Assembly (NCBI RefSeq): GCF_011742555.1
Contig: NZ_JAAQQR010000001.1
Coordinates: forward strand, 248,001 to 312,000
Source of the DNA: Luteibacter jiangsuensis
GTDB lineage: Bacteria; Pseudomonadota; Gammaproteobacteria; Xanthomonadales; Rhodanobacteraceae
Direction of reading: 5' to 3'
Length of the DNA stretch: 64,000 nt
In this document: piece by piece, positions 1 through 64,000 of the stretch
How positions within the stretch are numbered: the first letter of the stretch is position 1
Layout of the letters: each line of letters opens with the position of its first letter
Notes under the pieces: generated by a model
The model's input: the letters and a program-made list of their open reading frames with translations, nothing else
Database searches by the model: none
What the model was told of the DNA's origin: nothing
Translations under genes and position numbers: made by a program

Positions 1-916
1 GGCCGATGAAGTCGATGGACGTCACGCACAGCCGCTCGGGCGGTATGTGCGCGAACTGTGGATGCACCTGCATGCTCGCCAGTTCGGCCAGTCGTTTCTC
101 GCGTGCGCACTCGGTGTTGAGCACGATGTCGAAACCGGCGGCGGCGGCGCGTTCCACGAATTCGTAGGCGCGCATGCGGTTCTGGTAGAGGAAGGCGTTG
201 TCCCAGCGTCGCCATTCGCGGTCCGAATACTGCAGGTAGTTGAGCTGGTTGATGCTGCCATCGACATAGGCGTAGTGGTCGCCGCAGTTCACCGAATGGA
301 ACATGATCCCTCCGGGCGCCAGAATACGCATGGCTTCGCGATAGATGCCGTCGATCGCCTCGGGCAGCACGTGTTCGAGAACGCTGTTGGAGAAAACGCA
401 ATCCACCTGCTGCCCGTCGAGCCGGGTGCGTGCCGCATCGGCGGGCGCCTCGTAGACCACCACACCCTCGCTGGCCACCCCCACGTCGTCGCCTCGCTCC
501 AGTCGTGCCAGAAGGCCCTGCTGGCGCTGCCTGACATCGCTTTCGGGTATGCCGCATGCCTCGGCAATGAGCGCCGTGTATCGCGCGAGGTTAGCGGCGC
601 AGTTGCGCACCAGCGCCGGCCTGATGTGCCGGTTGAGATCCACCGTGACGACCTGGCGGGCGCCGCCCAGATAGCAGGCGAATGGAAAGGTGGGATACCA
701 GCCGCTGCCGACCTCGAACAGTCGCGCCCCTGCGATGGGACGACCGACATCGCGCAGGTGTCCGACCATCAGGCGCCAGTCGTCCATCTTGACGTCGAAC
801 TCGCGACGGAACCCGCGCAGGCCGCCAAAGCGGCGCTGCAGCAGGTAATGCGCCTGTTCGCCGCCCGGCACGTGACCGAGCACCTTCTGTAACACGCCTT
901 TGGCACGCCAATGCAT
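1..916 (-). CDS. class I SAM-dependent methyltransferase (C-terminus cut by window edge)
   Basis: The minus frame stays open from an ATG at 916 to the window edge, so at least 305 residues are present and the C-terminus is missing. The translation has a Rossmann SAM-binding signature, LFEVGSGWYPTFPF followed by VVTVDLN, and later the phrase CVFSNSVLEHV and a stretch MRILAPGGIMFHSVN, which is the usual order of motifs I, post-I, IV and VI of class I methyltransferases. The substrate cannot be told. It lies on the same strand as the exopolysaccharide locus at 7.1-19.5 kb but is separated from it by the metal-efflux operon, so it may be a detached member of that locus (inference). The family call is firm, the role is not. 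Confidence 0.8.
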   Translation of the reverse strand, partial: MHWRAKGVLQKVLGHVPGGEQAHYLLQRRFGGLRGFRREFDVKMDDWRLMVGHLRDVGRPIAGARLFEVGSGWYPTFPFACYLGGARQVVTVDLNRHIRPALVRNCAANLARYTALIAEACGIPESDVRQRQQGLLARLERGDDVGVASEGVVVYEAPADAARTRLDGQQVDCVFSNSVLEHVLPEAIDGIYREAMRILAPGGIMFHSVNCGDHYAYVDGSINQLNYLQYSDREWRRWDNAFLYQNRMRAYEFVERAAAAGFDIVLNTECAREKRLAELASMQVHPQFAHIPPERLCVTSIDFIG

Positions 917-1153
917 GATGGCTGCTCCCATTCGAGGTCGGACGCGCCATGCGTGCAGGCGTCCGGTAACATCGACTCTGTCGCGGAGCGACCGCGATAG
1001 CCATAGCACCTCGGCAGTGCAGGCATGCAACCGACGGCTAGGACAAACGGCTGATACGGGTATGAAGGCCGCGGAAGCCCCACGTCGATGGGAGCGCCCA
1101 GGATCCGACGGATATTCGGTTGGAATTGTCTAACAACGGCACCTCCGACTACG

Positions 1154-1534
1154 ATGTGCGCCATGTCCCGCCGCCCGCCAAGCCTCCTCGTCCGTCTGCG
1201 CCGCCATCGCGGCGTGTGGATGCTTGCGCTGGCCGTGCTGCTCTTCAAGATAACCATGTCGACCTTCTGCGCGCTCGACGGGCCCCGTGTCGCCTTCACC
1301 GACGGCTCGCCGGCTGCCCCGATCGCCGTTCAGGGCACGAACGCCGATGCCGACGACTACTGCGCGCTCGGCGAAGGCGGCGGGTGTCATTGCACCTGTG
1401 TGCATGCGGTGGCCCTGCCCACGCATGCAACCGTCATGGCGATAGCGGAGCGGCCGTCGAGCCTGCGTCTGGCTGTGACTGCGGGCGAATCGCCCGCTTT
1501 CGCGCGTTCTCCGCTGCGCCCACCGATCTCCTGA
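1154..1534 (+). CDS. small Cys-rich membrane-anchored protein upstream of metal efflux operon
   Basis: About 126 residues (123 if the second ATG at 1163 is used). A basic N-terminus is followed by one hydrophobic segment (WMLALAVLLFKITMSTF), then a periplasmic-type region with a cluster of possible metal ligands, YCALGEGGGCHCTCVHA. No family is recognised with confidence. Its place directly before the czcCBA-like genes is the place of CzcI-type small proteins in other metal-resistance operons, so a metal-sensing or metal-buffering role is plausible (inference). Neither ATG has a clear Shine-Dalgarno sequence, so the start is uncertain. It ends 69 bp before the outer membrane gene. Confidence 0.6.
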   Translation: MCAMSRRPPSLLVRLRRHRGVWMLALAVLLFKITMSTFCALDGPRVAFTDGSPAAPIAVQGTNADADDYCALGEGGGCHCTCVHAVALPTHATVMAIAERPSSLRLAVTAGESPAFARSPLRPPIS

Positions 1535-1603
1535 AGCCGCACCGCCCGATGCCGGTCGCGTGAGCGGCCGCGCCGATCCGCGTCCGACTTCAGGAGATCC
1601 ACC

Positions 1604-2872
1604 ATGTCTTTCCTGCGTACCGCGCCATGGGGCGCCGCGTGCGTGTGGATGGCTGCCAGCGCCATCGCCTCACCTTCCCCGACCAACGTGGCCGGCCCAC
1701 CCGCCGCGCTCGGCCTGCGAAATGCCGTGCGTGAAGTCTGGGCCGCCAGTCCCGACCTGCAGGCGGCCGATGCGGAACGCCTCGCCGCCCAGGCACGCGC
1801 CCGCGCCGCCGCGCAACCGGTGTACAACCCATCGCTTTCCATCGAGGGCGAGAACGCCGACGTCGACAGGCGCACCGCCGGGGCCAGCCTCACGCTCGAC
1901 GTGTCCGGCAAGCGCAGGGCTCGCATGTCCGAAGGCGACGCCGACGTGCGCGCACGCGAGGCGGCCTATGCACTGGAACGCCGACGCGTCGCGCTCGACT
2001 GGCTGAAAGCCTGGGCGGTCGCGGCCTTGTCGCGCGAGCAGGTCGCGCTGGGCCGGCGACGCGTGGAACTGATGCGGCGCTTCGACGAGCTGGCCACGGA
2101 ACGCCTTCGGGTCGGCGACATCAGCAGTCCGGAGCGCGATCTGGCCGGGCTCGCGCTTGGCGAAGCGCGCATCCAGCAGGCGGCGCTGGAAACACAGGAA
2201 GCCGCGGCCGTGGCGGGACTGGCCGCGCTCGGCGGCACGCCACAACCGCTCCCGGAGCTGCCGCGGGACCTTCCGCCCCCAGCCACGGATGTACTTCCTG
2301 TGGCGACCCCGGAACGGCTGGAATCCCTCCAGGCGGACGCCGAGCAGCAGCGGGCGAACGCCGCCGTGGCTGTCGCGGATCGCGCCCGCCGGCCCGATCC
2401 CACGCTCAGCCTTACCGGAGGCCGCGTGCGCAGCGGCAACCGTACGGACCGCGTGATCGGCATCGGCGTATCGATCCCGTTACCGGTATTGAATTCCGGG
2501 CGATACGACGTGGAAGCGGCACGCGCCACCGCCGATGCCGCGTTTGCGGGCCGCCGCTCGGCTGCCCTTCGCTCGGATGCGCAGCTTGCGCAGGCAAGGA
2601 CGACCTACGAGGCCGTGCGCCATGCCGCCGAAGGTTTTCGCGCCGGCCGGGCCGGTGCCTTCGACGACCGGGCCCGTTTGCTCGACCGGCTTTGGCAGGC
2701 CGGCGAGATCGGCACATCCGATTACCTCGTCCAGTTGAAGCAGAGCCTCGACACCGAACTCGCGGGCATCGCGCTCGAAAGCCAGACATGGCAGGCCTGG
2801 TTCGACTATCTCGCCGCCGCGGGCCGCCTGACCGGTTGGCTCGGCGATACCAGCAAGGATTCTTCGCCATGA
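1604..2872 (+). CDS. czcC: TolC-family outer membrane factor of metal RND pump (CzcC-like)
   Basis: 422 residues with a signal peptide (ending near the ACVWMAASAIA segment) and the two-repeat alpha-helical layout of TolC/OEP proteins; the Arg/Ala-rich heptads and the segment DRVIGIGVSIPLPVLNSGRYDVEAARA are typical of CzcC. It would form the outer membrane duct of a tripartite cation efflux pump. An AGGAGATCCACC ribosome site directly precedes the ATG. The stop overlaps the next start by 4 bp (2869-2872), so translation is probably coupled to the adaptor gene. Confidence 0.88.
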   Translation: MSFLRTAPWGAACVWMAASAIASPSPTNVAGPPAALGLRNAVREVWAASPDLQAADAERLAAQARARAAAQPVYNPSLSIEGENADVDRRTAGASLTLDVSGKRRARMSEGDADVRAREAAYALERRRVALDWLKAWAVAALSREQVALGRRRVELMRRFDELATERLRVGDISSPERDLAGLALGEARIQQAALETQEAAAVAGLAALGGTPQPLPELPRDLPPPATDVLPVATPERLESLQADAEQQRANAAVAVADRARRPDPTLSLTGGRVRSGNRTDRVIGIGVSIPLPVLNSGRYDVEAARATADAAFAGRRSAALRSDAQLAQARTTYEAVRHAAEGFRAGRAGAFDDRARLLDRLWQAGEIGTSDYLVQLKQSLDTELAGIALESQTWQAWFDYLAAAGRLTGWLGDTSKDSSP

Positions 2873-3987
2873 CTCCCCATATGCTTCATCCCATCGCCTC
2901 GCTCATGTTCGCCCTGTTGCTCGGCGCCCCCCTCGGTTCGGCGGCGCGTCCCGAAGACGCCGCGCGGTCTGCGGAAAAAGACCCGCTGATACTGGATGCC
3001 GCGGCGGTCGCTGCGGCCGGCATCGTGGTCGAAACCGCGCAGGTGCGCACGACGGTCGACCAGGTGCGCGCACCCGGCGAGGTGAAGATCGACGCCTATG
3101 CCACCGCGCTGGTGTCGCCCCGGGTTGCATCGCAGGTCGTCGCCCGACGGGCGAAGCTCGGAGACCTGGTCAAGGCCGGGCAGCCGCTGGTGGCGCTGTC
3201 GAGCGTGGATGTCGCCGAAACGCAAGGGCAGCTCATCGTGGCGAGCCAGGACTGGGCGCGAGTGGCATCGCTGGGGCCACAGGCGGTATCCGCCCGTCGT
3301 TACAACGAGGCCCTGGTGCAGCGGGACCAGGCTCGCGCGAAGCTGAAGGCGTACGGCCTTTCCGATGCGCAGATCCGCGACGTGGTGAAGCGGGGCTCGG
3401 CAGCGGCCGACGGCAGCTTCGAACTGCTGGCGCCGCAGGCGGGACGCGTGACGACCGACGACTTCATCGTCGGCGAGCGCGTTGAACCCGGCCGCACCCT
3501 CTTCACGCTGGCGGCGGAGTCGTCCGTATGGGTGGAAGCGCGCATGCCGCCCGGCCAGGCGGACGAGGTTCGGGACGGTGCCCGGGTCGTCGTCGCCGCA
3601 AACGGCCGGGAGCTGGAGGGCCACGTGATCCGTCGCGCTCACCTTACCGACGAAAAAACCCGGACGGTGGGTGTTCGAATCCGGGTGCCGAACGAGGAAG
3701 ACCTGCTGCATCCCGGCGACCTCGTCGAATGCCGCATCGAGGTCGCTTCCCGGTCCCGCGGCCTCGCCGTGCCGGCCGAGGCGATCGTGCTGCTGCAGAA
3801 CCAGCCCACCGTCTTCGTGCGCGGCAAGCGCGCCGGACAATTCGAGCCCGTGCCGGTCGAGGTGGGTGAGACGCGTGGCGGCTGGAAAACCATCACGCGT
3901 GGCCTCGCGGCCGGTACCCCGTACGTGCGCAAGGGAGCATTCGCGCTGAAGGCGCGGATACTGCGTTCCCAGTTGGGGGAAGAATGA
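2869..3987 (+). CDS. czcB: RND periplasmic adaptor (membrane fusion protein, CzcB-like)
   Basis: 372 residues from the ATG that overlaps the czcC-like stop. The N-terminus is a signal peptide (MLHPIASLMFALLLGAPLGSAA). The rest follows the HlyD/CzcB plan: a barrel-sandwich half near VSPRVASQVVARRAKLGDLVKAGQPL, an alpha-hairpin with SQDWARVASLGPQAVSARRYNEALVQRDQAR-type helices, the second lipoyl half (LLAPQAGRVTTDDFIVGERVEPG) and beta-barrel / membrane-proximal domains. It links the inner membrane pump to the outer membrane duct. It overlaps the pump gene by 4 bp. Confidence 0.88.
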   Translation: MTPHMLHPIASLMFALLLGAPLGSAARPEDAARSAEKDPLILDAAAVAAAGIVVETAQVRTTVDQVRAPGEVKIDAYATALVSPRVASQVVARRAKLGDLVKAGQPLVALSSVDVAETQGQLIVASQDWARVASLGPQAVSARRYNEALVQRDQARAKLKAYGLSDAQIRDVVKRGSAAADGSFELLAPQAGRVTTDDFIVGERVEPGRTLFTLAAESSVWVEARMPPGQADEVRDGARVVVAANGRELEGHVIRRAHLTDEKTRTVGVRIRVPNEEDLLHPGDLVECRIEVASRSRGLAVPAEAIVLLQNQPTVFVRGKRAGQFEPVPVEVGETRGGWKTITRGLAAGTPYVRKGAFALKARILRSQLGEE

Positions 3988-6900
3988 TGCTCGGACGCCT
4001 TGTCGCCCTTTCCCTCAAGTACAGGCTGCTGGTGGTGATTGCATTCGTCGCGGTTGCCGCGCTGGGTTATCGCGCGGCGCGCAGCCTGCCCATCGATGCA
4101 TTCCCGGATGTGACCCCCGTACAGGTCAGCGTGTATACGGAGGCACCCGGACTGGCCGCGGAGGACGTGGAGCCCTTGCTCACTACCCCCATCGAGTCGG
4201 CACTCGCCGGGTTGCCGGGCGTCCAGGACATCCGTTCCGTCAGCCTGTTCGGGCTGTCCTATGTTTCCGTGTATTTCGACGATGGCATGGATGTCTATTT
4301 CGCGCGTCAGCTCGTGAACGAGCGGTTGCAACAAGTCGGCGACCGCCTGCCGGCCGGATACGGCAAGCCGGAGATGGGACCCAACACCTCCGGCCTCGGA
4401 CAGGTCTTCTGGTACACGGTGGAACGCGACGACAGCACGGCCGGGGGGCATGCGTCAGACATGGACCTGCGCACCCTTCAGGACTGGACGGTGCGACTGA
4501 TCCTGCGTACCGCGCCCGGCGTGGACGACGTGACCTCGTGGGGTGGGCAGGAGAAGCAGTACCAGGTGCGCGTGGATCCGATGCGCCTGCTCGCGCACGA
4601 CCTCAGCCTGAAGGAAGTGATACAGGCATTGGAAGCGAACAATGCGCAGGTCGGCGGCAACTTCATCGACGTGGGGCGCGAACAGTACCTGGTGCGCGGA
4701 CTGGGTCTGGTAAAAGGAGCCGCGGACATCGGCAGCATCGTGCTCAAGAGCGAACACGGTACGCCGGTGTACGTGCACGACGTGGCGACGGTGGTCGAAG
4801 CCGGCGCGCCGCGCACCGGCGCCGTGACGCGGGACGGCAAGGAAGTAGTGATGGGCCAGGCACTGGCCCGCATCGGCGAAAACGCGCGGAACGTGGTGGA
4901 CGCGGTGAAGGCACGGCTCGATACCGTACGCCGGGCGTTGCCCAGCGGCACCGTGGTGAAGCCTGTATACGAACGCACCGACCTCGTCGACGCGGCGGTG
5001 GGTACCGCCGTGCGCGCCCTCGTCGAAGGCGCCATCCTGGTCGCGCTGGTGCTGTTCCTGTTCCTCGGCGAACTGCGCAGCGCGCTCGTCGTCGTGGTCA
5101 CCCTGCCCCTGGCCATGCTGATCGCCTTCATCTGCATGGCTCAGGCGGGCCTCTCCGCCAACCTGATGTCGCTGGCGGGTCTGGCCATCGGCATCGGCAT
5201 GATGGTGGACGGCGCCGTCGTCATGGTTGAAAACGCGTTCCGGATCATGGCGGAACGAAGGGCACGCGGGGAGCCCGTCGACCGGCCCGCGGCGGTCCTC
5301 GCCGCCGCGCGCGAGGTGGCCGCCCCCATCACTTTCGCCATTCTCATCATCATCGTGGTGTTCCTGCCGCTGTTCAGCCTGCAGGGGCTCGAAGGCAAGA
5401 TGTTCAAGCCAATGGCCTTCAACATCGCCTTTGCCATGGCCGGCTCGCTGCTGCTGTCGTTGACGCTGGTACCCGTGCTCGCCGCCACCGTGCTGAAGCC
5501 GGGAACGGAACGCGATACATGGCTTCTCGCACGCCTGAAGCCGATATACGCGCGAGCGTTGGGCTGGGCACTCGGGCATCGCCGGGCCGTGCTCGCCATT
5601 GCCGGGGGTTGTCTCGTCGGTGCCCTGGCGCTGTTTCCCTTCCTTGGCAAGGAATTCATGCCCAACCTGCGCGAAGGCGCCATCATGTGGCGCATCACCT
5701 CGATTCCATCGGCCTCGCTGGACGAATCGATCGACATCTCGCGTAAGGTGGCGGAGCGCATCAAGGCCCGGTTCCCGGAAGTGGAAACCACACTGGCGAT
5801 GATCGGCCGCGCGGAAAAAGGCGAAACCGCCGACGTGAACTACATGGAGGTCTATACGCCCTTGAAACCGCGTGCGCAGTGGCGCAAGGGGCAGACACTC
5901 GACAGCATCGAGCGCGACATGGCCGATGAACTGGCCGCCCTTTTGCCCACTGCCGTCGTGAGCTATACGCAGCCTATCCAGATGCGCATCGAGGAATTGA
6001 TCTCCGGTGTGCGCGCCACCCTGGCCCTCAAGCTCTACGGCGAGGACCTCGGCGAGCTCGACCGTCTTGCCGGCCGGATCAAGCACGCCATCGCCGGCGT
6101 GCCCGGCGTGGCGGATCTCGCACTCGAAGCAAACCTGGGCAAACCGCAGGTCCGCATCGAGGTGGACCGGGAAGCCCTTTCGCGCCATGGGCTCAATGCC
6201 GACGACGTTCTCACCGTCGTCCGCAACGGCATCGGTGGCGAGCCCGTCGGCACCGTGGTCGACGGCGTGAAGCGGTTCGATCTCACCGTGCGCTTCGACG
6301 ATGCGAGCAAGGCGTCCGTGCGCGACATCGAACGCATTCCGCTGCGAACTCCTTCCGGATCGCTGGTCCAGCTCGGCCAGGTGGCGAAGGTGAGTACGGC
6401 GGAAGGCTATTCGTTCGTCAGGCGGGAGCAGTTGCAACGCTACTCCGTCATCCAGATGGACGTGCGCGGCAGGGACATCGATTCGTTCGTGCAGGACGCC
6501 AACGCAGCCATCGCCCGCGAGGTGACGTTGCCGACGGGGTATTACACCGAATGGGGCGGTGCCTTCGAGAACCAGCAGCGAGCGCTCAAGCGGCTGGCCA
6601 TCATCGTCCCCGTGACGATTTTCTTCATCTTCATCCTGCTCTACACCGCCTTCAACGCCATGCGGCATGCGGTGCTGATCCTCGCGAACGTACCGTTCGC
6701 GACCGTTGGGGGCATCGTCGGGCTCTTCATATCGGGGCAATACCTTTCCGTTCCCTCGGCCATCGGTTTCATCGCCGTCTTCGGCGTCGCCATGCTCAAC
6801 GGCATCGTCATGGTCAGCTTCCTGGAAGAGCAACGGCGAGCCGGTTCGAGCGTGCGCGAGGCGGTGCTCCATGGAACCGCCCTGCGCCTGCGACCCGTAC

Positions 6901-7130
6901 TCATGACCGCCACGGTCGCGATCCTTGGACTGGTTCCGATGCTCCTGTCGTCCGGAGTTGGTGCCGAAACGCAACGTCCGCTGGCGACCGTGGTAACCGG
7001 CGGGTTGATCACGTCCACATTGCTTACGCTGTTGCTCTTGCCTGTGGTGTACGAATGGATGGAGAACCGGCGCGTGGCCGCAACGGAGAGTGCCGCTCAA
7101 GCCGCCAGACGGAACGCGAATCCGAAGTAG
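3984..7130 (+). CDS. czcA: heavy-metal efflux RND inner membrane pump (CzcA/CusA family)
   Basis: 1048 residues, the normal length of HME-RND pumps, with an N-terminal membrane helix, two large periplasmic loops and two blocks of membrane helices. It would drive proton-coupled export of metal cations. The family's TM4 signature reads AIGIGMMVDGAVVMVEN (residues 401-417): Asp409 and Glu416 are present, but the first Asp of the DFG seen in Zn/Co/Cd pumps is replaced by AIG, so the substrate cannot be taken over from CzcA. The 3' end overlaps the convergent methyltransferase gene by 34 bp. It is translationally coupled to the adaptor by a 4-bp overlap. Confidence 0.92.
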   Translation: MMLGRLVALSLKYRLLVVIAFVAVAALGYRAARSLPIDAFPDVTPVQVSVYTEAPGLAAEDVEPLLTTPIESALAGLPGVQDIRSVSLFGLSYVSVYFDDGMDVYFARQLVNERLQQVGDRLPAGYGKPEMGPNTSGLGQVFWYTVERDDSTAGGHASDMDLRTLQDWTVRLILRTAPGVDDVTSWGGQEKQYQVRVDPMRLLAHDLSLKEVIQALEANNAQVGGNFIDVGREQYLVRGLGLVKGAADIGSIVLKSEHGTPVYVHDVATVVEAGAPRTGAVTRDGKEVVMGQALARIGENARNVVDAVKARLDTVRRALPSGTVVKPVYERTDLVDAAVGTAVRALVEGAILVALVLFLFLGELRSALVVVVTLPLAMLIAFICMAQAGLSANLMSLAGLAIGIGMMVDGAVVMVENAFRIMAERRARGEPVDRPAAVLAAAREVAAPITFAILIIIVVFLPLFSLQGLEGKMFKPMAFNIAFAMAGSLLLSLTLVPVLAATVLKPGTERDTWLLARLKPIYARALGWALGHRRAVLAIAGGCLVGALALFPFLGKEFMPNLREGAIMWRITSIPSASLDESIDISRKVAERIKARFPEVETTLAMIGRAEKGETADVNYMEVYTPLKPRAQWRKGQTLDSIERDMADELAALLPTAVVSYTQPIQMRIEELISGVRATLALKLYGEDLGELDRLAGRIKHAIAGVPGVADLALEANLGKPQVRIEVDREALSRHGLNADDVLTVVRNGIGGEPVGTVVDGVKRFDLTVRFDDASKASVRDIERIPLRTPSGSLVQLGQVAKVSTAEGYSFVRREQLQRYSVIQMDVRGRDIDSFVQDANAAIAREVTLPTGYYTEWGGAFENQQRALKRLAIIVPVTIFFIFILLYTAFNAMRHAVLILANVPFATVGGIVGLFISGQYLSVPSAIGFIAVFGVAMLNGIVMVSFLEEQRRAGSSVREAVLHGTALRLRPVLMTATVAILGLVPMLLSSGVGAETQRPLATVVTGGLITSTLLTLLLLPVVYEWMENRRVAATESAAQAARRNANPK

Positions 7131-7921
7131 CGATCCAGCGACAACTCCGGATGAAACGGAACGATGCAGTACCGCTGCGGATTCTCCCAGCGGTCCTGCA
7201 ACTCGTATCCCAGCGACGACAGGCCGCCGAGGAATTCGCGCTCGGCGGTGACCCTGTATGGGCAGCAGGCCGTACCGATGTTCTGCACGGTGAAATACGA
7301 CTCCCGCATGTGCACGGGCACGGAATTGAGCAGCAGGAAGCGTGGTTTCGCCGGCATCGCCGCGAGGGCATCCGCCAGCGAGTAGCGAAGGTACTGCAGC
7401 GAGCCGGCGGCGAACAGGACGTCGGTGCCGGACGCCTGTGACACGTCGTCGGCGAAGGCGAGGCGGCGCGGCGTATCGTGCTCCATCGCCCAGGCCTCTC
7501 CGGCGGCGTTGACCGCCGGCACGTCCATCACGGTCCAGCGGAGACCCTGCGGATAGGCGAGGTATCTCTGGTACGCGTAGTACGCGATGCCTACATGGCC
7601 ACCAAGGTCGAATACACTGCGCGCACCTTCGGCAAGCCAGCGACCGAGCCAGTGGATCATCGGATAGTCGTTGATGAACACCCGCCGCGTCCGCTCGCGA
7701 TACAGGTCCGCCGATTCGCTGTTGTCGTAACCGCTGGCGTGGTCGGCCGGGATGCTCGCCTGCGCTTCGTCGAAGCTGCGGAACACGCCACGGTAGATGT
7801 GGTGAGTCAGGGCGCGGTGGGCGAAGAAGGCCTTTCGGTAACGGGTCTCGAGAAGCTGGCGGACCAACGGCAGGCGTGCCGTGGCCTCCTGGTAGGGCCT
7901 GGGACCGACTTGAGCGTTCAT
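7097..7921 (-). CDS. TIGR04325-type putative methyltransferase
   Basis: 274 residues. The middle holds SVFDLGGHVGIAYYAYQRYL and LRWTVMDVPAV, a class I methyltransferase core of the type grouped as TIGR04325 (LIC12133 family), found in surface-polysaccharide loci. It likely modifies a sugar or lipid-linked glycan, but the substrate is unknown. The gene follows the GNAT-like gene on the same strand after a 115-bp gap, so it may be the last gene of the exopolysaccharide locus. Its 3' end runs 34 bp into the convergent metal pump gene. No other gene starts in the gap at 7922-8036. Confidence 0.75.
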   Translation of the reverse strand: MNAQVGPRPYQEATARLPLVRQLLETRYRKAFFAHRALTHHIYRGVFRSFDEAQASIPADHASGYDNSESADLYRERTRRVFINDYPMIHWLGRWLAEGARSVFDLGGHVGIAYYAYQRYLAYPQGLRWTVMDVPAVNAAGEAWAMEHDTPRRLAFADDVSQASGTDVLFAAGSLQYLRYSLADALAAMPAKPRFLLLNSVPVHMRESYFTVQNIGTACCPYRVTAEREFLGGLSSLGYELQDRWENPQRYCIVPFHPELSLDRYFGFAFRLAA

Positions 7922-8036
7922 GCGTGTCCTCCAGCGAAACGGTGCCTGTGACCAGCTTGCGCCTCCGGCGCCCCATTGCCCATAGCACGGGGGTCTAAAC
8001 CGTTTGTCAGATCAGGCCGTTCCGCCGGGGCGCGCG

Positions 8037-9173
8037 CTAGACGGCGCCTTTGCGCGCGCGCAGGTCCGCGCGCACCCGATGCAGGCCCCGGTAGATCCAA
8101 CGCATCGGGGCATACATGCGGAAGCCGGCGGTCGCCCGGGTGGGCCGAACCACGTAAAGCGAACCGCAGGGTTCGGCCCGCGTCGAAAGCAACCGCTTGT
8201 ACTGGTTGTCGCCGTAGCCGAAGCTGATCCGCTCGCCCGGAAAGCGATCCAGCAGCCCGCGCACCGCCTGGAACACCGCAACCGAACCGATGCCCACCTT
8301 CGCCACCTCGTCGTCATAGCCGAGGTCGTCGACGAGATACGTGCCTCCGATGCGGTAGCCGTGCACGTACGCCAGCGGCCTGCCCTCGCGCAGCACGATA
8401 TGGCCCACGAGATGCCCTGCGTCGGCGAGGCGACGGAAGAGCGTCACCCGCTCCGGCGCTTCCCAGTCGATGGGCACTTCCGCGTGATGCCAGGTGCGTG
8501 CGTAGACCTCGTTCATGAGACGGCAGTACCGGGGCATGTCCTCGCCGCTGTCGAACACGTGCAACGCCGCGTCGCCGCCCAGCTTTCGATAGGCCCGTCC
8601 CACCCGCTGCACTTGATCCGTCCGCTTTTTCCTGTCCATGGCGGCGAGCCACGCCTCTGCCGACGGCTGCGGATCGATCGACCAGTGCACCTGATCGAGG
8701 AGATTGGCCGACACCAGGCGGAATCCACCCCGTCCGCCAAGCGCGGTGGCGAATCGATTGGGCAGGTCCGCTTCCTGGATGCGGATCACGCGAATATCCA
8801 GGTCGCCGGCCAGCTGCCTCGTCACCGCAAGCTCGACGCCGTCGCGTTCAGCCTCGCGCGCCACCACGCCACTGCCGAGCAACCGCAGGGCCGCGCCGCG
8901 ATAAAGCTTCACGCGGCGCCCGGCCACATCGAGACGGGCCGTATGTTCGACGGCAAGCAACGGCAGGTATCCGACCACCTGTCCGTGGCCATCGCGAACG
9001 ACGACGACATGCGGCACGGTGCCGTCCTGCCGGCTTTCCACCTCGAACAGAAGCCAGTCCGGGTGCTGCACGATGCCACTCGCAGCGCCCGGCAGTTCGG
9101 CGACACGGGTCAGGTCGTCACGTACCGCGCGCAAGGCGTCCAGCGTGTGCAAGGTGGAACAGACGTAGTTCAT
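8037..9173 (-). CDS. FemAB/GNAT-like acyltransferase of the exopolysaccharide locus
   Basis: 378 residues, cytoplasmic, no signal peptide. The C-terminal half has a GNAT fold of the BioF2-like / FemAB kind: ADAGHLVGHIVLREGRPLAYVHGYRIGGTYLVDDLGYDDE and then GIGSVAVFQAVRGLLD, which matches the acceptor-side strand and helix of this group. Such proteins accompany many XrtA-type exopolysaccharide clusters and probably acylate a sugar or amino-sugar; the substrate is unknown. The ATG overlaps the stop of the flippase gene by 4 bp (9170-9173). Confidence 0.75.
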   Translation of the reverse strand: MNYVCSTLHTLDALRAVRDDLTRVAELPGAASGIVQHPDWLLFEVESRQDGTVPHVVVVRDGHGQVVGYLPLLAVEHTARLDVAGRRVKLYRGAALRLLGSGVVAREAERDGVELAVTRQLAGDLDIRVIRIQEADLPNRFATALGGRGGFRLVSANLLDQVHWSIDPQPSAEAWLAAMDRKKRTDQVQRVGRAYRKLGGDAALHVFDSGEDMPRYCRLMNEVYARTWHHAEVPIDWEAPERVTLFRRLADAGHLVGHIVLREGRPLAYVHGYRIGGTYLVDDLGYDDEVAKVGIGSVAVFQAVRGLLDRFPGERISFGYGDNQYKRLLSTRAEPCGSLYVVRPTRATAGFRMYAPMRWIYRGLHRVRADLRARKGAV

Positions 9174-10717
9174 GGGCTCGCCTTGGCTACCGGTGGATGA
9201 ACGAACTCGACGGCCCGGACGAGTGCCCGCCCCGGCGGCCCGAGCCGGCGCCCGATGCCGGTCATGAGTTGGTAATCCTCCTCGGTCCAGTAGCGAACGA
9301 GCGCGCTACCAGGCACATACAGAGCGACGAACGCCGCCGCACCGACCAGGAAACCCAGCCGCGACGGCGTCGCCTCGGTGGCCGCCCACGCCGCCAGCGT
9401 GGCCACGAGTCCCACGGCGAACAACCGCGACATGGCGGCCACCGGCAATCCTCCGCTCGTGGCCTTGCGTAGGTAATGAACAGCGAGGGCCATTTCCACG
9501 ATGCGCGTGCCCGCATAGGTCAGCACCGCGCCGGCAAGCCCGAGCATCGGCACCAGCGATATCCCGAGGATGGCGTTCGCGATCAGGGCGACGACGGCGA
9601 TGCGAATACGGTCGTCCTGGCGGTCCACCACGGTCTGGAACGCCGCGATGCCGTTACCTATCAGCAGCAGCCCTCCCAGCACCAGCGTCGCTTCGATGGC
9701 GGGGATGGCATCGACATAACGGGTGCCGTACATGAGCCGGACGATTTCCGGTGTTGTCACAAGCCCCAGACCCGCGATGGCGATACCCACGGCCCAGTAG
9801 AAGCGTGTCGCTTCCGACAGGAAGCGTGCGGCGCGCGCCGTGCCGCTCTCGCCGTAGGTCTTCGCCATGTACGGCAGCAACGTGGACGTGAGACCGACCG
9901 AGAACAACTGGACCGCGCCGCGGGTCAGCGTGCCGGCAATGGCGAAATAACCCACCGCCACCGAGCCCGTGAAGGTCGTGAGGAGGAACACCTCGATGGT
10001 ACCTGCCCGAAACGAGCCCATGAGGACCAGCGCGGCGGTGAGGCGCAGATGCCGGTTCACGCGCGCGGCGACCGCGGACGGAATGGGGCCGCCGGCATAG
10101 GGCCGGCAACAGCGGCGGAAGGCGATGCGGTTGATGAGGTTGAGGACCAGGCACGCAACGGCGAACAACGCAACGAACGAGACGAGGTCCGCGTGCAGGA
10201 GCATCGCTGCGAGCACCAGCAGCATGCTCACGATGCCACCGATCACCGTGGCCACGGCTTCCGGCTCGAATCGCTCCTGCCCCTTGCCGATGGCCACGAG
10301 CATGGCGTAATTGGCTTTCGCCACGACCGCCACGACGACAAGGCCCATGATCGGCAACAGCGAGCCATGCCATTCCGAGGGTTGAAAGAGGTAACCCACG
10401 AGGACGAACAGGCCGATCACCACGATCGAACTGGTCGTCTGGATGCGCGAGAAGTACGCCGCCAGGTGCGACGCGAGCGTCGGGTCACCCATCCCGTCGG
10501 CCTCCGCAACGAATTTGGTCGACGAGGTTGTCAATGCATGATTCGAACAGACCATCAACCACCCGCACAGCCATACGGTGAACGCATAGCGGCCGAAGTC
10601 GGAGGGACCGAGCGAACGCGCGATCCATACGCTCATCAGCAGGCCGAGGGCGTACTCGATATAGGTGGACACCGTGACGATGCCGACACTGCGCAGGACC
10701 GCGATCCGCCGGTTCAT
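9170..10717 (-). CDS. polysaccharide flippase (Wzx/MATE-like, oligosaccharide transporter)
   Basis: 515 residues from the ATG at 10717, which has GAGGGGAGT upstream; a longer open frame exists but has a low-complexity N-terminus. About 12-14 hydrophobic helices are visible, starting with VGIVTVSTYIEYALGLLMSVW and the RSLGPSDFGRYAF loop that is characteristic of Wzx/PST flippases. It would move lipid-linked repeat units across the inner membrane for polymerisation and export by the Wzz/Wza-like proteins encoded upstream. It overlaps the preceding gene (stop at 10714) and the next gene by 4 bp each. Confidence 0.88.
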   Translation of the reverse strand: MNRRIAVLRSVGIVTVSTYIEYALGLLMSVWIARSLGPSDFGRYAFTVWLCGWLMVCSNHALTTSSTKFVAEADGMGDPTLASHLAAYFSRIQTTSSIVVIGLFVLVGYLFQPSEWHGSLLPIMGLVVVAVVAKANYAMLVAIGKGQERFEPEAVATVIGGIVSMLLVLAAMLLHADLVSFVALFAVACLVLNLINRIAFRRCCRPYAGGPIPSAVAARVNRHLRLTAALVLMGSFRAGTIEVFLLTTFTGSVAVGYFAIAGTLTRGAVQLFSVGLTSTLLPYMAKTYGESGTARAARFLSEATRFYWAVGIAIAGLGLVTTPEIVRLMYGTRYVDAIPAIEATLVLGGLLLIGNGIAAFQTVVDRQDDRIRIAVVALIANAILGISLVPMLGLAGAVLTYAGTRIVEMALAVHYLRKATSGGLPVAAMSRLFAVGLVATLAAWAATEATPSRLGFLVGAAAFVALYVPGSALVRYWTEEDYQLMTGIGRRLGPPGRALVRAVEFVHPPVAKASP

Positions 10718-12492
10718 GGCGACACTCCCCTCGCCATCCGCACCGGAGGCGCCGTCCCGAGGCCCGCCCCCGCCGGCTGCGCCATCATCCACTGCGCCAC
10801 GCCCGCGCCGCGATTGTTCCAGTTGAAGCGGCGCAGCGTGTCCGAGATGGTGGCACATGCAGGGCTGTAGGACGCGGCGAGCGCCTTGAACCGCTTCTGC
10901 AAGGCGGCGGCCCGCGCCGGGTCGCGCTCGAAATACCATGCCGCGGCAACCGGCAAGCCGAGTTCCACGGTGTGTCCGTCGCTGTACCAGCCCTCCGACT
11001 CCTGAATCTTCATCAGCGCCGGCAGCGTCGCTTGCGACGACGACCAGTACCAGGCGATCTGTCCGCCAGGGCCGGAGCAGTCGTTGCGCCAGTCATGCGG
11101 AGGCACGAGCAGGTCGGCGGAAATCCATCCGGAACGTTCCATGTACTGGCCGAAGTCGGCGATCATGCCCGGGATGCGCGAGTCCGCCGTCACCAGCCAC
11201 GCGTGCCAAAGCCCGTCCACGATGTTTTCGCTCATCCACGGCGATGTGCCGCGCACGTCGTCCTTTCCGCCCGGATCGTTCTCATGCACGTTCCAGCTGT
11301 TGCGCCAGGAGCCGTCGTCGCCGAGTCCGTCGGGGTTGTGGCGCTGGTGTTCGTACAGCCAGCCTACCCTCGCGTCGATACGTTCGCGATAACGTGCCTC
11401 GCCGGTCAGTTCGTAGGCTGCCACCGTCTCCACAAGACCCAGCCCCGCAAGCCGTTCGGTGAAGTAGTCCGTGGCGTGCCGATACGGTCCCGGCGACCCG
11501 CTCCAGCCTCCTGTATTCCATAGCTCGGCCATCTTTCCGACCAGCCCGGCATCGTGCATGGAATCGTCGCCGGCCAGTGCGACGGCGAGCAGGATCGGCT
11601 CGATGTACACGTATTTGACGTCGCAAGGCTTGCCGTTCGGTAGCCAACCGCCTCCACAGGAGGGGCTTACCGGCATGCCGTCGCGCTTGATGCCGGCCAT
11701 GTACCACCGGTAGCTGGTTTCCGCGGCCTCGAGGTAGTCCGCACGGCCCGTTCGCACGTAAGCCTTGAACAGGGTGGACGGCCGGTCGAAGAGCCACGCG
11801 GTCGTGTCGCCGGTGGGCATCGTGCGCGCCCACCGGAACTGCGCATCGACATAGCGGGCATAGGGTTCGCCCGGCGTGACCACGGATTGCGGGCCCGCTA
11901 TAAGCGAGGACGTCAGCCATTCGGGAGCGAGGGACGCGATCGCCGCCGGCCTGCCGTCGACGAGGCCTTCGTCATAAGGCCAGCCCGCGGCATGCTTTGT
12001 CCGCGGCGCGTCGAAGGCGAAATAGTAGGTACCCGGCGGTCCGTGGAATTGCACGCGCACGGCACGGAGGCTGCCATCGCGAAAGTGCCACGTGAGCATC
12101 GGTTTCACCGCCGCAGGCACCTCGGCGCCACGCTCGTCCAGAAGGCGCACCTGCGCCGCGTCGTGCAGCAGGCCCGGCGGCAACGGAAGACCGAGAGTGA
12201 CGGGAAGATCGTCGCCCTTCCCTGCGAGGCGTGCGACCTGGACCTTCCGGGCTGCCCGTGACGACGGCATCGGTGGAAATAGGTCAAGCGGTGGGGCTGT
12301 CGCCGCCGAAGCGGCTCCCGCAGGTAGCGCCAGCGCCCGGCTGTCGATCGGAAAAGCGACCATGGCCAGCGCGAGCAGGCAGCCGAGGACAAGCAGAACA
12401 TGGCGGACGTGCATGGGCAAATCCGGCGCAGTGCATTCGGCGTCGGGCATCCGTCGGCGCTTGCTGCCGTGCATGGGAACGCGCCTCTTCAT
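10714..12492 (-). CDS. secreted RIFT-barrel / alpha-barrel protein, possible polysaccharide lyase or hydrolase
   Basis: 592 residues from the ATG that overlaps the galE stop; an ATG at 12414 would give a shorter, more normal signal peptide (VRHVLLVLGCLLALAMVAF). After the signal comes a beta-rich region (RKVQVARLAGKGDDLPVTLG, then VRLLDERGAEVPAAVKP) like the N-terminal RIFT barrel of exo-rhamnogalacturonan-lyase-type proteins. The rest is Trp/Tyr-rich helices (YLEAAETSYRWYMAGIKRDG, WSSSQATLPALMKIQESEGW) like an (alpha/alpha)6 barrel. It probably cuts or trims the exported polysaccharide in the periplasm. Catalytic residues cannot be named. The family call is moderate, the role an inference. 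Confidence 0.6.
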   Translation of the reverse strand: MKRRVPMHGSKRRRMPDAECTAPDLPMHVRHVLLVLGCLLALAMVAFPIDSRALALPAGAASAATAPPLDLFPPMPSSRAARKVQVARLAGKGDDLPVTLGLPLPPGLLHDAAQVRLLDERGAEVPAAVKPMLTWHFRDGSLRAVRVQFHGPPGTYYFAFDAPRTKHAAGWPYDEGLVDGRPAAIASLAPEWLTSSLIAGPQSVVTPGEPYARYVDAQFRWARTMPTGDTTAWLFDRPSTLFKAYVRTGRADYLEAAETSYRWYMAGIKRDGMPVSPSCGGGWLPNGKPCDVKYVYIEPILLAVALAGDDSMHDAGLVGKMAELWNTGGWSGSPGPYRHATDYFTERLAGLGLVETVAAYELTGEARYRERIDARVGWLYEHQRHNPDGLGDDGSWRNSWNVHENDPGGKDDVRGTSPWMSENIVDGLWHAWLVTADSRIPGMIADFGQYMERSGWISADLLVPPHDWRNDCSGPGGQIAWYWSSSQATLPALMKIQESEGWYSDGHTVELGLPVAAAWYFERDPARAAALQKRFKALAASYSPACATISDTLRRFNWNNRGAGVAQWMMAQPAGAGLGTAPPVRMARGVSP

Positions 12493-13493
12493 GCCACCGA
12501 CGCGGCGAGAAAGCGGCTGCCAGCAAGGTGGTGTTCCCAAGACAGCGCGGTGCGCACGATGACGTCGAGGTCGTCGTAGGACGGCCGCCAGCCGAGCACC
12601 TCGCGCAGGCGGTCGCTGCGCGCGATCAATTTGGGAATATCGCCTGGCCGGCGCGGCAGTTCCGCCACGTTGAGGCGGTGCCCCGCCGCCCTGGCCACGG
12701 CCTCGACCACTTCGCGCACACTGTAGCCATGCCCGTAGCCGCAATTGAGCGTGAGCGATTCCCCACCCGCGCGCAGATGATCCAGCGCGCGCAAGTGCGC
12801 CGCCGCCAGGTCTTCCACGTGGATGAAATCGCGCACGCCCGTGCCGTCGGGTGTGTCGTAATCGGTCCCGTAGATGGCGATGGAGGCGCGTTTGCCCACG
12901 GCATGTTCGCAGGCTACCTTGATCAATAGCGTGGCGTTCGGTGTGGAATGGCCGATGCGACCCAGCGGATCGCATCCGGCCACGTTGAAATACCGCAGGA
13001 TCACGTGCCGCATCGCGCCCGTCGCGCACCAGTCGCGCAGCATCGTCTCGGACATGAGCTTGGACGTACCATAGGGGTTGATCGGACAGGTGGGGGTGTC
13101 CTCGTCGGCCACGCCGGCTTCGGTGGTGCCATAGACCGCGGCGGTGGACGAGAAGATGAACTTGTCGATGCCTGCCGCCGCGCAGCAGGCCAGCAGGTTA
13201 CGTGTGTTGCCGGTGTTGTTCCCGTAGTACTTCAGCGGATCGCTCACCGACTCCGGCACCACCGTATGGGCGGCGAAGTGCAGGACGGCGTCCACCCTGT
13301 GGGCCTCCAGAACCCGCGACACGAGATCGATGTCGCCGACATTGCCCTCGACGAACGACGCACCCAGCACAGCTTCGCGAAAACCAGTGGAGAGGTTGTC
13401 GATCACCACGACGCGCTCGCCGCGCTCGACCAGTTGCTGCACCGTATGGCTGCCGATGTAGCCGGCGCCTCCCGTGACGAGTACCGATTTCAT
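12489..13493 (-). CDS. galE: UDP-glucose 4-epimerase
   Basis: 334 residues. It interconverts UDP-glucose and UDP-galactose in the cytoplasm, feeding nucleotide sugars to polysaccharide synthesis. The NAD-binding GGAGYIGSHT sequence is at the N-terminus, the active-site YGTSK (Tyr-x-x-x-Lys) follows INP, and the C-terminal segment has RRPGDIPKLIARSDRLREVLGW, all typical of GalE. It is the only nucleotide-sugar enzyme in this locus. The ATG at 13493 overlaps the upstream hydrolase stop by 4 bp and its own stop overlaps the next gene. Confidence 0.93.
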   Translation of the reverse strand: MKSVLVTGGAGYIGSHTVQQLVERGERVVVIDNLSTGFREAVLGASFVEGNVGDIDLVSRVLEAHRVDAVLHFAAHTVVPESVSDPLKYYGNNTGNTRNLLACCAAAGIDKFIFSSTAAVYGTTEAGVADEDTPTCPINPYGTSKLMSETMLRDWCATGAMRHVILRYFNVAGCDPLGRIGHSTPNATLLIKVACEHAVGKRASIAIYGTDYDTPDGTGVRDFIHVEDLAAAHLRALDHLRAGGESLTLNCGYGHGYSVREVVEAVARAAGHRLNVAELPRRPGDIPKLIARSDRLREVLGWRPSYDDLDVIVRTALSWEHHLAGSRFLAASVA

Positions 13494-14323
13494 GCGGGCC
13501 TCCCGGCGTGGGCCGGTGGGAAGTTGCGCTGGAGCCAGCCACCGATGCCGTCGAGCAGTCGGGCGCGGTCGCCGGTAAGGATGTAGGTGTGATCGGTTTC
13601 GGCGACATAACGCGTGGTCACAGCCGGATGATTCATCACCCGGCCGAAGCACTCGCGGAACTGCCGCGCATGATTGAAGTAGTTGCTGATCCCGCCCGAA
13701 TAGACGAGATAGAGCTTCATGCCGCGCTCCACCATGCCGGTGAAATCGGCGATCACTTCTTCGCGCGGGGCTGGCGCCACCGCGAACACGGGCTCCGATG
13801 CCGGCCGGTCCGTGCTCACGGCGGGCTTTCGCCGCAACAGGCGCGCCCAGCGGCCGGGATCGACCAGGCGCGGAAGGTAGTGCCGAAGCTTGTAGCCAAG
13901 GGTGCGGTACGCATAACCGTCGAGGAACACCGCACCGGATACGCGCGGATCCGTCGCCGCCACGATATGGGCGTTCTGTGCGCCGGAGCAAAGACCGACC
14001 AGCACGAAGCGCTCGCAGCCCGCACGCGCCTTCAGGAGATTCATGGCGTCGTCCAGGTCGGCGCAGACCTGCTGGGCCCGCGTCAGGCCACCGCCAGTCG
14101 CGCCGCTGTCGCCCAGCGTCGACAGATCGAAGCGCAAGGTCGGGTAGCCCGCCTCGTTAAGCTGCCGGGTCAGTTCGACATGGAGGCGGAACGGGCCAAT
14201 GCGATGGACCAGGCCCGCATTCAGCACGATGATCCCGGTCTCGCCAGAGGTTCCGTCCGGCACGCCGGCAATGCCGACGAGGTGGCGGCCACGGCCGAAA
14301 CGGTGGGCTTCCTCACGCATCAT
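13490..14323 (-). CDS. alpha/beta hydrolase, exosortase-A-system hydrolase 1-like
   Basis: 277 residues with an alpha/beta-hydrolase core. The pattern GYPTLRFDLSTLGDSGATGG and a nucleophile elbow GLCSGA (Ser113) are visible, followed by a late DHTYILTGD that could supply the His. The spacing resembles the small hydrolases called exosortase A system-associated hydrolase 1, which occur in XrtA-type exopolysaccharide loci; the substrate is unknown. Two ATGs stand in a row at 14323 and 14320; the first gives a 4-bp overlap with the upstream gene. Confidence 0.78.
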   Translation of the reverse strand: MMREEAHRFGRGRHLVGIAGVPDGTSGETGIIVLNAGLVHRIGPFRLHVELTRQLNEAGYPTLRFDLSTLGDSGATGGGLTRAQQVCADLDDAMNLLKARAGCERFVLVGLCSGAQNAHIVAATDPRVSGAVFLDGYAYRTLGYKLRHYLPRLVDPGRWARLLRRKPAVSTDRPASEPVFAVAPAPREEVIADFTGMVERGMKLYLVYSGGISNYFNHARQFRECFGRVMNHPAVTTRYVAETDHTYILTGDRARLLDGIGGWLQRNFPPAHAGRPA

Positions 14324-15102
14324 GCGGTCTCCCTGAGGTGGCCGCTCACCGCCTGGATCAGCGGTTGCGACAGGATCGCGGTTTCCAGCCGACGCAGATC
14401 GTTCCATGGGGTCAACGGCACGATGCTCGCCACTTTGCCGGGCGGCGCAATCCATCGATCCCATGCGATGGTTTCCGCTCCACCCAGGGAGTCGAGCACC
14501 ATCGTCGGCACCGTTGCCGGCCCAACCGCGAGGTCGCGGAGCTGCCGGCGCAGGCGGTCGTCCGTATCGAATCCCAGCCATTGCTCGGCCACATCGGCGT
14601 GGCTGCGTGGCTGTGTGAAGCGCCCGGCATCCTCGCGCAGCGCGGCCTGCATCGCGTCGAGAGCGGCCACGTAGTCGCTCCCGTCCAGGACCGGATCCCA
14701 CACGATCGCTTCGACGAACCCCGCCCGTTCGGCAGCACACATGGCAATGCTCCCACCGAGACGCGCGCCGAACGCAATCACGCGCTCGACGCCGGCACGC
14801 GCACGCAGCTCAGCCGCGGCCAGCACCGCGTCCGCGACACATCGCTCCCAGTCCACCGTGGCGGTTTCTCCCGCCGAATCGCCCGTGCCGTGATAGTCGA
14901 AGCGCAGCACTGCCAGGCCCTGCCCTGCGAGCGCCTGGGCCAGCTGGCGATAGATCCGGTGGCAGCGGATCAGATCCTGTCCAAGCGGCGCGCACATCAG
15001 CACGGCCCGCCGTGCCGGCACGTCGGGCGCGTGGTACATCCCGAAAAGGCCGCCGTCGGGGCCAAAGAAGAAGGGTAGTTCGGCGTCGGGCCGCATGCTC
15101 AT
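14320..15102 (-). CDS. alpha/beta hydrolase homologue lacking the nucleophile serine
   Basis: 260 residues with the serine-aminopeptidase / S33-like start (GMYHAPDVPARRAVLMCAPLGQD, then LAVLRFDYHGTGDSAGE). The nucleophile elbow, normally G-x-S-x-G, reads GARLGG with Arg114 in the serine position. It resembles the second hydrolase of XrtA-type loci. Either this group uses another residue or the protein is non-catalytic. It sits between the barrel protein and hydrolase 1, with 4-bp overlaps on both sides (start at 15102). Confidence 0.75.
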   Translation of the reverse strand: MSMRPDAELPFFFGPDGGLFGMYHAPDVPARRAVLMCAPLGQDLIRCHRIYRQLAQALAGQGLAVLRFDYHGTGDSAGETATVDWERCVADAVLAAAELRARAGVERVIAFGARLGGSIAMCAAERAGFVEAIVWDPVLDGSDYVAALDAMQAALREDAGRFTQPRSHADVAEQWLGFDTDDRLRRQLRDLAVGPATVPTMVLDSLGGAETIAWDRWIAPPGKVASIVPLTPWNDLRRLETAILSQPLIQAVSGHLRETA

Positions 15103-16466
15103 CTCCGGTACACCACGCCGATGAAGAAACTCGTCGCCTTGTAGTCCTGGCCGATCGCGTTGCTGGTTCGCCTCTCCCGCGCGACCGATACCTGCCCGCT
15201 CCAATGCTGGTTCCATTGCCGGCTGAGGTTGAGGCCCAGGCGCACCGTGGTGTCGTTCCTGTCCACCGTCTCGTACTTGAGCTTGTCCAGCGTGGCGAAG
15301 CCGCTCAGCGTGACCGTCGGGCGCAAGCGATACCCGATGCCGACGCTGAGGCCGCGATCGTTCTGGTCGAATGTGGGATCGTCGACGTAGCGGAGCTTGC
15401 TGTACGCAGGCGATGCCGTGACGGTCAGGCGCTCGCCGCGCCAGTTCCAGGTGGCATCGAGCCGGCGCTCCTTGTACACCTGCGAGCCGATCACCGCGCT
15501 TCCCGTGCCTATGCCCGTACCGACGCCAAGTCCGCTGCCCAGTCCGCCCGTACCCGCGAAGGGATCGATCGATTCCGTGCGATCGGCGCTGAGGCCGACA
15601 CCGAAAGCCCCTGGCGTCGTGATGATGTCCTGCGCCGCATCCGCGTACTGGTATGCGCCGGACACGGTGAGGGAGTTGCGTAGCGTGGGCTGCCAACCGA
15701 GGCGCAGTCGCACCAGCGGCGCTGAATGACGTTCGCCGCCGTCGAACTCGAGGCGGCTGCCACCCACGAGCACGTCCGCATCGAAATGAGCCAGGTTGCT
15801 GGTGTAGCGGACGAAGGCTTCCTTGCGGTCGTAGTCGGCGCTGCTTTGCTGGTTGGAGAAGTTCACCCGCTGAAACTCGACGTTCGCGGACACCGTGTCG
15901 GTGGGGCTCAGGTCGCGGAAGACGCGAAAGGCGGCCAGGCCGCGCGACGAATCGAAGTCGTCCACCTTCGAGGCATAGCTGTTGATGTACCGCAACTCGA
16001 ACTGCCCCCGCGCGGACTGGCCGAAGCGCATGCGCAACGTCGGGCCCGCCACGAGCACGTTGGTCTGTTGCTGGTTATCCGGCGAATTGCTGGCCAGCTG
16101 GTCCACGGGCTGCACGCCCGCATAGTCCTCCACCGAGAAATCGAGGCGATCCGGCATGATCGTCCAGTTGCCCTGGCCGGCCAGCTGGGTCTGCAACTGC
16201 GAGTCGAAATGGTTCTGCAGGTACTTGCGATACTCGACCGTGCCGGCCACGTTCGCCTGGAACGTCGAGCCCATCTGCGTGAACTGAAACGTCCCCCCCG
16301 GCGTCAGCACGTTCTCGCTTACCGGATTGTCCGAGGACAGGGCGATGTTGTTGCTATGCTCGACCCCGGCATAAAGCGTGTAGTTCAACGTCCCGGCCAG
16401 CACCGTCGACGGTGCCGTCGCGAGTCCGACCACGATGGCGCAGGCAAGCCTGGACGACGGCGGCAT
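15099..16466 (-). CDS. outer membrane beta-barrel protein of the exopolysaccharide locus
   Basis: 455 residues from the ATG at 16466: a signal peptide ending near STVLAG, then many alternating hydrophobic/aromatic strands such as FQANVAGTVEYRKYLQ, RGQFELRYINSYASK, DRKEAFVRYTSNLAHF and a last strand ending in FFIGVVYRR. The terminal Arg-rich strand is unusual, since most barrels end in Phe. This layout matches the EpsL/TIGR03016-like barrels found beside Wza/Wzz-type genes, thought to serve in polysaccharide export or as a pore. A 40-bp gap separates it from the BY-kinase gene; it overlaps the next hydrolase by 4 bp. Confidence 0.75.
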   Translation of the reverse strand: MPPSSRLACAIVVGLATAPSTVLAGTLNYTLYAGVEHSNNIALSSDNPVSENVLTPGGTFQFTQMGSTFQANVAGTVEYRKYLQNHFDSQLQTQLAGQGNWTIMPDRLDFSVEDYAGVQPVDQLASNSPDNQQQTNVLVAGPTLRMRFGQSARGQFELRYINSYASKVDDFDSSRGLAAFRVFRDLSPTDTVSANVEFQRVNFSNQQSSADYDRKEAFVRYTSNLAHFDADVLVGGSRLEFDGGERHSAPLVRLRLGWQPTLRNSLTVSGAYQYADAAQDIITTPGAFGVGLSADRTESIDPFAGTGGLGSGLGVGTGIGTGSAVIGSQVYKERRLDATWNWRGERLTVTASPAYSKLRYVDDPTFDQNDRGLSVGIGYRLRPTVTLSGFATLDKLKYETVDRNDTTVRLGLNLSRQWNQHWSGQVSVARERRTSNAIGQDYKATSFFIGVVYRR

Positions 16467-16506
16467 GATCCCTCCCCTTCGCCCCCGGTCCGACGGGGGC
16501 GCGCAC

Positions 16507-17271
16507 TCAAGGCGACTGGTTGAACACCACCCCGGCGAGTTTCGCGGGGTCGAAATTGGCAACGGCCTGGCTGATCGACGAGGGGGTGTCGCGGCCGTAG
16601 CCCGCCACCAGCACGACGAAATCCGCGAGATCGGAGAGGATCCGCGCGTCCGGCGACCCCTTGACGGGCGGACCGTCGAGGAACAGGTAGCGGTCGGAGT
16701 AGCGGCAACGCAGGGAATCCAGCACGGCGCGCATGCGGAACGACGAGAAATACTCGCTGCTGTTCTCGCGTGGCCGCCCCGATGGAATGAGCCTGAGGCG
16801 CGGCACCCCCGTGGGATACATGATCGAGGCGATGCCCCGTGAGGGGTGTTCGAGGAAATCGACCAGGCCTCCGGTCTGCGGCTCCACGCCAAACGCCTTG
16901 TGCTGGTTCGGGTAGCGCAGATTGCAATCGATCAGCAGGCTGGTCTTGGATTCGTCGAAGGCGAAAGCGGTGGCAAGGTTCCGTGCCACAAAGCTCCCGC
17001 CGGAGCGCGGGCTCACCGCGACCACCAGCGTGACGAAGTTGCTATCGCCCGCCATCTCCAGGAGGCGTGTGCGGATGCTGCGGAACGAATCCGACTGTTG
17101 GCGGACCGACTCCTCGCGATGGATCAGGCGCTTCCGCTCGCAGTCGATGGGGGCGAGTGCGCCGCCCTCCTCGCGCATCCTCGCGATGGAATGGCCCGGA
17201 GCCACGTGCTCGCCCTGGCGGGAGGCGACCACGTCGCCCAGTTCGATGTTATCAGCAGCCATCTTGTTCAT
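16507..17271 (-). CDS. BY-kinase / CapB-like protein with degenerate Walker A
   Basis: 254 residues from the ATG at 17271, which has AAGGG six bases upstream; a TTG at 17277 overlaps the previous stop and is less likely. It has the fold of CpsD/CapB tyrosine autokinases: A-prime motif LLIDCNLR (112-119) and Walker B FLDGPP (Asp199). The Walker A, however, reads SPRSGGSF (87-94) with no lysine, and the C-terminus ends NQSP with no tyrosine cluster. It probably cannot phosphorylate like canonical BY-kinases. It follows its Wzz-like partner immediately. Confidence 0.8.
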   Translation of the reverse strand: MNKMAADNIELGDVVASRQGEHVAPGHSIARMREEGGALAPIDCERKRLIHREESVRQQSDSFRSIRTRLLEMAGDSNFVTLVVAVSPRSGGSFVARNLATAFAFDESKTSLLIDCNLRYPNQHKAFGVEPQTGGLVDFLEHPSRGIASIMYPTGVPRLRLIPSGRPRENSSEYFSSFRMRAVLDSLRCRYSDRYLFLDGPPVKGSPDARILSDLADFVVLVAGYGRDTPSSISQAVANFDPAKLAGVVFNQSP

Positions 17272-17273
17272 CG

Positions 17274-18806
17274 TCAACCCTTGATCCTCAGCCAGAACAC
17301 CAGGAGGTAGATCGCCGCGACACCCGCGACGATCACGGCGAGCATGGTGTTTTGCAGGTGTTCGCGGCGGCGGTCGCGCGGCGTGGGGTAGAACGGAATG
17401 CTAGCCAGGATCGGAAAGCCCGTGGCCCGTTCCACCTGCGCCACGGAGCGGACGCGCGGATCGAAGCGCGCCACGGCGAACAGCAGGCCGAAAGGCACGG
17501 CGAGTGAGAGGGCGAGCCCCGCCAGTCCGAAGTGCATGAAGCGCAGACCCGTCGGCACGAGGGGCATCACCGCGGGGTTCTGCACCAGGAAGGTCAGGCC
17601 GCGCTGCTCCGCATCGAGGTTCATCGAGACGCGAGCGTTCTCGCGGCGCTTCAAAAGGTCCTGGTACACGTCGCGATTCACGGTGTAATCGCGGGTGAGC
17701 TCCGCCGTCACGTTCTCCGAGTTGGCGATGCGCTTGCTGCGCTCCAGCTCCGACTGCAGCATGGTTTCGCTTGCGGACACGCGCGCGGCGCTGGCCGCCG
17801 CATCGCTGCGTATCGAGGCGAGCTGCAGGCGCATCTGCTGATACACAGGATTCATCGTCACGGCATGGTCGAGCGCCATCGCCCCGCCGACCGCACGCTT
17901 CGCATCCGCCGTCTGCGCCTGCTTGCGCAGGTCTTCAATCTGGTGGCGAAGGCGCACTACATCCGGATATTCATCGGTGTACGTCAGCCGAAGCGTGTCG
18001 AGTTGGCCTTGCAGATCCGCTAGCTGCGTCTGGTAGATACCGCCGACCGTCTGCACCGCGTTGACTTCGGACTCGCCGCTCAGCTGCGAGGCGAGCGCCG
18101 CCGCCTGCGACTGCTTCTGCATGTAGTCCATGCGGTTGTTTTCGATCTGCGTGCGCAGCTGCGCGATGCGCGCATTGGCGTCGGTTTCGCTGCCGGGGCG
18201 CGCATCGGCATTCGCGTCGCGGTAGGCCTTCAGCTTGTCTTCCGCATCGGTAAGCTTCGTCCGGTAGGCCTCGACCTGGCTATTGATGAACTCGTATGCC
18301 TCTCGGCTTTCCCGCTGCTTGGAGGCAAGGCTTTCGCTGATGAAGAGCTGGCCGAACGCACGCGTGACCTCGAACGCGCGCTTGGGATCGGAGTCGAAAT
18401 AGCTGATCGTGATGAGGTTGTCACGGCTGTTCACGATCTTCGTTCGCGCCTTGATACCCTCCACGATCCTGTCGCGCTCCACTGCCGAGGGGTTGCCCGC
18501 CAGCCAGCCGCCGGTCTTCAGCACCTCGTCGAGCACCTTGCGGCTGAAGATCACGTCGCGCGCGATGCCGGCACGGTTCTTGTTGCCCGTGGCCGCGGCG
18601 GCGCCTTCCATCAGCGGGGTGATGATGCTGGCTTCCTGGGCGAGGATCGTGGTGGACGCCTCGTACTTCTTCGGCCACACCGAGCCGACCGCCAGCGCCG
18701 CAAGAGCGATGACCGCGAAGATTACGCCCATCGCGATGCGTCGCCTCCGTGCTTCGCCCACCAGTGCAGGCACGATGCCCGAGAAAGGAACGAGTTCGCC
18801 GCTCAT
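17274..18806 (-). CDS. Wzz-like polysaccharide chain-length determinant
   Basis: 510 residues. An N-terminal membrane helix (GVIFAVIALAALAVGSVW, about 27-44) is followed by a long periplasmic helical domain with coiled-coil-like stretches, then two further hydrophobic segments (HFGLAGLALSLAVPFGLLFAVA and NTMLAVIVAGVAAIYLLVFWL). This is the layout of the XrtA-type polysaccharide chain-length determinant (PCP) family, which sets chain length and couples polymerisation to the outer membrane pore. It lacks its own kinase domain, which here is the next gene. A 36-bp gap separates it from the Wza-like gene. Confidence 0.88.
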   Translation of the reverse strand: MSGELVPFSGIVPALVGEARRRRIAMGVIFAVIALAALAVGSVWPKKYEASTTILAQEASIITPLMEGAAAATGNKNRAGIARDVIFSRKVLDEVLKTGGWLAGNPSAVERDRIVEGIKARTKIVNSRDNLITISYFDSDPKRAFEVTRAFGQLFISESLASKQRESREAYEFINSQVEAYRTKLTDAEDKLKAYRDANADARPGSETDANARIAQLRTQIENNRMDYMQKQSQAAALASQLSGESEVNAVQTVGGIYQTQLADLQGQLDTLRLTYTDEYPDVVRLRHQIEDLRKQAQTADAKRAVGGAMALDHAVTMNPVYQQMRLQLASIRSDAAASAARVSASETMLQSELERSKRIANSENVTAELTRDYTVNRDVYQDLLKRRENARVSMNLDAEQRGLTFLVQNPAVMPLVPTGLRFMHFGLAGLALSLAVPFGLLFAVARFDPRVRSVAQVERATGFPILASIPFYPTPRDRRREHLQNTMLAVIVAGVAAIYLLVFWLRIKG

Positions 18807-18842
18807 CGAATTACCCCTTGCGTCCGCCTGCGGCGGAATCGG

Positions 18843-19466
18843 TCAGAATGCGCGCTGCGGAACGGTGATCACGTCACCGGGCTGCACCGGATAGTTGTTC
18901 GCCAGGTCGCCCTGCTGGAGGATCTTCTCCAGCCTTACCGCGTAGGACTGCGTGGTGCCGCCGTCGTTGCGGCGATAGAGTTCGGTGCGATCGGGCGCCG
19001 CGAATTCGGTGGTACCCCCGGCCGCGAGCACCGCGTCGAGCACGGTCATGCCCTGGCGGTAGGGAATGGAAATCGGACTGCGCACGGCACCGGTAACGCG
19101 GACGCGCGACAGGTACTCGTGGCTGCGCAGTGCGGTAAGAATCACCGCTACCTGCGGATCGCGAATGTATTGCGCCAGCTTCTGCTGGATCTCGGCACCC
19201 ACCTGCTCGGTGGTGCGGCCACCGGCGGCGACGTCGCCGACGAGCGGCACCGTCACCTTGCCGTCCGGTCGTACCGGCACGCTGACACTGAGGTCGGGGT
19301 TATGCCAGACCGTGACCTGGAGCTGGTCGTCCACACCGATCAGATAGGTGTCCACCGCCTGGCTTTCGGCGGCGGCTTTCGGCGGCGGGGACGTGCTTCC
19401 GCCTGTGGCGCACGCGCCCAGCAGCAGCACGACGGCGAGCGTGGCAACGCGATTGAAGACCTTCAT
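18843..19466 (-). CDS. Wza-like polysaccharide export lipoprotein
   Basis: 207 residues from the ATG at 19466 (a GTG nine bases earlier is also open); GGGCGGG lies upstream. LLLGAC gives a lipidation Cys19. The body has the Poly_export and SLBB features: DTYLIGVDDQLQVTVWHNPDLS, VRPDGKVTVPLVGDV and RVRVTGAVRSPISIPY with MTVLDAVLAAGG. It would form the periplasm-outer membrane export channel. It is shorter than E. coli Wza (379 residues), as is usual in XrtA-type loci. It is the first gene of the minus-strand exopolysaccharide locus. Confidence 0.9.
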   Translation of the reverse strand: MKVFNRVATLAVVLLLGACATGGSTSPPPKAAAESQAVDTYLIGVDDQLQVTVWHNPDLSVSVPVRPDGKVTVPLVGDVAAGGRTTEQVGAEIQQKLAQYIRDPQVAVILTALRSHEYLSRVRVTGAVRSPISIPYRQGMTVLDAVLAAGGTTEFAAPDRTELYRRNDGGTTQSYAVRLEKILQQGDLANNYPVQPGDVITVPQRAF

Positions 19467-19585
19467 GATGAACACCCGCCCCTGTGACTTCGTCGAGCGG
19501 TATCGTCATTTCAATGGCACCCCGCGTCCATTCCGACAGCCCGCCTATGCCATTCGACCGAAGGTGTTCCGGAGCGCGTTGCGTC

Positions 19586-20335
19586 ATGCTGGAAGCCTGT
19601 TACCGACGCACTCGAGATGCCCGTTTGGCCGAGTCGCTCGACATCGTGGAAAGCCTCACGCACCCGGCCGTCCAGTCATTGCTGCTGGGCGCGATCTCGC
19701 TCGCGATGGTGTTTCGCCGCCGGCACGCACTGGCGGCATGGACAGGCGCGATAGCCCTTGCCTGGGTGTGGCTCGCATCCACACCCGCGCTCGCCCTGGC
19801 GTTAGGAAACAGCCTGGCAACGAGCGGACCGGCACAGCCTCCCCACGCCGATGCCATCGTCGTGCTCGGCGGGGAGACACGTCCCTCGGCCGACTGGTCG
19901 AGTGTGAAGACCCGCGCGGGCAAGGGGCTGGCCCTCTGGCGTGCCGGATACGCTCCGCTCCTGGTGGTATCCGGCAGCGATCAGGCACGCGCTATGGCAG
20001 AGGGCTACGCCGCGGCTGGCGTACCGGTTCACGCTATCCGGGTGGAATCACGCAGCCGGAACACACACGAAAACGCGCGCGATTCGGCGGCCATACTGAC
20101 GGCCAGCGGCGCCTCGGAGGTATTGCTGGTTACGTCCGCCACCCATATGCGCCGGGCCTCGGCGGCATTCAGGAAAACGGGTATCAAGGTGTGGCCCGAG
20201 CCCACGGACGAGAGACACGCGGCCCTGTACGACGCGCCGCGTTGGTTGCCGCGGCGCGATGCCCTGACGCTGACCGCCCGCTGCCTGTACGAGCGGATAG
20301 CCCTTTGGGCCTATCACCTGCACGGATGGATCTAG
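19586..20335 (+). CDS. YdcF/DUF218 family membrane-associated protein
   Basis: 249 residues from the ATG at 19586; a GTG at 19484 and ATGs at 19514 and 19547 are also in frame, and no start has a strong ribosome site. Two hydrophobic stretches near the N-terminus (LLLGAISLAMVF, WTGAIALAWVWLASTPALALAL) precede the DUF218 core: ADAIVVLGG, YAPLLVVSGSD, ESRSRNTHENA and LLVTSATHMRRA. The family (YdcF, SanA, ElyC) is linked to envelope metabolism; no exact reaction is known for this member. It is divergent from the exopolysaccharide operon and its TAG stop lies inside the palindrome at 20332-20390. Confidence 0.85.
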   Translation: MLEACYRRTRDARLAESLDIVESLTHPAVQSLLLGAISLAMVFRRRHALAAWTGAIALAWVWLASTPALALALGNSLATSGPAQPPHADAIVVLGGETRPSADWSSVKTRAGKGLALWRAGYAPLLVVSGSDQARAMAEGYAAAGVPVHAIRVESRSRNTHENARDSAAILTASGASEVLLVTSATHMRRASAAFRKTGIKVWPEPTDERHAALYDAPRWLPRRDALTLTARCLYERIALWAYHLHGWI

Positions 20336-20390
20336 GGATGCTCTGAGCAAGTTATCGCAAGCGCCATGAACTTGTTCAGAGCATCCCTAG
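20332..20390. repeat. long palindrome holding the stop codons of two convergent genes
   Basis: Two 22-bp arms (20332-20353 and 20369-20390) match in reverse complement with one mismatch, around a 15-base loop. Each outer end is CTAG; the left one gives the TAG of the YdcF-like gene and the right one gives the TAG of the lipoprotein gene. No T-run follows on either side. It may act as a bidirectional terminator or be a REP/MITE-type repeat. Confidence 0.85.
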
Positions 20391-20701
20391 GGATCGTCCG
20401 TCTCGATCTGGAGGGAGGTTTTCCCGTCGCGTCGGATCAGGCCGGGGCCGAACTGCACGACCTTGCCGTCCTTCAATACCACGGTGTAATCCTTGTGCGA
20501 GAACGAGAAGCGTCCGGGCCGGCGGTCGAGCCAGCTCAGCACTTCGTAACCGACGATCGTGCGGTCCGAGTCGGGACGACCGAGACGGTCGATCACCTCG
20601 TCGCGCGGCGTGCCCACGTCGAGTCGGGCGATCTTCGCCGCCATGCCCTGACATCCAGCGAGGCCGGCTACCAGCACGACCATCGCGATCGCTCGTTTCA
20701 T
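20387..20701 (-). CDS. small lipoprotein, SmpA/BamE-like fold
   Basis: 104 residues from the ATG at 20701 (GGGGGTGAGG upstream); a GTG two codons earlier is possible. The signal peptide has the lipobox LAGCQ with Cys17. The mature part, LDVGTPRDEVIDRLGRPDSDRTIVGYEVLSW, then YTVVLKDGKVVQFG, has the G-x-P-x-x-E-V pattern and strand order of SmpA/OmlA (BamE) folds, though it is not BamE itself. The function is unknown. Its stop lies in the palindrome shared with the convergent YdcF-like gene. Confidence 0.78.
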   Translation of the reverse strand: MKRAIAMVVLVAGLAGCQGMAAKIARLDVGTPRDEVIDRLGRPDSDRTIVGYEVLSWLDRRPGRFSFSHKDYTVVLKDGKVVQFGPGLIRRDGKTSLQIETDDP

Positions 20702-20783
20702 CCTCACCCCCGGACGGGACTGCGTGGCCGCGATGGTAGCTCACCGGCGTGAAAACGTGCGACGGTCCTCCGTGAGGCGGGCC

Positions 20784-21143
20784 TCAGCGCGTCGTCGCCG
20801 GCGCGGGAGGACTCGGCTTCTGGCCAACCGGCCTGCCGTGCGGATCCAGGAGGTGCCCCTGCGGATCGCGGCTCTGGTCGTTCGCATCCTGTACCCGATT
20901 TGTTACGCCGGGCTTGCCCGGGCGCACCGGAGCCAGTCCGCGTTCGGTCGCCCCGGCATCCGATGCCGGATGAACGTGCGCGGCTGCCGGATGGCGAGGA
21001 ATCGACGACGACGGAGCCGGCAACGGCGGCGGCTCGGTCACCCGCTCCGTGGTGGCCGGGCGGCTTGGTACGACCTGCGCCGCAGCACCGGGCGCGGCGG
21101 CGACGGCGAGAACGAGCGCGGTAACGACGATGGACGGACGCAT
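20784..21143 (-). CDS. secreted proline-rich hypothetical protein
   Basis: 119 residues from the ATG at 21143: a clean signal peptide (VTALVLAVAAAPGAAAQ) and then a low-complexity Pro/Ala/Arg/His region without a recognisable fold (PPPLPAPSSSIPRHPAAAHVH, and a Gly/Pro-rich DPQGHLLDPHGRPVGQ). Not recognised. A longer frame to 21212 exists, but the signal peptide argues for the inner ATG. Gene identity rests mainly on the signal peptide. Confidence 0.5.
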   Translation of the reverse strand: MRPSIVVTALVLAVAAAPGAAAQVVPSRPATTERVTEPPPLPAPSSSIPRHPAAAHVHPASDAGATERGLAPVRPGKPGVTNRVQDANDQSRDPQGHLLDPHGRPVGQKPSPPAPATTR

Positions 21144-21221
21144 GAGGGCTCCGGATGCGCCACGGAGGCGGCGCTTTCGTCCCGACGCTACCGCCTCGCC
21201 CGTGAAGAGCACATCTGTCGG

Positions 21222-22052
21222 TCAGTTCAGATCGTCCGGATGCGGGCCCATGCGGTTGCCGGCGTCGAGCCCGTCGATGGCCTTCATGTCGTCCGCCGAC
21301 AGTTCGAAATCGAACACGTCGATGTTCGCGGCGATGCGTTCCGGCGTCACCGACTTCGGAATGACCATGTGTCCAAGCTGCACATGCCAGCGCAGGACGA
21401 CCTGGGCCGAGGTCTTTCCATGCTTCTCGCCGATGCGGACGAGAACGGGGTGTTTCAGCAATTCGCCACCCTGCCCGAGCGGACTCCATGCCTCCGTCAC
21501 GATGCCGTGTTTCGTGTTCACCGCCACGAGTTCGCGTTGGGCGAAATCCGGATGCAGCTCGATCTGGTTCACCACCGGCACGACACCCGTTTCCCCGATG
21601 ATCCGCTCGAGATGCCCGGGCTGGAAATTGGAAACACCGATGGAGCGGACGCGCCCTTCCTCGCGCAGGCGCAGGAATGCCTTCCAGGTATCGACGTAGC
21701 GATCCTTCTTCGGCGTCGGCCAATGGATGAGGTACATGTCGAGGTAATCGACGCCCAGACGCTTCATGCTTTCATCGCAAGCGCGAAGCGTTTCGTCGTA
21801 CCCCTGGTGCGCGTTCCAGAGCTTGGTCGTGAGGAAGATGTCGCTCCGTGCCACGCCGGAGCGTTCCATGCCCTGCCGCACGCCGCGCTCGTTGCCGTAG
21901 ATCGATGCGGTGTCGATGGAGCGATAGCCCGCCTGCAAGGCGTGGGCAACCGCATCGGCGGTTTCCGCGTCGGGAATCTGGAAAACACCGAAGCCGAGCT
22001 GCGGCGCGGTGTGACCGTCGTTGAGGGTGAGGAGCGGAACCTTCGCTGCCAT
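21222..22052 (-). CDS. aldo/keto reductase
   Basis: 276 residues from the ATG at 22052, with GGAG eight bases upstream; a GTG at 22076 would fall inside the inverted repeat. NADPH-dependent reductase of aldehydes/ketones of the 2,5-diketo-gluconate reductase type: GYRSIDTASIYGNE carries the Asp and Tyr of the catalytic tetrad, FLTTKLWN the Lys, and YLIHWPTP the His; IPKSVTPERIAAN is the cofactor loop. The physiological substrate is unknown. It lies downstream of ispG behind a 15-bp inverted repeat. Confidence 0.9.
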   Translation of the reverse strand: MAAKVPLLTLNDGHTAPQLGFGVFQIPDAETADAVAHALQAGYRSIDTASIYGNERGVRQGMERSGVARSDIFLTTKLWNAHQGYDETLRACDESMKRLGVDYLDMYLIHWPTPKKDRYVDTWKAFLRLREEGRVRSIGVSNFQPGHLERIIGETGVVPVVNQIELHPDFAQRELVAVNTKHGIVTEAWSPLGQGGELLKHPVLVRIGEKHGKTSAQVVLRWHVQLGHMVIPKSVTPERIAANIDVFDFELSADDMKAIDGLDAGNRMGPHPDDLN

Positions 22053-22060
22053 GGGATTCT

Positions 22061-22097
22061 CCGGAATGGGGACCACCCTCCATGGTCCCCATTCCGG
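22061..22097. repeat. 15-bp perfect inverted repeat in front of the aldo/keto reductase gene
   Basis: Arms CCGGAATGGGGACCA (22061-22075) and its exact reverse complement (22083-22097) flank a 7-base loop. In the minus-strand transcript the hairpin ends directly before the GGAG ribosome site of the reductase gene. No T-run follows, so a simple terminator for ispG is less likely than an RNA processing or translation-control structure. Confidence 0.75.
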
Positions 22098-22128
22098 CGC
22101 ATTCGCGATGTGACGACCTCCGGGGTCG

Positions 22129-23388
22129 TCAGTCGCCCCGGGCGGCGTAACGGGTTTCCACGTAGTTGTCGAGGATCGCCACGAATTCTTCCGCGATGCG
22201 ATCGCCGCGCAGGGTCATCGCCTTTTCGCCGTCGATGAATACCGGTGCCGACGGGGCCTCGCCATTGCCAGGCAACGAGATACCGATATTGGCGTGACGG
22301 GACTCGCCCGGCCCGTTCACCACGCAGCCCATGACCGCAAGCGTAAGGTTCTCGACGCCGTCGTACTTCACGCGCCAGAGCGGCATCTTCTCGCGAACAT
22401 GCCCCTGCACCGTCTTCGCCAGCTCCTGGAAGAACTCGCTGGTGGTACGGCCGCAGCCCGGGCAAGCCGTGACCAGCGGCGTGAAGGCGCGCAGGCCCAT
22501 GGTCTGCAGGAGTTCCTGCGCGACGATCACTTCCGTGGTGCGCGACTGTCCCGGCTCGGGCGTGAGCGAGATGCGGATGGTGTCGCCGATGCCTTCCTGC
22601 AGCAGCACGCCAAGCGCGGCGCTCGATGCCGCGATGCCCTTGGAACCCATGCCGGCCTCGGTGAGTCCGAGGTGCAGCGCGTAGTCGCCACGCCGGGCCA
22701 GGTCGCGATAGACCGCGATGAGTTCCTGTACGCCGGAGACCTTGCAGGACAGGATGATGCGACTGCGCGGGAGGCCGAGGTCTTCCGCACGGGCGGCGGA
22801 ATCGAGCGCGGAGCGGATCAATGCCTCACGGGCCACGTGGCTGGCGTCCCATGGATTCGCCCTGCCCGCGTTCTCGTCCATCAGCGCGGCCACCATGGAC
22901 TGGTCCAGCGAGCCCCAGTTCGCGCCGATGCGCACGGGCTTGTCGTAGCGGATCGCCATCTCGATGATCGAGGCGAACTGGGCGTCCTTCTTCTTGCCGA
23001 AGCCCACGTTGCCGGGATTGATGCGGTATTTGGCCAACGCCTCGGCGCAGGCCGGCTCGCCTTCCAGCAGCTGGTGGCCGTTGTAGTGGAAATCGCCGAT
23101 CAGGGGCACCGAAATGCCCATCATCTCCAGCCGCTCGCGAATACGCGGCACCGCGGCGGCCGCCGCGGGGGTGTTCACGGTGATGCGCACCATCTCGGAG
23201 CCGGCACGGGCCAGTTCGGCCACCTGCTTCGCGGTGGAGACGGGATCTTCCGTGTCGGTGTTGGTCATCGACTGCACCACGATGGGCGCGCCGCCGCCCA
23301 CCTGGACACGGTCGATCAGGACGCCCGTGCTGGGGCGGCGAGCGCCGGCTTCCGCAGGACGCGGGCGGCTGGAGAGGTCTTCGGTCAT
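22129..23388 (-). CDS. ispG: 4-hydroxy-3-methylbut-2-enyl diphosphate synthase
   Basis: 419 residues from the ATG at 23388. IspG reduces 2-C-methyl-D-erythritol cyclodiphosphate in the MEP isoprenoid pathway using a [4Fe-4S] cluster. The N-terminus has [19 protein letters not shown], the TIM-barrel half continues through [12 protein letters not shown], and the C-terminal iron-sulfur region has TACPGCGRT. Length is normal for proteobacterial IspG. A longer frame upstream is not needed. A 76-bp gap separates it from the divergent phospholipase-D-like gene. Confidence 0.95.
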
Positions 23389-23464
23389 AGCGGGCCATTT
23401 TACCGCATCGGCATGACAGGCGCTCTCCACAAGAAGCGGCGCCAAGTGCGGATACACTTCGCGC

Positions 23465-24961
23465 ATGAACGTCCGCCACAGTGCCACCGGATTCTCCAAC
23501 CGCCTGTTCGCCGAGCAGGCCCTGAGCCGCAGCGCGGGGGCGCCCCTCATCGGGGGGAACGCGGTCGAACTGCTGATCGATGCCCGCGCGCATTTCGACG
23601 CGTGGCTCGCTGCCATCGCTTCCGCGCGGCGCCACGTCTTCCTCGAGAACTACATCGTCCGCAACGACGCCATCGGCCAGGCCTTCCTCGACGCCCTGGT
23701 GGAGCGAGCCCGGGCCGGCGTCTTCGTCGCCGTCATCGCGGACTGGGCGGGGTGCCTGGGCCAGTCGCGTTCGTCGTTCTGGAATCCGTTGCGCCAGGCC
23801 GGCGGACAGGTGCGCATCTACAATCCGCCGACACTCGGCAGCTCGTTCGGTTGGGTGAGCCGCGACCACCGCAAGGTGCTGGTGGTGGACGGCGACGTGG
23901 GTTTCCTGTCCGGCGTCTGCATCAGCGAGAAGTGGCTGGGCGATCCGGCGCGCGACGTGCCGCCGTGGCGCGACACCGGGGTGATGCTGCGCGGGCCCGC
24001 CGTCGCCGAAATAGAGCATGCGTTCGCGGACAGCTGGCGCGAAACCGGCGCACCGCTGCCGGACGACGAGCGCCTTTCGCCCCCCGTGTCGCTGCCCGAG
24101 GCAGGCCATGTCTCATTGCGCCTCATCGCCACGCAGCCGAGCACGGCGGGCATGTACCGTCTCGACCAGATGGTGGCCGCCATGGCCACACGGACGCTGT
24201 GGCTTACCGATGCCTATTTCGTCGGCGTGGCGCCGTATGTACAGGCCTTGTCGGCGGCCGCCCGCGACGGCGTGGACGTGCGCCTGCTGGTGCCCGGCAG
24301 CAGCGACATCCCGATGGTGGCCAGCATGTCGCGCTCCGGTTACCGGCCTTTGCTGAAGGCCGGCATCCGCGTGTTCGAGTGGAATGGTTCGATGCTGCAC
24401 GCGAAAACGGCCGTGGCCGACGGCCGCTGGGCGCGTGTGGGTTCGTCCAACCTCAACATCGCCAGCTGGCTCAGCAACCGCGAGATCGACGTGGCGATCG
24501 AGGACGCCGACTTCGCGAACCGGCTTGCCGCGCAGTACGAGACGGACCTGGAGAACAGCACCGAGATTCTCCTGCGCGGCAGGCGCCGACGCACAGGCAA
24601 CGAGCGCATGCGCAGCCGTTCGCCCAGACCGCCCCGGCCACGGCGCGCGGGCGGCAGTTCCGGCCGGGCCGCGGCAGGCGCGCTGCGCATCGCCAATACC
24701 GTGGGCGCCGCAATCACCCAGCATCGCGTGCTCGGCGACACCGAGACGGGGCCCGTGCTCGCGGGTGCGGCAGCGGCGCTGGTGCTCACGCTCGTGGCGA
24801 TCGTCTGGCCAGCCGCGATCGCATGGCCGCTCGCGCTGATCGGGGCCTGGTTCACGGTGAACCTGACGGTGAACTGGTGGACGATGCGGCAACGCCGCAG
24901 GCAGCCCGGACGCGCACCGGACGACGAACCTCCGTCGGACGATCCTAGCCGCGGGATTTGA
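23465..24961 (+). CDS. phospholipase D-like / cardiolipin synthase-like protein with C-terminal membrane segments
   Basis: 498 residues. Two HKD motifs are intact: HRKVLVVDG (His135, Lys137, Asp142) and HAKTAVADG (His312, Lys314, Asp319), the active site of PLD-type phosphatidyl transferases. After the second motif comes an Arg-rich linker and then hydrophobic segments ([34 protein letters not shown]), an order different from classical Cls proteins, which carry their membrane segments at the N-terminus. It may make cardiolipin or another phospholipid. The ATG lacks a strong ribosome site. Its end overlaps the convergent small Cys-rich gene by 17 bp. Confidence 0.82.
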
Positions 24962-25235
24962 AATGCAGGGGCTGCGCCTCGGTACGAGGCGTCGCGGGGC
25001 CGCAACTGTTACACGAACCGCAGCCGTCACCGCAGCTGCCTGTGGCGCTCGCGGGCTGAAACCGGCGGCCAATGAACCGGGAAGCCGCCGAACGCCCCTC
25101 CCTGTTGAGGTTTGCCGAGACTCGCGCCATGAGGCGGGCGGACGTTTTCGGCAGCAGCTTGCGGAAAGCGATGAGCGCGCTGGCCGCGACGACGACGGCG
25201 ACGATCGCGCCCTGTACGACTTCGAACGTGTTCAC
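24945..25235 (-). CDS. small Cys-rich membrane protein downstream of feoB
   Basis: 96 residues from a GTG at 25235 that overlaps the feoB stop by 4 bp. One N-terminal membrane helix (VVQGAIVAVVVAASALIAF) and a Cys-rich segment, CGDGCGSCNSCGP, near the C-terminus. Small cysteine-rich proteins of this kind accompany FeoB in several groups and this one resembles the DUF6587 family; an accessory role in ferrous iron uptake is inferred. It is probably co-transcribed with feoA and feoB. Confidence 0.75.
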   Translation of the reverse strand: MNTFEVVQGAIVAVVVAASALIAFRKLLPKTSARLMARVSANLNREGRSAASRFIGRRFQPASATGSCGDGCGSCNSCGPATPRTEAQPLHFKSRG

Positions 25236-27079
25236 GAGAGCGCCCTCGCGATCTGGTAGGTAGCCAATGAAGCAAGGTAAGCCAGGCCGAACAGGTATCC
25301 GGCGGCCACGGCCACGTTGCGCCAGGAGTTGGTTTCACGCCGTATGACGGCGAGCGTGGACATGCATTGCGGCGCGAAAACGTACCACGCGAGCAACGAC
25401 AAGGCCGTGGCGAGCGTCCACTGCTGCGCGATGACGGGCCCCAGCTGCGAGGCGAGCGCATCGTCGCTGCCCGACATGGCGTACACCGTGCCGAGAGCGG
25501 CCACGGCCACTTCGCGGGCGGCAAGGCCCGGGACCAGGGCCACGCATATCTGCCAGTTGAAACCGATGGGCGAGAAAACGTACTCAAGCATGCGGCCCAG
25601 GCGGCCGGCGATGCTGTAGTCGATGGCAGGCTGCGTGGCACCGGGCGGCGGCCCGGGGAAGCTGGAAAGGAACCAGAGCAGCACGGTGAGTGCGAGGATG
25701 ATGCCGCCCACGCGCTTCAGGAAGATCAGGGCGCGTTCCCACAGGCCGAGCGCGATGTCGCGCACGTTCGGCAGGCGATACGAAGGCAGCTCCATGATGA
25801 GCGCGTGTTCGCTCTTGTCCTTGCGCAGGCGCTTCATGACGAAGGCCACGCCCAGGGCACTGAAGATGCCGGCGAAGTAGAGCGTGAACAGCACGATGCC
25901 CTGCAGGTTGAACAGGCCCCACACGCTGCGGTTGGGAATGAACGCGGCGATGAGCAGCGTGTAGACAGGCAACCGCGCGGAGCAGGTCATCAGCGGCGCC
26001 ACCAGGATCGTGGTGAGACGGTCGCGCGGGTCCTGGATGCTGCGCGTGGCCATGATGCCGGGAATGGCGCAGGCGAAGCTGGAAAGCAGCGGAATGAACG
26101 CGCGGCCGGTAAGGCCCACGCGAAACATCATGCGATCGAGCAGGAAGGCGGCGCGCGGCAGGTAGCCGGATTCTTCCAGCACGAGGATGAACAGGAAGAG
26201 GATCAGGATCTGCGGCAGGAAGACCAGCACCGCGCCCAGGCCGGCGAAGAGGCCGTCGTTGAGCAGGCTGTGCAAGGCACTGCCTTCCGGCAGGAACCCC
26301 GTGACGAACGTGCCGAGTGCCGCGATGCCGGCCTCGATGCCGTCCATGACCGGCTGCGCCCAGGAGAACACCGCCTGGAAGATGAAGAACATGAGCGCGG
26401 CGAGGATCGCCAGACCGAACACCGGGTGCAATGCCCAGCGGTCGATCGCGTCGTCGATGGCCACGGTGTCGCGCGGCAGGGTCACGGTATCGGCGAGGAT
26501 CGCGCGAACCTCCGCGTGCAATTCGTCCACGCCGGCCTGGTCGATCGGTGCCGGCACCACGTTCGGCACGCTGGCATCGATACGCTCGATGAGCGCCTTC
26601 GCTCCGCCCCGCTTCACCGCGACGGTCTCGACCACGGGAACACCGAGCCGCTGCGAGAGCCGTGCCACGTCGATGACGATGCCCCGCCGCCTTGCCGCGT
26701 CCATCATGTTCAGCGCGAGCACGACGGGCCGCCCGAGGCGGCGCACCTCGAGGACGAAGCGCAGGTGAAGCCGCAGGTTCGTGGCATCCGCCACGCATAC
26801 GATCAGGTCGGGAGCGGCTTCGCCGGGGTAACGCCCGTGGCACACGTCGCGCGTGATCGCCTCGTCCGGGCTGGTGGCGTCGAAGCTGTATGCACCGGGA
26901 AGGTCGAGCACATGCAACGTGCGTCCGGACGGCGCCACGAAACGCCCCTCTTTGCGTTCCACCGTGACGCCCGCGTAATTCGCTACCTTCTGCCGGCCGC
27001 CGGTCAGCTGGTTGAACAGCGCCGTCTTGCCGCAGTTGGGGTTGCCCACGAGGGCGATGCGAGTCGCGACGGCGCTCAT
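25232..27079 (-). CDS. feoB: ferrous iron transporter FeoB
   Basis: 615 residues, shorter than E. coli FeoB (773). The N-terminal G-domain has GNPNCGKTALFN (G1), a DLPGAYS (G3) and LALNMMDAA (G4-like NxxD); the rest is a bundle of helices with the FeoB core (GTFVTGFLPEG, SFACAIPGIMATRSI). It imports Fe2+ across the inner membrane. The ATG overlaps the feoA stop by 4 bp; the small Cys-rich protein follows with another 4-bp overlap. Confidence 0.96.
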   Translation of the reverse strand: MSAVATRIALVGNPNCGKTALFNQLTGGRQKVANYAGVTVERKEGRFVAPSGRTLHVLDLPGAYSFDATSPDEAITRDVCHGRYPGEAAPDLIVCVADATNLRLHLRFVLEVRRLGRPVVLALNMMDAARRRGIVIDVARLSQRLGVPVVETVAVKRGGAKALIERIDASVPNVVPAPIDQAGVDELHAEVRAILADTVTLPRDTVAIDDAIDRWALHPVFGLAILAALMFFIFQAVFSWAQPVMDGIEAGIAALGTFVTGFLPEGSALHSLLNDGLFAGLGAVLVFLPQILILFLFILVLEESGYLPRAAFLLDRMMFRVGLTGRAFIPLLSSFACAIPGIMATRSIQDPRDRLTTILVAPLMTCSARLPVYTLLIAAFIPNRSVWGLFNLQGIVLFTLYFAGIFSALGVAFVMKRLRKDKSEHALIMELPSYRLPNVRDIALGLWERALIFLKRVGGIILALTVLLWFLSSFPGPPPGATQPAIDYSIAGRLGRMLEYVFSPIGFNWQICVALVPGLAAREVAVAALGTVYAMSGSDDALASQLGPVIAQQWTLATALSLLAWYVFAPQCMSTLAVIRRETNSWRNVAVAAGYLFGLAYLASLATYQIARALS

Positions 27080-27321
27080 GCGGCACCGCCCACGGAGATC
27101 TCCACGCGCGCCGCTTCCGTCTTGCGGAGCGCGAAACGCGTGCTGCCGATCTGGATCAGCAGCGGGTCGCCCCCGAGAGGCCCCCGCGCCACAAGCCGAA
27201 CCGGCTCGCCCGCGACAAAACCCAGATCGCGAAGGCGCTGGGCGATCGGGTCGGCGGGATGGGCATCGGTAACGGACTGGACCACGGCTTGGGCACCTTT
27301 CGGCGCGTCTGAGAGGCGCAC
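27076..27321 (-). CDS. feoA: FeoA-domain protein
   Basis: 81 residues from a GTG at 27321. The SH3-like FeoA fold is recognisable from AQRLRDLGFVAGEPVRLVARGPLGGDPLLIQIGSTRFALRKTEA. FeoA is a small cytoplasmic partner of FeoB. No good Shine-Dalgarno is visible. The promoter region just upstream carries a TATAAT and a dyad described separately. It overlaps feoB by 4 bp. Confidence 0.9.
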   Translation of the reverse strand: MRLSDAPKGAQAVVQSVTDAHPADPIAQRLRDLGFVAGEPVRLVARGPLGGDPLLIQIGSTRFALRKTEAARVEISVGGAA

Positions 27322-27333
27322 AGGGAATACTCA

Positions 27334-27355
27334 AATAAGAACTGTTCGCATTATA
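27334..27355 (-). promoter_or_regulatory. feoA promoter -10 with overlapping Fur-like dyad
   Basis: On the minus strand TATAAT lies at 27355-27350. Overlapping it is a 9-1-9 dyad, AATAAGAAC-T-GTTCGCATT (27334-27352), with 7 of 9 pairs matching. The 9-1-9 form and place suit a Fur box, but only about 8 of 19 bases match the E. coli consensus, so Fur control is a guess supported by the gene function. No good -35 is seen. Confidence 0.45.
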
Positions 27356-27427
27356 TGCCTTTAACGGGAGGGCTGCATCCAATGCCTGACCGCTTATGAT
27401 TCCCGGCTTCTCAGCAGGAGGTTGCCC

Positions 27428-28213
27428 ATGTCCGCCGTCGAACTGGTTCGCCAGGGCTCCGTCGCCCACCTCGTCATGAATCGCCCCGAGGTGCACAACG
27501 CCTTCGACGATGGCCTGATAGCGGATCTGACAGCCGCCATCGACGGCCTGGAACGCGACGACGACGTGCGTGTCGTGGTGCTCACGGGCGCGGGAAGCAG
27601 CTTCTCCGCCGGTGCGGACCTGCGCTGGATGCGCGGCATGGCCGCGGCTTCGGAAGAAGAAAACCGCCTCGATTCGCTTCGCCTCGCCACCCTGATGCGC
27701 CGCCTGCAATTTCTTGCGAAGCCCACCATTGCACGGGTGAACGGCGCCGCATTCGGCGGCGGCGTGGGGCTCGTTGCCTGCTGTGACATCGCCATCGCGG
27801 CAGACGATGCGAAGTTCGCCCTGTCCGAGGTGAAGCTCGGTCTCGTGCCCGCGGTGATCTCGCCTTACGTCATCGCGGCCGTCGGCCTGCGCGCCGCCCG
27901 TCGACTGTTCCTGACCGGCGAGGTGTTCGGGGCGGAGGTCGCGTTGCGCATGAGCCTGGTGCACGAGATCGTGCCTGCCGCCGGGCTCGACGGTGCCGTC
28001 GACCGCGTGACGGGCCTGCTGGCCAAGGGTGGGCCGGTGGCGCAGGGAGAAGCGAAGCGACTCGCACTGGGCATGGGCGGCATGACGTTGCAGCACATGG
28101 AGCGGATCGACACGGAGAACGCCGCGCTCATCGCGCGCCTTCGCGTTTCGCCGGAAGGACAGGACGGGCTTTCGGCCTTTCTCGACAAGAACCAGCCCTC
28201 GTGGATCGCCTGA
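27428..28213 (+). CDS. enoyl-CoA hydratase/isomerase family protein
   Basis: 261 residues from the ATG at 27428, preceded by a perfect AGGAGG at 27416-27421. Crotonase fold: LVMNRPEVHNAFDDGL, the oxyanion-hole segment SSFSAGADLRWMRGM and NGAAFGGGVGLVACCDIAIA, and a catalytic-type Glu in KLGLVPAVISPYV. It likely hydrates an enoyl-CoA (possibly 3-methylglutaconyl-CoA, by resemblance only). Divergent from feoA; a TATGAT at 27395-27400 is a possible -10. The next gene follows directly. Confidence 0.88.
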   Translation: MSAVELVRQGSVAHLVMNRPEVHNAFDDGLIADLTAAIDGLERDDDVRVVVLTGAGSSFSAGADLRWMRGMAAASEEENRLDSLRLATLMRRLQFLAKPTIARVNGAAFGGGVGLVACCDIAIAADDAKFALSEVKLGLVPAVISPYVIAAVGLRAARRLFLTGEVFGAEVALRMSLVHEIVPAAGLDGAVDRVTGLLAKGGPVAQGEAKRLALGMGGMTLQHMERIDTENAALIARLRVSPEGQDGLSAFLDKNQPSWIA

Positions 28214-28224
28214 GGGCGCGCCTC

Positions 28225-29658
28225 ATGCTGTCGCGCTCCGTTGCGGCATGCATGATCCTGCTGGTGTCCGTCGCACACGCCGAAGGTGTCGGAACACGGA
28301 TCGAGCGCCACCTCGCCGAGCCCCGCTTCGCCGCGGCCTCCTGGGGCATCTCGGTCGTGTCGCTGGATGACGGACGCACCGTCTACGCCCACGATGCCGG
28401 CAGGCTCATGCTTCCGGCCTCCACGGCCAAGCTCTATACGGCGGCATTCGCGCTGGACCGCCTTGGTCCGGATTTCCGCACACGCACCGACGTGCTGGCG
28501 AACGGTGCCATGAAAAAGGGACGGCTGCGCGGCGATATCGTGCTCCGTGGCGGTGGCGATCCGACCTTGTCGGGCGATGCATGGGCGAACAACCTGGCGG
28601 CGGCGCTGCGAGAACGCGGCATTCGCCGCATCGATGGCGCCGTGGTGGGCGACGATACCCTGTTCGCCGGGCCGCCCATCGGTGCGGGCTGGGAAGCGTC
28701 CGATCTCCAGGAAACCTACGGAGCCCAGGCGGGCGGTCTCGACATCGACGAAAATACGATGACCGTGGCCCTTGCCGGACCTCGTGTCGACGTACGGCCC
28801 CGGGACGCGGCGATCACCGTGGCGATCGACTCGGCAGAGGCACCGCCGAACGACGCACCTGCCAGAACACCCGAGTTCTATCGCGCACCCGGTTCGGACA
28901 CCCTCCACGTCATTGGCCTGGATAACGCGAGCGCGAAGCCGCACACCGCACGCATCGCCATGCCCGATCCCGCCCTGGTCGCGGCGCGACGGCTCGAATC
29001 AGCCTTGCACGCGCAAGGCGTCCGGGTGGATAGCGAAGCGCGCAGCGTGCGCTGGCCAGTCCGGCCACCCGGAGGCGAACTCCTGGCCTCGTGGCCCTCG
29101 CCGACATTGCTGGAAATCCTGCAGGCGGGCCTCAAGCGGTCGCAGAACCTCTATTTGCAGACCGTTTTCCTCCTGGCCGGCCGTTCGCAAGGCGCGGATG
29201 CGACGCCCGCCGAGGATCGCGCCACCGCGGCGCTATCGGATTGGCTCGCGGCGAGAGGCATCGGTCCGACGTCCGTCGCGATGACGGAAGGCTCGGGACT
29301 TTCCCGCCACGACCTCACGACGGCATCCGCTCTGACTCGCCTGCTCGCTACGATGGACACCGCTCCCGGTGCAGCCGCATGGCGCAGCCTGCTTCCGGTG
29401 GCCGGCGTCGACGGAACGCTGGCCCGGCGCATGCGCGGCACGGCCGCGGAAGGCAACGTCGTCGCCAAGACCGGCAGCATGACCTACGTGAACGCCCTTG
29501 CGGGCTACGTCACCACCGCATCGGGACAGCGCCTGGCGTTCGCGATACTCCTCAACAATTACCGGCCGCCTCCGCACGGCGCTGAGCCACTGCGCAGCGC
29601 ATCGGCGGAAGTGGATGCGATCGCCGTCATGCTCGCCGAGGCCACCGGGCGCCTTTGA
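28225..29658 (+). CDS. dacB: D-alanyl-D-alanine carboxypeptidase/endopeptidase (PBP4-like)
   Basis: 477 residues from the ATG at 28225, with GAGGG eight bases upstream; a GTG at 28201 overlapping the previous gene is also open. Signal peptide MLSRSVAACMILLVSVAHAEG. Peptidase S13 motifs: STAK (SxxK) after LPA, SQN (SxN) in GLKRSQNLYL, and KTGSM (KTG). DacB trims and cuts peptidoglycan cross-links in the periplasm. Probably transcribed with the hydratase gene by proximity, though the functions are unrelated. Confidence 0.93.
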   Translation: MLSRSVAACMILLVSVAHAEGVGTRIERHLAEPRFAAASWGISVVSLDDGRTVYAHDAGRLMLPASTAKLYTAAFALDRLGPDFRTRTDVLANGAMKKGRLRGDIVLRGGGDPTLSGDAWANNLAAALRERGIRRIDGAVVGDDTLFAGPPIGAGWEASDLQETYGAQAGGLDIDENTMTVALAGPRVDVRPRDAAITVAIDSAEAPPNDAPARTPEFYRAPGSDTLHVIGLDNASAKPHTARIAMPDPALVAARRLESALHAQGVRVDSEARSVRWPVRPPGGELLASWPSPTLLEILQAGLKRSQNLYLQTVFLLAGRSQGADATPAEDRATAALSDWLAARGIGPTSVAMTEGSGLSRHDLTTASALTRLLATMDTAPGAAAWRSLLPVAGVDGTLARRMRGTAAEGNVVAKTGSMTYVNALAGYVTTASGQRLAFAILLNNYRPPPHGAEPLRSASAEVDAIAVMLAEATGRL

Positions 29659-29673
29659 AGACGCCGCCGAACA

Positions 29674-30159
29674 TCAGGTGCCCAGCACCGCCGGCAGATC
29701 CTTTTCGATCTTCGCCGGCGTGTCGGTGGGCGCGTAGCGCGCCACCACGTTGCCCTCGCGATCGATCAGGAACTTGGTGAAATTCCACTTGACGCCTTCG
29801 GTGCCGAGCAGCCCCTTCTTCTCGGACTTGAGCCATCGATAGAGCGGGTGCGCGTTGTCGCCGTTCACGTCGATCTTCGCGAACATCGGGAACGTCACGC
29901 CATAATTGAGCGAACAGAAGTTGCGGATCTCGGCTTCGTCGCCCGGTTCCTGGTGCCCGAACTGGTCGCAGGGAAAGCCGAGCACTTCGAAGCCTTTGGC
30001 GTGCCACTCCTTATGGAGCGCTTCCAGGCCCTCGTACTGGGGCGTGAAACCGCACTTGGACGCCACATTCACCACCAGCAGCGCCTTGCCGCGGAACTCG
30101 GCAAGCGAGCGTTCCTTGCCGTCGATGTCGCGTGCGGAGAAATCGTAGATGCTGGCCAT
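29674..30159 (-). CDS. glutathione peroxidase family thiol peroxidase
   Basis: 161 residues. Reduces peroxides. [12 protein letters not shown] holds the peroxidatic Cys36 (cysteine type, not selenocysteine), [13 protein letters not shown] gives Cys64 and the Gln, and WNFTKFLID the Trp-Asn of the active site. A further Cys82 follows in FCSLNYGV, so the enzyme may use thioredoxin rather than glutathione. Convergent with dacB (15 bp apart) and divergent from metN. Confidence 0.93.
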
Positions 30160-30240
30160 GTGGCGCGTCCAAGGGGGAGGTGCCCGCCAGTCTACCCCGC
30201 TTCGGCTAACATGGACGTCTTTCCGCCCGAGAACAGGCCC

Positions 30241-31245
30241 GTGATCCGTTTCGCCGCCGCGTCAAAGTCCTACTCCGTGGGCGGCAAGCTCGTCCCCGCG
30301 TTGCACCCGGTCGACCTCACCATCGAAGCGGGCGAAGTGTTCGGCATCATAGGCCACTCCGGCGCCGGCAAATCGACCATGCTCCGACTGGTAAACCTGC
30401 TCGAACGGCCCACCGCGGGCAAGGTTTTCATCGACGGTCGCGACGTCACCGATGCGCAGGGCGCGGAACTGCGGCGACTGCGTTCCGGCATCGGCATGAT
30501 CTTCCAGCACTTCAACCTGCTGGCATCGCGCACCGTGGCGGAGAACGTCGCCTTTCCGCTGCGCCTGCATCAGGGTACGGACGGCGCAGGCGTCACGGCA
30601 CGCGTGAGCGAGTTGCTCGATCTCGTGGGCCTCGCAGAACACGCGCACAAATACCCGGCCCAGCTCTCCGGCGGCCAGAAGCAGCGTGTCGGTATCGCCC
30701 GTGCCCTCGCGAACCGCCCGGGTATCCTGCTCTGCGACGAAGCCACGAGCGCACTCGACCCGCAGACCACGGCCTCGGTGCTCGAACTCCTCGCCGACAT
30801 CAACCGCCGGCTCGGTCTCACCATCGTCCTGATCACGCACGAGATGGACGTGATCCGGCGCGTGTGCGATCGCGTCGCCGTGCTCGACGCGGGACGGGTC
30901 GTGGAACTGGGCACCGTGGCCGACGTGTTCCTGCATCCGCAACATGCCACCACCCGGCGCTTCGTTGCCGAAGCCGACCATCGCGAAGGACGCGGGCCCG
31001 AGTTCCCCGGCGTGGACGGCCCGCTCTACCGCCTTTCGTTCCGCGGCGATGCCACCTACTCTCCCCTGCTCTCGCGCGTGGTGCGCGACACGGGCGTCGA
31101 ATACAACCTTCTTTCCGGACGCGTGGACCGGATCAAGGACACCCCTTACGGGCAACTCACGCTCGCCATGCACGGCGAGCGCCTGGACGACGCGCTGGCG
31201 CAGATTCGGGCAGCCGGCGTCGACATCGAGGAGGTCGCGCGATGA
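30241..31245 (+). CDS. metN: D-methionine ABC transporter ATP-binding protein
   Basis: 334 residues from the GTG at 30241, chosen because V-I-R-F-x-x-x-S-K-S-Y matches the MetN N-terminus; an ATG at 30211 would add ten residues but has no ribosome site. Walker [10 protein letters not shown] (38-46), signature LSGGQKQR, Walker [13 protein letters not shown] and H-loop ITHEMD are intact. The C-terminal regulatory (C2/ACT-like) domain is present ([21 protein letters not shown]). It powers methionine uptake. Overlaps metI by 4 bp. Confidence 0.93.
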
Positions 31246-31916
31246 ATCCCATGCACACGCTGTTTCCCAACATCGACTGGCCCGAGATCGCGCAGGCGTG
31301 CGTCGACACCTTGCTGATGCTGGGCGGGTCCCTGCTCTTCACGATCGTGCTCGGGCTGCCGCTCGGCATATGGCTGTTCCTCACCGCCCGCGGGCAACTG
31401 CACGCGGCGCCGCGACTCTATGCCGTCCTCTCGTTCGTCGTGAACGTGCTGCGCTCCATCCCGTTCATCATCCTCATGATCCTGCTGATTCCCCTCACCC
31501 AGGCGATCACCGGCGTGAGCATCGGCATCCGCGGCGCCATCGTTCCCCTCGTGATCGGCGCGGCCCCCTTCTTCGCGCGCCTCGTGGAAACGGCACTGCG
31601 CGAGGTCGACCGCGGCGTCATCGAGGCCAGCCAGGCCATGGGCGCCACCACGGCGCAGATCGTGTCGCGGGTACTTCTTCCCGAGGCGCGTGCCGGACTG
31701 ATCGCCAGTACCACGGTCACTGCCGTGGCGCTGGTCGGCTATACCGCCATGGGCGGCATCGTAGGTGCCGGCGGCCTTGGCGCCCTCGCCTACCAGTACG
31801 GTTACAACGGCTACAAGCCGGACTACATGCTGGTCACGGTGGCATTGCTCGTGGTGCTGGTGCAGGTATTGCAGTCGCTCGGCGACCGGTTGGTCAGTCG
31901 CTACAGCCGACGCTGA
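31242..31916 (+). CDS. metI: D-methionine ABC transporter permease
   Basis: 224 residues, five or so membrane helices ([49 protein letters not shown]). The EAA loop of ABC permeases is [20 protein letters not shown]. It is the inner membrane channel for methionine, paired with MetN through that loop. Starts inside the metN stop (ATGA). The substrate-binding gene follows after 79 bp. Confidence 0.94.
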
Positions 31917-31995
31917 ACGGACGTCCGGCCGTCTTTTTGCATCCGGCGGAATGGACGCCTATGCTGTCGCACCGCAACATCATCACGGACGCCCC

Positions 31996-32808
31996 ATGAA
32001 GAAGTACCTGCTGCCCCTCGTCTCCGCGCTCGCCATGCTTGCGGCGGCCTGTTCCGGCGGCCAGGACAAAGGCGCGGGCGGCAGTGCCGAAGCCCCGCTG
32101 ACGGTGGCGGCGACGCCGGTACCGCATGCGGAAATTCTCAAGGAGATCAAGCCGCTGCTGGCGAAGCAGGGCGTGAACCTCGAAATCCGCGTGTTCACCG
32201 ACTATGTGCAGCCGAACATGCAGGTGGCGCAGAAGCAGCTGGACGTGAACTTCTTCCAGACCGCCCCCTATCTCGACGCCTTCAACAAGGAGCGCGGCAC
32301 CAACCTCGTGAAGGTCGTGGGTGTGCACATCGAGCCCTTCGGCGCGTATTCGCGCAAGTACACGTCGATCGACCAGCTTCCCGATGGTGCCAACGTGGTC
32401 ATTCCCAACGACCCGAGCAACAACAGTCGCGCCCTGCTCCTCCTCGCGAAGCATGGCCTCATCACGCTCGCCAATCCTGACGACCGGCTCGCCACGCTGA
32501 AGGACGTCACGGGCAATCCGAAACACCTCAAGTTCCGGGAGCTGGAGGCCGCCATGCTGCCGCGCGTGCTCGGCGAAGTGGACCTCGCCCTCATCAACAC
32601 CAATTACGCACTGGCGGCGAAGCTCAACCCGGTGAAGGACGCGCTCCTGATCGAAGACAAGGAATCGCCCTACGTGAACTTCCTGGTCGCACGGCCGGAC
32701 AACAAGGACGACCCGCGCGTGCAGAAGCTGGCCGCCGCCCTCACCTCGCCCGAGGTGAAGGCATTCATCGAGAAGACCTACGGCGGCGCAGTGCAGCCGG
32801 CGTTCTAG
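31996..32808 (+). CDS. metQ: methionine-binding lipoprotein
   Basis: 270 residues. Lipoprotein signal with LAAACS (Cys19). NlpA/MetQ family: LTVAATPVPHAEILKEIKP, DVNFFQTAPYLDAFN, GAYSRKYTSIDQLPDGANVVIPNDPSNNSRALLLL and the INTNYALAA segment. It captures methionine in the periplasm for MetNI. Its stop is 7 bp from that of the convergent lpxK gene. Confidence 0.95.
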   Translation: MKKYLLPLVSALAMLAAACSGGQDKGAGGSAEAPLTVAATPVPHAEILKEIKPLLAKQGVNLEIRVFTDYVQPNMQVAQKQLDVNFFQTAPYLDAFNKERGTNLVKVVGVHIEPFGAYSRKYTSIDQLPDGANVVIPNDPSNNSRALLLLAKHGLITLANPDDRLATLKDVTGNPKHLKFRELEAAMLPRVLGEVDLALINTNYALAAKLNPVKDALLIEDKESPYVNFLVARPDNKDDPRVQKLAAALTSPEVKAFIEKTYGGAVQPAF

Positions 32809-32815
32809 GGCCTGT

Positions 32816-33793
32816 TCAGCCGGGGCGCACGCGCAGTGCGAGTGCGTCGAAAAACGATTCCGGCACCACCGCCCGCACGGGCACGCGCCACCAGTTGGGC
32901 CGCGCGAACGCGCGGCATTTCACCGCGTCCTTGTCGGTCATCAGCACCGGGCAGCCATCCGCGAACGTGAAGTCGTCGCGGGTGAAGGCGTGATGGTCGG
33001 CGAAGGGGTGGCCGTGCACGGCAATGCCCTGCGCGGCCAGGCTGGCGAAAAAGCGCGCCGGATTGCCTATGCCGGCCACGGCATGGGCCGGACGCCCGGC
33101 GAAGTCCGACAGCGGCGCGTCCAGCGACGGATCGTGCATGTTCACCGCGGTGCCGCCCTCGAGCGTCATCGCGATCTCTCCGGGGCCCGGTGAGCCGCCG
33201 TTGACCACGACGAAATCCACTTCTCCCAGACGACTCGCGGACTCGCGCATCGGGCCTGCAGGCAGCAAGTGTCCGTTACCCAGCCGGCGCTCGCCGTCCA
33301 CCACGCATATTTCGACATCGCGCCCCAGCCGATGGTGCTGCAGGCCATCGTCGGCCAGCACCAGGTCGCAGCCGGCGTCGAGGAGCAGCCGCGCGGCTTC
33401 GGGCCGTTCGCGCCCGATGGCGACAGGGATGCCGTATTGCCGTATTAGGCTGGGTTCGTCACCCACCCGCGCGGGATCGTCGCTGCCCGTGAGCAGGTAG
33501 GGGCCACGCTCGCTGCCGCCGTAGCCGCGGCTCACCACACCGGGCGAGAAACCGCGTTCGGCCATCGCACGAGCGATGGCCACGATAAGCGGCGTCTTGC
33601 CCGTGCCGCCCACCGTGATGTTGCCGACCACCACGACGGGCACGGGCAGGCGCACCACGGCGGAGGGATCGTTCCGGAACCGGCGGGTACGCGCTTCCAC
33701 CACGCGGCGGTACAGCGCCTCCAACGGTAACGTCCACCAGGGCGGAGGGCCGCCGCCGTACCAACGACGCTGCAACGACGCGCCCACGGCCAC
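32816..33793 (-). CDS. lpxK: tetraacyldisaccharide 4'-kinase
   Basis: 325 residues from a GTG at 33793, four bases after the msbA stop. LpxK phosphorylates the 4' position of the lipid A precursor at the inner membrane. Hydrophobic/amphipathic N-terminus, Walker A GNITVGGTGKTP (58-68) and DLVLADDGLQHHRLGRD are present, both typical of LpxK. Last gene of the exbB-exbD-msbA-lpxK run. Confidence 0.95.
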   Translation of the reverse strand: MAVGASLQRRWYGGGPPPWWTLPLEALYRRVVEARTRRFRNDPSAVVRLPVPVVVVGNITVGGTGKTPLIVAIARAMAERGFSPGVVSRGYGGSERGPYLLTGSDDPARVGDEPSLIRQYGIPVAIGRERPEAARLLLDAGCDLVLADDGLQHHRLGRDVEICVVDGERRLGNGHLLPAGPMRESASRLGEVDFVVVNGGSPGPGEIAMTLEGGTAVNMHDPSLDAPLSDFAGRPAHAVAGIGNPARFFASLAAQGIAVHGHPFADHHAFTRDDFTFADGCPVLMTDKDAVKCRAFARPNWWRVPVRAVVPESFFDALALRVRPG

Positions 33794-33797
33794 GGCG

Positions 33798-35573
33798 TCA
33801 GTCCGCCGCGGCCTGCTCGTGGAACTGCATGCGATGCAGCGCCGCGTACTGGCCGCCCTTGTCGATGAGCTCGCGATGGGTTCCGAGTTCGATGATCCTG
33901 CCCTGCTCCATCACCGCGATCTGATCCGCGTGCTCGATGGTGGACAGGCGGTGGGCGATCACCAGCGTGGTGCGGTCGCGCATCAGGCGCGTAAGGGCGT
34001 CCTGGATCAGCCGTTCGGATTCGGTGTCCAGCGCGCTGGTGGCTTCGTCCAGAACCAGGATGGGTGCGTTCTTCAGGATCGCCCGCGCTATGGCGAGGCG
34101 CTGGCGCTGCCCGCCGGAAAGCGAATTGCCGCCTTGGCCGATACGGGTGTTCAGCCCCTCGGGAAGGCGTTCGATGAATTCCATCGCGTTCGCGGCCTGT
34201 GCTGCCGCGACAATCTCCGCTTCCGAGGCGCCCGACATCTCGCCGTAGGCGATGTTGGCGGCGACCGTGTCGTCGAACAGCACCACGTGCTGCCCCACCC
34301 AGGCGATCTGCCGGCGCAGCGAGGCCAGGGTGTACTGCGCGTAGTCGCGACCGTCGATCAGGATGCGCCCTGCCGTCGGTTCGTAGAAACGCGGCAGCAG
34401 GCTGACCAGGCTGGACTTGCCGCTGCCCGAACGGCCGACGAGCGCGGTGACCGTGCCCGGTGCGCAGACGAGGTCGACGCCGCGAAGGGCCGCATGGTTG
34501 TTGCGCTCGTAAACGAGTTCCACGTGCTCGAAGCGGATGTCGCCCTTCGTGCGCCCGAGATCCTCGGTGCCATGGTCCACTTCCGGCGGCTCGTCGATGA
34601 TCGCGAACAGGTCTTCGGCCGCGCTCACGCCCTTCTGCAGGTTGGACTGGATGCCGGCAAGGCGCTTCAGCGAAGGCAGCATGCCGCCCATGGCGGTGAG
34701 CACGGCGGTGAACACGCCGGGGGTAATCGTCTCGATGACGCCGGGGCGGGTGCCCAGGAAGACCAGCACGGCCAGCGCCATGGCGCCAACGGTCTGGATC
34801 GTGGCGCTCGACGCCGCGCTGGTGGCGGACACCTTCAGGTTCAGGCGCCGCTGACGGTCGGCGATCTCGTGGAAGCGGTCGCCCTCGCGGCCCTGTCCGC
34901 CATAGATGCGCACCTCCCGATTCGCCGCCACGGCCTCTTCGACGGCGCTGGTGACCGTGCCCATGTTGCCCTGGATGCGCTTGCTGATCTTGCGATAACG
35001 GCGGCTGATCACCGTGACGATCACGACGACGCAGGGCACCAGCACGAGCAGCGCCATCGCCAGGTAGGCGCTCTGGTAGAGCATGACCGCGAGCAGGCCC
35101 ACCACGGTGAGGCCCTCCGTGACGGCCACCTTGAGCGAATCGGACGACGCGGCGGCCACCTGCTCGCTCGTATAGGTGATGCGGGAGATCTGCTGGCCGG
35201 AGGGTTCCTTCGCAAAGAACGTGGATGGCAGGCGCAGGTAAGCGGCGAACACGTCGATACGAATGGCCTGGACCACGTTACGGCCCACGTACGCGATGCC
35301 GTAATCGGTGCAATACGAGGCCACGCCGCGAACGGCGAAGATGCAGATGATCCAGATCGGCATCCAGAAAATGGTGTGCGGATCGCGCGCGATGAACAGG
35401 TTGTCGATCAGCGGCTGCAGCAGGTTGGTGAACAGCGACAGGCAGGCCGGGTCGATGATCATGCCAACGATCGCGATGATGCCCGCGGTGCGGAATCGCT
35501 TCGTATAGCCAAGCAGGCGCTTGTACGTGTGCCAGGTGCGCACGTCCCAGACGGAAACTTTCTGCGTACTCAC
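33798..35573 (-). CDS. msbA: lipid A export ATP-binding/permease MsbA
   Basis: 591 residues from a GTG at 35573 overlapping the exbD stop by 4 bp. Six-helix ABC exporter domain followed by the nucleotide-binding domain: Walker A GRSGSGKSS, signature LSGGQRQR, Walker [12 protein letters not shown], and H-loop VIAHRLSTIEHAD. It flips lipid A-core across the inner membrane. The neighbour LpxK supplies its substrate, which supports the assignment over a general exporter. Confidence 0.93.
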   Translation of the reverse strand: MSTQKVSVWDVRTWHTYKRLLGYTKRFRTAGIIAIVGMIIDPACLSLFTNLLQPLIDNLFIARDPHTIFWMPIWIICIFAVRGVASYCTDYGIAYVGRNVVQAIRIDVFAAYLRLPSTFFAKEPSGQQISRITYTSEQVAAASSDSLKVAVTEGLTVVGLLAVMLYQSAYLAMALLVLVPCVVVIVTVISRRYRKISKRIQGNMGTVTSAVEEAVAANREVRIYGGQGREGDRFHEIADRQRRLNLKVSATSAASSATIQTVGAMALAVLVFLGTRPGVIETITPGVFTAVLTAMGGMLPSLKRLAGIQSNLQKGVSAAEDLFAIIDEPPEVDHGTEDLGRTKGDIRFEHVELVYERNNHAALRGVDLVCAPGTVTALVGRSGSGKSSLVSLLPRFYEPTAGRILIDGRDYAQYTLASLRRQIAWVGQHVVLFDDTVAANIAYGEMSGASEAEIVAAAQAANAMEFIERLPEGLNTRIGQGGNSLSGGQRQRLAIARAILKNAPILVLDEATSALDTESERLIQDALTRLMRDRTTLVIAHRLSTIEHADQIAVMEQGRIIELGTHRELIDKGGQYAALHRMQFHEQAAAD

Positions 35574-35998
35574 TTGCCCGCCGCCGCCTCGGACGGTGTG
35601 GTGGCGATCGACAATCGCGTGAAACCCAACTGGCCCAGCGCGTCCATGGCCCGCACCACGTTCTGGTGCGGCGTCATCGCATCCGCGCGGATCACGACGA
35701 TCCGGCCGCGGTCCGGCCCGGCCACGCGCTCGATGGTGGATTTCAGGGGCTCGATGCCCTCGCCCAGCACCTCGTCGCTGCCCACCGCGTAATGCCCGTC
35801 ACGATCGACGACGACAGTGAGCGCGTTGTCCGTGGCATCCCTTGCCTCGCTGTCCGCCTTGGGCAGGTTGACCTTGAGCCGCGAATGCTCGATGAAAGTA
35901 GTGCTCAGCACGAAGAACATGAGCAGCGTAAGCAGGACGTCGATCAGCGAGATCACGTTGATCTCGAAGTCGTCCTCGCGACGGGAACCGATGCGCAT
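35570..35998 (-). CDS. exbD: ExbD/TolR family biopolymer transport protein
   Basis: 142 residues with one N-terminal membrane helix (ISLIDVLLTLLMFFVLSTTF) that carries the functional Asp (LIDVLL), then a periplasmic domain (DRDGHYAVGSDEVLGEG, IVVIRADAMTPHQNVVRAMDALGQLGF). Forms a proton-driven motor complex with ExbB. No tonB gene is nearby; the place before msbA and lpxK is a known arrangement in Xanthomonadales. Overlaps msbA by 4 bp. Confidence 0.93.
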   Translation of the reverse strand: MRIGSRREDDFEINVISLIDVLLTLLMFFVLSTTFIEHSRLKVNLPKADSEARDATDNALTVVVDRDGHYAVGSDEVLGEGIEPLKSTIERVAGPDRGRIVVIRADAMTPHQNVVRAMDALGQLGFTRLSIATTPSEAAAGK

Positions 35999-36002
35999 GG
36001 GA

Positions 36003-36662
36003 TCAACCGGCCTGCGTGGCTGCCGCTTCCGTCGCGGCGGTGCGGCGGCGCGCCACCGGGCGCGGGGCCGACAGATCGTCGAGCAGCGCCGTGGCTTCCT
36101 TTTCCATCTGCACCACGTAGCCCCCGACCTTCGAGCGGAAGTAGCGGTGCAGCACGTAGGCGGGGATGGAAACGATCAGACCGAAGGCCGTGCAGATCAG
36201 CGCCTCGCCGATGCCGCCGGCCATCTTCGTCGGGTCGCCGATGCCGCCCGCCATCACGTTCAGGAACATGCGGATCAGACCGATCACCGTGCCGAGCAGG
36301 CCAAGCAACGGGCCGATGAGGGCAATGGTGCCGAGCGTGTTCAGGTAACGCTCCATGCGGTGCACCACATGGCGGCCGGTGTCTTCGATGCGTTCCTTGA
36401 TGAGTTCGCGCGGACGGTCGCGCACGGCCAGCGCGCCCGCGAACAGTTCGCCCAGCGGCGAGCCTTTTTCCAGCGCCTCGAGGTGGGCGGCGTCGAGCTT
36501 GGACGAGCGCGCCCATTCGCGGACTTCCGCACCCAGCCCCGGCGGCAGCACGGCCGCGCGGCGCAGGGCCCAGAAGCGTTCCAGCACGATCGCCAGCGCC
36601 GCCAGCGAACAGATCAGGATCGGCGCCAATGCCCAGCCGCCAGCCAGAAGAATCTCGAGCAC
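36003..36662 (-). CDS. exbB: ExbB/MotA/TolQ family proton channel protein
   Basis: 219 residues from a GTG at 36662. Three membrane helices: N-terminal ILICSLAALAIVLERFWAL, and TLGTIALIGPLLGLLGTVIGLI and EALICTAFGLIVSIPAYVL, the MotA_ExbB signature. Partner of ExbD, four bases upstream of it. With msbA and lpxK it forms an envelope operon. The upstream 500 bp is the repeat island. Confidence 0.93.
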   Translation of the reverse strand: MLEILLAGGWALAPILICSLAALAIVLERFWALRRAAVLPPGLGAEVREWARSSKLDAAHLEALEKGSPLGELFAGALAVRDRPRELIKERIEDTGRHVVHRMERYLNTLGTIALIGPLLGLLGTVIGLIRMFLNVMAGGIGDPTKMAGGIGEALICTAFGLIVSIPAYVLHRYFRSKVGGYVVQMEKEATALLDDLSAPRPVARRRTAATEAAATQAG

Positions 36663-36792
36663 GTGAACCCCGGAGCTACGAAAAAGTCAGACCCGGATGA
36701 TAGCAGGGCCGGCCGTTGGGACTGCGCAACCAGTCGCAGCCCGGACAGGAGTCTTTCCCGACGGGGAACACCCGGCCGTGTGCAACCGTGGC

Positions 36793-36826
36793 GCGAGCAC
36801 CCATCGCCGCTGAAGCGGCTCCCACA
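36793..36826 (-). repeat. single REP unit, identical to the one at 37121-37154
   Basis: 34 bases identical to 37121-37154 and in the same orientation. On the minus strand it begins TGTGGGAGCCGCTTCAGCGG, a core with a short hairpin (CCGCTTCAGCGG) as in Pseudomonas-type REP sequences. It marks the left edge of the tandem array region. Confidence 0.8.
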
Positions 36827-36893
36827 GAATGCCGGCCCGCTCTATGCGGGAACCAGCCTGCTCTGTGGCGGCCCGCCAACTCTGCGTGAGCAG

Positions 36894-37074
36894 GCCTGCT
36901 CTGTGTGAGCCAGCCCGCTCTGTGTGAGCCAGCCCGCTCTGTGTGAGCCAGCCTGCTCTGTGTGAACCGGCCTGCTCTGTGTGAGCCAGCCTGCTCTGTG
37001 TGAACCGGCCTGCTCTGTGTGAACCGGCCTGCTCTGTGTGAACCGGCCTGCTCTGTGTTAGCCAGCCTGCTCTG
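36894..37074. repeat. 19-bp tandem repeat array
   Basis: Nine full 19-bp units, of types GCCTGCTCTGTGTGAGCCA, GCCCGCTCTGTGTGAGCCA and GCCTGCTCTGTGTGAACCG, run without spacers from 36894 to 37064, and a tenth begins at 37065 and merges into the REP doublet. Diverged copies are visible before it from about 36855. The period is not a multiple of three. Variable copy number would be expected. Confidence 0.85.
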
Positions 37075-37154
37075 TGTGGGAGCCGGCTATGCCGGCGATC
37101 CCGCGGCAGCGGGCACTCTCGCGAGCACCCATCGCCGCTGAAGCGGCTCCCACA
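37075..37154. repeat. REP doublet (REPIN-like), copy 1
   Basis: Two REP units face each other: TGTGGGAGCCGGCTATGCCG at the left and CCGCTGAAGCGGCTCCCACA at the right end, around a GC-rich centre. The reverse complement is nearly the same as 46872-46954, differing at a few bases in the centre. The whole could fold into one long hairpin. Confidence 0.8.
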
Positions 37155-37161
37155 CCAGCCC

Positions 37162-40100
37162 TTAGCGTGCCAGCAGCTCCAGTTCGGCCACGGCGCCCGG
37201 CGCGTCGGATTCGAGCACCAGCCGGTAATGCTTGTACGAAGCCGTCTGCTTGAGCGCGAAAGCCCGCGTCTGACGGTGCCAGGGGAAGTGCTCGTCGCGC
37301 CGCTCGTCCAGGGTGGTCCACTGCTTGCCGTCCGCGGAGCCCTGCAGGGTCCAGTGCGAAGGTGCCGGAAGGGCTGCGCCGGACGTGATGGTGTAGACGG
37401 CCACGGCAGCAGGCTTGTCCAGGCGGTAGTCGACGGTCGTCTTCCCCTTGGGCAGGGCGAACTCGGTGGACGAGTCGTTGTCCGCCACGGCGGCGAGCTT
37501 CGCGTCACGGTGGCCGCCGAGGCTGACGCCTCCCGCCCGGGTCACGTCGCGCAGCGGCGACGGCTTTTGGCCCTCGGCCGTGATCGACGCAGGCAAGGCG
37601 TCCGCACCGGTGCCCCACCGAGACGGCTCCGCGCCCATCGTGAAGTCGAGCGTCGCGCCCTTCGCCAGCAGTTCGTGCGGCAGGGTGAGCTTGTTCCAGG
37701 GCTGGCCGTTCACCTTCAGCGACTGCACATAGCGGTTGGTGTCGCTCACGCCCGGTGCACGGATGTCGATCTTCTCCCCATTCTCCAGGGCGATCGTCAT
37801 GCGCGGGAAATGCGGTGCCCCGATCACGTACTCGGGCGTGCCCATGCGCAACGGATAGAAGCCCGCCGCCGCGAACAGCCACCACGCCGACATCTCGCCA
37901 TTGTCCTCGTCGCCGGGATACCCCTGGCCGATTTCGCTGCCCACGTAAAGGCGCGACACCGCATCGCGCAGCTTGTCCTGCGCCTTCCAGGGCTGGCCGG
38001 CCTCGTCGTACATCCAGATAATGTGGTGCGAAGGCTGGTTCGAATGGCCGTATTGGCCCATGCGCACGTCGCGGGCTTCCAGCATTTCGTGGATCACGCC
38101 GCCGTAGTCGCCCACGTCGAAGGTGCCGGGCGTGGAGAAGAAGGTGTCGAGTTTCGCGGCAAGCGCGTCGCGCCCGCCGTAGAGCCCGGCGAGGCCGGCA
38201 CCGTCCTGCGGCGCGTGGAACGCCATGTTCCAGGCGTCTGTTTCGGTGTAGTCGCCGCCCCAGCGCGTCGGATTGAAGTCCTTCGCGTTCCAGCGCCACT
38301 TGCCCGCCGGATCGCGGGCGACGAAGAAGCCCACTTCAGGTTCGAACAGGTTGGTGTAACCCAGCGCGCGGGAGCGATACCACACCGCGTCGTCGGCGTA
38401 ATTGCGGTAACCGTCCCCGTTCGCCGGCGTCTTCGCCAGCGCCGCGGCGAGATTGCCGATAGCGAAATCGTTGATGTAGCCGTCCATCGACCAGGACAGA
38501 CCCTCATCCACCTTGTCGTCGGTGTAGCCGTTGAACAGCGACCGCTCGATGCCCTTGCGGCCCGCGCCCTTCACGTCGCTGGCGCTGGAGGCGTTGCGGA
38601 TCGCCGACTGGTAGAACGACGCCACGTCGAAATTGCGGACACCCTTCAGCCAGGCGTCGGAGAAGGCCACGTCCGAGCTGGTGCCCACCATGAGGTCGGC
38701 ATATCCCGGCGAGCTCCAGCGCGCGATCCAGCCGCCGTCGCGATACTGCTGCACGAAGCCGTCGATCATCTCGCCCGCTTCCTTCGGGGTGAACAGCACG
38801 TACGCCGGCCACGCCGTGCGATAGGTGTCCCAGAAGCCATTGTTGACGTAGGGCTTGCCGTCGACGATGCGCGCACCGGTATGCGTGTCCGTGTTCGCGC
38901 CAACGGCGGCCGAGAACGGACTGGCGTAGCGCCACACCGGTTTGTCCTTGCTGCCCGTGTTCTCGTAGGCGCGGTTCGGATACAGGAACAGGCGGTAGAG
39001 GTTCGAGTAGAGGATGGTGCGTTCGTCGCGCGTGGCACCCTCCACCTTCACGATGCCGAGGCGTTCGTCCCAGGCCTTGCGGGCACGCTCGTGCACGCTG
39101 TCGAACGTGTCGCCCGCCGCGATTTCCTGCGCCAGGTTGGCCTTGGCCTGATCGATGCCGATGAGCGAGGTGGCGATCCGCATCGTGACCGTGCGGCCGT
39201 CTTTCTTCGACGTGTCGAAGCCGTACCATGCCGAGGCAGCGTCGCGATGCTCGCCGGTCAACCGGCCGCTCTCGGTCACGGGCTTGTCGAACTCGGCATA
39301 GAAGAACAGGCGCGTGGCGCCCGTGGACAGCCGGCTCTTCACGTCCGACCGGCCCTGGATGGAACGGCCGGCGGGGTCGAGCGTGACCGAGGCATCGCCG
39401 TTGATGTTGTCGAACACCAGTTGCGCACGCGGTCCCGCGAACGTGAAGCGGAACATCGCCGCATGGTCGGTCGGCGTGATTTCGGTGGCGATACCGTTGT
39501 CGAAATGCACGCTGTAGTAGTCTGGGTGCGCCACTTCGGCATCGTGGCCGAACGCGAGCGCGCGCGTTTCGCGCTTCAGCGGCGGCGCGCCGGACGGCAC
39601 CTGGGCGGGCATCACCTGGAAGGTCTGCCGCTCGCCCATCCACGGGCTGGGCTCGTGCGAGAGGGCGAACGCCTCGATGCGGGGACGGTTGTCGTCGCCG
39701 TTTCGCTCCTGGTACTGGTAGAGCCAGTTCGAACCGGCGTTGGTCGTGGGCGTCCAGAAATTGAATCCGTGCGGCATCGCCACCGCGGGGAAGTTGTTGC
39801 CGCGCGAGAAATTGCCGTTCGCGTTGGAGCCACGACGGGTGTCCACGTAGTCGGTGGGATGCGTGCTGGCGATGTCTTTCACCACGCCGATGCGCACGTC
39901 GTCGAGATAGCCTTCGAACGACTTGCCGGCAGGCGGGTTCACGACCAGTTCGATACCGCGCACGCGCCGACCCTTGGCTACCGCGCCGAGATCCACGCTC
40001 ACGTAGTTCCACTGGTCCGGATAGAGCACACGGCCCTCGCCCTGCCCCTTCGCCGTGGCCGGCACGCGATGCTGGTCGCGCGCGCCGCTAGTGGAGAGGC

Positions 40101-40503
40101 GCGAACCGTCGTCGAACACCACGTCCACGCTCGCGTAGTTGGCGGGATTGCTCAGGTCGTCCTTGTTCGAGCGCGGGAAGACCAGCCAGGAAAGCGTGGT
40201 GCCTTCGGCGACACTCACATCGGTGTCGAACAGCCTGGCCACGGCAGGGCTGCCGTTCGCCGTCCCCGCGTAACGCAAGGAATGGGTACCCGTGAAGCCC
40301 ACGTTCGCCTTCGCCGTGAGCACGGCTTCGGGCGGCGGGCCGCCCACGACGCGCACGTCGAGGCCGCCGGTGCCCTTCGCGAGCACCTGGGGCCCGCCCT
40401 GCTCGAACGAACTGTCGAATCGCGCAGCGGCCGCGAAAGCCGCGCCGGTGAGGAGGATGGAGGACACCGCCAGTGCGATCCCCGACTTTTTCCAAACCTG
40501 CAT
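37162..40503 (-). CDS. secreted GH92 alpha-mannosidase with C-terminal F5/8-type domain
   Basis: 1113 residues from the ATG at 40503 (a GTG at 40515 is also open). Signal peptide VWKKSGIALAVSSILLTGAAFAAA. An extra N-terminal beta-rich module of about 200 residues (a carbohydrate-binding look) precedes the GH92 core, which starts near DYVDTRRGSNANGNFSRGNNFPAVAMPHG. The conserved GDEDNGEMSAW (about 864-874) carries candidate base aspartates. The last 130 residues resemble a discoidin/F5-8 C domain. GH92 enzymes remove alpha-linked mannose in a calcium-dependent way. It has its own promoter and interrupts the comEC-exbB neighbourhood. Confidence 0.93.
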   Translation of the reverse strand: MQVWKKSGIALAVSSILLTGAAFAAAARFDSSFEQGGPQVLAKGTGGLDVRVVGGPPPEAVLTAKANVGFTGTHSLRYAGTANGSPAVARLFDTDVSVAEGTTLSWLVFPRSNKDDLSNPANYASVDVVFDDGSRLSTSGARDQHRVPATAKGQGEGRVLYPDQWNYVSVDLGAVAKGRRVRGIELVVNPPAGKSFEGYLDDVRIGVVKDIASTHPTDYVDTRRGSNANGNFSRGNNFPAVAMPHGFNFWTPTTNAGSNWLYQYQERNGDDNRPRIEAFALSHEPSPWMGERQTFQVMPAQVPSGAPPLKRETRALAFGHDAEVAHPDYYSVHFDNGIATEITPTDHAAMFRFTFAGPRAQLVFDNINGDASVTLDPAGRSIQGRSDVKSRLSTGATRLFFYAEFDKPVTESGRLTGEHRDAASAWYGFDTSKKDGRTVTMRIATSLIGIDQAKANLAQEIAAGDTFDSVHERARKAWDERLGIVKVEGATRDERTILYSNLYRLFLYPNRAYENTGSKDKPVWRYASPFSAAVGANTDTHTGARIVDGKPYVNNGFWDTYRTAWPAYVLFTPKEAGEMIDGFVQQYRDGGWIARWSSPGYADLMVGTSSDVAFSDAWLKGVRNFDVASFYQSAIRNASSASDVKGAGRKGIERSLFNGYTDDKVDEGLSWSMDGYINDFAIGNLAAALAKTPANGDGYRNYADDAVWYRSRALGYTNLFEPEVGFFVARDPAGKWRWNAKDFNPTRWGGDYTETDAWNMAFHAPQDGAGLAGLYGGRDALAAKLDTFFSTPGTFDVGDYGGVIHEMLEARDVRMGQYGHSNQPSHHIIWMYDEAGQPWKAQDKLRDAVSRLYVGSEIGQGYPGDEDNGEMSAWWLFAAAGFYPLRMGTPEYVIGAPHFPRMTIALENGEKIDIRAPGVSDTNRYVQSLKVNGQPWNKLTLPHELLAKGATLDFTMGAEPSRWGTGADALPASITAEGQKPSPLRDVTRAGGVSLGGHRDAKLAAVADNDSSTEFALPKGKTTVDYRLDKPAAVAVYTITSGAALPAPSHWTLQGSADGKQWTTLDERRDEHFPWHRQTRAFALKQTASYKHYRLVLESDAPGAVAELELLAR

Positions 40504-40543
40504 CGATCCCGTCACGCTCGTCCCCTTCGATTACGGAAGCGGC

Positions 40544-40573
40544 ATTTAAATCGTTCTAAATTCGAGATGTCAA
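40544..40573 (-). promoter_or_regulatory. promoter of the GH92 gene with CG-centred palindrome
   Basis: On the minus strand TTGACA (40573-40568) and TTTAAA (40550-40545) stand 17 bases apart, which matches sigma-70 consensus well. The -10 lies inside a CG-centred imperfect palindrome, TTTAGAACGATTTAAA (40560-40545), the shape of LacI-family operators. The ATG is about 42 bases beyond the -10. Confidence 0.7.
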
Positions 40574-40598
40574 ATGCACCGCAGCAAATTGCGGGGCG

Positions 40599-42902
40599 TC
40601 ATTCGTGCCAGTAGCGCGTGGCCGGGCGCCGCCACTCGCGCACGATGACCGGCGGCCCCGCCACCGGGAAGTCCACCCGAATCGCGCCACTGCGTGCGGT
40701 GACGTAAACCTCTGCCCCCATGGCGGCATGCCTGTCGACGATGCTCGGGTGCGGGTGTCCGAAGCGATTGCGCCAGCCGGCCGAGGCGATCGAGATCGCG
40801 GGTTTCACCGCCGCGAGCCACGAAACGTCCGACGAGTGTCGACTGCCGTGGTGCGCCATGGTGGTTATCGTCGGCAGCGACGACGCCATGTCCCCCGCGG
40901 CCATGCGGCGTTCGGCGCCATGGCCGATGTCGCCCGTGAGCATGAGCCGCCCTCCGATGCCTTCGACCGCCAGCACACAGGAGCGATCGTTCGAGGCGGT
41001 CTTTCCCCCGCGCGCCTCGGGCACCTCGATGAAGCGGAAGAACACGCCGTCCCAGGACCACGGGGCCTGCCCGGCGCAAGGCAGCGACCTGAAGCCCAGT
41101 CGCCCCGGCTCGCCCGACAGGCGCACCGCTTCCGGATAGCGGGACACAATGGACCCCGCGCCTCCGGCGTGGTCGCTGTCGCCATGACTGACCACGAGCC
41201 GGTCGACCGGCCCGATGCCGAGCGCGGCGATCGCAGGGAGCACGACGCCGGCACCCGCGTCGCGCCCACCGGCATAGGCCGGCCCCGTGTCGTACACCAG
41301 CGTATGCGAACGGGTGCGCACCAGCACCGCCAGCCCCTGCCCCACATCGAGTACCCACATGCGGAACGCGCCGTGCTGTGGCGGGTCGCGCGGGGGCAGC
41401 AACATCGGCAGCAGCAGCAAGGCGCCGCAACCGCGCAGCGGTACACCACGCGGCGCGAACAGCCACGCGGCTCCCGCCGTCGCAAGGATGGTCGTCACCA
41501 CGATGCCCTCGGCCACGCCGATGGCAGCCATGGGCATTCGCGCCATCGCCTCCAGCAGGCGCCACAGGTGCGACAGCACCCAGCACGCTGGCATAAGGAA
41601 AACACTGGCCAGCGCAGGCGCGCCCAACAACGCGCAACCGATCAGGGTCAACGGCACGACCACGAAACTCACGAGCGGCGCCGCCACGAGGTTGGCGGCA
41701 AATCCCGCCAGCGACGCGCTGCCGAAGAACCACAGGCACAGGGGCAGCAACGTGACGCTCATGACCGCTTGCGCACGCAGCAGGCCTCCCAGCCATCCGC
41801 GCCACCCGTCAGACACCGGCGTCACGCAGAGCATCAGGAAACCCACGCCGGCGAACGAAAGCCAGAAGCCCGCGGAAAGCACCGAAAGCGGGTCGAAGCC
41901 GAGGACGACGAGCGATGCCACGGCGAGCAGGGACGCGCCGTTCGTCCGCCGACGGAAGCACGCCGCCAGCACGACGACGGCGATCATGAGCAGGCTGCGC
42001 ACGGTGGGAAGGCCCAGACCGGCGAGGACCGCGTACACGCCTGCCACGGCAAGGCCGGCCAGTGCCTGCGCGATCTGCCGTGGGAGCCACAGCGCCAGAC
42101 CGGGAAGCAAGGCATAGAGCAAGCGCCCTAACAGCGCGCCGCCACCGGCGGCAACACCCACATGGAAACCGGATATCGCCAACAGGTGGGAGACGCCGGT
42201 CGCGCGGGCGATATCCCAATCGGCGGCATCCAGCCCGCGCGTGTCCCCCACGGCCAGCGCCTTCAGGAGGCGCGCGCGACGTTCGCCGACCGCGGCGTCG
42301 AGTGCCTTCGCGATGCGCGCACGCCAGCCGTCCGCGCAGATCGCCGTGGACAACCGGCGATTGTCGGGCGCCGCGCGCACATACCCCGTGGCGGCAACGC
42401 GACGTTGCAACGCGTTGCGCTCGCCGTCGGCAGGCCCGGGATTGAGGATGCCGCGCGGGCGGCGCAGCCGCACCGTGAGCCGCCATCGCTCGCACGGTGC
42501 CGGCGCGGCGGCACCGCGATACCAGGTGAGGCGTATGCGCCCTCGCGGAGCGTGTGCGTCGCCGCCCGGCGATTCCGAGACCAAGACAAAGGAAACGTCG
42601 GCACCGCTTCGCCGCGGAAGACCGATCACGCGTCCGGTGACCGTCACATCCGTGCCGTCCAGCGACGCCGGCCAGCGCGCTTGCATCGCGAGCGCCGCGT
42701 GAAACACCGCCCACGCAGCGAAGAGGACCGCCACCGCGCCCAGCCGTACGACATCACGGCGGGCCGACAGAAGCGCAAGCAGGGCCAGGATGCACGCTGC
42801 GATCGCCGCCTTCCAGGAAGGCAGCACGGCGAGGCTTTGCACCGCCGTGCAGGCCACAAGCGCAACGATGGCCGCGGAAACGGGCGAAAGACGAATGCGC
42901 AA
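40599..42902 (-). CDS. comEC: DNA internalisation competence protein ComEC/Rec2
   Basis: 767 residues from a TTG at 42902; no better start was found. N-terminal membrane helices, then the OB-like DUF4131 region (VTGRVIGLPRRSGADVSF), the competence domain with many helices (THLLAISGFHVGVAAG-like stretch SHLLAISGFHVGVAAG), and the C-terminal metallo-beta-lactamase-like domain (LDVGQGLAVLVRT, SHGDSDHAGG, HHGSRHSS). It forms the inner membrane channel for incoming single-stranded DNA. In related bacteria it stands beside exbB; here the GH92 gene and repeat island lie between. Confidence 0.9.
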   Translation of the reverse strand: MRIRLSPVSAAIVALVACTAVQSLAVLPSWKAAIAACILALLALLSARRDVVRLGAVAVLFAAWAVFHAALAMQARWPASLDGTDVTVTGRVIGLPRRSGADVSFVLVSESPGGDAHAPRGRIRLTWYRGAAAPAPCERWRLTVRLRRPRGILNPGPADGERNALQRRVAATGYVRAAPDNRRLSTAICADGWRARIAKALDAAVGERRARLLKALAVGDTRGLDAADWDIARATGVSHLLAISGFHVGVAAGGGALLGRLLYALLPGLALWLPRQIAQALAGLAVAGVYAVLAGLGLPTVRSLLMIAVVVLAACFRRRTNGASLLAVASLVVLGFDPLSVLSAGFWLSFAGVGFLMLCVTPVSDGWRGWLGGLLRAQAVMSVTLLPLCLWFFGSASLAGFAANLVAAPLVSFVVVPLTLIGCALLGAPALASVFLMPACWVLSHLWRLLEAMARMPMAAIGVAEGIVVTTILATAGAAWLFAPRGVPLRGCGALLLLPMLLPPRDPPQHGAFRMWVLDVGQGLAVLVRTRSHTLVYDTGPAYAGGRDAGAGVVLPAIAALGIGPVDRLVVSHGDSDHAGGAGSIVSRYPEAVRLSGEPGRLGFRSLPCAGQAPWSWDGVFFRFIEVPEARGGKTASNDRSCVLAVEGIGGRLMLTGDIGHGAERRMAAGDMASSLPTITTMAHHGSRHSSDVSWLAAVKPAISIASAGWRNRFGHPHPSIVDRHAAMGAEVYVTARSGAIRVDFPVAGPPVIVREWRRPATRYWHE

Positions 42903-43017
42903 GAGGATGAGGCGGCGATGGCGAAGTCTTCTGCCAGCCTAAGCGCATCCCGCCATGGCCTGGGCCACGCCACCTCGTGGGGCCTCACGGCGCGAACGTA
43001 CGGCCCGCGCCGTCGCC

Positions 43018-43584
43018 TCAGTCGGTGCTGCTGCGGAACCGGCTACGATCGCGGCCTGTGCCCGCCGGGCGGGTCGCCGGTACGGATCGGGGAGCCACAG
43101 ACGGCGGCGGACGGTGATCGCCTCCCGCACTGCCGCGCCAGCTACCCTGCGGACGATCGCCACCGCCCTGCCATTGCCCGCCGGGCGAACGCCCCGGGGG
43201 AGGACGACCGCGGTCGGGACGACCGTCGCCCCGCCAGTTACCGCGATCGCGATCGCCGTCGTGGCGATCGTGCCAGTCGCGACGGTCATGCCAGTCGCCG
43301 CGCGGCGGTGGATGTCCGTGCCAGTCGCCTTCGCGTCGATAGCGTCGCCCGTCGTAGCCGTCGTACCACACGGTGCCCACGCTGAGGCTCGAGTAGCAAC
43401 AGGCCGGGCCATAGTCGTAATAGCGGTAACCGGGCGAATACGCCGGCGCGACCACGGTCTCTTCGCCATAGTAGGCATCCGCTCCGGAGCCGTTGCGGAC
43501 ATAGCCGTAATCGGGGTCGTAATAACACCCGGCGAGTGGCAGGCATGCAGCCAATGCCAGGATAAGCGAGTGCGCTCGACGCAT
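43018..43584 (-). CDS. lipoprotein with His/Asp/Arg/Gly-rich low-complexity tail
   Basis: 188 residues. Signal with lipobox LAGCY (Cys20). A Tyr-rich segment (GYRYYDYGPACCYSSLSVG) is followed by WHD/RDR repeats (DWHDRRDWHDRHDGDRDRG) and a Pro/Gly/Arg-rich end. No known family is recognised. The composition suggests an unfolded or metal- or polyanion-binding surface, which is speculation. Upstream lies the terminator of the histone-like gene. Confidence 0.65.
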   Translation of the reverse strand: MRRAHSLILALAACLPLAGCYYDPDYGYVRNGSGADAYYGEETVVAPAYSPGYRYYDYGPACCYSSLSVGTVWYDGYDGRRYRREGDWHGHPPPRGDWHDRRDWHDRHDGDRDRGNWRGDGRPDRGRPPPGRSPGGQWQGGGDRPQGSWRGSAGGDHRPPPSVAPRSVPATRPAGTGRDRSRFRSSTD

Positions 43585-43641
43585 GGGCGAACCTCCGGGG
43601 AGACGATCCGGACACTGAACCCACCCGATTGAATGCCCGCT

Positions 43642-43673
43642 AAAAAAGAAAGGGCCGCACGCGGCGGCCCTTT
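43642..43673 (-). terminator. intrinsic terminator of the histone-like gene
   Basis: A perfect 10-bp stem, AAAGGGCCGC (43649-43658) with its reverse complement (43664-43673), and a 5-base loop. On the minus strand it is followed by a run reading CTTTTTTA. It lies 22 bp downstream of the histone-like gene stop. Confidence 0.85.
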
Positions 43674-43694
43674 CCTTTCATTCAGCTTTCACGC

Positions 43695-44606
43695 TCAGCC
43701 TTTGCTCTTCTGCTGATCGCCTCGTTCATGCGCCATGTTCGGCTGCGACGCCTCCGGCGCCGGCACCTTCGGTGCCGGATTCGATCCACCCGGCGTGACA
43801 TCCGGCGTGCCTGCGGCATGCTGCTCACCGGTGGGCCAGTTCGGCGGCTGACGGTCGCGTTCGCGCTTCGCATCGAGCAGCGCCTGGATGTGCGCGACCG
43901 CCTCTTCCTGCGTGATGTGCTGGACCGGCGTTTCGGTCGTGCTCTCGGAAGCCGGCGGACGTGCGGGCTTCGGCGCGGCCTTCGGTACCGGACGCGGCTT
44001 GGCGACGGCGGGAGCGGCGGACGTGTTGCGTGCGGGTGCCTTGCGCGTCGCCGCCGTGCCGGCGGTCTTGCGTACGGCCGGCGCCGGGGCGGCCTTCTTC
44101 ACGGCGGGCTTGCCGGAGGCGACCTTGCGCGCGGTGCTCTTCGGCGTCGCGGCCCTGGTCGCGGTGCTGCGCCTGGCGGTTGTCTTCTTGGCGGTGGAAC
44201 GTTTGGCCGGAGCCTTCCGTGCCGACTTGCGCGTGGCGACCTTCTTCGCTGCGCTCTTCCTGGTCGCAGCCGACTTCGGGGCGGCGCGCTTCGTGGTTGC
44301 CTTCTTCGCGGTCGCCCGCTTTGCCGTTACCTTCCTGGCAGTGGCCTTCTTGGCGGTAGCCTTCTTGGCAGTGGCCCGCTTGGCGGTAGCCTTCTTGGCA
44401 GTGGCCCGCTTTGCGGTGGTCTTCTTCGCAGCGGACTTCTTCGCTGCCGGACGGGTCGTGGCCTTGCGCGCCACCTTCCGTGCGGTCTTCTTCGCGGGAG
44501 CCTTCCTTGCCGACGACTTCGTTGCAGATGTCTTCCTGGCGGTCTTCTTCGCTGCCGTCTTTCGTGCCGCGGACTTCTTCGCGGCGGACTTTCGGGTCGT
44601 AGCCAT
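43695..44606 (-). CDS. histone H1-like Lys/Ala-rich DNA-binding protein
   Basis: 303 residues from the ATG at 44606 (AGGAGGAATGAGCGC upstream). The first ~200 residues are Lys/Ala/Thr repeats such as KKATAKRATAKK, like AlgP and other bacterial H1-like proteins that bind DNA without sequence preference. A non-repetitive tail (HITQEEAVAHIQALLDAKRERDRQPP) ends in a Pro/Gly-rich stretch. The repeats are also DNA repeats (around 44320-44420, about 15- and 30-bp units), so repeat number may vary between strains. Own promoter likely in the 166-bp gap upstream. Confidence 0.8.
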   Translation of the reverse strand: MATTRKSAAKKSAARKTAAKKTARKTSATKSSARKAPAKKTARKVARKATTRPAAKKSAAKKTTAKRATAKKATAKRATAKKATAKKATARKVTAKRATAKKATTKRAAPKSAATRKSAAKKVATRKSARKAPAKRSTAKKTTARRSTATRAATPKSTARKVASGKPAVKKAAPAPAVRKTAGTAATRKAPARNTSAAPAVAKPRPVPKAAPKPARPPASESTTETPVQHITQEEAVAHIQALLDAKRERDRQPPNWPTGEQHAAGTPDVTPGGSNPAPKVPAPEASQPNMAHERGDQQKSKG

Positions 44607-44772
44607 GCGCTCATTCCTCCTGCGGTAATAGCCGACGCGAACCGCCCCCCAGGGGAAACTCGCGTGCATGCCGGACGACATCTAAGGTGGGTTGTTCGAT
44701 CCGGACGAATGCATGATGTAACAACTCAGGAGCCGAAGTCACATAAATCTGTCGGTAAAATTCAGTTCTCTA

Positions 44773-45378
44773 TCAGAAAAGCCTTGGCTGCGACAGCGAC
44801 GCTATGAAGTTCAGCAGCACCCCGGGACGCAACGCGATGGTGAACAGCACGCCATAAAGGGCGCCCCACAGGTGCGCGCTGTGGTTCACGTTATCGCCGC
44901 CGCGCTTGTCCATGTACACCGAATAGACCACGAAGAGCACGGCATACAGGATCGCCGGCATCGGTATGACGATCAGGTAGATCTTGGCCCAGGGCGCCAA
45001 CAGGATGAAGGCGAAGAGGATCGCGGACACCGCGCCCGATGCGCCCAGGCTGCGATACCCGGCATTGCGCCTGTTGGCCAGATACGAGGGCAGGATCGAG
45101 AACACCAGCGCGCCGATGTAGAACGTGAGGAAGCCCAGCGGCCCCATCGTGGCCGTGAAGAACTCCTCCATGATCCGCCCGGCGAAATAGAGGGAGATCA
45201 TGTTGAAGAAGAGATGGCCGCCGTCGGCGTGGACCAGCCCGTAGGTCACCAGGCGGTAATACTCGCGGCTGCGGCTCAGTGCCGGGGGCCAGAGGATAAG
45301 GTCGTCCATCAGGCGGTGATTGCGGAATGCGACGATCGAGACCACACAGGTCGCGAGGATGATGAGCAGCGTGATCAT
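44773..45378 (-). CDS. rhomboid family intramembrane serine protease
   Basis: 201 residues from the ATG at 45378. Six membrane helices. The catalytic Ser114 lies in GASGAVSA and the His169 in NHSAHLWGALYG; HLFFN (His55, Asn59) forms the oxyanion-hole helix. It cleaves membrane proteins within the bilayer. A longer frame exists upstream but its extra N-terminus is basic and low complexity. No substrate can be named. Confidence 0.92.
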   Translation of the reverse strand: MITLLIILATCVVSIVAFRNHRLMDDLILWPPALSRSREYYRLVTYGLVHADGGHLFFNMISLYFAGRIMEEFFTATMGPLGFLTFYIGALVFSILPSYLANRRNAGYRSLGASGAVSAILFAFILLAPWAKIYLIVIPMPAILYAVLFVVYSVYMDKRGGDNVNHSAHLWGALYGVLFTIALRPGVLLNFIASLSQPRLF

Positions 45379-45503
45379 GCCTTGAGAATGCGTCCTTACG
45401 CGTCGAGCCAGGGCGCATCTTCGCGTTATCGCGCAGCGTTGTCGAATGCCGGCGGCCCCATGCGCGGCTATCATGTCGCCTTCCCCGTCCCCCGGTTCCA
45501 CCG

Positions 45504-46379
45504 ATGCCCCTCATTCGATACAAGCAGCTCGACGTCTTCGCGGCCCGTCACGGCGGGGGCAATCCCCTCGGCGTGGTCATCGACGCCTCGGGCTGGTCCG
45601 ATGTGCGCATGCAGCGCTTCGCCCACTGGACCAACCTCGTCGAAACCACCTTCCTCATGCCGGCACGCGCCGCAGGTGCCGGCTACCTGGCCCGCATCTT
45701 CACTCCGACGAAGGAAATTCCCTTCGCAGGACATCCGACCATCGGCAGCGCCCACGCGGCGCTCGACGCCGGGCTGGTGCAGCCGGATGCCACAGGTATC
45801 GTGTGGCAGGAATGCGGGGCGGGCGTGCTGCCCATCCGGGTGGAGGGCGACGGCACGGCGCGCGAGCTGTTCGTGCAGGCCCCGAAGGCACGCATCGTCG
45901 GCGACGCGTCCTGCGGAGGCGAGACGTTATCGGCCGTACTCTACGGCGTGAAGCCGGGCACCCTCGCTCCGGCCTGCGTCGAGGGCGGCCGTCGCTGGTG
46001 GATCGCCGAATTCGCCGACGAAGCCGAACTGCGCGGATGGCGGCCGGATCACGCCGCCATCCGCGCACTCGCGCTCGCCACCGACACGCTGGGCCTCTGC
46101 GTATTCGCCCGCTCGGCCGAAGGCCTGGCCGTTCGCGCCTTTCCTGCGGGCGTCGGCATCGTGGAGGATCCGGCGTCGGGCGCCGCGAACGGCCTCATCG
46201 CCGCCTATATCGCGGAACGCGACAGCACGGGCACGCTGGCCCGCGGATACGTCGTGAGCCAGGGGCGCGAGGTGGGCCACGACGCCCGCATCATCATCCG
46301 CATCGACGGCGGCGCGGTCTGGGTGGGCGGACGCACGAACACCATTATCGACGGCTCCGTGGACTGGCAGGACCTCTGA
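45504..46379 (+). CDS. PhzF family phenazine biosynthesis-like isomerase
   Basis: 291 residues. The fold of PhzF/diaminopimelate-epimerase-like enzymes: [13 protein letters not shown] holds the catalytic Glu47, [18 protein letters not shown] and [11 protein letters not shown] are signature stretches. Many members are of unknown substrate; no other phenazine gene is present. The YaiI-type gene starts one base after the stop. Confidence 0.92.
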
Positions 46380-46380
46380 C

Positions 46381-46836
46381 ATGCAGATCTGGGTCGACGC
46401 CGACGCCTGCCCGAACGTCATCAAGGACATCCTGTTCCGCGCGGCCGAGCGCGAGCAGGTCGAGGTGACGCTGGTGGCAAACCAGTGGATCCGCACCCCG
46501 GCCTCGCGCTTCGTACGCTCCATCCAGGTACCGGGCGGATTCGACGTGGCGGACGACGAGATCGTGCGCCGCGTGGAAACCGGCGATCTGGTGGTCACGC
46601 AGGACATTCCCCTGGCGTCGTTCGCGATCGAAAAAGGCGCGCTGGCGCTGCACCCCCGTGGCGAGATGTTCACGAAGGACACGATCGCCGCGCGGCTCTC
46701 GATGCGCAACTTCATGGAGGAACTGCGAGGGGCCGGCGTGGACACAGGCGGCCCCGCGGCCATGCACCCGCGCGATCGCCAGGCGTTTGCGAACGAACTG
46801 GACAAGTGGCTGGCGCGGAGGAAGAAAGCGTCGTAG
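46381..46836 (+). CDS. YaiI/YqxD (UPF0178) family protein
   Basis: 151 residues. Starts [19 protein letters not shown], continues with [20 protein letters not shown] and [27 protein letters not shown], the full signature of this PIN-like family. Presumed nuclease-like, with no proven reaction. It is co-transcribed with the PhzF-like gene (1-bp gap). Confidence 0.92.
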
Positions 46837-46871
46837 AAGACCTGGGCCTCCGCAAGCGTTGACAGGTCTTG

Positions 46872-46954
46872 TGTGGGAGCCGCTTCAGCGGCGATGGGTG
46901 CTTGCGGCAGGGTTGCCCGCTGCCGCGGGATCGCCGGCGAAGCCGGCTCCCACA
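46872..46954. repeat. REP doublet (REPIN-like), copy 2
   Basis: 83 bases, beginning TGTGGGAGCCGCTTCAGCGG and ending GCCGGCGAAGCCGGCTCCCACA-type sequence. It is the reverse orientation of the doublet at 37075-37154. It lies in the gap between the convergent YaiI-type and DDAH-like genes. Confidence 0.8.
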
Positions 46955-46962
46955 GTCCTCGG

Positions 46963-47820
46963 TTACGCCCCCGCGATCTCGTCCAGCCGCAGGGTCAGGC
47001 ACTTCGCGGCGCCGCCGGACTTCATGAATTCGTCCAGCGCCACTTCCACCACCATGAAACCCGCGCCTTCCAGCCGCGCGCGCAGCTCGGCGCTGGTGCG
47101 ATTGAGGATCACGACGCGTCCAAGGTTCACCGCGTTGCAGGCGAAATCCAGCGCGTCGTGCTCGTGCACCGCGATGCGCTGCCCGGGCGGCACGTGTCTC
47201 TCGATGAGCGCCAGGGCCAGTGGATCGAACGCCCCGGGAAAGTAGAGCAGGTATCCGTTCGCCAGCGGACAGAAGCACGTGTCCAGATGGTAGAAGCGCG
47301 GGTCGGACAGCTTGAGCGGAAGCACCTCGACGTCGAGCAGCCGGGCCAATGCAGGCGCGGCGTCCGCATCGGAACGATGGCCGTGCCCCATCCACAGGCG
47401 CCGCGACACCCCGCGGTCGAACAGCGCATCGCCCGCCCCTTCGAAGAACACGGTGTCCGGGAGGTCGACGATGTCGAATCCATGCCGCGCGAACCAGTCA
47501 CGGTCGTGCGCTTCTTCGCCCTGCCGCTCCGGATAACGGAAGCGGCTCGGAACGAAGGTATTGCCGAAGACCAGGCCGGCGTTGGCGGTGAATGGCATGT
47601 CCGGCAGGCCTTCCACCGGCGGCTGCAGGGCCACGTCGGCATGCCGCGATACCGTGTCTCGCAGCGCATCCCATTGCCGGCGGGCACGCTCGCTCGTGGT
47701 GTCATGGACGTGGTCGGTCATCCATGGATTGATGACGTAACTGACCTCGAAGAACGTGGGCTCGCACATCAGCAGCCGGGGTACCGTGCGCTCGATCATC
47801 GGGGAGGTCGTTTCTGCCAT
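46963..47820 (-). CDS. dimethylargininase / amidinotransferase family hydrolase
   Basis: 285 residues. The pentein fold of DDAH/arginine deiminase-type enzymes: MPFTANAGLVFGN, FYHLDTCFCPLANGYLLYFPGAFD (His and Asp), and a C-terminal SGGAAKCLTL holding the catalytic Cys. It hydrolyses guanidino-type substrates, possibly dimethylarginine; exact substrate is not shown. Convergent with the YaiI-type gene across the REP doublet. Confidence 0.88.
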   Translation of the reverse strand: MAETTSPMIERTVPRLLMCEPTFFEVSYVINPWMTDHVHDTTSERARRQWDALRDTVSRHADVALQPPVEGLPDMPFTANAGLVFGNTFVPSRFRYPERQGEEAHDRDWFARHGFDIVDLPDTVFFEGAGDALFDRGVSRRLWMGHGHRSDADAAPALARLLDVEVLPLKLSDPRFYHLDTCFCPLANGYLLYFPGAFDPLALALIERHVPPGQRIAVHEHDALDFACNAVNLGRVVILNRTSAELRARLEGAGFMVVEVALDEFMKSGGAAKCLTLRLDEIAGA

Positions 47821-47882
47821 GGGCGACGCGGGCCTGTATGGATGGACGAGGCCCGATCATGGCAGAAATTCGGAACGCTTCG

Positions 47883-48164
47883 TCAGTGCAGCCCGTCACA
47901 GATGGCGTCGACCGACGCGGCCGAAAAATGCAGTTCCGTCAACGCTTCCTTGAGGGACTCGCGCGAATTCACCTCGCTCTCGACCTGCTCGCCCACGCTG
48001 CTGGGCGACACGTGGACGAAGGTCTTCCCGTCCTGGTAGGCAATGCCCTCGTCGTGGACATTCTGCCGGGTAAGCACCTTGAACGTGCCGTCGCCCGATT
48101 CCCGCACGGTGACCGAGCGGCCCTCGTGCTGTCCTTCGTACACCGTTTTCCAGCTTGCCGTCAT
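47883..48164 (-). CDS. conserved-looking small hypothetical protein
   Basis: 93 residues from the ATG at 48164, with GAGGGTGG upstream. Begins TASWKTVYEGQHEGRSVTVRESG and has a helical end (SLKEALTELHFSAASVDAICDGL). No family is recognised. A GTG seven codons earlier is possible. It follows the dehydrogenase-like gene on the same strand after a 90-bp gap. Confidence 0.6.
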   Translation of the reverse strand: MTASWKTVYEGQHEGRSVTVRESGDGTFKVLTRQNVHDEGIAYQDGKTFVHVSPSSVGEQVESEVNSRESLKEALTELHFSAASVDAICDGLH

Positions 48165-48254
48165 GTTTCCACCCTCGTGCAGCACACAGCGTGCGGGGCG
48201 ATTGTCGCGGATGGGCGGGCCTAGCGATTGTGAAGACGTGCTCGCGTTTCGCGA

Positions 48255-49142
48255 TTACCCGATATGCGCCCTTCGCGCCGCCACCTTGGCCAGGGCCGAC
48301 CAGTCGAGGTCGGCTTCCCCCGCCGCCAGGGCCTCCAGGAGCGTGTCGTGCAAGACGCTGGCGAAAGGCATGGGCACGCGTTCCGTCTCGGCGGCGGAAC
48401 GCGCGAGGCCGATGTCCTTGAAGCCCAGGCTCATCTTGAAACCGGCGGGCGAATAGTTCTCCTCTGCGATCAGGCCGCCGTAGGTCTTGAACACGGGTGC
48501 CGCGAAGAGCGAGCCCGTCATCACCTCCAGGAAGTCCTTCGCGGGCACGCCGTGCGCCCGGGTGAGCGCCGAGGCCTCGGCCATGCTCTCGATCGCGGCA
48601 CCGATCATGAAATTGCCGGCGATCTTGACGACGTTCGCGCGGACCGGGTCGTCGCCCATCGGCCAAACCTTCCCGGCCAGCGGCTCGAGCAAGGGCAACA
48701 CTTTCGCCATGGCGTCCGCCTTGCCTGCGGCGACGATGTTGAGGCCACCCGAAGCGGCCACGTCCGGGCGTCCGAACACCGGCGCAGCCACGTAACCCAG
48801 CCCGCGCCGCTCGTGCGCTTCGACCAGTTCGCGCACGAGCGCCACGGAGAGCGTGGCGTGGTTCACGTGCACCGCTGCCTTGGGCAGGGCATCGAGTACA
48901 CCGCTGTCGAGGATGGCTGCGCGCACTGCGGCGTCGTTCGCGAGCATGCTGTGCAGCACCTGCACGCCCTCGCCTACCGAACGTGCGTCCTTCGCGACGT
49001 TGGCGCCCAGCTTCGCCAGTGCCTCCGCCGCCGCCGGCGAACGATTCCAGACAGTGACCGCGTGCCCCGCCTTGAGCAGGTTGCCCGCCATGCCCGCGCC
49101 CATGGCGCCCAGACCGATGAAGCCGATACGCATGCTGTTCAT
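48255..49142 (-). CDS. NAD(P)-dependent beta-hydroxyacid dehydrogenase family protein
   Basis: 295 residues from the ATG at 49142 (GGAG six bases upstream); the second ATG at 49133 is also possible. Starts RIGFIGLGAMGAGMAGNLL, the NAD-binding motif of 3-hydroxyisobutyrate dehydrogenase-like enzymes; a later VVKIAGNFMIGAAIE has the catalytic Lys and Asn. The substrate is unknown. A second gene of the minus-strand run with the flavoprotein, which is 13 bp upstream. Confidence 0.9.
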   Translation of the reverse strand: MNSMRIGFIGLGAMGAGMAGNLLKAGHAVTVWNRSPAAAEALAKLGANVAKDARSVGEGVQVLHSMLANDAAVRAAILDSGVLDALPKAAVHVNHATLSVALVRELVEAHERRGLGYVAAPVFGRPDVAASGGLNIVAAGKADAMAKVLPLLEPLAGKVWPMGDDPVRANVVKIAGNFMIGAAIESMAEASALTRAHGVPAKDFLEVMTGSLFAAPVFKTYGGLIAEENYSPAGFKMSLGFKDIGLARSAAETERVPMPFASVLHDTLLEALAAGEADLDWSALAKVAARRAHIG

Positions 49143-49155
49143 CCTTTGCTCCGTG

Positions 49156-50331
49156 TCAGACGGCCAGGCCGGCGGCGTGGCCGGAGGCCCAGGCCCATTG
49201 GAAGTTGTAGCCACCGAGGTGGCCGGTGACGTCGAGCACCTCGCCGACGAAGAAGAGACCGGGCTGGCGCCGCGACATCATGGTGGACGAAGAGACCTCG
49301 TCGGTGTCGACGCCGCCAAGCGTGACCTCCGCCGTGCGATAGCCCTCCGTGCCGCTGGCCACCACGGGCCAGTCGGCCAACTGTGCGCCCATGGCATTCA
49401 ATTCCGCGTCGCGGAACTGGCGCATCGGCTTGTTGGGCAGCCACACCTCGCACAACCGCTCGGCGAGCCGTCGCGGCAGTAGCCCGGACAATACCGTCTT
49501 GAGCTCCGCGACAGGACGCTCGGCGCGGCCTTCGCGCAGGGCCTCACCGGCGTCGCGGCCGGGAAGCAGGTCGATGCGCAGGTCGGTGCCTGGTTCCCAG
49601 TAAGACGAGATCTGCAGGATCGCAGGGCCACTCAGCCCCCGGTGGGTGAACAGCATGGCATCGCGGAAGGCGGCGCCGTTCGCTCGCGCCTCCACCGGCA
49701 AGGCCACCCCGGACAGGCCTTCGAAGCGCTCCTGATGCTTTCCGCTCAACGTCAGCGGCACGAGCCCGGCGCGAACCGGAAGCACGGCGTGACCGAACTG
49801 CGTGGCAACCTCGTAGCCGAACCCGGTGGCGCCGAGGCTGGGGATGGACAGCCCGCCCGTGGCCACCACCAGGGAAGCGGCACGAACGTGCCCGAGCGGC
49901 GTGTCGCAGGCGAACCCGCCGGCAGCGGCGCGCAGGCGCGAGACCGGACAGCCGGTTTCCACGCGCACACCGACGGCGGCACACTCGTCCAGCAACATGC
50001 GCACGATCTGTTTCGACGAGTCGTCGCAGAACAGCTGCCCCGGCGCTTTCTCATGCCACGCGATGCGATGGCGGTCCACCATGGCGATGAAGTCCCACGG
50101 CGTGTAACGGGCCAATGCGGACTTGCAGAAATGAGGGTTCGCCGAAAGGAAGTTCGCGGGCGAGGTGGCCGTGTTCGTGAAGTTGCAGCGGCCGCCGCCG
50201 GACATCAGGATCTTCTTGCCGGCCCGGTTGGCATGGTCGACCACCAGCACGCGACGCCCGCGGCCGCCCGCGACGATGGCCGTCATCAGGCCCGCCGCAC
50301 CGGCCCCGATCACCAGGACGTCGTATTCCAT
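49156..50331 (-). CDS. HI0933-type FAD-dependent oxidoreductase
   Basis: 391 residues. N-terminal VLVIGAGAAGLMTAIVAG dinucleotide-binding motif; GKKILMSGGGRCNFTN and the C-terminal GLFFVGEVLDVTGHLGGYNFQWAWASG are signatures of the YhiN/HI0933 flavoprotein family. Its substrate is unknown. It precedes the dehydrogenase-like gene by 13 bp and is divergent from yajQ. Confidence 0.93.
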   Translation of the reverse strand: MEYDVLVIGAGAAGLMTAIVAGGRGRRVLVVDHANRAGKKILMSGGGRCNFTNTATSPANFLSANPHFCKSALARYTPWDFIAMVDRHRIAWHEKAPGQLFCDDSSKQIVRMLLDECAAVGVRVETGCPVSRLRAAAGGFACDTPLGHVRAASLVVATGGLSIPSLGATGFGYEVATQFGHAVLPVRAGLVPLTLSGKHQERFEGLSGVALPVEARANGAAFRDAMLFTHRGLSGPAILQISSYWEPGTDLRIDLLPGRDAGEALREGRAERPVAELKTVLSGLLPRRLAERLCEVWLPNKPMRQFRDAELNAMGAQLADWPVVASGTEGYRTAEVTLGGVDTDEVSSSTMMSRRQPGLFFVGEVLDVTGHLGGYNFQWAWASGHAAGLAV

Positions 50332-50403
50332 GCTCTGCGTTCACCGTGCAAACGCCCATGATACCGCTAGACTTGTCAGCCTGCCCTCGGAAGGAATACG
50401 ACC

Positions 50404-50886
50404 ATGCCCTCTTTCGACATCGTTTCCGAAGTCGACACCCACGAGCTCACCAACGCGGTGGACCAGGCAAACCGAGAGGTTTCCACGCGCTTCGACCTGC
50501 GCGGTACCTCGGCCAAGTACGAACTCGACGACAACGTCATCACGCAGAAGGCCGACAACGAGTTCCAGCTGAAGCAGATGCTCGACATCCTGCGCGGCCG
50601 TCTCTCGGCCCGCCAGATCGACGTGCGTGCGATGGACGAAGGCAAGGTGGAAACCAACCTCGCCGAGGCCCGGCAGAAGATCACCATCAAGCAAGGCATC
50701 GAGCAGCCGGTGGCGAAGAAGATCGTCGCGAAGATCAAGGAGGCCAAGCTGAAGGTGGAGGCCCAGATCAACGGCGAGAAGGTTCGCGTCACGGGCAAGA
50801 AGCGCGACGACCTCCAGGCCGCCATGGCGCTCCTGCGCAAGGCCGACATCGAGGTACCGCTGCAGTTCGAGAACTTCAGGGATTAA
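50404..50886 (+). CDS. yajQ: YajQ family cyclic-di-GMP-binding protein
   Basis: 160 residues. Starts PSFDIVSEVDTHELTNAVDQ, ends LQFENFRD; the whole matches YajQ, which in Xanthomonas binds cyclic di-GMP and acts with a transcription factor. Ribosome site GGAAGGAAT before the ATG. Its TAA overlaps the TAA of the convergent gene (50883-50886). Confidence 0.95.
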   Translation: MPSFDIVSEVDTHELTNAVDQANREVSTRFDLRGTSAKYELDDNVITQKADNEFQLKQMLDILRGRLSARQIDVRAMDEGKVETNLAEARQKITIKQGIEQPVAKKIVAKIKEAKLKVEAQINGEKVRVTGKKRDDLQAAMALLRKADIEVPLQFENFRD

Positions 50887-51404
50887 TCCTGCTGCTGGGT
50901 CGGCTGTTGGCCCTGTGGTGTCGGCTGTTCTTGCTGAGTGCCTTGCTCGATCTGCTGTTGGGTCTGCTGTTGCACTTGCTGCTGGCTGCGCTGCATGCCG
51001 GCACCAGGCCCCATGCCGGCACCGGAACGTGCGCCGGGACCCATGCCGGCGGCGCGGCCAAGCGGCACTTCGGGTAATTCCACGCCGCGCTCGGTCGCAC
51101 GTTGCCGCATGAGTTGGTGATGCTGCAGGCGGAAGGCGTCGCGTTCCTGCTGGGTTCCGAGACTCCGCATCTTGTTGCGGTATGCGCTGCGCTCCTCCTC
51201 GGTCATCAACTGATAGCCGTATTCCTGGTCCTTGGTGCGATCGCGATCAAGATTCTGGCTTGGATCGCGCAGGCGGTCCTGTTGCCGGATGCCCTGGCCA
51301 CGCTGCGCCGGAGCGCCTTGCCCGCCGCGTTGCTGTGCGTAAAGCGGGCCCGTGGTAGCCAGGACAAGACAAGCGGCAACGATGAAGACAGGCTTGCTGG
51401 TCAT
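50883..51404 (-). CDS. secreted Gln-rich hypothetical protein
   Basis: 173 residues from the ATG at 51404 with GGAGG upstream. Signal peptide TSKPVFIVAACLVLATTGPLYAQ. The mature part has a charged region (YGYQLMTEEERSAYRNKMRSLGTQQERDAFR) that reads like a helical DUF-type periplasmic domain, and then a Gly/Met and Gln-repeat tail (QQQVQQQTQQQIEQG). No name can be given. Its last codon overlaps that of yajQ. Confidence 0.7.
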   Translation of the reverse strand: MTSKPVFIVAACLVLATTGPLYAQQRGGQGAPAQRGQGIRQQDRLRDPSQNLDRDRTKDQEYGYQLMTEEERSAYRNKMRSLGTQQERDAFRLQHHQLMRQRATERGVELPEVPLGRAAGMGPGARSGAGMGPGAGMQRSQQQVQQQTQQQIEQGTQQEQPTPQGQQPTQQQD

Positions 51405-51521
51405 ACGATACCTCCGCGTGTGGATGCGCCTCGTATCATTCGCCGATCCGGCGGGATTTCCTTGATCCCGATCAATCCGTAGAGGGGATTTTCCCACCGT
51501 TCATGCAAGCGACGTTCCGGC

Positions 51522-51540
51522 GAACGCGCTGGGCGCGTTC
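51522..51540. repeat. short inverted repeat just after the sensor diguanylate cyclase gene
   Basis: GAACGCG-CTGGG-CGCGTTC (51522-51540), a perfect 7-bp stem with 5-base loop, starts one base past the TAG of the diguanylate cyclase gene. It lacks a T-run on the minus strand. It could be a weak terminator or part of a REP-like sequence (TAGGAACGCGCCCAGCGCGT). Confidence 0.5.
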
Positions 51541-54500
51541 CTACAGCCCCGCGATGCGGCTGCGGTTGCGGCCTGCGTTCTTCGCCTCGTACAGCGCGTC
51601 GTCCGCGCGGCCGAGGAGCGAATTCAGCGATTCAGGGGCGCGCCACATCGCCACGCCCGCGCTCACCGTGATGCGGATGCGGTAGTCGCCGTGCACGATG
51701 ACCATCGCGCCCAACGCATGGCGAACGCGCTCGGTGATATCCAGCGCGTGCTCCGCCAGCGCGCCCGGCAGGCAGAGGATGAACTCCTCGCCGCCAAAGC
51801 GACCGGCGAGGTCGTCCGCGCGGCACATGGAAGAGATGACCCGCATCGTCTCGCGGATCACGGTGTCGCCCGCCAGGTGTCCGTAGGTGTCGTTCACCAC
51901 CTTGAAATCGTCGATGTCGATGAGCACCACGCTGAACGGGATGCCGTCGGCCGCGGCCCCCTGGCGCACGCGCTCGGCCTGCTCGAGGAAGCGTCGCCGG
52001 TTGAGGGAACCGGTGAGTTCGTCGGTGCCCGCGAGGTGGTCGAGCCTCTCGTTCGCGGCCTTCAGGTCGCGCGTCCGCGCATCGACCTGCGCCTGCAACA
52101 GCTCCGCGCGACGGCGCAGGTACAACGTGCGCAGGTAGACCAGCCCGAAGAACAGCGCCACGCCCAGCGCGATGCCCGCAAGGAGGGTCCACGGACTCTC
52201 GTACCAGCGCGGCGTGACCACGACGCGAACCGAGGTCTCGACGGTGCGGGCGTCGAGTCCTCGCATGGTGGCGCGCAACCGCAGCGTGTAGGTTCCGCTG
52301 GGCAGGTTCGTGTAGATCGCGCTCGGCGGAATGCCCCGCTGCACTTCGTTCCACCCCGCGTCCGTACCGTCCATGCGGTACGCGTAGTGAGTTTCCATCG
52401 GTGCGCGAAAATCGAGCAGCGCGAAATCCACCCGGAGGTTCCTGGCCCCCGCGCCGAGGGAAACCTCGCCGCCGTCGCCAGGGATCTCGCGTAGCGGCAG
52501 GATCCGCTCGTTCACCGAGACCTGGGTCACGGCGAGCCGCGGCGGAGGCGCCACGGGCGCCACCCAGTAAGGGCGGACCACCGTCAGCCCGCCCAGTCCG
52601 CCGAACATCAGTTCGCCACCCGGCGCTTCGGCGGCGGCACGATGGATGTAGCTCGGGATACGCAGCCCGTCGCGAATGCCGAGGTTGGCCACGCGGTGGG
52701 TCGCGGTGTCCACCATGGCCACGCCGTTCGCCATGGAGGCCCATACGCGGTCCTCGTGATCGACGAGCAATGCGTTGATCTTCGTGTTCGACAACCCTTC
52801 GCGCGCGCCCACCAGCCCGAAACGGAACGGGCCGCGCGGCTTGAACTCGTCGAGGTAGGCGATGCCGCCGAACGTGCCCAGCCAGAGGCGGCCGTGCGAG
52901 TCGAAGGCCATGGAGCCCGTGTAATCCTGGGGTAGGCTCGTGGGGTCGGCGGGATCGTGCCGAAGATTCACGAAACCCGGTTGGCCGTCGTAGGCGATGC
53001 TGATGCCGCTGATCGTGGCGAACCACCAGGCGCCCGGCATGCGCACGATGTAGCGGACCTGGTCGCCCACGAGGCTGTGCGGGTCGGCTTCGTCGTGGCG
53101 CATCTGGGTAAGCGTGCGATGCACCGTGTCGTAACGGAACAGGCCGTCGTACCCACCGATGAGGATGTCGTCGCCATCGCGCTGCATCGACAGGATCAAC
53201 CGGCCATCGAGGCTCGGAATCACGGAACTCTCGAGCGCGAACGTATCCGGATCGATCCGCGAAATGCCCTGAGCACCGGCCCATATCGAACCGTCGGGAG
53301 CGACCACGAAGGCCTGCACGTCGCGCTCCGCCTGTTCGCCGCCGAGCTGGAGGTGCCGCATGCTGCCCTTGGCCAGGTCGAGCACGTCGATCCTGCCCAT
53401 GCCCAGGCCGAGCCACACGCGGCCGCGTGGATCGACGAAGATGCCATGCACGTTGGCGTTCGAGAGCGTGTGCGACTCCAGCGGCGACGGCAGTACCGAG
53501 AACACCTTTCGCCCGTGCGGATCGTAGTGCGCTGCCCCCAGTTCGGTGGCCACCCAGATGTTCCCCGCGGTGTCCTGGAAGATGTCGCGCGTGATGTCGC
53601 CGGGAAGCGACGAAGGCATGGCTGCGTCGTGGGCCAGCGACCGCAGCCGTCCGCTGCCGAAGTCGTACGTGACCACGCCTGCGCCGTCGGTGGCCGCCCA
53701 GAGCACACCCTGCGGCGTCTCGTGGAAGGCGCGCACGGTGCGTCGGCGGGCCATGCCGTTCTTGCCGGAGAAACCGGGAACGAGGTGCCCCTGTCCCTTC
53801 GGCCCGATATAGATCGCGCCCGATTGGCCCGTGCCGATCCAGAGCCGCCCGCGGCTGTCTTCCAGCAGGGCCCACACCTGGTCATGCAGGATCTCGTCCA
53901 CCTCGGGGTCGCTGGATCGCACCCGCGTGAAGTGACCGCCCGGACGACGGACGAACAGGCCGTTGTCGGCCCCAGCCCAGAGCCTGCCCGCCTTGTCCTC
54001 GGCCACGATGAAAGTGCGCGCCATCATGTCCTTCGCGTCGCCTGCAACGGGCGCCACGTGAGTGATCTTCCCGCTGGCGAGGTCGAGGCGATCGACGCCA
54101 CCCTCAGTCGCGATCCAGTACACGCCGTGCTCACGCGCGGGGGCGATGGCGAAGATCTTGCCATCCGACGTGCCCCCGGGGCCGATCGGGTAGACGTGGA
54201 AGCGCATCGTTGAAGGATCGAAGCGCACCAGGCCGCCGGCGTTGGTACCGATGAGCAGCCCGCCATCCTCCAGGGGCGCGAGGGCGCGCACGTAGGAATC
54301 GGGCAGCACGGCCCCTGCGTAGGAGTCGGGCTCCTGGCCGAACACCTGCATCCGGTACCCGTCGTACCGTACCAGGCCGCCGAAGGTGCCGATCCAGATC
54401 AGGCCACGGGTGTCCTGCACGATCGCCGTGGTGGTCGAATGGGGAAGCCCATCGGCGACGCCGACGGTATCGAACCAGACCGACTCGTACACCGCCCAGG

Positions 54501-54639
54501 GATCGACCGCCGCCGACGGCGCCGGTTGCGCGCTCGCTGCCAGGGACAACAGCAGGCAGCAAAGCCCGCTTGCAAGGGCGAACAGACGTGCTCGGAAACG
54601 CGGGAGACGAGCGGGCCGCGGCTGGCGGTCAGCTCGCAT
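51541..54639 (-). CDS. two-component-type propeller sensor diguanylate cyclase
   Basis: 1032 residues from the ATG at 54639; an ATG at 54675 is also open. Signal peptide (LFALASGLCCLLLSLAASAQ), then about 14 periplasmic propeller repeats of the Reg_prop type (TRGLIWIGTFGGLVRYDG, SRGRLWIGTGQSG, SHGRLWLGTFGG), a Y_Y_Y domain, one membrane helix (about 814-835), a short coiled coil and a GGDEF domain with GGEEF at 949-953 and an RADD inhibition site before it. It senses an external signal and makes cyclic di-GMP. It overlaps the GGDEF/EAL gene by 11 bp. Confidence 0.92.
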   Translation of the reverse strand: MRADRQPRPARLPRFRARLFALASGLCCLLLSLAASAQPAPSAAVDPWAVYESVWFDTVGVADGLPHSTTTAIVQDTRGLIWIGTFGGLVRYDGYRMQVFGQEPDSYAGAVLPDSYVRALAPLEDGGLLIGTNAGGLVRFDPSTMRFHVYPIGPGGTSDGKIFAIAPAREHGVYWIATEGGVDRLDLASGKITHVAPVAGDAKDMMARTFIVAEDKAGRLWAGADNGLFVRRPGGHFTRVRSSDPEVDEILHDQVWALLEDSRGRLWIGTGQSGAIYIGPKGQGHLVPGFSGKNGMARRRTVRAFHETPQGVLWAATDGAGVVTYDFGSGRLRSLAHDAAMPSSLPGDITRDIFQDTAGNIWVATELGAAHYDPHGRKVFSVLPSPLESHTLSNANVHGIFVDPRGRVWLGLGMGRIDVLDLAKGSMRHLQLGGEQAERDVQAFVVAPDGSIWAGAQGISRIDPDTFALESSVIPSLDGRLILSMQRDGDDILIGGYDGLFRYDTVHRTLTQMRHDEADPHSLVGDQVRYIVRMPGAWWFATISGISIAYDGQPGFVNLRHDPADPTSLPQDYTGSMAFDSHGRLWLGTFGGIAYLDEFKPRGPFRFGLVGAREGLSNTKINALLVDHEDRVWASMANGVAMVDTATHRVANLGIRDGLRIPSYIHRAAAEAPGGELMFGGLGGLTVVRPYWVAPVAPPPRLAVTQVSVNERILPLREIPGDGGEVSLGAGARNLRVDFALLDFRAPMETHYAYRMDGTDAGWNEVQRGIPPSAIYTNLPSGTYTLRLRATMRGLDARTVETSVRVVVTPRWYESPWTLLAGIALGVALFFGLVYLRTLYLRRRAELLQAQVDARTRDLKAANERLDHLAGTDELTGSLNRRRFLEQAERVRQGAAADGIPFSVVLIDIDDFKVVNDTYGHLAGDTVIRETMRVISSMCRADDLAGRFGGEEFILCLPGALAEHALDITERVRHALGAMVIVHGDYRIRITVSAGVAMWRAPESLNSLLGRADDALYEAKNAGRNRSRIAGL

Positions 54640-56176
54640 AAGCCATGGTCGGATCGAGGTACCGCACGAAGGCATCGGGGCTCATGGGGCGGGCGAAAAA
54701 GTATCCCTGCCCGATGTCGCAGCCAAGGTCCCGCAGCCATTCGGCCTGCGCCTCGGTTTCGACGCCTTCGGCGATCGTGCGCATGTTCAGCTTCTTGGCG
54801 AGGCCGACGATGGCCTCGGTGATCTCGCGATCGGCCAGGTTGGAGCTGCTGCCGCGCACGAACGACTGGTCGATCTTGATCGTGCCCACCGGCAGTTCGC
54901 GCAGGTGGCTCAAGTTCCAGTACCCGGCACCGAAATCGTCGATCAGCAGGTCGAAACCGTGCGAGCGCAGCTTCACCAGCTGGCGCATGGTTTCTTCGGG
55001 CTGGCGCATGGCCGTGGATTCGGTGAGTTCGAAGCGGATGCGGGTGGGATCCACCCCGTACGACCGCACCGCACGGTGCAGCGTGTCGACGAAGGCCGGG
55101 CGGCTGAGTTCGTGCATGGACAGGTTGATGGCCACATAGTCCACCACCGTGCCCGCGGCATCCCAGGCCTGCAACTGGTTGAGCACGGCGCGAAGGACAT
55201 ACTCGCCCAGCGCGTGGATGAGACCCGAGCGTTCCGCGATCTCCACGAACACGCCTGGCGGCACGTCGCCCCGGACCGGATGCGGCCAGCGGGCAAGCGC
55301 CTCCACCCCGGCCAGCGTGCCGTCGCGCAGGTTGCGCTTGGGCTGATATTCCACGGTGAGCTCGCCCGCCTGCAGGGCCTCGCGCAGTTCCACCGTGAGA
55401 GCCAGGCGTTCGCGCGCCCGCTCGAGCATGCCTTCCTCGTAAAAACGGAAGTCCGCCTTGCCGGTTTCCTTCACCGCGTACATCGCGGCATCGGCGTTGC
55501 GCAGCAGCGTCTCGGCCACCATGCCGTCCTGCGGCGCCACGGCCACGCCGATGCTCGGGCTGACGGCCACGAACTGGCCCGACACGTTCACGGGCTTGGA
55601 AACGAGGTCCAGCACCTTGCGGCAGACACGAACCAGGTTTTCCATGCCGCCGTAAGCCTGCACGATCACCACGAACTCGTCGCCGCCGAAACGCGACACA
55701 GTGTCTCTCTCACGCACGCTGCTGCGCAGGGACGAGGCCACGGCACGCAGGAAGGTGTCCCCCGCTTCGTGGCCGAGGGTGTCGTTGATGGACTTGAAGC
55801 CGTCCAGATCGATGAACATCACCGCCAGGGCCACATTCGGCGCCCCCAGTGCCTTTTCCAGCTCCCGCATGAGGTAGGCGCGGTTCGGCAGGCCGGTGAG
55901 CGTGTCGTGGTAGGCATGGAAGGCCAGGGCCCGGCTGGCCTGTTCGCGTGGGTCTTCCAGCTTCGCGTGGAGGCGCCTGCGCTGGCCGAGCAGCCAGGCA
56001 ATGACCGTGGCGGCCAGGCCGCAGACCACCACGAGCGCCAGCATCCACCCGAGTCCGGCCCCCACGGTGCTGAACGTGGCGCAGCCGGGTACCTCGCCCG
56101 GCCCGAAGACGGACCAGTGCGCGCACTTCGACTCGGCAAGGTGGATGCCGATCTCGACGCTACGATGTGTCAGCAC
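54629..56176 (-). CDS. GGDEF/EAL protein (cyclic di-GMP phosphodiesterase, possibly bifunctional)
   Basis: 515 residues from a GTG at 56176; the start is uncertain and the next ATG lies at residue 45. One membrane helix near 43-65 (GWMLALVVVCGLAATVIAWLL). GGDEF has an intact GGDEF at 164-168 and an RERD inhibition site. The EAL domain keeps EAL (292-294), FELTES, DDFGAG, KIDQSFV, AEGVE and QGYFFARP, so hydrolysis is expected. It can both make and break cyclic di-GMP. It overlaps the sensor cyclase gene, so the two are probably co-expressed. Confidence 0.9.
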   Translation of the reverse strand: MLTHRSVEIGIHLAESKCAHWSVFGPGEVPGCATFSTVGAGLGWMLALVVVCGLAATVIAWLLGQRRRLHAKLEDPREQASRALAFHAYHDTLTGLPNRAYLMRELEKALGAPNVALAVMFIDLDGFKSINDTLGHEAGDTFLRAVASSLRSSVRERDTVSRFGGDEFVVIVQAYGGMENLVRVCRKVLDLVSKPVNVSGQFVAVSPSIGVAVAPQDGMVAETLLRNADAAMYAVKETGKADFRFYEEGMLERARERLALTVELREALQAGELTVEYQPKRNLRDGTLAGVEALARWPHPVRGDVPPGVFVEIAERSGLIHALGEYVLRAVLNQLQAWDAAGTVVDYVAINLSMHELSRPAFVDTLHRAVRSYGVDPTRIRFELTESTAMRQPEETMRQLVKLRSHGFDLLIDDFGAGYWNLSHLRELPVGTIKIDQSFVRGSSSNLADREITEAIVGLAKKLNMRTIAEGVETEAQAEWLRDLGCDIGQGYFFARPMSPDAFVRYLDPTMAYAS

Positions 56177-56461
56177 ACCAAGCTCCGGCCCGGATTCCGG
56201 GACACGTCGCCAGCCGGCATGGACGGCCGCCGGCCCGCGGTTTCAACGAAATGTCCAAGGACGACGCGCATCCCGGGGAAGGATCGGGCGCGATGCCACT
56301 TGTCCCTCGGATTATCGGCCACAACCGCCCCCGACTTTAGCCCCTCGCGACGAATCGTCCCGGCGTCTTTCCGCGGAGTGAGACGACCGGCCCTTGGCGC
56401 ATGATGCTGGCTCGGCGAAAAAACGCAATCCGCCGCTCGGGAAAGCCCGCTGGACGGTCGG

Positions 56462-58516
56462 TCAATCGCCCTTCCCCGACAGATAACGGTCGAACCAGGA
56501 AAGGGCCCGTGCCAGCACGTCGCGGCGGTTGGCCTCGCGCGCGAACCCATGGCCCTCGCCCGGGTAGACCACCAGGGAGGTAGGGACGCCCTGGGCGCGC
56601 AGGGCATGCCAGAACTCGAACGACTGCGGCGCGGGGCATTCCGCGTCGCGCTCGCCCACGACGATGAGAGTGGGCGTCTTCACCTGCTTGATGAAGTTGA
56701 TGGCCGAGCTTTTCGCGTAGACCGCAGGATTGTCGTAGACCGACGCGCCGAAGAACGGCTTCATCCACTGGTCGATGAGGTTCTGGCCGTAGTAGCTCTG
56801 CCAGTTGGAGATGCCGGCGCCCGCCACTGCCGCGCGGAAGCGGCCCGTCTGGGTGACGCCGAACATCGTCATGAACCCGCCATAGCTCCAGCCGGTGAGG
56901 CCCAGGCGCTTGTCGTCCACCGGGTGGTTTTTTTCGATGACGTCGACGCCCGCAAGCACGTCGCGCATGTCGCCATAGCCGAAATCCTTCCGGTTGGCCT
57001 GCACGAAGGCCTCGCCCTGCCCGAAGCTGCCCCGCGGGTTGGGCATGAAGACGAAATACCCCAGCGCCGAAAAGGCCGCGCCGCCATAACCCACCCCCGG
57101 CCAGCGCGGCGAAACCATGGCGGCGGGGCCGCCGTGGATCGCGACGATCATGCCGTAGCGCTTCGACGGATCGTAGTTCGCCGGGTACAGCAGCCAGCCC
57201 TGGACGTCGTGGCCCTCGTTCGTCCAGGTGATGGACTCGGCCTTGCCCCAGGACGGTTTCAGCCCCGCGTTGAACGAGGTGACCGTCTTGGGCATGGAGC
57301 CACCGTCCAGCGTGGCGACCTGCACTTCCGGCGCCTTGTCGAACGAGCTGGCGGCAAAGGCGGCCTTGCCGGCATCGGCGCTCAGCGAGAGCGACAGGGA
57401 GAGGCGGCCGTCGCCGATGGTCATCGGAGTCTCGAACAGCATCGCGGCCTTCGAACCGGCTTCCGAGAGGGTGTAGGTGGAGACGCGGCTCATGCCGGCA
57501 GCGTGTTCGGCCACCAGGAGGCGGTCGGTGCCCGTCCAGGCAAGCCAGGCCGGCGTGGTGTGGATGCCCGGCGTGACGTCGACGGGCTCGCCGCTCCCGT
57601 TGGCGGCAACCGTCCAGATATCGCCGCCGGTCGACCCCTGGTCGCTCATGAGCCCGCCGACGAAGGCGATGCGGGTGCCGTCCGGCGAGAAGCGTGGCAC
57701 GGCCAGTTGCAGATCTTTCAGCGGGCCGGAAAGCTGCACGGTGTCGACGAGGGCCACCGCCTTCGCGCCGGCGGTGGCCGGCTGCGCGTAGAGCCTAGCC
57801 ACCCACCAGTTGTTGTCGCCGGGAGGCGGCGCGGCCACGTAAGCGATGCGGTCGCCGTTGGGCGAGAAGGAAAACTCGTAGACGTGCAGTTCGTCCGGGG
57901 TCAGGGTGCGCACGGCACCGCCGGCGACATCCACGGTTGCAACCTGCTGCACCTCGTTGCCTTCCACGCCGATCTCGCCCAACTGCGGCTTGGCGGCCGC
58001 CGTCGCGCTGGCGCGCCGCGTGGCGTTCGGCACATACAGGAAGCCGATGGCCTTTCCGTCGGGGCGCCATTCCAGGCCCTGCACGTAACCCTTGAGGTGG
58101 GTGATGCGCTTCGCTGCGGCCTTGGCCGTCACGTCCACGACGTTGATGTCGTTCTGCTTGCCCTCCTCCACGCCCGGCGCCTTGCCCGCGCAGTCGGAAA
58201 GAAAGGCCAGGTGGCGCGAATCCGGAGCCCAGATGGCCTCCGTTTCGCTGCAACCTTTCGTCGCCGTGACCCGGCGCGGGCTGCCGCCGTCGACATCGGC
58301 CACCTGCAGCACCTGCTTGCCGTCCGTCTTCACCGTCCAGGCCAGGTGTTTCGCGTCAGGCGAGATGGATACCGAACCGACCGACCGGACCTTGCCCAGG
58401 GCTTCGAGGATGTGCGCTATCCGCGGATCTTCGGCTGACTTGGCGGGGGACGTGTCGGCATGGGCGGCGCCCGCGCAGGCGAGCGCGGCGGCCGCGGCGA
58501 TCCACTTCGTACGCAT
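56462..58516 (-). CDS. S9 family prolyl oligopeptidase-like peptidase
   Basis: 684 residues with a signal peptide (AAAAALACAGAAHA) and a WD-like propeller region (AIWAPDSRHLAFLSD, RFSPDGTRIAFVGG). The C-terminal alpha/beta-hydrolase domain has GWSYGGFMTMF (catalytic Ser), GERDAECP (Asp) and GEGHGF (His). It cleaves short peptides in the periplasm or outside. Standard length for the family. The substrate is unknown. Confidence 0.93.
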   Translation of the reverse strand: MRTKWIAAAAALACAGAAHADTSPAKSAEDPRIAHILEALGKVRSVGSVSISPDAKHLAWTVKTDGKQVLQVADVDGGSPRRVTATKGCSETEAIWAPDSRHLAFLSDCAGKAPGVEEGKQNDINVVDVTAKAAAKRITHLKGYVQGLEWRPDGKAIGFLYVPNATRRASATAAAKPQLGEIGVEGNEVQQVATVDVAGGAVRTLTPDELHVYEFSFSPNGDRIAYVAAPPPGDNNWWVARLYAQPATAGAKAVALVDTVQLSGPLKDLQLAVPRFSPDGTRIAFVGGLMSDQGSTGGDIWTVAANGSGEPVDVTPGIHTTPAWLAWTGTDRLLVAEHAAGMSRVSTYTLSEAGSKAAMLFETPMTIGDGRLSLSLSLSADAGKAAFAASSFDKAPEVQVATLDGGSMPKTVTSFNAGLKPSWGKAESITWTNEGHDVQGWLLYPANYDPSKRYGMIVAIHGGPAAMVSPRWPGVGYGGAAFSALGYFVFMPNPRGSFGQGEAFVQANRKDFGYGDMRDVLAGVDVIEKNHPVDDKRLGLTGWSYGGFMTMFGVTQTGRFRAAVAGAGISNWQSYYGQNLIDQWMKPFFGASVYDNPAVYAKSSAINFIKQVKTPTLIVVGERDAECPAPQSFEFWHALRAQGVPTSLVVYPGEGHGFAREANRRDVLARALSWFDRYLSGKGD

Positions 58517-58592
58517 GGGTGGCCCTGGTCTGTGTGCGAAGCGTGAAACCTAACACGTACGTGAACACCCGTGCACGGCGCCGCTTCGAGGA

Positions 58593-58883
58593 TTACGCGA
58601 GCAGGTGTGCGTACTCCGGATTCCGCTTGAACCACGTGGCCGCGTAAGAACATGCGGGGCGGATCTTCCACTTGTTCGCCTCGGCCACCTGCACCGCAAA
58701 CCGGGTGAGCAGGTTCGCAATGCCACGTCCGCCGACGGGATCCGGCACACCCGTGTGGGTGATGGTCATGACGTCGCCCTGCAAGGTGTAATCCACCTCG
58801 CAACGGTAGCCGTCGACCACCGTCGAGAACGCGTGCGCCTTGCTGTCGTGGATGATTTCGAGGGGGGTGGCCTTATCGCTCAT
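58593..58883 (-). CDS. small GNAT-type acetyltransferase (COG2388-like)
   Basis: 96 residues from the ATG at 58883. A shortened GNAT fold: YTLQGDVMTITHTGVPDPVGGRGIANLLTRF carries the CoA-binding G-x-G-x-A region and the end reads PACSYAATWFKRNPEYAHLL, as in the YjdJ/NATD1 group. Substrate unknown. The ribosome site GGAG is separated from the ATG by eight consecutive C residues. Its 5' end faces the corA-like gene divergently. Confidence 0.82.
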   Translation of the reverse strand: MSDKATPLEIIHDSKAHAFSTVVDGYRCEVDYTLQGDVMTITHTGVPDPVGGRGIANLLTRFAVQVAEANKWKIRPACSYAATWFKRNPEYAHLLA

Positions 58884-58979
58884 GGGGGGGGCTCCGTCGG
58901 GACCCCGGAAGCATGCGCGTTTTCCACACAGCACGGAAGCGTAGACTGCCCGCGCACCCACGCCGAGAACGAGCCTCAC

Positions 58980-59939
58980 GTGCTGACCATTCACGAACAC
59001 GGCCACCAGGGCCAACCCGTCCAGTGGACCAAGGGCATGGGCAAGCCGGCCGCCCCCATCTGGATCGACCTGCTCGATCCCAGCGAAGACGAACGCCGCT
59101 GCGCGGCGGAAATTACCGGACTGCGCGTGCCGGAACGTGGCGACATCGTTAGCCTCGCACTGTCCAGCCGCATCCGCACGGACGACGATGCGATGTACCT
59201 GTCGATACCCTATTTCGCCGACACCGGCACCAACCACGCGGCCCCCGTGGGGATCGTGGTCACGCACCAGGTGCTCATGACGCTTCGCTTCGAGGCGTCG
59301 CCAGCCTTCGAGCTTGCCAGCCAGAGCTGCGAGTCCCATCGGTGGGAATCCAGTGCCGACGCCCTCGCCACGCTGATCGAGGCGATCGTGAACCTCGCCG
59401 CCAAGCGCATGGAAGACGTTTCCGCCGACCTGAAGAAACTGTCGGATCGCATCTTCACCCCCGCCCGCCTCGGCACCCCGGCCCTGCGCAACTGCATGCT
59501 CGAGGTGGGCCGGCTCGAGGGCGAACAGGCCCGCAACCGCTCGTCCATGCTCGGCGTGCAGCGCATCGTGTCATTCGTTCGCGCGAAGAAACCGGAATGG
59601 ATGTCCGACGACGTGGAAGTGCGGCTGCGCGTGGTGGATCACGACCTGCGCACGCTCGACGAGTTCGACGACCAGGTCACCAACAAGCTGCAGTTCCTGC
59701 TCGATGCCAGCCTCGGCTTCATCAGCACCGACCAGAACCACGTGATGAAGGTGCTGACGGTCACCTCGGTGGCCACCATCCCGCCCGTGATCCTCGCAGG
59801 CGTGTGGGGCATGAACTTCAAGCGGATGCCGGAGCTCGACTGGACGTACGGCTACCCCATGGCGATCGCGGCCATCCTGCTCAGCATCCTGTTGCCGGTG
59901 CTGTTCTTCAAATGGCGCGGCTGGCTGGAGGGAGACTAG
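58980..59939 (+). CDS. corA: CorA family magnesium/cobalt transporter
   Basis: 319 residues from a GTG at 58980 (GAGCC upstream). Cytoplasmic N-terminal funnel domain, a long helix (TPALRNCMLEVGRLEGEQARN), then two C-terminal membrane helices with the GMN selectivity motif in AGVWGMNFKRMPELDW. Transports divalent cations. It could be a ZntB-type member; the class is not resolved. A weak terminator follows. Confidence 0.9.
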   Translation: MLTIHEHGHQGQPVQWTKGMGKPAAPIWIDLLDPSEDERRCAAEITGLRVPERGDIVSLALSSRIRTDDDAMYLSIPYFADTGTNHAAPVGIVVTHQVLMTLRFEASPAFELASQSCESHRWESSADALATLIEAIVNLAAKRMEDVSADLKKLSDRIFTPARLGTPALRNCMLEVGRLEGEQARNRSSMLGVQRIVSFVRAKKPEWMSDDVEVRLRVVDHDLRTLDEFDDQVTNKLQFLLDASLGFISTDQNHVMKVLTVTSVATIPPVILAGVWGMNFKRMPELDWTYGYPMAIAAILLSILLPVLFFKWRGWLEGD

Positions 59940-59955
59940 GGGCCTTAGCTCATGT

Positions 59956-60002
59956 CTTCACTTTTGTGAAGGCCAAGAGTGTGAGCGGATTCACATTTTT
60001 TT
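59956..60002 (+). terminator. possible terminator downstream of corA
   Basis: Two small hairpins, CTTCAC-TTTT-GTGAAG (59956-59971) and TGTGA-GCGGAT-TCACA (59980-59995), the second followed by seven T. The stems are short, so strength is uncertain. An alternative pairing, GGCCTT (59941-59946) with AAGGCC (59969-59974), competes with the first. Confidence 0.45.
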
Positions 60003-60022
60003 ACATCTTGCCGCTTTAGCCC

Positions 60023-60049
60023 TAAAGTTACCGGCTTTCCGGCCGACCT
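60023..60049 (+). promoter_or_regulatory. candidate sigma-28 (FliA) promoter before a diguanylate cyclase
   Basis: TAAAGTTA (60023-60030), then exactly 11 bases, then GCCGACCT (60042-60049). The first box matches the TAAAGTTT consensus at 7 of 8 and the second matches GCCGATAA at 5 of 8. It lies about 140 bp upstream of the ATG. No sigma-70 promoter of similar quality was seen. Confidence 0.5.
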
Positions 60050-60188
60050 ACCCTTTGTGGGTCCTCGCCGGATCGCCGGACAGACACACAGGGGCGGCCG
60101 CCGTGGCGCGCCCCACTCGGGGGAGGAAGTGGTCGGTGCGATTCAGTAGCCCATATTGCGACGGGTCGGCGGCGTGAAGCCCGCCGCC

Positions 60189-61259
60189 ATGAAAGCTCCG
60201 TGGCACGCCCTCCTCGGCACACTGCCGGAGTCCCGGCTGCTCGACTCGGTCGCGGAGTTCACGCACCACCGGGACATCGACGCCCTGGACCACAGCGTGG
60301 TGCTCTCGCTCGCCGAACTGGTCCCCGTCACCAGCGTCACGCTGTGCAAGCGGGGCGACACCCCGCAGCACCCGGTCGAATCGATCGTCGTGTGTTCGCG
60401 GAACGCCGAAGGCGGCCTCGTCGTCGAAGCGATCGAACCCGACCGCGAAGGCGATCCCATCGACACGATGGTGTGCGCCATGGAAACGCTGGAAGCCATC
60501 AGCGACATCACCGAGAACGGCAACAGCCGCCTGGTCATTCCCATCCTGCGCGAGCACGCGGCCATCGGCGCCCTCATGCTGGAAGCCCCGGATTCGCTCT
60601 ACGAAGTGCGCTCGATGGTGGAGGGCTTCGCCCGCATCTACGGCAATTACAGCGCCCTGCTCAACGAGAGCGAACGCGACAAGCTCACCGGCCTCTACAA
60701 CCGTCGCAGCTTCGAGCAACGCCTGCAGCGGCTGCTCAAGCTCCAGCGCCAACGGGCACGAGCCGCGTCGCCGGAAGGCGAGGAGCAGCGTCAGTCCCTG
60801 GATCACGCCGCCCAGCTGTTCCTGGCGATCCTCGACATCGATCATTTCAAGCGCATCAACGACACCTACGGGCATGTCTACGGCGACGAGGTGATCCTCA
60901 TGCTCGCCCAGCAGATGCGCGCAAGCTTCCGGCAAGGCGACGTGCTCTTCCGTTTCGGCGGCGAGGAATTCGTGATGCTCATCGAGGCCCGCGACGAGGA
61001 CGCGGCTCAATCCATTCTCGACCGCTTCCGGCGCTTCGTGGCCGGCCATGCGTATCCCCAGGTGGGGCACGTCACCGTAAGCATCGGCTTCGCGCGTATC
61101 ACCGAGAACGATTACCCGGAGATCGTGCTCGACCGCGCGGACAAGGCCCTGTATTTCGCCAAACAGAACGGCCGCGACGCCGTTCATGGTTATGAATCGC
61201 TGAAGGCCCGCGGCGAACTGGCGTCGTCCGTGGCGCTGGGAAGCATCGACCTCTTCTGA
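60189..61259 (+). CDS. diguanylate cyclase (GGDEF)
   Basis: 356 residues from the ATG at 60189; a TTG at 60156 is also open. N-terminal half (LAELVPVTSVTLCKRGDTP ... RLVIPILREHAAIGALMLEA) reads like a GAF-type sensor domain. GGDEF at the C-terminus has GGEEF at 257-261 and an RQGD inhibition site, so it should make cyclic di-GMP with product inhibition. The ATG follows a GC hairpin, GGCGGC (60168-60173) with GCCGCC (60183-60188), with the GTGAAG ribosome site in its loop, hinting at translation control. Confidence 0.92.
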   Translation: MKAPWHALLGTLPESRLLDSVAEFTHHRDIDALDHSVVLSLAELVPVTSVTLCKRGDTPQHPVESIVVCSRNAEGGLVVEAIEPDREGDPIDTMVCAMETLEAISDITENGNSRLVIPILREHAAIGALMLEAPDSLYEVRSMVEGFARIYGNYSALLNESERDKLTGLYNRRSFEQRLQRLLKLQRQRARAASPEGEEQRQSLDHAAQLFLAILDIDHFKRINDTYGHVYGDEVILMLAQQMRASFRQGDVLFRFGGEEFVMLIEARDEDAAQSILDRFRRFVAGHAYPQVGHVTVSIGFARITENDYPEIVLDRADKALYFAKQNGRDAVHGYESLKARGELASSVALGSIDLF

Positions 61260-61274
61260 TGTTCGGCGCGGGTG

Positions 61275-61898
61275 CTAGGGCGCCGACCGCTTGCTGATGT
61301 AGCGGCGCCCACCCGCCTTGCCACCCGGCCGCACCCGGAAGGCGAGGCTGATGCGTGGACCGACGGCCGAGCGCGTCTTCGGAATGCCGTGGTCGTAGTG
61401 GAACTGGGTGGCGTAACTCATCGTGAGCAGGCTGCCCGGCTCCATGTCGATGTCGAACGCGCGTTTCGGCGGCTCCCGTTCGCGCAGGGCCATGCGCCGT
61501 GTCGCGCCGAGCGACAAGAGCGCGATGGGCTCGCCTTCCGTCAGCTCCTCGAGATGATCGTTATGCGGTGCCACACTGTCGCGGCCGTCACGATACAGGT
61601 TGAGCCCGACCGAGGTGAACCGAACGCCGGTATGCGCGATCACCTCGCGTGCCGCCTCGCCAAGCACCGGCGGCAAGCCGGGCTCGTCCAGCGCGTAGTG
61701 CTGCACCAGCCGCGGCACGTCCACTTCGCGACCGTACATCGAGCGCCGCTGCGCCTCCCAGGGAGTGTCGGCCAGCAGGGCGGCGAACCATGCCGCCGCC
61801 CTTTCCGGCCCCACCAGGGCCGGCTCGTAGGCGAAGCGCCCGTGCTCGTCGTCGACGATCACGAGCGGCTCCGCACCGAAAAGACCGGCCTGGGACAT
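61275..61898 (-). CDS. alkB: AlkB-like 2-oxoglutarate/Fe(II) dioxygenase
   Basis: 207 residues from the ATG at 61898, 7 bp after the sodC stop. The HxD iron motif HNDH follows SVAP; LSLGATRRMAL and the RISLAFR segment supply the oxoglutarate-binding arginine. It demethylates or hydroxylates nucleic acid bases; the exact substrate is not shown. Adjacent to sodC, so both may be expressed together. Confidence 0.85.
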   Translation of the reverse strand: MSQAGLFGAEPLVIVDDEHGRFAYEPALVGPERAAAWFAALLADTPWEAQRRSMYGREVDVPRLVQHYALDEPGLPPVLGEAAREVIAHTGVRFTSVGLNLYRDGRDSVAPHNDHLEELTEGEPIALLSLGATRRMALREREPPKRAFDIDMEPGSLLTMSYATQFHYDHGIPKTRSAVGPRISLAFRVRPGGKAGGRRYISKRSAP

Positions 61899-61905
61899 CG
61901 CGTCC

Positions 61906-62436
61906 TTACTTGACGACGCCGCAGGCGATCCGCGCGCCGCCACCACCCAGTGCTTCGGGCTTGTCGGAATAGTTGTCGCCGCCGGCGTGGATCATGAGGG
62001 CGTGGCCCTTGAGGGTGGCGATGGACTTCAGGCGCGGCGCCGTCACCGCCGTGGTATCCGTGCCGTCCGCACCGACCGTGATCTTCGGCAGGTCGCCTTC
62101 GTGGCCCGCGGCGGATTCCGGACCTTCATGCTTGCCGGTGTGCGCGGGGTCGTAATGACCGCCCGCAGCCAGCGCGGCGCCCTTCTTGCCGTCCTTCTCG
62201 CCAGGATCGCAGCTGGGTTTCTCGTGCAAGTGGAAACCGTGCTCACCCGGAGGCAGCCCCTTGAGGTTCGGGGTGAACACGAGGCCACCCGCGCTTTCGG
62301 TCACCGTGATCGTGCCCACGGACGCGCCCGAGCCCGTCGCGCTCACCATGTGCATCGGCACGGTCACGCTCTTGTCGGCGGCCTGCGCGCCGGCGCAGAC
62401 GAGCAGCCCGGCCATGGCAACGGCAATACGATTCAT
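61906..62436 (-). CDS. sodC: Cu/Zn superoxide dismutase
   Basis: 176 residues. Signal peptide NRIAVAMAGLLVCAGAQA. Ligands appear in HGFHLHEKPSCDP (two Cu His), GGHYDP and HEGP (bridging and Zn ligands), and IHAGGDNYSD; the conserved Cys pair is in PSCDP and ARIACGVV. Periplasmic superoxide removal. The neighbouring alkB-like gene follows after 7 bp. Confidence 0.95.
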   Translation of the reverse strand: MNRIAVAMAGLLVCAGAQAADKSVTVPMHMVSATGSGASVGTITVTESAGGLVFTPNLKGLPPGEHGFHLHEKPSCDPGEKDGKKGAALAAGGHYDPAHTGKHEGPESAAGHEGDLPKITVGADGTDTTAVTAPRLKSIATLKGHALMIHAGGDNYSDKPEALGGGGARIACGVVK

Positions 62437-62520
62437 CGTGCACTCCTTAGGTATTCGAGGAATCCCGATACTGCACCCAGGGTCGTGAAGCGTCCAGCAC
62501 GAGCCGCCCCGGGCCAGCGG

Positions 62521-63219
62521 TTACGCGAAAATGCGGGCGGTATCCGCGGCCGTCAACAGTCGCCACTCGCCGCTCGGCAAGCCGTCGAGCGTCAGGCCGC
62601 CAAGCGCCACGCGTTCCAGGGTTTCCACGTGGTTGCCCACCGCGGCGAACATCCGGCGAACCTGGTGGTAACGGCCTTCGGTGAGGGTGATACGGACGCG
62701 ACGCGAATCCAGCACGTCCATGGAGGCCGGTTCCAACGGCGTGGTCTCGCCTTCGAGCATCAGCGTTCCCGCCGCGAACGTGGCGGCCTCGTCGCCGCGC
62801 AGATCCGCGGCGAGGGTGGCGTCGTACACCTTGCTGACCGATGCCTTCGGCGAAATGATGCGATGCAAAAGCTGGCCGTCGTCGGTGAACAGGAGAAGGC
62901 CGGACGTGTCGCGGTCGAGCCGGCCCACGGTGGAGAGCACTGGGTTACGCAGCGCGAAGCGTGGCGGCAACAGGTCGTAGACGAGGCGGCCGACGTCCTT
63001 CCGGGAACAGGTGTAGCCCACCGGTTTGTTGAGCATCAGCAGCATGCCCTGCGGCGGATCGAGCGGCTCGCCGTCGAAGCGCACGTCGGCGTGGTCGACC
63101 TTGTCGTCGGCGTAGAGCACCTCGCCGGCGACGTCGGTCACCAGCCCCTCGCGGAACATCGCGGCGACCTGCTTGCGGCTGCCATAACCGAGGTTCGCCA
63201 GGAGGCGTACGAGTTTCAT
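62521..63219 (-). CDS. rsuA: RsuA/RluE-type ribosomal pseudouridine synthase
   Basis: 232 residues. N-terminal S4-like domain (VRLLANLGYGSRKQVAAMFREGLV), LNKPVGYTCSRKD, catalytic Asp102 in GRLDRDTSGLLL, and EGRYHQVRRMFAAVGNHV. It isomerises uridine in rRNA, most likely 16S position 516 as for RsuA. The start overlaps the rsmC-like stop by 4 bp. Confidence 0.88.
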   Translation of the reverse strand: MKLVRLLANLGYGSRKQVAAMFREGLVTDVAGEVLYADDKVDHADVRFDGEPLDPPQGMLLMLNKPVGYTCSRKDVGRLVYDLLPPRFALRNPVLSTVGRLDRDTSGLLLFTDDGQLLHRIISPKASVSKVYDATLAADLRGDEAATFAAGTLMLEGETTPLEPASMDVLDSRRVRITLTEGRYHQVRRMFAAVGNHVETLERVALGGLTLDGLPSGEWRLLTAADTARIFA

Positions 63220-64000
63220 CGGCGGGGTTCCCTGGCTTCGACGACCTTGAAGCCGTCGCGCTCGACGACCGTTCGCACGTTCGCGAAACAGGCGTCGAGG
63301 GTGGATTCGTAAGCAAGGTGACGGTTCGCCACCATCCAGAAACTGCCGTGCCCGGCCAGCCCGGCGGCGGCCGCCGCGATGAAGGCACGGCCCAGCGACG
63401 GGTCGTCGGCGCGTCCCTGATGGAACGGCGGATTGGCCACGACGACGTCGTAGCCGGTATCGATACCGTGGGTGACGTCATGCCAGCGCACGCTCGCGGC
63501 CACCGTGCGGCCGGCGCGCGCCATGGCCGCGTCGAGGTTGGTACGGGCGGGTTCGAGCGCGCGCGCTTCCGCTTCGTAGAGATCCACCGCCGTCACGCCG
63601 CCACAGCGCGCGAGAAGTTCGCAGGCGAGGTAGCCGAATCCCGCGCCGAGATCCGCCACGCGCCCCGCGAGCGTCGCGGGCAATGCATCGGCAAGGAGGG
63701 CCGAAGCGGTATCCACGCGATCCCATGCAAAAAGGCCGCGCCGCGTCGCAAAGCGGCCATCGAGCGTTCGCGTGGGCGCGTCCAGCGCAAGCCATTCGGC
63801 AAGCAAGGCATCGTCGGGCGTGCTCCCTGGCGCGGTCCAGAACACGCGGCACTTGTGTTTCGAGAGGCAGGCCACGCCACCGGCGAGGCGTGCCAGGTCG
63901 GCCTCCGCGGTCCTGGCGCCCTCGGCGTTCGGGACGCTCGCGACCACGATGCCGTCGCTGCCGGCAAGCGACAGGGCCTGCGCAAAGAGCGCACGTGACT
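63216..64000 (-). CDS. rsmC: RsmC/RlmG-like rRNA methyltransferase (N-terminus cut by window edge)
   Basis: The minus frame is open to the right edge; the first in-window residues read SRALFAQALSLAGSDGIVV, clearly coding, so the start lies beyond 64000. The C-terminal half has VADLGAGFGYLACELL (motif I), VTAVDLYE, and the NPPFHQG motif of N6/N2-type base methyltransferases, as in RsmC. It methylates a guanine in rRNA (16S G1207 for RsmC; RlmG is an alternative). Overlaps the pseudouridine synthase gene by 4 bp. Confidence 0.88.
   Translation of the reverse strand, partial: SRALFAQALSLAGSDGIVVASVPNAEGARTAEADLARLAGGVACLSKHKCRVFWTAPGSTPDDALLAEWLALDAPTRTLDGRFATRRGLFAWDRVDTASALLADALPATLAGRVADLGAGFGYLACELLARCGGVTAVDLYEAEARALEPARTNLDAAMARAGRTVAASVRWHDVTHGIDTGYDVVVANPPFHQGRADDPSLGRAFIAAAAAGLAGHGSFWMVANRHLAYESTLDACFANVRTVVERDGFKVVEAREPRR

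Follow-up and report, generated by a model that had tools for sequence, protein, structure and literature searches.

The window analysed here is a 64,000-nucleotide stretch (C11:248001-312000) of the Luteibacter genome G000, an assembly of 4.33 Mb in 20 contigs; positions below are those of the window. A tandem array of short units lies in the intergenic interval 36663-37161, with a TolQ/ExbB-like gene on one side and a GH92 family glycosyl hydrolase gene on the other, both on the minus strand. The two genes are adjacent in 10 named relatives (37 loci examined). We found no match to an Rfam RNA family in the window at the gathering threshold, and no sigma-70 promoter or intrinsic terminator in 36500-37400. 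The interval also holds REPs and the paired elements that they form, REPINs, which give the locus the following layout.

36003-36662, minus strand: TolQ/ExbB-like gene, its start facing the array; the TolQ and ExbB matches fall below curated cut-offs
36778-36802, minus strand: spacer remnant of REPIN1, left REP arm missing; by eye like the spacers of intact copies (GGGCAACC...GCGAGCACCC), with a similar state in Luteibacter sp. SG786
36803-36826, minus strand: REP, right arm of the truncated REPIN1 (C11:284803-284826, minus), inside the first 34-bp copy
36827-36844, plus strand: linker GAATGCCGGCCCGCTCTA from REPIN1 to the array; GAAAGCCGGCCCGCTCTG in SG786; related REP-linker compounds occur in genomes of the genus
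36845-37074, plus strand: tandem array of 12 units (one of 21 bp, eleven of 19 bp), from reading the units in REP phase and from TRF
36904-37074, plus strand: homogeneous inner nine units, 0-2 mismatches from consensus, with AGCCAG and AACCGG variants interspersed
37075-37099, plus strand: REP, left arm of the intact REPIN2 (C11:285075-285099, plus); the array runs directly into it
37131-37154, minus strand: REP, right arm of REPIN2 (C11:285131-285154, minus), inside the second 34-bp copy
37162-40515, minus strand: GH92 family glycosyl hydrolase gene, its 3' end adjoining REPIN2 (TIGR01180, 461.3 bits, cut-off 249.55)

REPIN2 (37075-37154) is intact: two inverted REPs, 37075-37099 on the plus and 37131-37154 on the minus strand, enclose a spacer, and the element folds as one hairpin (37074-37154, z -4.24). 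The REPs read TGTGGGAGCCGGCTATGCCGGCGAT and TGTGGGAGCCGCTTCAGCGGCGAT, each with a palindrome after a GTGG or GTAG head. The spacer that is left marks REPIN1, by eye, as a second REPIN, truncated on the left. The initial annotation had recorded two same-direction 34-bp REP copies at 36793-36826 and 37121-37154. Both are present and identical, and the identity reaches one further base on the left; the third, inverted REP at 37075-37099 was absent from that description. Because the 34-bp copies lie inside the right arms of REPIN1 and REPIN2, they are equivalent arms of neighbouring REPINs. A genome search for the 34-mer, which the same annotation had suggested, returned 88 exact copies (54 + 34; none in the control), so the identity of the two copies here is unremarkable and carries no weight alone.

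The units of the array are contiguous, head to tail and well above chance: TRF reported 36853-37078 with 11.9 copies and a score of 312, and none of 30 first-order Markov shuffles of the window scored above 65. Nine contiguous 19-bp units had been described at 36894-37064; a tandem array is indeed there, but it comprises 12 units at 36845-37074. Nor does its last unit run into the second 34-bp REP, as had been thought, since the array abuts the inverted REP at 37075-37099 and not the copy at 37121. The likeness noted earlier between the unit core and the REP start was borne out, and the consensus, TGTGAGCCAGCCTGCTCTG, consists of a REP head (TGTG[GG]AGCCGGC) followed by a GCTCTG edge. Unit 1 is 21 bp long and retains the GG. 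The units near REPIN1 are degenerate, unit 2 differing from the consensus at six positions and unit 3 at three.

When we folded part of the array (36894-37042), it did no better than shuffles (z -0.02) and no REP hairpin was found in the unit, indicating that the array itself is not a REP cluster. A reading of the array as structured DNA was rejected on the same value. A coding repeat was rejected too: ORFs of at least 80 aa cross the array, but the unit length of 19 is not a multiple of 3, and they were judged incidental. Elsewhere in the window, a 15/30-bp repeat at 44283-44444 (TRF score 172) looks by eye like a repetitive coding type.

REPs and edge arrays in Luteibacter genomes

The genome is rich in REPs, with 545 matches (271 + 274) to the REP core TGTGGGAGN{11,15}CGAT and none in the control. 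A 464-kb sample, made up of the window and 400 kb more, contains 79 REPs arranged as 34 REPINs and 11 singles. Directly before 12 of the 63 exact REPs in this sample stands GCTTTG or GCTCTG, so the element edge often extends six bases beyond the core. One gene in the genome passes a Y1 transposase model, and its product is a REP-associated tyrosine transposase (RAYT; NF047646, 135.6 bits, cut-off 80), which answers the earlier suggestion to look for one; REPINs lie just downstream of the gene. With both a high REP copy number and a RAYT gene in the genome, the REPIN is predicted from sequence to be a RAYT-linked paired REP element.

Arrays of the same kind occur on other REPIN edges, and the local flank is duplicated along with the head. 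A strict pattern of two TGTGGGAG heads 4-30 bases apart matches 31 times in this genome (control 0) and 479 times in 12 of the 23 genus genomes (1 control match), a total to which tandem full REPs contribute, especially in G009. Across the 23 genomes the number of head pairs follows REP content (Spearman 0.82), and such pairs are present in 8 of 9 REP-rich versus 4 of 14 REP-poor genomes. Within the class, a tighter pattern (4-13 bases) gave 73 matches in 8 of 185 genomes, our own included; its reversed control gave single matches in 6 genomes, so two of the genomes, with one match each, are uninformative. The edge arrays of the genus have other units, with periods of 12-38 bp, and sit on other REPIN edges.

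Two properties were scored on array rows taken without choice from this genome and SG786. Of these, 36 of 38 end on a hairpin, a check that 349 of 5000 random places also pass; the two failing rows are both L129, which also lies inside L021 and was counted twice here and in the larger set. When the flank before the first head was compared with the flank before the REP head in 36 rows, 3.11 of 6 bases agreed (permuted mean 1.93, reached in 0 of 5000 permutations); for the 23 rows with units below 24 bp the agreement was 2.96 versus 1.95 permuted, reached once in 5000. With hand-picked loci included, 51 of 53 rows end on a hairpin, and 34 truncated rows agree at 3.41 of 6 flank bases (permuted mean 1.96, 0 of 5000 reaching it), figures that are flattered, as is the seed search described below, by 14 hand-picked loci (L206-L218 and L049) of mostly regular arrays. 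Thirteen loci (6 orthologs and 7 dispersed-compound copies) had been dropped before these tests and the seed search. The window array is outside the rows because its units are not TGTGGGAG.

Among individual loci, two have very regular arrays: L205 (G015:C3:586900-588000), with a 12-bp unit and a total of 8 heads, and L206 (G010:C1:188300-189400), with a 14-bp unit and a total of 7 heads, which sits at a REP of a different class. A dispersed compound, in which a similar flank is joined to a truncated REP head (TGTGGGAGCCGCTTCGCTTTG or near it) and a REPIN, occurs at several sites in both species (L132 and L136 here; L185-L189 and L193 in SG786).

Copy number in the sister species and at orthologous loci

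The closest relative found is Luteibacter sp. SG786 (taken to be G015/L002), whose GH92 protein is 97% identical (L062). REPIN1 remnant, linker and REPIN2 are the same at its site, but it has 3 units where this genome has 12, counts that come from assemblies of one genome per species, in which short-read assembly can miscount repeats. A comparison of copy number in relatives, as the initial annotation had advised, thus shows a difference between the same REPINs. The flanks are colinear in both species while the unit number has changed; the first 34-mer of SG786 is identical to ours and the second differs at 4 of 34 bases. Bacterial minisatellites, or VNTR loci, are made of short contiguous units with a homogeneous interior and a degenerate far end, and their copy number differs between relatives. 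The array has this layout, and its copy number differs between close relatives, here sister species; what sets it apart is a unit that derives from, and abuts, the edge of a mobile element.

In the spacer between the two genes, Luteibacter sp. OK325 (L049) carries a REPIN and an 18-bp array of its own, TGTGGGAGCC(G/A)CTTCACC, which presumably arose independently. At L045 the spacer has a REPIN and no array, and no REPIN or REP was found in it at L043, L044, L048 or L050. By eye, the GH92/ExbB-like spacer carries other REP classes in other Luteibacter species (L046, L047 and L105), so the spot looks like a recurrent REP site.

We then considered all 26 array loci of this genome, that is, the window array and 25 strict-pattern loci. 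SG786 orthologs were paired by eye for 24 of them (17 + 7), leaving out L132 and L136, which belong to the dispersed compound. A REPIN is common to both species at 20 of the 24; at L135, L137, L142 and L143 the REPIN is not clearly shared or another REP class is present. Three of these (L135, L142 and L143) face another REP class, GTAGGAGCCGCTATAGCGGCGA or a near form, at the same spot in SG786 (L230, L219 and L232), a replacement of REP class at one place.

Judged by eye, the unit number differs at 7 of the 20 shared loci (the window, L123, L128, L130, L131, L139 and L146). It is unchanged at 8 (L125, L126, L127, L133, L134, L138, L144 and L145), which indicates that many arrays are slow, and unclear or complex at 5 (L021, L025, L129, L140 and L141). 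Apart from the window, L130, L131 and L123 differ cleanly by a 19-bp unit, L139 by one of 38 bp, L146 by one of 17 bp and L128 by one of 25 bp. At L139, L146 and L128, SG786 carries the REPIN without a duplicated unit, so that a unit was either gained on an existing REPIN or lost from it. A different event separates L025 from its SG786 counterpart L224: SG786 carries two REPINs there, against one REPIN and a truncated head in this genome, and AGCCGG stands at both breakpoints. The idea that all truncated heads are tandem duplications was dropped, as this head is the remnant of a REPIN loss.

Origin of the array and rival explanations

We read the array, with a probability of roughly 0.8, as a minisatellite that tandem duplication and slippage built from the outer edge of a REPIN. 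The earlier suggestion of growth by slippage from a REP edge is upheld as to the edge by the edge-derived units, the 12 versus 3 copies, the similar arrays and the RAYT gene; slippage would be the means. The ancestral state may have been REPIN1, a linker (AAAGCCGGCCCGCTCTG) and REPIN2, in which 21 bp would separate the AGCCGG of the linker from that of the REPIN2 head. If these two copies mispaired by strand slippage or underwent unequal exchange, a first unit consisting of the TGTGGGAGCCGG head and the GCTCTG edge would result, an early loss of 2 bp would shorten it to 19 bp, and further slippage would raise the number to 12 in this genome and to 3 in its sister species. By stalling replication at its base, the REPIN hairpin would probably promote slippage; archaeal polymerases are reported to slip at a template hairpin in vitro in the available part of PMC4134008.

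The layout of the locus and its difference in copy number are direct observations, as are the similar arrays on other REPIN edges and the copying of local flank along with the head; the 21-bp seed at the window locus, the hairpin as cause, and replication slippage rather than recombination are steps that we infer. For the seed, two REP-linker-REP compounds that lack an array, L224 and L027, carry one AGCCGG in the linker and another in the REP head, at a distance of exactly 21 bp. The older form of the unit has this length, and copies of this kind suggest how the first unit could have formed. A pattern for a REP followed by a linker of this type has 9 matches, spread over 3 of the 23 genomes (3 in this genome, 5 in SG786 and 1 in G020; control 0). 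Against the seed, this genome's own linker at the window locus reads TGCCGG, not AGCCGG. In a wider seed search, in which the chain inflates the run lengths of multi-copy arrays, L235/L146 showed a CGGCT repeat at the matching 17-bp spacing, but it ranked only second, behind a longer 6-base repeat at 33 bp, and the flanks of these two loci are not closely alike; at L128 and L139 no repeat at the unit spacing appeared among the four best direct repeats.

Units on REPIN edges could also be made enzymatically, if RAYT nicked beside the REP and the free 3' end then served as primer for local re-synthesis or for strand transfer, so that head and flank ended up in tandem copies. The RAYT gene with REPINs beside it and the position of the examined arrays on REP edges suit such a route, as does TnpA-REP of E. 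coli, for which the accessible part of PMC8266576 reports cleavage at CT dinucleotides lying 5' or 3' of REPs. However, the breakpoints are not fixed, since periods range over 12-38 bp and the heads are truncated at many different points, and some compounds offer direct repeats at the unit spacing. We regard this route as unlikely, and with it the broader proposal that REPIN edges are recurrent birthplaces of minisatellites through RAYT nicking, with head and local flank copied, and not through passive slippage.

Still less probable is that the units are scars of REPINs lost from an older tandem cluster, repeated deletions between AGCCGG copies having left heads and linkers behind. The REPIN loss at L025/L224, with AGCCGG at both breakpoints, is an event of this type, and L173 holds a cluster of several REPINs with a similar linker; yet twelve alike scars would require about twelve parallel deletions, and SG786 has 3 units and no extra REPINs at the site. 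Such a loss may explain the first unit, not the growth.

The proposal of a mobile or recombining cassette between the two identical REPs found no support and is very improbable: the array does lie between two identical direct 34-bp copies, but the 34-mer occurs 88 times in the genome, the copies are the same arms of neighbouring REPINs, the second differs at 4 of 34 bases in SG786, only the unit number changed between colinear flanks, and a genome search for the unit core (at most 2 mismatches) gave no second 19-bp-spaced run among the 40 matches listed (13 in the reversed control), only a different array of 25-bp period at C13:156-244. Under the preferred reading, growth from the REPIN edge by duplication and slippage, the array needs no function and is probably a neutral by-product.

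Relation to known repeats and biological meaning

Tandem clusters of the SMAG (GTAG REP) elements of Stenotrophomonas maltophilia vary in copy number and are used for typing, and they resemble the array in that REP and neighbouring flank are repeated in tandem and vary in number between strains; their units, as given in the available part of that report, hold a whole REP or REP dimer (e.g., 50 and 103 bp), whereas only the hairpin-less outer head is repeated here (PMC2613905). The REPINs of Pseudomonas fluorescens SBW25 are likewise paired inverted REPs that form tandem clusters with flanks, with clusters beside RAYT genes, but in the portion available those clusters repeat whole REPINs and not edge fragments (PMC3116915). 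The initial annotation had been aware of no description of such an array at this spot. Variable-copy tandem REP clusters are already known; for arrays of the hairpin-less REP head alone, we found no earlier description in the open-licence PMC literature, and the hairpin-less edge unit is what sets this array apart from them.

A mobile hairpin element can thus leave in intergenic DNA, besides copies of itself, changing short repeats taken from its own edge. Similar stutters beside the same element elsewhere suggest that REPINs seed variable repeats. Edge arrays could be used for typing and could preserve a record of how REPINs were gained and lost, and the sister-species pairs form a small natural data set on whether hairpins or RAYT drive the birth of repeats. 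If the RAYT-nicking reading were true, a domesticated transposase would be writing variable repeats into intergenic DNA across many genomes.
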